From positions 1 to 20,856 of the IMG/VR virus record IMGVR_UViG_3300051212_000161: 20,856 bases of DNA. The stretch is one strand, 5' to 3'. Shown one piece after another: positions 1-20,856 of the stretch (its first letter is position 1; each line of letters opens with the position of its first letter). Under the pieces are notes generated by a model. It did no database searches. It was not told where the DNA came from and saw only the letters and a program-made list of their open reading frames with translations. The DNA comes from a virus. Position numbers and translations under genes: made by a program.

Positions 1-266
1 ATGTTCAACTTAAAGCTAAAAATGGTAAATTAATTCGTATTGATTTTAAAAATCTATATTCAATACGAGATATTATTCAAACATTTTCAGACTTTATTCC
101 AGCACCAACAGAATCACCAGATAAAAATAATAAAGCTCATCCATATAATATTACTTTATGGAAAAAGTTTTTAATTAGTTCTTCAACAAATAAAGATCTT
201 TTTATAAAAAACAATTCGTTGCCACCCGGTTGCAATGAATATATTAACCCATACTATATTCCATAA
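1..266 (+). CDS. Beta-rich protein, 3' part only (paralogue of next gene)
   Basis: The gene enters from the left edge; the first complete codon begins at base 3 and 87 residues are visible before TAA at 264-266. I do not recognise a named family. Its C-terminal part aligns with the C-terminal part of the next gene: both share NITLWK, then F, STNKD, F, and LPxGxN, with 18 of 30 positions identical over the last conserved block. The product has no membrane span or signal. Its position upstream of HNH, scaffold and capsid genes suggests a virion or head-associated role, but this is inference from context. The next gene starts 9 bases after the stop, behind an AAGGA ribosome site, so the two form a tandem pair. 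Confidence 0.75.
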   Translation, partial: VQLKAKNGKLIRIDFKNLYSIRDIIQTFSDFIPAPTESPDKNNKAHPYNITLWKKFLISSSTNKDLFIKNNSLPPGCNEYINPYYIP

Positions 267-275
267 GGATAAAAT

Positions 276-833
276 ATGTCTAATTATTTAACAGCAACAG
301 TTAAAAACGAATATTTTTATGTATTACCAGTTTGTAATTTATTACCATACAACTCAGGAACAACTGGAGTTGGTAGTATTACTGGTAACAATTCAACATT
401 ATATTCAACCACAGCTCTTAGTATAACTATTCCAGATTATGTTAAAAGTCTAGATACAGATTATATTTCATTTGGTGCTAATCCCGGAGCAACCACACAA
501 CTACCATCTAATGTTGTTGTTGCACAGATTGTATATGATACTGGTTTTGCATCTAATTTTGATGTTATTAATTCTAGTGGAACTTCAGTAACTCTTAATA
601 CAAGTTCTGAATATATTGTTGAAATACGAGTTCCTAATGGTGAACTATTACCAATAGATATTAAAAACATTAAAAGAATTCAAACTAGTTCTATTGGGGC
701 TTCTTCTACATGGATTGCTGCTCCAACAAATATTACACTATGGAAACGCTTTATTAAATCAGATTCAACAAATAAGGATACTTTTGTTCAAGATGGCAAA
801 CTTCCATCTGGTCCAAATGCTACAACACCATGA
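276..833 (+). CDS. Beta-rich protein of unknown function, tandem paralogue
   Basis: 185 residues, no recognised domain. The sequence is rich in Thr, Ser, Asn and hydrophobic residues alternating in a way that suggests beta strands, with no cysteine pattern for metal binding beyond a single Cys near residue 20 and no membrane span. The C-terminal 70 residues match the truncated gene to its left (shared NITLWK..F and STNKD..F motifs), so the pair arose by duplication or both come from one virion-protein family. ATG at 276 is preceded by AAGGAT about 6 bases upstream, fitting a ribosome site. The stop overlaps the start of the HNH gene (ATGA). A small structural or decoration protein is possible, but nothing in the sequence proves this. 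Confidence 0.8.
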   Translation: MSNYLTATVKNEYFYVLPVCNLLPYNSGTTGVGSITGNNSTLYSTTALSITIPDYVKSLDTDYISFGANPGATTQLPSNVVVAQIVYDTGFASNFDVINSSGTSVTLNTSSEYIVEIRVPNGELLPIDIKNIKRIQTSSIGASSTWIAAPTNITLWKRFIKSDSTNKDTFVQDGKLPSGPNATTP

Positions 834-1066
834 TTAAAAGAAACTATAAAAAAGAATATGCTAAATATCACGGTACTGCTGCTTATCGTAAGCGAAGATC
901 TCTAAGAGTAACGGCTCGCCGTAAACTAGAAAAACAAGGCCGTGTTCGTAAAGGTGATGGCAAAGATGTCGATCACAAAAGGGCGTTATCTAAAGGTGGT
1001 ACTAATAGTCTAAGAAACCTTAGAGTAGTATCCCGACGCACAAATCGTCGTAAAGACAATAACTAA
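830..1066 (+). CDS. Small HNH-type endonuclease
   Basis: 78 residues, very basic. The C-terminal half carries the HNH signature: Asp48-His49, then GGTNSLRNLRVV at 56-67 supplying Asn63, then Asn72 in the TNRRK tail, i.e. the common HNN version of the HNH fold. The Lys/Arg-rich first 40 residues probably contact DNA. Proteins of this kind are frequent in phage head-gene clusters, where HNH nucleases can assist DNA packaging; it could alternatively be a free-standing homing-type nuclease. It starts inside the stop of the preceding gene (ATGA overlap) with no clear ribosome site, so translational coupling is likely. Its TAA stop sits in the AAGGAG ribosome site of the scaffold gene. The HNH call is well supported; the biological role is not. 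Confidence 0.8.
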   Translation: MIKRNYKKEYAKYHGTAAYRKRRSLRVTARRKLEKQGRVRKGDGKDVDHKRALSKGGTNSLRNLRVVSRRTNRRKDNN

Positions 1067-1075
1067 GGAGTTTGT

Positions 1076-2050
1076 ATGACAGAAGAAACCAATGAGACTC
1101 AACAATTTGAATATCAACAACCACCAGTAGTAGCTGAGGCTGATAATCAAGTTAAAAAAGTTGAACAATCTCCAGTCTCTAGTCCAGAAGAAGTTCAAGT
1201 AGCAAGAGAGCGTGTTGCATTTGAAACTTATGTAAAAAACCAAGGTCTTGAAATCCCAAAAAATTTTAAAGACTCTAATGCTTGGTTTGACTCATTAAAA
1301 AACGCTCAAAAAGAATATACTAAGGCTCGTCAGGAAATTGCAGATCTTAAAAAAACATATGAAAAAACTGGTGCTGTAAACCAAAACTATGTTGATCCTG
1401 CATCTGAAGTAACTAATAACCAATTAGATCCAGAGCCTCAAGTAGAAACTATTCCAGAAGAATTAAGAATTCCCGAAATTCAAAAAAAGGAAGAACAAAT
1501 TAAATCAACTCCTTCTGTTATTTCAGAAGAAGACTGGTCTAAGTGGTCTATGGAAGTAGCTGTTAGTAATAAACTATCTGATGAAACAGTTTCAGAAATT
1601 AAAACTAAAACTGGATTTACTGATAGAATGATTACAGATTATGTAGAGGGACAAAGAGCAAGATCCCGAGAAGCCTTTGGTAAGGCTGCTGATGTTGTAG
1701 GTAGTAGAGAAAAGTTGTCATCTATCTTTACATGGGCTGCAAAGACAATGACACCACAACAGCAAGCAGAAATTAATGCAAACCTAGCTAGCCCAAGTTG
1801 GGAAATTGCATTACTTGGTCTGCAAGCTAAATATGATAAAGCTACTGTAAACACAGCTAAGGGTAAAGAAATGCCAGCTAATAAAAAACAAGTCAATGTG
1901 GCTTCAACAAAGCAGGCACTTCAACCCTATAAGACAAAGCGCGAATTCTATGCTGACAGAGGCAATCCAAGATATGGATCGGATGCCAAATTCCGTCAAG
2001 CAGTTGAACAGCGTATAATGATGACGGATATAACCCGTCTTCCAAACTAA
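1076..2050 (+). CDS. Capsid assembly scaffolding protein (T7 gp9-like)
   Basis: 324 residues, highly charged, dominated by Glu, Lys, Gln and predicted helix, without membrane spans. The N-terminal 60 residues are acidic and Gln/Pro-rich, the middle is helical (for example around KNAQKEYTKARQEIADLKK, residues 75-95), and the C-terminus ends with a RY/D/F/V/R pattern (NPRYGSDAKFRQAVEQR) that resembles the capsid-binding end of podovirus scaffolds. Scaffolding protein directs assembly of the prohead shell and is then lost before DNA packaging. The place immediately before the major capsid gene is the canonical one in T7-like phages. The start at 1076 has an AAGGAG ribosome site 6-7 bases upstream. 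The call rests on composition, C-terminal motif and synteny. Confidence 0.85.
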   Translation: MTEETNETQQFEYQQPPVVAEADNQVKKVEQSPVSSPEEVQVARERVAFETYVKNQGLEIPKNFKDSNAWFDSLKNAQKEYTKARQEIADLKKTYEKTGAVNQNYVDPASEVTNNQLDPEPQVETIPEELRIPEIQKKEEQIKSTPSVISEEDWSKWSMEVAVSNKLSDETVSEIKTKTGFTDRMITDYVEGQRARSREAFGKAADVVGSREKLSSIFTWAAKTMTPQQQAEINANLASPSWEIALLGLQAKYDKATVNTAKGKEMPANKKQVNVASTKQALQPYKTKREFYADRGNPRYGSDAKFRQAVEQRIMMTDITRLPN

Positions 2051-2109
2051 GTTTAGTTATAAAGAAAATCCCCCTTATGGTAATGGATATCAATATAACA
2101 AAACAAACA

Positions 2110-2129
2110 TTAAAGAGACTCCTTTTGGA
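2110..2129 (+). promoter_or_regulatory. Candidate phage promoter-like 20-mer upstream of capsid gene
   Basis: In the 168-base leader between scaffold and capsid genes there is a 20-mer (TTAAAG, three variable bases, CTCCTTTTGGA) that matches 16 of 20 positions of a 20-mer just upstream of the large terminase gene (16237-16256). It also loosely resembles the T7-class promoter layout: TAA, then GACTC, then GG, with one base fewer between GACTC and GG. The rest of the leader is AT-rich, contains a short inverted repeat AACTAA/TTAGTT at 2045-2058, and ends in an AAGGAGA ribosome site for the capsid gene. The promoter role is inference only. Confidence 0.3.
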
Positions 2130-2218
2130 AAAATCATTTTTAATGTTAGTTTAAGATTTGTCACTTGTTCTATTTATTTTATTTACTATAAACTTAAACT
2201 AATAAGGAGACTTTAACT

Positions 2219-3478
2219 ATGGCACAATATCCCGGTGACTTGGCTCATACTGATCTCGTAATGCGTACCGATGTAACCGCTAATCCACTAGGTGGAGCAG
2301 CTGGTGCTAACAAGCTATGGCTACCACTATGGAGCGGTGAAGTAATTCACGCTTACGATCAATACAATATGTTTGAAAACATGATTACTACTAAGACCCT
2401 AACTGGTGGTTATTCTTACGAATTCCCAGTTACTGGTACTATCGCTCTAAATCCAGCATGGGATGCAGGCGAAGAACTACTTGGTGGTGATGCTAGCAGC
2501 ACAACTTTCAAGGTAAATCTTGATAAGCGTCCAATGGCCGCTCACTTTGAATGCGATAATGTCGATCTTCTAGTAACTCAATGGGATTACCGTAGCGAGC
2601 TAGCTCGTCAATCAGGTCTTACCCTAGCTAATACTAGAGATCGTCAGCTAGCTGTATCTCTACTTGCAGCCTGTGCAGTAGATTCACTAAACAGTGATCC
2701 TAGAGGCACTGATTTTACTACCAATGCTTTCCAAGCACCAAAAGTAGTCCATGCTTCAACTACCGCTGCCAATGTAACTGATGCAGAAGCATTAGTTCTT
2801 CTACAAAAGATTGAAGATTATCTAGTAACTTGTCAGGAAAACGACCTACCAGTACAAAATGTATATTGTGCTGTAACTCCAAAGGTATTCCAGACAATCC
2901 GTGCTCTAGGTATTCCAAGAGCAAATACTGCATATTCAAACTCACCACTATTTGGTGCTTCAGACAACTGGGGTGGTAATGGTTCTCAAATCAGTATGGG
3001 AATGAATATGATGACTGATAGTTTAGATTATATGGGTGTAAAGATTGTTAAAACCAATCACATTCCAAAGACCAATCTTGCTGCTTCAGCAAGCACTTCA
3101 ATTGGTTCAAGCAAGTATAATCTTAACTTTGCTTCTGCTGCTTATAACAACGCTACTGCTCAAGGTTTTAGTGCTTTCAGCGTTTACGGTATTCTATTCC
3201 AGCCAGAAGCAGTTGCTGGTCTATCACTACAGGGTATGAAGGTTGACACCGTACAGGATGTCCGTCGTAATACTCAGTTTACCGTTGCTAGCATGATGAA
3301 GGGTACTGGCATAATTCGACCAGAACTATGCTGCGCCCTTATTTCAGGTGCTGCTACAGACTCAACTATTGATCGTGCATCTCTACGAGATCACCTTAAT
3401 GGTTGGGGTGTAAGTGGTACTGCCAAGCATGATAACCTAACCAATGGTTTCAGCGCAGAATACGCCGTAACCAGCTGA
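2219..3478 (+). CDS. Major capsid protein (T7 gp10-like, HK97 fold)
   Basis: 419 residues. The N-terminal region (DLVMRTDV, then LPLWSGEVIHAYDQYNMFE around residues 34-53) and the segment with FECDNVDLL followed by a helix (YRSELARQSG) match the T7-type major head protein family, which forms the icosahedral shell. T7 gp10A is 345 residues, so this is a somewhat longer family member. The gene has a strong AAGGAGA ribosome site 8-9 bases before ATG, a 168-base leader, and a strong intrinsic terminator downstream, the arrangement expected for the most abundant virion protein. Codon choice is visibly different from its neighbours: CGT arginine and more C-ending codons instead of AGA and T/A-ending ones, consistent with selection for high expression. 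Confidence 0.93.
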   Translation: MAQYPGDLAHTDLVMRTDVTANPLGGAAGANKLWLPLWSGEVIHAYDQYNMFENMITTKTLTGGYSYEFPVTGTIALNPAWDAGEELLGGDASSTTFKVNLDKRPMAAHFECDNVDLLVTQWDYRSELARQSGLTLANTRDRQLAVSLLAACAVDSLNSDPRGTDFTTNAFQAPKVVHASTTAANVTDAEALVLLQKIEDYLVTCQENDLPVQNVYCAVTPKVFQTIRALGIPRANTAYSNSPLFGASDNWGGNGSQISMGMNMMTDSLDYMGVKIVKTNHIPKTNLAASASTSIGSSKYNLNFASAAYNNATAQGFSAFSVYGILFQPEAVAGLSLQGMKVDTVQDVRRNTQFTVASMMKGTGIIRPELCCALISGAATDSTIDRASLRDHLNGWGVSGTAKHDNLTNGFSAEYAVTS

Positions 3479-3529
3479 TAATGATTAATCTTACTGTTAA
3501 TATCGTTTATTTAGTTAAACAAGATTGAC

Positions 3530-3540
3530 AGGAGGTGATC
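3530..3540 (+). promoter_or_regulatory. Extended Shine-Dalgarno without an obvious gene
   Basis: Eleven bases, AGGAGGTGATC, are exactly complementary to the 3' end of typical bacterial 16S rRNA (GATCACCT core). No ATG, GTG or TTG lies at a usable distance downstream; the only in-range codon string starts with ATC at 3545 and runs six codons to a TAA in the loop of the terminator hairpin. The site is 10 bases before the terminator stem, so a ribosomal 30S subunit bound here would cover the upstream arm. A regulatory role in read-through is inference. Confidence 0.5.
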
Positions 3541-3549
3541 TAACATCTA

Positions 3550-3587
3550 CCCCCGGCTCCCTTAAGTGGGAGTCGGGTGGTTTTTTT
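3550..3587 (+). terminator. Rho-independent terminator after the capsid gene
   Basis: The bases 3552-3561 (CCCGGCTCCC) pair with 3568-3577 (GGGAGTCGGG) in a ten-pair stem with one G-U pair and a six-base loop, and seven T follow at 3581-3587 after two further G. This is a textbook intrinsic terminator placed like the T7 T-phi terminator after gene 10. It should lower transcription of the tail genes relative to the capsid gene. There is no gene in 3479-3600; the rest of that stretch holds the orphan ribosome-binding sequence, a weak GTTTA/TAAAC inverted repeat at 3505-3520, and the AAGGAGG site of the next gene. Confidence 0.93.
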
Positions 3588-3600
3588 CTAAGGAGGCTAT

Positions 3601-4269
3601 ATGGGTTTTATAACCAAGCTACAGGCAATTAATCAAATGTTATTAACGGCTGGCGAATCTCTAGTAGCCGACCTAAACGAAAGTTCTGGTATTGATACAG
3701 GAATTGCTGAAACAATTCTAGAACAATCAAGTCTAGATATCCAAATGAGAGGTCTAGCTAATAACAAATTAGTACGAAAATTTAATCCAGACTCAACAGG
3801 TAAGATTATCTTTGATTCTGGTGATTCTGATGAAGAAGGTATAATCTCAGCAGAGCTAATATCATGGCATTTAAATACAGACGGTCTTAAAATAACCGCA
3901 AAACTACTTAGTGATAATCCACCAAGATTATATAACTATACAGACGAAACAGATGTATGGACTACTGGTGATTATTATGTTGAAGTAATTAAAAAATTAA
4001 GATGGGAGCATCTTGATACTCCAGTTCAAAGAGCTATTATGGCTAGTGCTATGAGACAATATCAGATCATTACACAAGGTGATGGTGAAGCTGATAGATA
4101 TCTTGAATACAATGAACAGATGTTTCACCTAAAAGGTAAGGCTTCTGATATTAACGATAAGAAACGAAATATCTTCCATACTGGAGATGCTAATGTTCGT
4201 GGTGCAGTATTTAGAAACCCATACATTTATGATCCATCAAGATACCGTTATTGGAGAGGAGATAGATAA
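3601..4269 (+). CDS. Tail tubular protein A (T7 gp11-like gatekeeper)
   Basis: 222 residues, close to the T7 gp11 length of about 196. The N-terminus (KLQAINQMLLTAGE, then LNESSGIDTGIAETIL) is the characteristic helix-loop-helix start of podovirus gp11/gp4-type adaptor proteins. The C-terminal half includes a helix-rich stretch (DTPVQRAIMASAMRQYQ) also typical of the family. The protein assembles as a ring of twelve below the portal and joins the head to the tail nozzle. The gene has a strong AAGGAGG ribosome site and follows the capsid terminator; its TAA overlaps the next gene's ATG (TAATG), so the two tail-tube genes are probably translated together. Confidence 0.9.
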   Translation: MGFITKLQAINQMLLTAGESLVADLNESSGIDTGIAETILEQSSLDIQMRGLANNKLVRKFNPDSTGKIIFDSGDSDEEGIISAELISWHLNTDGLKITAKLLSDNPPRLYNYTDETDVWTTGDYYVEVIKKLRWEHLDTPVQRAIMASAMRQYQIITQGDGEADRYLEYNEQMFHLKGKASDINDKKRNIFHTGDANVRGAVFRNPYIYDPSRYRYWRGDR

Positions 4270-7200
4270 TGCCACCAATGAGAAGAAGACCACCCGGATC
4301 TAAGGCTAGTACTAGAATCCCTATTTTGAGTTTATCTAGCGGTGTATCAACCCAAGCACCAAGCAAAAGACTTCCACTAGAAGCAGAAGTTATGGATAAT
4401 GCTTTAATTTCATTAGAAAGATCTTTTGAAAAAAGACCCGGATTTGAAATTCTTCCACAGATTTCTTTTACAGGAAATAATTCATTAGCTGATTCAAACC
4501 GTTTAGATTTATTTAGATGTGTTGAAAATTTAGCACAAGATGCTAATAAAGATTTCTGGTGGTATTGGTTTACTATTAATGAAAATAACAGATTCTTAAT
4601 TGGTATTGATTATAAAGCTAGTGCTGCTAATTCAGTTTTATTTTATGTATTTAAAATAAACGCAACCAATTGGGAAGATATTACACCAACAACAGCAACA
4701 AACCAACAAGGAACAACTATTGTTTCTACTTCAACTAGAGAATATATTACTTATGGTAATGCTTCATATAAAGCAAGAGATGTTTTAAAAGCAACTACAG
4801 TTGGTTCTAGTATTATTGTATTAAATACTTTAGTAAAGGCTGGTTTTACCTCTAGTGATAATGGATTCTTGTTTAATCTTGATGGTACAGAATCAACTAC
4901 ATTAGATACTAAAGGTAAAAAAGTAACTTATTATACCTCAAGTAGAGTATCAGGAACAACAGGTAGTCTTGAAACAAATTCATCTTCAAGTTCTATAACA
5001 GGAAATGCAGTTCCAGATCCATTTACATGTGCTACTATTATTCCAGATACTTCAATATTAAATCAAACAGTATTATTTTATAATTCTTCTGCTAGTACTT
5101 CAGCCGCAAACTCAAAGTATTTAACAGGAACAGTAACTAATATTTACAATAGCGATGCAAATACATTAAAGTTTGCTGATACACCAGTTGCTTTTAAACA
5201 AACAACAACATCATCCTTTACAGGAAGTTCTATTTTAAATACTACAGTTACTTTAACAACTAATGCAACTATTCCATCACAAGTAGCTGCTAATCAAAAT
5301 GTTCTTGTTTGGGTTGATACCGATAATTATTTTACTGGTACTATTACATCAGCGTCTAGCACAAGCCTTGTTCTTAAAGTTAATTTTGTAAGCCCAACTT
5401 TAAAAGCAGCAACTACAGCAAATACAGCAACAAAAAATATTGGATATGAGTGTATGACGGTAGATGTTAATTACATTAGTCCAACTCTTTTAGCAGATAC
5501 TGTAGCAAACTCTACATGGACTATTTTGTGGGGTGTATTTGTTCCAGTAGAAGACTTTGTTTACAAGGACTCAACACAACCTTGGCTTGGACAGTCTTTC
5601 GCAGACTTTAGTGAAATTAGATTCCCACCAGAAGCAACAGAAGTATACGCAAATAACGGAAACTTTGTTGGTGCGTATACCATTGATGAGTCAGCAAAAA
5701 CAATGCTTGATGCCTTATATGATTCTGATCATCCACTAGAATCACAAAGTGCACTTAATGGTAGAGGTAAAATTTATTATACAGCAGGACCATACCTAAG
5801 TCAAACTTCTGGTTATTATAGAATAGTTAATTTTCCAGAATCTATATCTTATAAAGACGGCTCTACTAGAATAAATGGTAAAGGTAGACCCTATACACAA
5901 AAGGTTCGTTCTCCAGACTTATACTCTGTTATTGATGAGCGAAGAATGCCACAAAAGCTTACATTTAATGAAGCACCAACAGGTATAAATAGTGACTGGG
6001 TATTTGCTCCAATTGCATGGGAACCAAAAACAACTGGTAATAGATATTCTAATCCCGGTCCAAGTGTATTCTTAACTGCTGATAAAAAAACAGCAAGACA
6101 AGTAAGAATTAATGCAATTGCAACATTTAGAGATCGTCTATATTTTGCTGCTGAAGATGTTATCTTTTCAACGCAATTAGGTATTTATGAAGACCTATTC
6201 TTAGCAGATCCTAGTAACATTGTATCATCAGACCCAATAGATATTAGAGCATCTTCTAAAACATATGCTGAAATTTCATCTATTACTCCCTTCAGTGATT
6301 TCTTATTTATCAATACAAAGGGTGACATTCAGTTTGAATTGAGAGGTTCTGAAAATCAAATTACTCCACTTACAGCCCAAATAGCACCAACATCTTTCTA
6401 CGCTACAGCTAAATTAACAGATCCTATTCTAATGGGTTCTTTAATTTATTTCTTTGATAAGCGTAGATTATATATGTACATGACTCAACAAAGTGGATCA
6501 TTAAGTACTGCTCAAGAAATCTCAAGTCATTGTGGTGATTATTTACCAACAAACTATAGAGCAACTTGTTCATGTCCAGCTCAGAATACCATTGTAACAG
6601 TAGATGATGATAATCCAAATTATCTATATCTATATACTAATAGATTTTCCGGTGACAAAGTATTACAAAATGCTTTCTATAGATATATCCTAGAAACAGG
6701 AAATGAAATTGAATCTAGTCAGGTATATGATAATTATCTACACCTCGTTATTAAAAAGAAATCTCAAGATGGTTTAAAATACGAATATTATATTCAAAGA
6801 ACTTATCTACAAAAGCAAGATAAAGGAATTCCAAAATTAGATAATTATTGTTTAATTAATTTATATGAAAATTCCAATTGTTCTTATAACACATCTACAA
6901 ACGAAACAAGATTCAATGTAGTATTTCCATATTCTTTTGATCCAAGTAAGGTTCTTTTAATAACAGATCCTAGTGATTCAAAATGGGGAGAAAGAAAATA
7001 TACTGTAATTAAACCAGATTATGTAGCTAATGCCAATGGTATTGGTTATATCTTCTCAGTAAATGGAAACTATGTAGTTAATCAAGCTAGATTATATATT
7101 GGTACTAAGTTTACAATGAATGTTGAACTAAGTACTCAGTTTGTAAGAGATCAAAATAACAATGTTATTGATGGTGTTCTAAATTTAAAAACACTTACAT

Positions 7201-7475
7201 TAAGACACGCAGATACTGGAAATTATGATATTATTGCAACAAGAAGAGGTAAATCAGTTATTCAGTCTAAATTCTCTGCTCTAATAACTAATAATAATCT
7301 AGATTCTCTTAGTATTGAGAATACAGAAAAGAGTGGAGAGTTTGTTGCAAAAGTATTTGGATTCTCTGATACAACAAGAATTCAAATAGTTTCTGATTAT
7401 CCAACACCAGTAAATATTATTAACATGGAACTTAAAGGTAAGTTTACTCAAACATATACTTCCTTAAATACTTAA
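4269..7475 (+). CDS. Tail tubular protein B (T7 gp12-like nozzle)
   Basis: 1068 residues, clearly longer than T7 gp12 (794). Near the N-terminus the pattern of SLSSGVSTQAPSKRLP, then a run to LERSFEKRPGFE (residues 21-60) matches the conserved gp12 start, where SGG/QQP-like and KRP motifs mark the family. Later parts are typical of the beta-propeller nozzle (for example RDRLYFAAEDVIFST and FINTKGDIQFELRG). The protein forms the hexameric nozzle at the tail tip, through which DNA leaves. The extra length is at least partly two tandem beta repeats at about residues 258-375. The gene directly follows and overlaps the gp11 homologue. Confidence in the family is high; the role of the insert is unknown. 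Confidence 0.9.
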   Translation: MPPMRRRPPGSKASTRIPILSLSSGVSTQAPSKRLPLEAEVMDNALISLERSFEKRPGFEILPQISFTGNNSLADSNRLDLFRCVENLAQDANKDFWWYWFTINENNRFLIGIDYKASAANSVLFYVFKINATNWEDITPTTATNQQGTTIVSTSTREYITYGNASYKARDVLKATTVGSSIIVLNTLVKAGFTSSDNGFLFNLDGTESTTLDTKGKKVTYYTSSRVSGTTGSLETNSSSSSITGNAVPDPFTCATIIPDTSILNQTVLFYNSSASTSAANSKYLTGTVTNIYNSDANTLKFADTPVAFKQTTTSSFTGSSILNTTVTLTTNATIPSQVAANQNVLVWVDTDNYFTGTITSASSTSLVLKVNFVSPTLKAATTANTATKNIGYECMTVDVNYISPTLLADTVANSTWTILWGVFVPVEDFVYKDSTQPWLGQSFADFSEIRFPPEATEVYANNGNFVGAYTIDESAKTMLDALYDSDHPLESQSALNGRGKIYYTAGPYLSQTSGYYRIVNFPESISYKDGSTRINGKGRPYTQKVRSPDLYSVIDERRMPQKLTFNEAPTGINSDWVFAPIAWEPKTTGNRYSNPGPSVFLTADKKTARQVRINAIATFRDRLYFAAEDVIFSTQLGIYEDLFLADPSNIVSSDPIDIRASSKTYAEISSITPFSDFLFINTKGDIQFELRGSENQITPLTAQIAPTSFYATAKLTDPILMGSLIYFFDKRRLYMYMTQQSGSLSTAQEISSHCGDYLPTNYRATCSCPAQNTIVTVDDDNPNYLYLYTNRFSGDKVLQNAFYRYILETGNEIESSQVYDNYLHLVIKKKSQDGLKYEYYIQRTYLQKQDKGIPKLDNYCLINLYENSNCSYNTSTNETRFNVVFPYSFDPSKVLLITDPSDSKWGERKYTVIKPDYVANANGIGYIFSVNGNYVVNQARLYIGTKFTMNVELSTQFVRDQNNNVIDGVLNLKTLTLRHADTGNYDIIATRRGKSVIQSKFSALITNNNLDSLSIENTEKSGEFVAKVFGFSDTTRIQIVSDYPTPVNIINMELKGKFTQTYTSLNT
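5040..5393 (+). repeat. Two tandem protein repeats inside the nozzle gene
   Basis: Two segments of the gp12-like protein resemble each other with a 70-residue period: YLTGTVT at residues 284-290 and YFTGTIT at 354-360, each preceded by a VLFYN/VLVWV-type strand and followed by a strand ending in L-F or V-F. They look like small beta domains inserted into the nozzle protein and would explain about half of its extra length relative to T7 gp12. Confidence 0.6.
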
Positions 7476-7490
7476 TAGGAGCCTAAAGAA

Positions 7491-10400
7491 ATGCCTACTA
7501 ATGCTTTATTAAAAACAAATGTAAGTGGAACTTGGAATTCATCAACAGGTTTATCTTACTCACAAATACCAACTATATCAGGAATTGCTCACAAGGATCA
7601 GTTAGAAGTTGAAAGAATTTTTACTGTACCAAGCGGAACAATCCTAACACAAGAAGACTTTAGAAAAATTTATATTATTGCTTCAAATAACTATACAGTT
7701 GATGAAACCAATAAAAAGATTACCGCATTCTCAGCAAGTTTCCCTTCATATACTACTGTAGGTGGTGTAACTATTACAGTACCTGCAATTACAAATGGTG
7801 CTGCTATTTCAATAAGAAGAAAGAGCATTACCAGTGAAGCATTAGTTAGTTGGGTTGATGGTACTAGACTTACTGCTAGCCAACTAAATCTTCAGACATC
7901 TCAATTAATAAGCGTTGTTCAAGAAATTCTTGATAGAATGAATTATGAGTTTGTTACCGCTACAGATCTAGATTATAACTTTGGTTACAAGTGGTCAACA
8001 AGAACTTGGGTTGAAGGAAGACTTGGTGCTATTTCAACCGATGTTAAAACTTATATTGATGCTGCTGACACAAACTTACAAAATCAAATTACAGCAGCTG
8101 TTGGTGTAAATACAACACAAAACGGTAGACTTGATGCTATTGAATCACTAAATACATCACAAACATCTAGTATTAATACACTAAATACAAGAGTAAGCCC
8201 ATCTACCAGTCTTACTGGAACATACTCAGCATCTAATCTTTCAGCAGCAGTAAATGGTCTAGATACCAGAGTAACCTCTGTCGAATCTACAAATACAACT
8301 CAAGGTAATAATATTACTGCGCTACAAAGTAAGGTTGATGTTTCAACAGCTTTATCTAATAGCTATGTTAGTCTAACTGCTGGAGTAAATGATTTACATT
8401 CAAGAGTATCTGCAACAGAAGCTACCAATACAACCCAAACAAGCAATATCTCAGCACTACAGACAAAGGTTGGTGCTGGTACTGTAACTGGTACTATTGT
8501 TGCTAATGGTTCTGATATTATTACAGCAGTAAATGCTATTGATGATTATGTAACCAACGCAGTAACAACCAGTACAAACACCATCTTTAATGGTCATGCT
8601 CAGGGTAGAATTGTATATGCTGGTGCTAACGGAACTAAAGATAGCACAGCAAACTTTACAATTACCCCTAGTGGCACTAGTCCAACAGTACTAACACTAG
8701 CAGGAAATCTATCACAAACTGGTAATATTACTCAAACAGGTAATACAAATATTACTGGTAATCTAACACAAACAAGTGGAACACTTAGTTTAACAGGCAA
8801 CGCTGGTTCATTACTAAGTCTAACTGGTACTATTACGCTAAATGCTGGTACTGGAACTGTACCAACTATTACTGGAGCTGCCTCACAGAAGATTATTGCT
8901 TTTAAAAACTCAAGTGCAGTTGAAGTAAATGCTATTGACCAATATGGTAATCTTACTGGTAGAGCCACAGCAACTTATGGCTCTAGTTCACCAACAAATC
9001 CAATTGCTGGTACTATTTGGTATGATTCAGCTAATACTGCTTTTAAGATTTATAATGGAAGTGCTTGGACTCAGATTAGTACTACAACCCTAGCTAATTA
9101 TGTTGGTCTTTCTGGTAATGAAACTGTTGCTGGAAATAAAACCTTCAGTGGAGATACAGTTTTAGGAAACGGTACAGCAACATTACCACTAAAGGTAAAT
9201 AGAACAACAAATGGAAATATTGCTGAATTCTGGGAAACAGATGGTACTAATAACCCAAGATTAGTTATTTCTGCTGATTCTGCTGTTGGTATTACTTTAC
9301 AAGAAACATATTCAAATGCTGCAAATAACCTAATCTTTAAAATTGGATCTACTGAAGCAGCTAGATTTAATGGACTTAATTTTGGTATTGGTACTACAGC
9401 ACCTAAAGCAAAACTAGATGTTTCAACAGCTTATACTGGTACATTTACAACTAAAAAACTATATAAAACTTGGAAACAAGTACCAAATAGTCATGGCCAC
9501 ACAAGTTATTCACACTGTTATCTAAAATTATTTAGATTACCAGAAGCTATTGCAGATAGTTGGAATAACACAGCGTTTACAATATGTGGTACTATGATGG
9601 TTAATAGAGGAAATGATTTAGGTATTACAACAAGTCAATATCTCTATATAAGTAAAGCTTATTCTACAACAGGATATAGTGCAGCATTACTAGAAGGATG
9701 TGTTCATTATGGTTATATTGGATTTGAACCAACACAAGGAAGTCAAGAAACATTACAACTTGTTAAAGTAAACGATGGTGGTGTTGATTGGGTATGTCTA
9801 TATTATTATTCTACTGGTGCAAATATAGATGTTTGGACTTTTGATGGTGTTCTTCATTTTAATGATGCTGCTATTTCAGATAATAAACATTGTTTTGATT
9901 TAGCAGACCCAACCCTAATTCTTGGTCCAACATTAACAGGAGGACCCCTCCCAACATCAGTACTGCACACAACACTTGCCTATACTGGTCGTAGAGTAGA
10001 ACTTGGTGACTTTGCTGGTACTGCTATGTCAATTGGTAGTGGTGAAGATGCTTCTTCATTCGGTAGTGCTCCACTAATCGTAACAAACGATGGAGTTACA
10101 AACCTAGCAATTAGAGATTCTACAAATGATGTAGAATTAATAAATTGTGTAAACTCAACTGGTGGATTTATAGGATCTTATACAAACCACCCACTAGAAA
10201 TTAGAACAAACAATACTAGTAAGATTAGAGTTGAAACTAGTGGTCAGGTTGAAATTGGTGCTTCAGCTATAGCAAACACACAATCTACTACAAACCTTAG
10301 TGTAAGAGGCGGTGCTAGCGGAAATGGTCTAGAATGGGGACATTCTAATCAAGCTGGATATAATAACACACTTGGACAACTAACAGGTAATGGTGGTGGT

Positions 10401-12062
10401 TTTATTGCATTCAGTGCAGAACATGGAACTAATGCAAATACCTTTAGAACTAGAGGTATTAAGGGTGCTGGTATTGTCTCTGATAATAATGGTGGTCTAT
10501 ATTTAGGAACCTTAGCTACAGCAAGTGCAGATAACCAAACAATGGACTATAGAGCACGGTTATTTAATAACGGTGACTTTGCTATAGATACAAGTACTTT
10601 ATTTGTTGATGCTACAAACCATAGAGTTGGTATTAATACAGCTTCTCCGTCAACAACATTAGAAGTTTCTGGTCCAACAAAACTAGTTCAAAATGCCACA
10701 ACTTTATATTTATATGGAACAGATCATAGCTATCTTTCATTCTATCCAAGAGGACAAGCAGAAGGTCGTAAAGCATATATTGGTTTTGGTGGAGCATCTA
10801 CTACAAATCTAACTATTTCAAATGAAGATACTGGAGCTATTCACATATTAAATGGAGCAGCAACAAGACTTAGTATTGCTAACAATGGTAATACTGAAAT
10901 AGATGGAACTACTTTCTTTGTTGATGCTGTTAACAATAGAATTGGTATGGGTACTACAGCTCCAACAGATGAACTTAATATTAATACAGCTGATGATGTA
11001 ATTACTAAACTATCAGGTTATGGCGGTACTCATCGTAGTTATTGGGGTGTAAACTCAGTTTCTCCTTGGATTGGTACTGAAACAGCCCATGATTTTAGAT
11101 TGATTACCAATGCAACAGAAAAGATGAGAATTAGTTCTAGTGGTCTTGTTGGAATTGGTGGAGCTAGTACTGGTACAAAATTAGAAGTAATGTGTACTGG
11201 AACTGGTAGTGATGGTATTAATATAAAAAACACTGGTAACTCAGCCTACGGTTCTCTACATATTCAAGGAACAACTGGTGGAGTTGGAAGTTGGGCTAAT
11301 GGATTTGTAATTGAAGGTGTTCCAGCATCCACAGGAAATACAATTCTTTCATCTTATAATAACTCTCTTGTATTCCAAACTGGAACATCAAGAACACAAA
11401 GAATGAGTATTGATTCTACTGGTATTATTAGTATCGCTGGACCAACCACATTTAATGATAATGTTACTATAGCATCTACAAAGAAACTAGTAACCCCTAC
11501 AGTACAAACAGATGTAATTCAAAGTACTGGTACTTTAGAATTCCGTGGTGATTATGATGCTACTGGTGGTACTACAGCAGATATGACTATTAATGCTAGT
11601 GGTGTAGTTGTATTTAACCAACCACCACTATATGGGGCAGTTCCATTATCATATCCAGAAACAGAAGTATTTGCACAAGCTGCTGGAGCTTCTACTGGGT
11701 TTAGGTTTAATACAAATTATACACAACACGATCCAGCTAACTTTCCACAAACTAGATATATAAAACAAGGAAGATTTGTAACAGTAAGTGGTGCTATTAA
11801 AGCAACAACTACTAGAGCACACAGTGAAACAGAATATCAACTTTTAGGTTTACCAGCACCAGCACAATTAGTTTGTGGTTTAGCTACAGGTGTTGTATTC
11901 GCAAATTCTGTACATAGTCATAATACTTGTTTATTAAAAATTGATACAAGTGGACGGCTTTATTTTACACAACTACAAACAGGACAAACAACTCAAGTAC
12001 TGCCAAGTATTCGTACAGATACTTGGTTAACTTTTAATATAACATATATGACAGCAGCATAA
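7491..12062 (+). CDS. Tail fibre protein with T7 gp17-type N-terminus
   Basis: 1523 residues. Residues 30-150 match the T7 tail fibre N-terminal domain that attaches the fibre to the tail: VERIFTVPSGTILTQEDFRK, the NNYTVDE and VTITVPA strands, ISIRRKS and the WVDGTRLTASQLN stretch before a helix. Residues 180-355 are coiled-coil with three approximate 45-residue repeats. Residues 365-470 are Thr/Gly/Asn-rich strands of a probable trimeric beta shaft. From about 620 onward there are four GIGT/P motifs of phage fibre shafts, and the last 100 residues form a probable C-terminal receptor-binding tip. No C-terminal chaperone-peptidase motif is evident. The gene sits straight after the nozzle, whereas in T7 four genes lie between. 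An AGGAG ribosome site is 9 bases upstream. Confidence 0.92.
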   Translation: MPTNALLKTNVSGTWNSSTGLSYSQIPTISGIAHKDQLEVERIFTVPSGTILTQEDFRKIYIIASNNYTVDETNKKITAFSASFPSYTTVGGVTITVPAITNGAAISIRRKSITSEALVSWVDGTRLTASQLNLQTSQLISVVQEILDRMNYEFVTATDLDYNFGYKWSTRTWVEGRLGAISTDVKTYIDAADTNLQNQITAAVGVNTTQNGRLDAIESLNTSQTSSINTLNTRVSPSTSLTGTYSASNLSAAVNGLDTRVTSVESTNTTQGNNITALQSKVDVSTALSNSYVSLTAGVNDLHSRVSATEATNTTQTSNISALQTKVGAGTVTGTIVANGSDIITAVNAIDDYVTNAVTTSTNTIFNGHAQGRIVYAGANGTKDSTANFTITPSGTSPTVLTLAGNLSQTGNITQTGNTNITGNLTQTSGTLSLTGNAGSLLSLTGTITLNAGTGTVPTITGAASQKIIAFKNSSAVEVNAIDQYGNLTGRATATYGSSSPTNPIAGTIWYDSANTAFKIYNGSAWTQISTTTLANYVGLSGNETVAGNKTFSGDTVLGNGTATLPLKVNRTTNGNIAEFWETDGTNNPRLVISADSAVGITLQETYSNAANNLIFKIGSTEAARFNGLNFGIGTTAPKAKLDVSTAYTGTFTTKKLYKTWKQVPNSHGHTSYSHCYLKLFRLPEAIADSWNNTAFTICGTMMVNRGNDLGITTSQYLYISKAYSTTGYSAALLEGCVHYGYIGFEPTQGSQETLQLVKVNDGGVDWVCLYYYSTGANIDVWTFDGVLHFNDAAISDNKHCFDLADPTLILGPTLTGGPLPTSVLHTTLAYTGRRVELGDFAGTAMSIGSGEDASSFGSAPLIVTNDGVTNLAIRDSTNDVELINCVNSTGGFIGSYTNHPLEIRTNNTSKIRVETSGQVEIGASAIANTQSTTNLSVRGGASGNGLEWGHSNQAGYNNTLGQLTGNGGGFIAFSAEHGTNANTFRTRGIKGAGIVSDNNGGLYLGTLATASADNQTMDYRARLFNNGDFAIDTSTLFVDATNHRVGINTASPSTTLEVSGPTKLVQNATTLYLYGTDHSYLSFYPRGQAEGRKAYIGFGGASTTNLTISNEDTGAIHILNGAATRLSIANNGNTEIDGTTFFVDAVNNRIGMGTTAPTDELNINTADDVITKLSGYGGTHRSYWGVNSVSPWIGTETAHDFRLITNATEKMRISSSGLVGIGGASTGTKLEVMCTGTGSDGINIKNTGNSAYGSLHIQGTTGGVGSWANGFVIEGVPASTGNTILSSYNNSLVFQTGTSRTQRMSIDSTGIISIAGPTTFNDNVTIASTKKLVTPTVQTDVIQSTGTLEFRGDYDATGGTTADMTINASGVVVFNQPPLYGAVPLSYPETEVFAQAAGASTGFRFNTNYTQHDPANFPQTRYIKQGRFVTVSGAIKATTTRAHSETEYQLLGLPAPAQLVCGLATGVVFANSVHSHNTCLLKIDTSGRLYFTQLQTGQTTQVLPSIRTDTWLTFNITYMTAA
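8148..8552 (+). repeat. Three ~45-residue coiled-coil repeats in the tail fibre
   Basis: Within the fibre, residues 220-354 contain three imperfect copies of a unit that begins with NTSQ or NTTQ, continues with I-x-x-L-x-x-(K/R)-V, has a variable Ser/Thr-rich middle and closes with a V-N-x-(L/I)-(D/H) helix. Copies start near residues 220, 267 and 312. This is expected of a trimeric coiled-coil neck. Confidence 0.75.
9372..11189 (+). repeat. Four GIGT-x-x-P fibre motifs in the tail fibre
   Basis: A motif widely seen in phage fibre shafts occurs four times: at 9372-9425 (GIGTTAPKAKLDV), 10602-10673 (FVDATNHRVGINTASP, then LEV), 10917-10985 (FVDAVNNRIGMGTTAP, then LNI) and 11133-11189 (GLVGIGGASTGTKLEV). 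The two middle copies share the FVDA-x-N-x-R lead-in. They are spaced irregularly and separated by non-repeated beta-rich domains, which are the likely variable parts. Confidence 0.75.
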
Positions 12063-12073
12063 GGAATTTTAAT

Positions 12074-12337
12074 ATGCCAGATAATCAAATATCAGTCTAT
12101 GTTGCTTTTATGCAACTAGCAATTCTAACAATAGGAGTAGTAACCGTAATTCTAAGAATGGGTAAAAGAGATGCTATGATTGATCGTAGTATGGACGAAT
12201 TATTGGTACTAAAAGATATTGCAAAAGACCTTGTTAAAACAGATATTGAACAAGGTAAAAATATTATTATGGTAATGAGTGAATTAAAAGAACTTAGACA
12301 TCGTATAGAAATTTTAGAAAAAATTAGATATGAATAA
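12074..12337 (+). CDS. Small single-span membrane protein, holin-like topology
   Basis: 87 residues. Residues 7-28 (starting SVYVAFMQLAILTIGVVTV) form one membrane span, followed at once by Lys/Arg residues and then by a charged helix with heptad-like hydrophobic spacing to the C-terminus. One N-terminal span plus a cytoplasmic coiled coil is the layout of small holin-like or bacteriocin-like phage proteins, and the basic residues after the span predict the C-terminus inside. It follows the fibre gene, overlaps the next membrane gene by 8 bases, and has an AAGGA ribosome site. A lysis role is likely by position and topology but not shown by a recognised motif. Confidence 0.8.
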   Translation: MPDNQISVYVAFMQLAILTIGVVTVILRMGKRDAMIDRSMDELLVLKDIAKDLVKTDIEQGKNIIMVMSELKELRHRIEILEKIRYE

Positions 12338-12812
12338 ATTATTCTTAACTATGTTGTTACTATGTGGTTGCTCTTCTGTTAATCAGATATCTACTAGTAA
12401 CCATATAGTTCAAGAAAACGCAATTAAAATTCTTGATACTCAAGATATAACTATTGCTCATAAACACGCGGAAATTATTTTAGGTGAAACAAAAGATATA
12501 GCAGATGCCATTAGTGGAGTTAAAGATATTACCCCTTGGTGGGCTTCTTTAATTCAATATGGATTTATCTCTATTATCTTTATTGGTATTGTAATCATTC
12601 TATGGCAGACAGGTATAGGCCAAGCTATCCGTCTTGCCATAGGATGGATACCAAGTAATAAAAAGAAAGAAGCTGCTCTAGCTCAATCTGTATTAGATGA
12701 ATCTAAACCAGAGGGTATTAGAGAATGGATTGCAGCCAAGCGTCTTAGTGATCCAGAATTTGATGCTGCATGGAGAAAGGAAAATAACAATGCCGGGAAA
12801 AAGACCGATTGA
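12330..12812 (+). CDS. Lipoprotein with added membrane span; possible unimolecular spanin
   Basis: 160 residues. The N-terminus is a lipoprotein signal with lipobox L-C-G-Cys14 after a hydrophobic stretch, so Cys14 would be lipidated. Residues 15-68 are a soluble segment, residues 70-93 (WWASLIQYGFISIIFIGIVI) a membrane span, and the last 55 residues are charged and soluble with a weak amphipathic part at 95-108. A lipoprotein anchor plus a distal inner-membrane span is the plan of u-spanins such as T1 gp11, which fuse the membranes at lysis. The long tail after the span is not typical of u-spanins, so the assignment is tentative. It overlaps the preceding holin-like gene by 8 bases and the next gene by 23, suggesting a lysis cassette. 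Confidence 0.75.
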   Translation: MNKLFLTMLLLCGCSSVNQISTSNHIVQENAIKILDTQDITIAHKHAEIILGETKDIADAISGVKDITPWWASLIQYGFISIIFIGIVIILWQTGIGQAIRLAIGWIPSNKKKEAALAQSVLDESKPEGIREWIAAKRLSDPEFDAAWRKENNNAGKKTD

Positions 12813-13512
12813 TATTGGACAACATTCAGCAGACCGTGGTATTCTAAAAAGAAATACTACTGGAGTAATTCATAATCTTAAAGAAGAAAATCTTTCTGGT
12901 TTTGCTAGTAAAGAAAACTCTTTGGGTCAGTTTGGTGCTACTACTTCAGCAGAACTAGCAGCAGTAATCACAGATGAATCTGGAACAGGTAATTTAGTAT
13001 TTGGTACAAGCCCAACACTAAATGAACCAGTTATTAACACTATAAAGTTAGACACAACATCTAAAATAATTACAGCATCTTTACTAACAGGAAGTACAAC
13101 TATTGTTCCAATTATGTCTTTTCCTCTATACAAAGGAAATCTATTAACTAATGATTATGATGTAATAGGTTCAATTGAGTTTACTGTTCAAACAGAAGTC
13201 GGTGATACTACAGGAACAGCATTACCCGGAAAACTAACTAAAAGAAAAATAACAAAAATATTGGCTGCTTTAAATCACGATTATGAAGATACTAGTATTG
13301 CTCAATCTCCTAGTGTTAACTTTGTAGAATATGGTAATACATATGTAACTGCTTCAGATTTTGCAGTCTATAGTGTAGTTTATGATTCTACTGATCAACA
13401 ATTTGAATTCCGCGTAGCTCCATTATTAACAAATACTATGTTACATAGAGTAACTGCTATATGTACTTTAGGTATTGATAAACTATGGAGTACTGGTTTT
13501 ATTGCACAATAA
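12790..13512 (+). CDS. Fibre-related structural protein
   Basis: 240 residues from the ATG at 12790. This start is preferred because AAAGGAAA stands 7-8 bases upstream and it leaves only a 23-base overlap with the preceding gene; an in-frame upstream ATG at 12697 would overlap by 116 bases without a ribosome site. Residues 38-75 contain the phage tail motif TSAELAAVITDESGTGNLVF followed by TSPTL, which recurs in many tail fibre and structural proteins. The rest is beta-rich without membrane spans. The context, between the lysis-like genes and further beta-rich genes, suggests an accessory tail appendage. I cannot tell whether it attaches to the main fibre or to the nozzle. Confidence 0.75.
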   Translation: MPGKRPIDIGQHSADRGILKRNTTGVIHNLKEENLSGFASKENSLGQFGATTSAELAAVITDESGTGNLVFGTSPTLNEPVINTIKLDTTSKIITASLLTGSTTIVPIMSFPLYKGNLLTNDYDVIGSIEFTVQTEVGDTTGTALPGKLTKRKITKILAALNHDYEDTSIAQSPSVNFVEYGNTYVTASDFAVYSVVYDSTDQQFEFRVAPLLTNTMLHRVTAICTLGIDKLWSTGFIAQ

Positions 13513-13524
13513 TAAGGAGCATAC

Positions 13525-14193
13525 ATGGCTATTCAAAGATTAAACGGAAGAGCTGGTTTTTCTATAAACCACCCACCAGTAGATCTTATAGATAATGTTG
13601 GTAATTATACAACAACTACTGGAGATATAAATGCAGTTAATGGTGTTTATACTGGTAATGTTTCAGCTTCTAGGTTTGATGGTGATTTCGTAGGTGAAAT
13701 TCAAATTAACTGCAAGAATACTAGTGGTTCAATTATTCCAACAGGATATCCAGTATATATTACTGGTACAGTAGGTGCTACAAATGTTCTTGAAGTATCT
13801 CCTGCCGATGCTGGAGATTCCGCAAAAATGCCAGCAGTTGGTTTAACTTCAACTGAAATAGGAATAAATCAAACTGGGTATGTAACTATTCTTGGTGTTG
13901 TTCAGAATATGAATACTAATAGTTATGCTGTAGGTCAAACCATGTTTGTTGCAGTAGGTGGTGGTCTTACAAATATAAAGCCAACTGGTGCTACTCAGTT
14001 AATTCAAAACATTGGTAGAGTTGGTAGAGTTAATACTAATAATGGTGAAATCATTGTATCCGGTTCTGGTAGAACTAATGATGTTCCTAATATTATTACT
14101 GTAAGAGATAGCATAGTATTTCCAGATTTAACAACTCAAACAACCGCAGCTAAAGTACCAGATTATTTATTATTTAATTTAGGAATTATTTAA
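13525..14193 (+). CDS. Beta-rich virion protein, unnamed family
   Basis: 222 residues, no membrane span. The middle (IQINCKNTSGSIIPTGYPVYITGTVG, seen from residue 60, then VEPADAG-type EVSPADAG, MPAVGLTSTEI and GYVTILGVVQ) resembles hypothetical structural or fibre-associated proteins found in marine cyanophages and other environmental phages; I recall that pattern but cannot name a family. The sequence ends with a hydrophobic stretch DYLLFNLGII. It has an AAGGAG ribosome site 8 bases upstream of the ATG. Together with the two genes after it, it likely builds an accessory receptor-binding structure; that role is inference. Confidence 0.75.
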   Translation: MAIQRLNGRAGFSINHPPVDLIDNVGNYTTTTGDINAVNGVYTGNVSASRFDGDFVGEIQINCKNTSGSIIPTGYPVYITGTVGATNVLEVSPADAGDSAKMPAVGLTSTEIGINQTGYVTILGVVQNMNTNSYAVGQTMFVAVGGGLTNIKPTGATQLIQNIGRVGRVNTNNGEIIVSGSGRTNDVPNIITVRDSIVFPDLTTQTTAAKVPDYLLFNLGII

Positions 14194-14204
14194 GGAGATA
14201 CTAG

Positions 14205-14630
14205 ATGGCAACAACAGCTCAATATGTTTCAACACCAGTAATAGAAGTTTCACAAGTTACAACAGCAGATACTAGCAGAACCTCACCAACAACAACATCT
14301 TTAATTTGTGAAGGCCCATCTGTAGCTTCAGCTTCTGGAGTAGGTAAAAGAATTCTTCGTATTATTATTAATGCGGTAGGTAATACAACAGCAGGCGCAG
14401 TTAGAATTTGGGTTTCTACTGATGGAGGTACAACTAAGCGTCTACTTGTTGAGAGAGTTATTCCAGCTATTACTGCAACTGCTGGTACTACTCCTCCATA
14501 TAGATCTGAAGTACCTGAATTAGTAGGTCTAGTTCTTCCCGGTACAGTTAGCAGCAACGCAACAAATCTATACGCATCTACAAATGTTTCTGAAACTTTT
14601 AATATTATTGTAGAAAGTGGTACACTATGA
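14205..14630 (+). CDS. Beta-rich hypothetical protein in the fibre cassette
   Basis: 141 residues, mostly Thr, Ser, Val and Ile in alternation, indicating a compact beta domain; no signal, span or catalytic motif. The pattern KRILRIIINAVGNTTAGAVRIWVSTDGG looks like a jelly-roll or similar sandwich core, but I do not recognise the family. AAGGAGA lies before the start. The stop overlaps the glycine-rich adhesin-like gene by ATGA, so the two are probably translated in fixed ratio and may act together. Confidence 0.75.
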   Translation: MATTAQYVSTPVIEVSQVTTADTSRTSPTTTSLICEGPSVASASGVGKRILRIIINAVGNTTAGAVRIWVSTDGGTTKRLLVERVIPAITATAGTTPPYRSEVPELVGLVLPGTVSSNATNLYASTNVSETFNIIVESGTL

Positions 14631-15658
14631 ACTTAGGATTTTTTGGTTTTCCTTCTCAAAGCCCAAATGAAGGTATTAATATTCAAGAGTTTGACTCTAG
14701 TGGGTTTTGGAGAAAACCAAAAGGTGCTAAACTAGTGTGGGTATATCTTGTTGGTGCTGGAGGTGGTGGAGGTGGAGGAATGGGTAGAGCAAGTACTGCT
14801 TCGGCTGGTTCTGGTGGAGGAGGCGGTAGTGGAGGTAGCGGTGGATGGATGTTTTATCCAGCTTCCTTTTTACCAGATCTTTGCGAAGTAATAATAGGTG
14901 CTGGTGGAAACGGTGGTGCTGGTGGTTCAACCGCAAACGGTACTGTTGGTTCTGCTGGTGGTGAAAGTGTATTTGGTAGACCACCCGGATTCTCTGCTAT
15001 CTTTAATAATCCAACAGTATATGGCTTTTATGCCAGAGCTGGTTTGGGTGGCGGTGGTGGAACAACTGGAGCCGCATCAGGTGGAGCAACTAGAGGATTT
15101 AATGGTCTTGCTTCTGGTGCTGGAGGCGCAGCATCGCTAACAGCAAACGCTTCAAATGCAGCTATACCCGGTCTTACTGGACCCGGTGGTGGAGCTGGTG
15201 GTTCTGTTGCTATTACTACAGGAACAGCCTATAATGGTGCTCAGGGTGCTCTGGGATCAAATCCAGATACATCAGGTGGTGGAGGAGGTGGAAGAGCTGG
15301 TAATGCTAATGGAACAGCTGGTACTGCTGGAACATTCCCAGATACAAGTACAACATATATTGATGGCGGTTCAGCTCCTTGGGATATTGTTACCACTCAA
15401 TACTATGGCTCTACTGGTTATACTAATGATAATCTTCTATTTAACTTCCAAGAAGGAGCTGGATATGGTGGTGGAGGAGGAGGAGCCAGATCTAACTCAT
15501 CAACTAGTACTTTAACAGCAGGAGCAGGAGGAGCTGGTTGGAGAGGTGGAGGTGGAGGCGGTGGGGGTGCTTGTGAAAATGTTGGTGGTGGTGCTGCTGT
15601 TGGTGGTTCTGGTGGTAAAGGAGGAAATGGTTATTGTAAAATAATCACTCTATTATGA
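14627..15658 (+). CDS. Glycine-rich adhesin-like tail protein
   Basis: 343 residues. After a 30-residue lead, the stretch FWRKPKGAKLVWVYLVGAGG (residues 27-46) is the pattern that opens many glycine-rich phage receptor-binding proteins: hydrophobic strand, aromatic, then long Gly runs. Seven or more Gly-rich blocks follow (near 44-53, 66-75, 90-100, 142-147, 186-192, 219-226 and 279-335), separated by short variable loops, and the chain closes with GGNGYCKIITLL. The layout resembles the gp38 adhesins of T-even phages, in which Gly-rich motifs fold as polyglycine-II helices and the loops contact the receptor, but shared composition is not proof of homology. Its location at the end of the fibre cassette fits a tip adhesin. 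Confidence 0.8.
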   Translation: MNLGFFGFPSQSPNEGINIQEFDSSGFWRKPKGAKLVWVYLVGAGGGGGGGMGRASTASAGSGGGGGSGGSGGWMFYPASFLPDLCEVIIGAGGNGGAGGSTANGTVGSAGGESVFGRPPGFSAIFNNPTVYGFYARAGLGGGGGTTGAASGGATRGFNGLASGAGGAASLTANASNAAIPGLTGPGGGAGGSVAITTGTAYNGAQGALGSNPDTSGGGGGGRAGNANGTAGTAGTFPDTSTTYIDGGSAPWDIVTTQYYGSTGYTNDNLLFNFQEGAGYGGGGGGARSNSSTSTLTAGAGGAGWRGGGGGGGGACENVGGGAAVGGSGGKGGNGYCKIITLL

Positions 15659-15816
15659 GATACGCAGTAATAAATAAAGAAACAAATAAAGTAATAAATG
15701 TTATTATTGGTTTTATTGATTTAGGTGGAAACTTTGAATTAGTAGAACTTTCTGAAGATTCTCCAGTTAGTACTGGATGGTCTTATGTAAATAAATCTTT
15801 TATTGAAGGAGAATAA
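15655..15816 (+). CDS. Small 53-residue protein, fibre-cassette associated
   Basis: The product is 53 residues long. The sequence begins RYAVINKETNKVINVI and ends with GWSYVNKSFIEGE, resembling short phage proteins encoded next to tail fibre genes that often end in a G-W/Y-x-F pattern; the function of such proteins is not known to me. The start overlaps the stop of the adhesin-like gene (ATGA), and the next gene's AAGGAG ribosome site lies inside the last codons. No membrane span or catalytic motif is visible. The tight overlap supports real translation. Confidence 0.7.
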   Translation: MRYAVINKETNKVINVIIGFIDLGGNFELVELSEDSPVSTGWSYVNKSFIEGE

Positions 15817-15818
15817 AT

Positions 15819-15929
15819 ATGGCATCATTTTTAGGTAATATTTGGTTTGGTTGTTTTCTATTCGTAGCTGGTTATATTGGTGGTCATATCGTAAGTCTTG
15901 AAAAAATCAAGAGTTGGATCAAAGGCTAA
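15819..15929 (+). CDS. 36-residue single-span membrane protein, possible holin
   Basis: The product is 36 residues. Residues 4-26 form one membrane span (FLGNIWFGCFLFVAGYIGG), followed by a short basic tail ending KSWIKG. AAGGAG at 15806-15811 is 7 bases before ATG, a good ribosome site. It ends 2 bases before the small terminase gene. In T7 the holin gene 17.5 occupies precisely that position before gene 18, so a holin or other lysis role is a reasonable idea, though the protein is shorter than T7 gp17.5 (67 residues). A small membrane protein of unknown role remains possible. Confidence 0.75.
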   Translation: MASFLGNIWFGCFLFVAGYIGGHIVSLEKIKSWIKG

Positions 15930-15931
15930 AT

Positions 15932-16162
15932 ATGTCCGATAACAAGGATCTCATTAAACGCCTTAATGACCGTTTACTGAGCCAGTTGCTCTTAGACCTA
16001 GATGACCCCACCCGATGTACTCCGGGGCTTTATACGGTCATTAGAGGGCTTATAAACGACAATAGGGAGGTACTGGATGGTATCTCCAAAGACACCTTGG
16101 ACGAGCTAGAAGCAAAGATGGCATCCAAGGCTCCATTTAAGTTCAAAGCGTCCGCTGGATAA
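15932..16162 (+). CDS. Terminase small subunit (T7 gp18-like)
   Basis: 76 residues from the ATG at 15932, chosen because AAAGG lies about 7 bases upstream; an alternative in-frame ATG at 15914 overlaps the preceding gene and has no ribosome site. The region RLLSQLLLDLDDPTRCTPGLY, then VIRGLI with a following Asn-rich turn (residues 11-45), is the short helical pattern typical of podovirus small terminase or DNA maturase A proteins of 75-90 residues. It lies directly before the large subunit, as in T7. The protein recognises viral DNA and starts packaging. By hand count bases 15931-16160 have 108 G or C out of 230, 47 percent, far above the adjacent genes. Confidence 0.85.
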   Translation: MSDNKDLIKRLNDRLLSQLLLDLDDPTRCTPGLYTVIRGLINDNREVLDGISKDTLDELEAKMASKAPFKFKASAG

Positions 16163-16223
16163 TGCGGACTTCGCTACCTTTGGGGGTCTACTAGGGAACA
16201 CCTAGTAGATCCTATTAGTCCGA
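16150..16223 (+). promoter_or_regulatory. Mutually exclusive hairpins between terS and terL
   Basis: Three pairings exist. GTCCGC at 16150-16155 pairs with GCGGAC at 16164-16169 across the terS stop codon. The same CGGACT (16165-16170) can instead pair with AGTCCG at 16217-16222. Between them, 16184-16195 pairs with 16201-16212 in a 12-pair stem with one G-U pair and a five-base loop (GAACA). No T-run follows, so this is not an intrinsic terminator. Likely roles are an RNA processing or translation-coupling element, or a packaging-related DNA site; which of these holds is open. Confidence 0.7.
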
Positions 16224-16236
16224 TAATAAGTAGAAG

Positions 16237-16256
16237 TTAAAGTTCCTCTTTTTGGA
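16237..16256 (+). promoter_or_regulatory. 20-mer shared with the capsid leader, just upstream of terL
   Basis: The 20-mer TTAAAG, three variable bases, CTCTTTTTGGA matches 16 of 20 positions with the one at 2110-2129. Its last bases run into GGAGG at 16254-16258, the ribosome site of the terL gene 4 bases before ATATG. CCTC at 16245-16248 can pair with the GAGG of that site, a weak four-pair hairpin that could mask it. Either a phage promoter or just ribosome-site context could explain the likeness. Confidence 0.3.
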
Positions 16257-16262
16257 GGTTAT

Positions 16263-17945
16263 ATGCACGCACCACAAGAAATGATTGATGATTTTAGAAA
16301 CCACCTATGGGCTTGTTTTAAGTATCTTGGATTAGGAGAACCAACCCCAATTCAATACGCTATGGCAGAAACTATGCAAACAGGACCAAAGGACTTCCAG
16401 TTACAGGCTGGCCGTGGTGCTGGTAAATCTGTAATCAACGCTTGCTATGCTAGCTGGAGATTACTAACAAATCCAGATAGAACTATTATGGTTATATCAG
16501 CAACTCAAGATCGAGCTATTAAGTTCATCTCACAAGTAAGAAAGATTTTAGATGTTGTTCCTTATTGTGAACACCTAAAGCCAAAAGAGTCTGATAAAGA
16601 TAATGCATTCGGTTTTAATGTTGGTTGTCGTAAAGTATATGGTCAGGATTTGTCTTGTTATGCTAAAGGTATTACAGGTCAGATAACTGGTAGCCACGCC
16701 GATGATATTATTGCAGACGATGTTGAGATTGAAGAAAATGCAGATACTCCTTCAGCAAGAGATAAACTTCTAAATAAATTAGCAGAGTTAGAACAAATTA
16801 GAAATAATACTCCAGATGGTTGTATTCGTATTCTGGGTACTTTTCAATCAACTGATAGTATTTATATGAAGTTATCTAATTCATATCCAATTATTAAATT
16901 TCCTGCGGTTATGCCTAACCCAGAGATTCCCGGTGAAATAGATAATTGTTCTGAATACATCCTAAAGTTGGACCTAGAAGTAGGAGAATCAACACAACCA
17001 GAGAGATTCCCTTTAGATGTCCTCAAGTCTAGAGAGGCTAAGATTGGTCCTAGGTTATTCTCATTACACTATAAATTAGATCCTACTCTTAGCGATAGAG
17101 CTAAGTATCCCCTTAAGTTAGAGGATTTAATTGTTATAGATGTTAATCCTGAATTATTTCCAGAAAAAATTACTTGGGAAAAGCGTACTGTTAAGAAAAT
17201 AGAATCTTATGGTATCAGCGGAGATCTTATATATGAACCACAATGGATTAGCCCTAATTTTATACCGTATATGCAGACTGCCATGTTTGTTGACCCTAGT
17301 GGTCGCGGATCAGACGAAACAGCTATTTGCATTGCATCATTTGTTAATGGCTATGTCATCATACATGAATTGCTTGGTTTGCAAGGAGGATACGAAGAAG
17401 CCTTATTAAAGAAGATTGCTAAGTTAGCTTATCAATATGATATTAATTTAATTAGAGTTGAAGCTAACTTTGGTGATGCTATGTATTGCAATCTATTAAG
17501 ACCTGTTGTATCTGAAATATGTGGTCAAGTTGCTATTGAAGATTTCAAAGTATCTGGTACTAAAGAAACTAGAATTATTAGAACTTTAGAACCAATAATG
17601 GCTGTTCATAAACTAATATTTAATACTAAAGCTATTAAAGATTCTGAAAATCAAAAACAAATAACTAGGATTACTGAAAAAAGAGGTAGTCTTAAACACG
17701 ACGATAGAGTAGATATTTTAGCTAGTGCTGTTGCCTATTGGCAAGATTCTTTATCAATTGATGCTGATTCTCAAATTGAAAGAAATAAACAAGATGAGTA
17801 TAAGCAACAAATTAAAGATTGGCTTAATAATAAAAGAGCTTTAGGTTTACTTGGTGAACGAGTAAGTGGAGCTATTCTTGTAAATGGAAATCCATTAAGT
17901 AATAAAAAAAGTTATCCAAGTATTTTAAAAAGAAGGTTTAAATGA
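16263..17945 (+). CDS. Terminase large subunit (T7 gp19-like)
   Basis: 560 residues, close to T7 gp19 (586). The ATPase domain has a Walker A GRGAGKS at residues 50-56, Walker B ADDIIADDVE at 146-154 with the following acidic catalytic residues, and the coupling motif GTFQS at 192-196. The nuclease domain follows a long linker, with FVDPSGRGSDET (Asp344) at 342-352, RVEANFGDAMY (Glu400) at 398-408 and KHDDRVDILASAVAYW (Asp480-481 and Asp484) at 478-493. The enzyme hydrolyses ATP to pump DNA into the prohead and cuts the concatemer. The start has a GGAGG ribosome site. The stop overlaps the next gene's ATG (ATGA). Confidence 0.96.
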   Translation: MHAPQEMIDDFRNHLWACFKYLGLGEPTPIQYAMAETMQTGPKDFQLQAGRGAGKSVINACYASWRLLTNPDRTIMVISATQDRAIKFISQVRKILDVVPYCEHLKPKESDKDNAFGFNVGCRKVYGQDLSCYAKGITGQITGSHADDIIADDVEIEENADTPSARDKLLNKLAELEQIRNNTPDGCIRILGTFQSTDSIYMKLSNSYPIIKFPAVMPNPEIPGEIDNCSEYILKLDLEVGESTQPERFPLDVLKSREAKIGPRLFSLHYKLDPTLSDRAKYPLKLEDLIVIDVNPELFPEKITWEKRTVKKIESYGISGDLIYEPQWISPNFIPYMQTAMFVDPSGRGSDETAICIASFVNGYVIIHELLGLQGGYEEALLKKIAKLAYQYDINLIRVEANFGDAMYCNLLRPVVSEICGQVAIEDFKVSGTKETRIIRTLEPIMAVHKLIFNTKAIKDSENQKQITRITEKRGSLKHDDRVDILASAVAYWQDSLSIDADSQIERNKQDEYKQQIKDWLNNKRALGLLGERVSGAILVNGNPLSNKKSYPSILKRRFK

Positions 17946-18466
17946 ATATAAATGTAGTAACTGGTTTTGGTCAAAGAACTGGAACTTCTTTTATTATGCA
18001 AAAAGCAAAAGAAAAAGGATTGCCAATAATAGGTGAAAAATTTATAACTGGTTTAACTGTTGAAGAACACAATCCAAATGGATATTGGGATATTAATCCT
18101 TTTAAACTAACCAATTTATTATCTAATAGTAAATTAAATAATTCAATATGTAAACTTTGGTTTAATTCTTTACAACATATAAATAAAGATTATATAAATC
18201 ATATAGTTGTAGTTGAAAGACAAAATAAAGTAAAGCAGTTTGAAAGTATGTATAAAGTTTTGCAAGACGAGTTAAAACTACCGCTTTGTAAATTCTTTTA
18301 TAACAACGAAACAGTTGAAGAAATATATACTAATACAACAAATGGTTTAATAAATTGGTTAAATCAAGTAGATAAAGATAAAATCTTTTGGGTTTATACA
18401 GAAGATTTAAATGAAAAAATAGACGATGTTCTAAATTTTTTAGAAAGAGGTCTTAAATGCCGTTAA
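17942..18466 (+). CDS. Sulfotransferase-like P-loop protein
   Basis: 174 residues. The N-terminal strand plus loop NVVTGFGQRTGTSFIMQ (residues 4-20) matches the start of the sulfotransferase family, whose 5'-PSB loop reads like VSGLPRSGTS. Then NPNGYWD at 44-50 matches the NPxGYxE motif seen downstream in members of that family. HIVVVERQNKVKQF at residues 87-100 aligns with the strand and Arg that bind the 3'-phosphate of the sulfate donor PAPS. Members transfer sulfate from PAPS to sugars or other acceptors; the acceptor here is unknown. At 174 residues it is shorter than usual, so activity is uncertain. It overlaps terL by 4 bases and the next gene by 10, so it is locked in the late operon. 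This stretch is very AT-rich. Confidence 0.7.
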   Translation: MNINVVTGFGQRTGTSFIMQKAKEKGLPIIGEKFITGLTVEEHNPNGYWDINPFKLTNLLSNSKLNNSICKLWFNSLQHINKDYINHIVVVERQNKVKQFESMYKVLQDELKLPLCKFFYNNETVEEIYTNTTNGLINWLNQVDKDKIFWVYTEDLNEKIDDVLNFLERGLKCR

Positions 18467-19167
18467 TAGTTGGTGGAATTTTAGGTGGAATTTCTTTAGG
18501 TGGAAGTCTTCTTAGTGGCTTTGGTGCTTCTAGTCAAGCACAAGCTCAAGCAATGCAACAACAACTAATTGCACAAAACGCAAACTTCCAAAGACAATGG
18601 CAAATTCAGGCCAATAATCGTAATATTGAAAAAGCTAATTTAGCTAAAGCAATTAACAATAAAGCAATTGAACAAACTGCACTAAGTGAAAGAGCTATTC
18701 AAGAAGTCTATACAGAACTTGGATATGATAATGCAAAAGGTCAATTTAGTAAACAAACAAATCAAGTTAATTCTGCTTTACTATCTAGTGTATCTGGTAG
18801 AAATATCTCAGCATCTTCTGGTACAGCAAGAGCTTTACTAAGACAAAACTTAGAAAACGCAACAGTAAATATGGCTAATTTAAGAATTAATCGTATGAAT
18901 AAAATGAGAGATATTCAAACAACCTATCAAAATAAATTAGCTCAAAGAGATTTTAATTACCAAGAACTACAAGTATATCTTCCCGGATATTCTGGAATGG
19001 TAGAAGCAAATAATACAGGTCAAATTTTAGCTAGTGGTGCTCTTAGTGGCCTACAGGCTGGTATTACTGGTGCTCTATTATATGGTCAGGGTAGCGGTGG
19101 TGGAGGCGGGGTAGAAAGTTATACAACACCCGGTGGTTCTAACTTTGTTGGCCCTATAAAGGGATAA
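18457..19167 (+). CDS. Internal virion protein (T7 gp14-like)
   Basis: 236 residues. A hydrophobic Gly-rich start (IVGGILGGISLGGSLLSG) leads into GASSQAQAQAMQQQLIAQNA and a long Gln/Ala/Asn helix with ANNRNIEKANLAKA (residues 50-70), the pattern of the small internal core protein of T7-like podoviruses. The C-terminal 35 residues are Gly-rich. T7 gp14 is about 196 residues; it is ejected at infection and forms an outer-membrane pore for DNA entry. The Ala/Gly-rich start would be the membrane-inserting part. The start overlaps the sulfotransferase-like gene; AAAGAGG supplies a ribosome site. The placement after terL rather than before the fibre is unusual for T7. Confidence 0.85.
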   Translation: MPLIVGGILGGISLGGSLLSGFGASSQAQAQAMQQQLIAQNANFQRQWQIQANNRNIEKANLAKAINNKAIEQTALSERAIQEVYTELGYDNAKGQFSKQTNQVNSALLSSVSGRNISASSGTARALLRQNLENATVNMANLRINRMNKMRDIQTTYQNKLAQRDFNYQELQVYLPGYSGMVEANNTGQILASGALSGLQAGITGALLYGQGSGGGGGVESYTTPGGSNFVGPIKG

Positions 19168-19177
19168 GAAAGAATAT

Positions 19178-20227
19178 ATGAATACCGATAAACTAAATAA
19201 ACTACAACAAATAGCTGAAGGTTCTGTGTATTCAGGAAAAGTAAATAATAATAACTTTTCTGAACTTAAAGCATCTAAGTTAAAAACAAAACTAAAATCT
19301 ATTGAAGATGGCATTAAACAGATGTATCCAAAAAATAAACAAGAAGCTTTTAAAACTTGGGTACAAGCTACAAAAGAATTTCCTTTACCAACAAAAGAGT
19401 TTAAAGAATATTACTGGAACAAGTATTTAGATCTTCATCCAGATGGTAGAGATGCTGCTAAGAAAGAAATGCTATCTAGAGCAGAGCTTGAGCTACAGAT
19501 GTTTGAAACACCAACCGATAAAGAATATTATTTAAGAGAACAAGTCTCAAGATGGCCTAATTGGATGGTAAATGAATTTAAAGATGATTTACAAAATTTC
19601 TCAACAAGAAATTCTGATATTAATCTTAATAAATCAAAACAAGTTTATAAAGATGATTTAACTAGAAGATTAAATAAATTATCCTCAAAAGAATTAGATC
19701 CAGATGTTCCAGAAGAAGCCCATACAGACGATCTTTTAAAACTAGAACGAATGAATCTACTTGATGTTGCTAATGCAATTAACGGTAGATTTGGTGTTGC
19801 CAATAAAGAAGGAAACTTTGTTCCAGCCTTTGATTTACAAGATAGAACACAAGTTTTCCCAAATGATCCATATGGAACACCATCAACAGATGAACAACTA
19901 ATGATTGATGAACTAGCACCTGAGTTTATTAAAAACTATGTAAAAGGTAATGTAGCAAAACAAAGAACTAAAATTAATCTAGATAATAAAGCATCAGAAG
20001 GAGTTGCTGCATCAATGTTAGAAACAGGAGCACTATCTCCAGATAAGTGGAATGAAGCTTTTTCTATGTTTTCAAAACCAGAATACCAAACACTAATTGA
20101 AAAGGGTATGATGGGAGAAATTAATAGCGGTAGAGTTAAAACTCAAGATGATTTAATTAAAACTTTATATATGGCTATGTCACAATATAAAGGTCTTTTA
20201 GGAGATGAAAATGCCCCCAACGCCTAA
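19178..20227 (+). CDS. Hypothetical protein between gp14- and gp15-like genes
   Basis: 349 residues, highly charged, Lys- and Glu-rich, no membrane spans or known motif. Predicted helices dominate (for example KLKTKLKSIEDGIKQMYPK at about 34-52 and the DRDAAKKEMLSRAELELQMF-like stretch near 96-115). The extended N-terminal part resembles a linker to a helical bundle. Because it lies between a gp14-like gene and a putative gp15-like gene, a role in the internal core or ejection machinery is likely, but I do not recognise a T7 counterpart. It has a weak AGAAAG ribosome site upstream and its end overlaps the next gene by 17 bases. Confidence 0.75.
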   Translation: MNTDKLNKLQQIAEGSVYSGKVNNNNFSELKASKLKTKLKSIEDGIKQMYPKNKQEAFKTWVQATKEFPLPTKEFKEYYWNKYLDLHPDGRDAAKKEMLSRAELELQMFETPTDKEYYLREQVSRWPNWMVNEFKDDLQNFSTRNSDINLNKSKQVYKDDLTRRLNKLSSKELDPDVPEEAHTDDLLKLERMNLLDVANAINGRFGVANKEGNFVPAFDLQDRTQVFPNDPYGTPSTDEQLMIDELAPEFIKNYVKGNVAKQRTKINLDNKASEGVAASMLETGALSPDKWNEAFSMFSKPEYQTLIEKGMMGEINSGRVKTQDDLIKTLYMAMSQYKGLLGDENAPNA

Positions 20228-20856
20228 TCAATTTATGATCTCACCAGAACAAGTTCAAATACAAGCACCACAAATACAAGAACAAGTTGCACCAACAACC
20301 TTTGTAAAAGAAGGTGAAGTTTCTATGGCTAGTCCTAGAGAAATGATTGGTGGTATTAATACTGGTATGGATTGGTATGCAATTGGTGCTAAAGCTTTTG
20401 AAGTAGCTGGAAATGTTTTACCAAGAGTTTTAGATTACCAAATTGAAAAAAAGGGAGCAGAGATTGCTGATGCTATCTATGATGCAGAAACCAAAATATA
20501 CGATAGCTATACAAACCAAAAAGCAAGTGGACCGCAATCATTTGGTGGATCTGTAAATAATGAACCAAATGATATTGGTAATATTATTAATACATACGAA
20601 ACAAATAAAAACGAATTAAAAAATAAAATAGATAATATTTTTGGTTTTGAAACTTCTGTTTTTGATCCAAACTTTAAATTTGATGGTTTTGGTTCTAGAT
20701 GGTTTGGTGTTATTGATGGTGCTCGTCGTGGCTATAAAAACTATGCAGAAGCTGGTGAAAGAGTTCAAAGGGATGCTTTATTAACTCTTAGAGAACAACA
20801 AGATAAAGCAGAAGCTTGGAATATAGTAATGAGTGGCGGTGTTCCAACACAAAAAC
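20211..20856 (+). CDS. Probable internal virion protein (gp15-like), 5' part only
   Basis: The open frame starts with ATG at 20211, behind AGGAGA about 6 bases upstream, and runs off the right edge after 215 codons. The N-terminus is Gln/Pro-rich, followed by a segment beginning MASPREMIGGINTGMDWYAIGAKA and a Lys/Asp/Asn-rich helix-rich part. Its place after the gp14-like gene and an uncharacterised partner suggests the second core protein (T7 gp15 is 747 residues, gp16 1318), but no diagnostic motif is visible in the part seen. It overlaps the preceding gene by 17 bases in another frame. Confidence 0.65.
   Translation, partial: MPPTPNQFMISPEQVQIQAPQIQEQVAPTTFVKEGEVSMASPREMIGGINTGMDWYAIGAKAFEVAGNVLPRVLDYQIEKKGAEIADAIYDAETKIYDSYTNQKASGPQSFGGSVNNEPNDIGNIINTYETNKNELKNKIDNIFGFETSVFDPNFKFDGFGSRWFGVIDGARRGYKNYAEAGERVQRDALLTLREQQDKAEAWNIVMSGGVPTQK

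Follow-up and report, generated by a model that had tools for sequence, protein, structure and literature searches.

A short, probable sulfotransferase-superfamily gene in an optional cassette downstream of terL in a family of uncultured phages

The Locus

The window analyzed here is the whole 20,856-nucleotide stretch of IMG/VR record IMGVR_UViG_3300051212_000161, and its layout is that of a T7-like late region. Scaffold and capsid genes (1076–3478) are followed by tail proteins (3601–7475) and a long fibre-like protein (7491–12062), after which come the small and large terminase subunits, the open reading frame at 17942–18466, and genes in the internal-core position. The large terminase gene, terL (16263–17945, plus strand), is readily recognized (phrog_38, E 1.7e-96; Pfam Terminase-T7_RNaseH-like, E 3e-31), and is less than 40% identical to the best annotated phages among the matches listed. 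Elsewhere in the window, a small HNH-endonuclease-like protein (830–1066; phrog_4590, phrog_333) is encoded just 5′ of the scaffold gene and has relatives in contigs of L004, L007, L009, and L021, which are kin of L001. The reading frames at 12330–12812 and 12697–13512 lie on the same strand in different frames and overlap by 116 nt; the start of the second may be further downstream.

The open reading frame at 17942–18466 (plus strand) is intact and encodes 174 residues. From its translation, its same-site homologues, and the fold and profile evidence given below, it is most probably a short sulfotransferase-superfamily gene. Its start overlaps the terL stop as ATGA, only an AGAAGG-like stretch inside terL is present 5′ of the start, and translation of the gene is presumably coupled to that of terL. 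A sequence-only reading of this DNA had proposed ATGA-type overlaps on both sides. This is true at terL but not downstream, where the gene shares 10 nt (18457–18466, ATGCCGTTAA) with the next late gene (18457–19167, plus strand) in a non-ATGA arrangement. The same reading placed the gene between terL and a gp14-like gene; the position stands, but the gp14-like label is positional only. The 18457–19167 gene yields no convincing PHROG or Pfam match, though a relative of it follows terL in the related phages that were read, and it sits directly after terL in phages whose slot is empty. The slot is bordered by terL on the left and by this gene, in the internal-core gp14 position, on the right.

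The short gene is under purifying selection, with dN/dS of approximately 0.19 between the window and L001 and approximately 0.2–0.5 in other pairs, and its protein evolves faster than terL.

A T7-type RNA polymerase is encoded in 13 of 15 related contigs, and the longest contigs reach 60–67 kb. One group (G001, G003, G004, G009, G010, G024–G029, and G031) consists of phages of up to 60–67 kb with a T7-type RNA polymerase; the usual genome of a T7 relative is 40 kb, smaller than in this group. Related phages also carry an adenylosuccinate synthase-like gene (with a weaker PurZ match, all below cut-off) immediately followed by a GMP reductase gene above its NCBIfam cut-off (L277:302–2451); these two purine-metabolism genes have a possible bearing on DNA base modification.

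Homologues Occupy One Site

With the window terL as query, 63 loci were recovered from IMG/VR and the gene after terL was read in each; homologues of the short gene follow terL in L001, L010, L011, L012, and L017. L080, picked up in addition by a motif scan, has the same order of genes but branches much further away on the terL tree. A wider alignment contributed approximately 30 further short forms, all between terL and the next late gene, and after a second terL scan from a sister clade the gene was found at the terL site of 51 phage loci, counting the window. Every short form found lies at this one site. Their lengths range from 159 to 174 residues, forms of 159–169 residues having appeared only with the second scan, and the C-terminus falls just past the helix that closes the core fold, which bears out the earlier remark that the protein is shorter than usual family members. 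The copy in G038 was considered as a pseudogene with an in-frame stop, and this was rejected: the stop is merely the end of a 159-residue protein. A scan of bacterial and archaeal genomes gave no close relative, and thus no sign of recent acquisition from a host, and tblastn against annotated phages gave no match for the window protein. A longer, 219-residue sulfotransferase-like gene is present in the distant relative L115 (1483–2142), in the replication region between primase-helicase-like and DNA-polymerase-like genes rather than next to terL.

An Optional Cassette

The sequence-only reading regarded the gene as fixed in the late operon, and called for inspection of the same locus in related phages. 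That inspection overturns the claim. Among 132 related phages (terL rows) with a readable site, the gene is present at the same locus in 51, the site is empty in 73, and an unrelated gene stands there in eight, so that 81 of the 132 lack the gene or have it replaced. No second copy was found elsewhere in the contigs of gene-lacking phages. The replacing gene matches PHROG short tail fiber protein and tail fiber adhesin families; examples of this unrelated gene, 152–176 residues in length, are L007:11686–12144, L018:2051–2545, L019:5713–6231, and L061:11686–12216. On the terL tree the presence state changes at least 13 times, with 10 of the changes forced by well-supported branches, and a smaller tree under a richer model requires at least 4–6 changes among the nearest relatives of the window.

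The borders of exchange are visible in closely related pairs. Identity between L010, which carries the gene, and L021, which does not, is 97.7% on the terL side, up to a point approximately 30 nt short of the terL stop, and resumes at 96.7% approximately 52 nt into the next gene. The pairs L198/L231 and L205/L196 have exchange borders at nearly the same points. By analogy with L010/L021 and L198/L231, the exchangeable cassette in the window spans approximately 17911–18510 (no strand assigned), comprising the last 5–11 codons of terL, the gene, and the first 17–25 codons of the next gene. The gene is optional: at one conserved site, phages have many times over acquired this cassette, lost it, or swapped it for another gene.

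Relationship to Sulfotransferases

In scans of Pfam, PHROG, and NCBIfam, no model was matched by any single short form scanned, and the cut-offs of PF13469 and PF00685 were reached neither by the window protein nor by six short homologues, L126, L138, or L150. The window protein is not filed under either Pfam family because it scores below the curated cut-off. Weak family-scan matches were dismissed as chance, for instance NCBIfam PRK08350, which scored 17 bits where the cut-off is 624. Searches of the PDB with the single sequence (phmmer) and with a six-row profile likewise gave no credible match.

The motif scan also yielded longer phage proteins that share the R[TS]GTS, NPxGY, and Arg/Ser signatures. 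Of these, L081 scores above the gathering thresholds of both Sulfotransfer_1 and Sulfotransfer_3, and L153, L155, L158, and L162 score above the Pfam threshold for one or both. A profile of 22 short forms (A5) was aligned by hhalign to a profile of six longer phage relatives (A7, including the last four) with 99.6% probability and E 2.1e-24 over residues 3–170, which is near full length; a second short-form profile (A3) matched the set that includes L081 (A2) at 98.6% and E 1.5e-15. The longer relatives were found by shared motifs, so these E-values are somewhat flattered, but the match still spans the length of the protein. The window protein lies below the Pfam cut-offs, but the comparison with Sulfotransfer profiles that the sequence-only reading had proposed comes out in its favor through the Pfam-positive relatives. 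When the sets were pooled (A6), a profile search of the PDB returned almost exclusively sulfotransferases, headed by SULT1B1 (E 1.4e-7), whereas the short-form profile alone reached the same SULT1B1 entry at E 0.3 only. Since no single short form matches the family models and the short-form profile alone stops at this value, the family assignment depends on the intermediates.

Predicted Structure

An AlphaFold model built from 31 sequences has a pLDDT of 95.1 and a pTM of 0.91, and displays an alpha/beta fold with a central sheet that resembles solved sulfotransferases; in Foldseek the resemblance is modest in both runs, with kinases close behind. The closest PDB entry to this model is Stf0 (1tex; E 8.5e-4, with a modest TM of 0.56), followed by the CurM sulfotransferase (4gbm). 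An earlier model from six sequences again ranked Stf0 first (E 2.8e-4), the TM being 0.56–0.57 over both runs. In a library of viral structures, an uncultured phage protein labelled "Sulfotransferase family protein" ranks second. Beyond the last strand the chain has one helix and then stops, lacking the C-terminal lid seen in longer relatives such as L081.

Sulfotransferases make up most of the top 50 PDB matches, with guanylate kinases interleaved. P-loop kinases are the next structural neighbors in both PDB runs, as would be expected if the protein were a small nucleotide or small-molecule kinase with a guanylate-kinase or NRK-like fold. However, the short forms have RTGTS (22 of 22) where kinases have GKS/T, the PDB profile matches are sulfotransferases rather than kinases, and homology to Pfam-positive sulfotransferases extends over the full length. 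A nucleotide kinase identity is largely refuted and was rejected because the Walker A lysine (GxxxxGK[ST]) is absent, leaving a small kinase of this sort highly improbable.

The PAPS Site

Members of the sulfotransferase superfamily have been defined by their sheet architecture, by a PAPS loop that contains Lys or Arg, and by a Ser located on the 3′-phosphate helix (PMC11625862). The sequence-only reading had picked out GQRTGTS, NPNGYWD, and an Arg-containing strand, and these are indeed present at residues 10–16, at residues 44–50, and in a strand ending at Arg93 (VVVERQ). The first belongs to the 5′-phosphosulfate (P-loop) motif GFGQRTGTS (residues 8–16; 17963–17989, plus strand), in which R12, T13, G14, T15, and S16 are invariant in the 22 short forms; R12, G14, and S16 are also invariant in nine longer relatives. 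Arg12 occupies the place of the SULT lysine and the Stf0 arginine. In the NPNGYWD motif (18071–18091, plus strand), N44, G47, and Y48 are invariant among the 22 short forms, and NPxGYxE is common to the Pfam-positive relatives. An acidic residue, Asp or Glu, stands at position 50 in each of the 22 short forms, and nearly all of the longer relatives shown are acidic there as well; this residue is the best candidate for a catalytic base.

The predicted 3′-phosphate-binding strand-turn-helix runs from Arg93 to Ser102 (18218–18247, plus strand), both of which are invariant in the short forms. With one gap, they fall in register with the Arg and Ser of the longer relatives (hhalign against A2), and in the pooled-profile PDB search Arg93 is aligned with an Arg of SULT structures. 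The PF00685 pattern for this site is R-x3-D-x3-S (PMC11625862); in the window protein the spacing is R-x8-S, one residue over the usual R-x7-S, and the Asp is absent. The last core strand, VYTED (residues 151–155; 18392–18406, plus strand), aligns with the VFYEDI or LYYEDM strand of sulfotransferases, with V151, T153, and E154 invariant. K71 and W73 are likewise invariant among the 22 short forms. Judged from sequence, the signature residues appear to be those that bind the phosphosulfate and 3′-phosphate ends of PAPS in known members.

The sequence-only reading was to be refuted by the lack of a structural match to sulfotransferases, by missing PAPS-binding residues, or by a match to a different nucleotide-binding fold, and none of these came about. 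The model matches sulfotransferases, the protein retains the residues of the PAPS site, and Stf0 leads the structure comparison, with nucleotide kinases behind it. Profile comparison, PDB profile search, structure search, and invariant signature residues all back the sulfotransferase reading; both membership of the superfamily and retention of the PAPS-site signature are very probable.

Whether such a protein transfers sulfate is a separate matter. The missing lid, the longer Arg–Ser spacing, the compact size, and the faster change relative to terL would fit a protein that has kept the sulfotransferase fold and PAP or PAPS binding, has lost sulfate transfer, and acts late in infection as a binding, structural, or regulatory factor. 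Some of the site residues should have been lost had the chemistry been abandoned, and for this reason the conservation of the P-loop Arg, Thr-Gly-Thr-Ser, the 3′-site Arg/Ser pair, and acidic residue 50 across 39–91% identity argues against a non-catalytic role, which we consider unlikely. The protein is likely to be an active enzyme.

Comparison with Known Sulfotransferases

Phage sulfotransferases have been seen in marine genomes. The closest known proteins are phage members of PF13469 (Sulfotransfer_3) and PF00685 (Sulfotransfer_1), for instance L155 (181 residues), L158 (185 residues), L153, and L162. These share with the window family the R[TS]GTS P-loop, NPxG[YF] with a later acidic residue, the Arg strand-turn-helix with its Ser, and a last [YF]ED strand that leads into an FL helix, within a full-length profile match. 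Unlike them, the window family is C-terminally shorter, spaces its Arg and Ser one residue further apart, is itself matched by no Pfam or PHROG model, and was found solely in the slot after terL, ahead of the next late gene.

Stf0, the mycobacterial trehalose 2-sulfotransferase (1tex) that leads both structural searches, has in common with the window protein an arginine in place of the PAPS-loop lysine (PMC11625862), but is approximately 245 residues long against 174, and the two are 11–12% identical. NodH-type Sulfotransfer_3 enzymes (PMC11625862) have a similar R-x-G PAPS loop, a likeness drawn from their description and offered as a lead. A phrase search of the literature for phage-encoded sulfotransferases found no paper. 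In the available portion of PMC10580990, OM43 phages are described as carrying Sulfotransfer_3 genes similar to one in Synechococcus phage S-SRM01. Like the window gene, these are phage-borne members of a sulfotransferase family; that portion reports them as metabolic genes identified by domain search, and does not describe a short form or a fixed site.

Proposed Function

On balance we favor a compact PAPS-dependent sulfotransferase that is expressed late from an optional cassette and modifies a host-surface or virion component; the sequence-only reading had likewise raised sulfation of host or virion glycans as a possible role. Late in infection, the short gene would be read from a message shared with terL. 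A search of the 15 related contigs for possible partner enzymes found neither APS kinase nor PAPS reductase; therefore, if the enzyme works, the host has to supply its PAPS. The acceptor of the sulfo group would be a hydroxyl or an amine; Arg12 would stabilize the phosphate leaving group, and Asp/Glu50 would probably serve as the base. The weakest part of this explanation is the target, most likely a host-surface or virion component (a glycan, glycolipid, or protein), which is favored because of two things alone, the late position of the gene and its alternation with an adhesin-type gene; that alternation is a weak hint of host-surface interaction. Possible benefits are that progeny would be kept off the envelopes of lysed hosts, or that adsorption would be tuned.

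The enzyme may instead act within the cell, on a nucleic acid, a small metabolite, or a molecule used by the host in defence or signalling, which would give it a metabolic or counter-defence role. The many gains and losses fit counter-defence as well, and phage sulfotransferases in general have no known role, their function being called unclear in PMC10580990. Two observations speak against an intracellular target: the gene sits in the late packaging and morphogenesis operon rather than with early or middle genes, and no partner gene tracks its presence. In the latter comparison, covering the gene content of 13 related contigs, no other family followed the short gene exactly; the perfect separation of the short gene itself is by construction. 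An intracellular target is accordingly rated as fairly unlikely, and modification of a host-surface or virion component is retained as the preferred reading.

A more specific version of the preferred reading, and a speculative one that we hold to be decidedly unlikely, is that sulfation of the virion itself, for example of internal or tail proteins from neighboring genes, is what keeps this distinct, phage-only minimal family at the terL site, and that this modification is toggled by cassette exchange. We know of no prior description of virion post-translational sulfation toggled in this way.

What is new is an unannotated minimal branch of probable sulfotransferases with an unusual on/off distribution at a single site. 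Phages almost identical on both flanks of the slot differ in whether they carry this family of minimal size, and these natural presence/absence pairs make its role directly testable. The work also defines an insertion slot in the packaging and morphogenesis operon, common to the short gene and an unrelated adhesin-type gene, at which optional late genes are exchanged.
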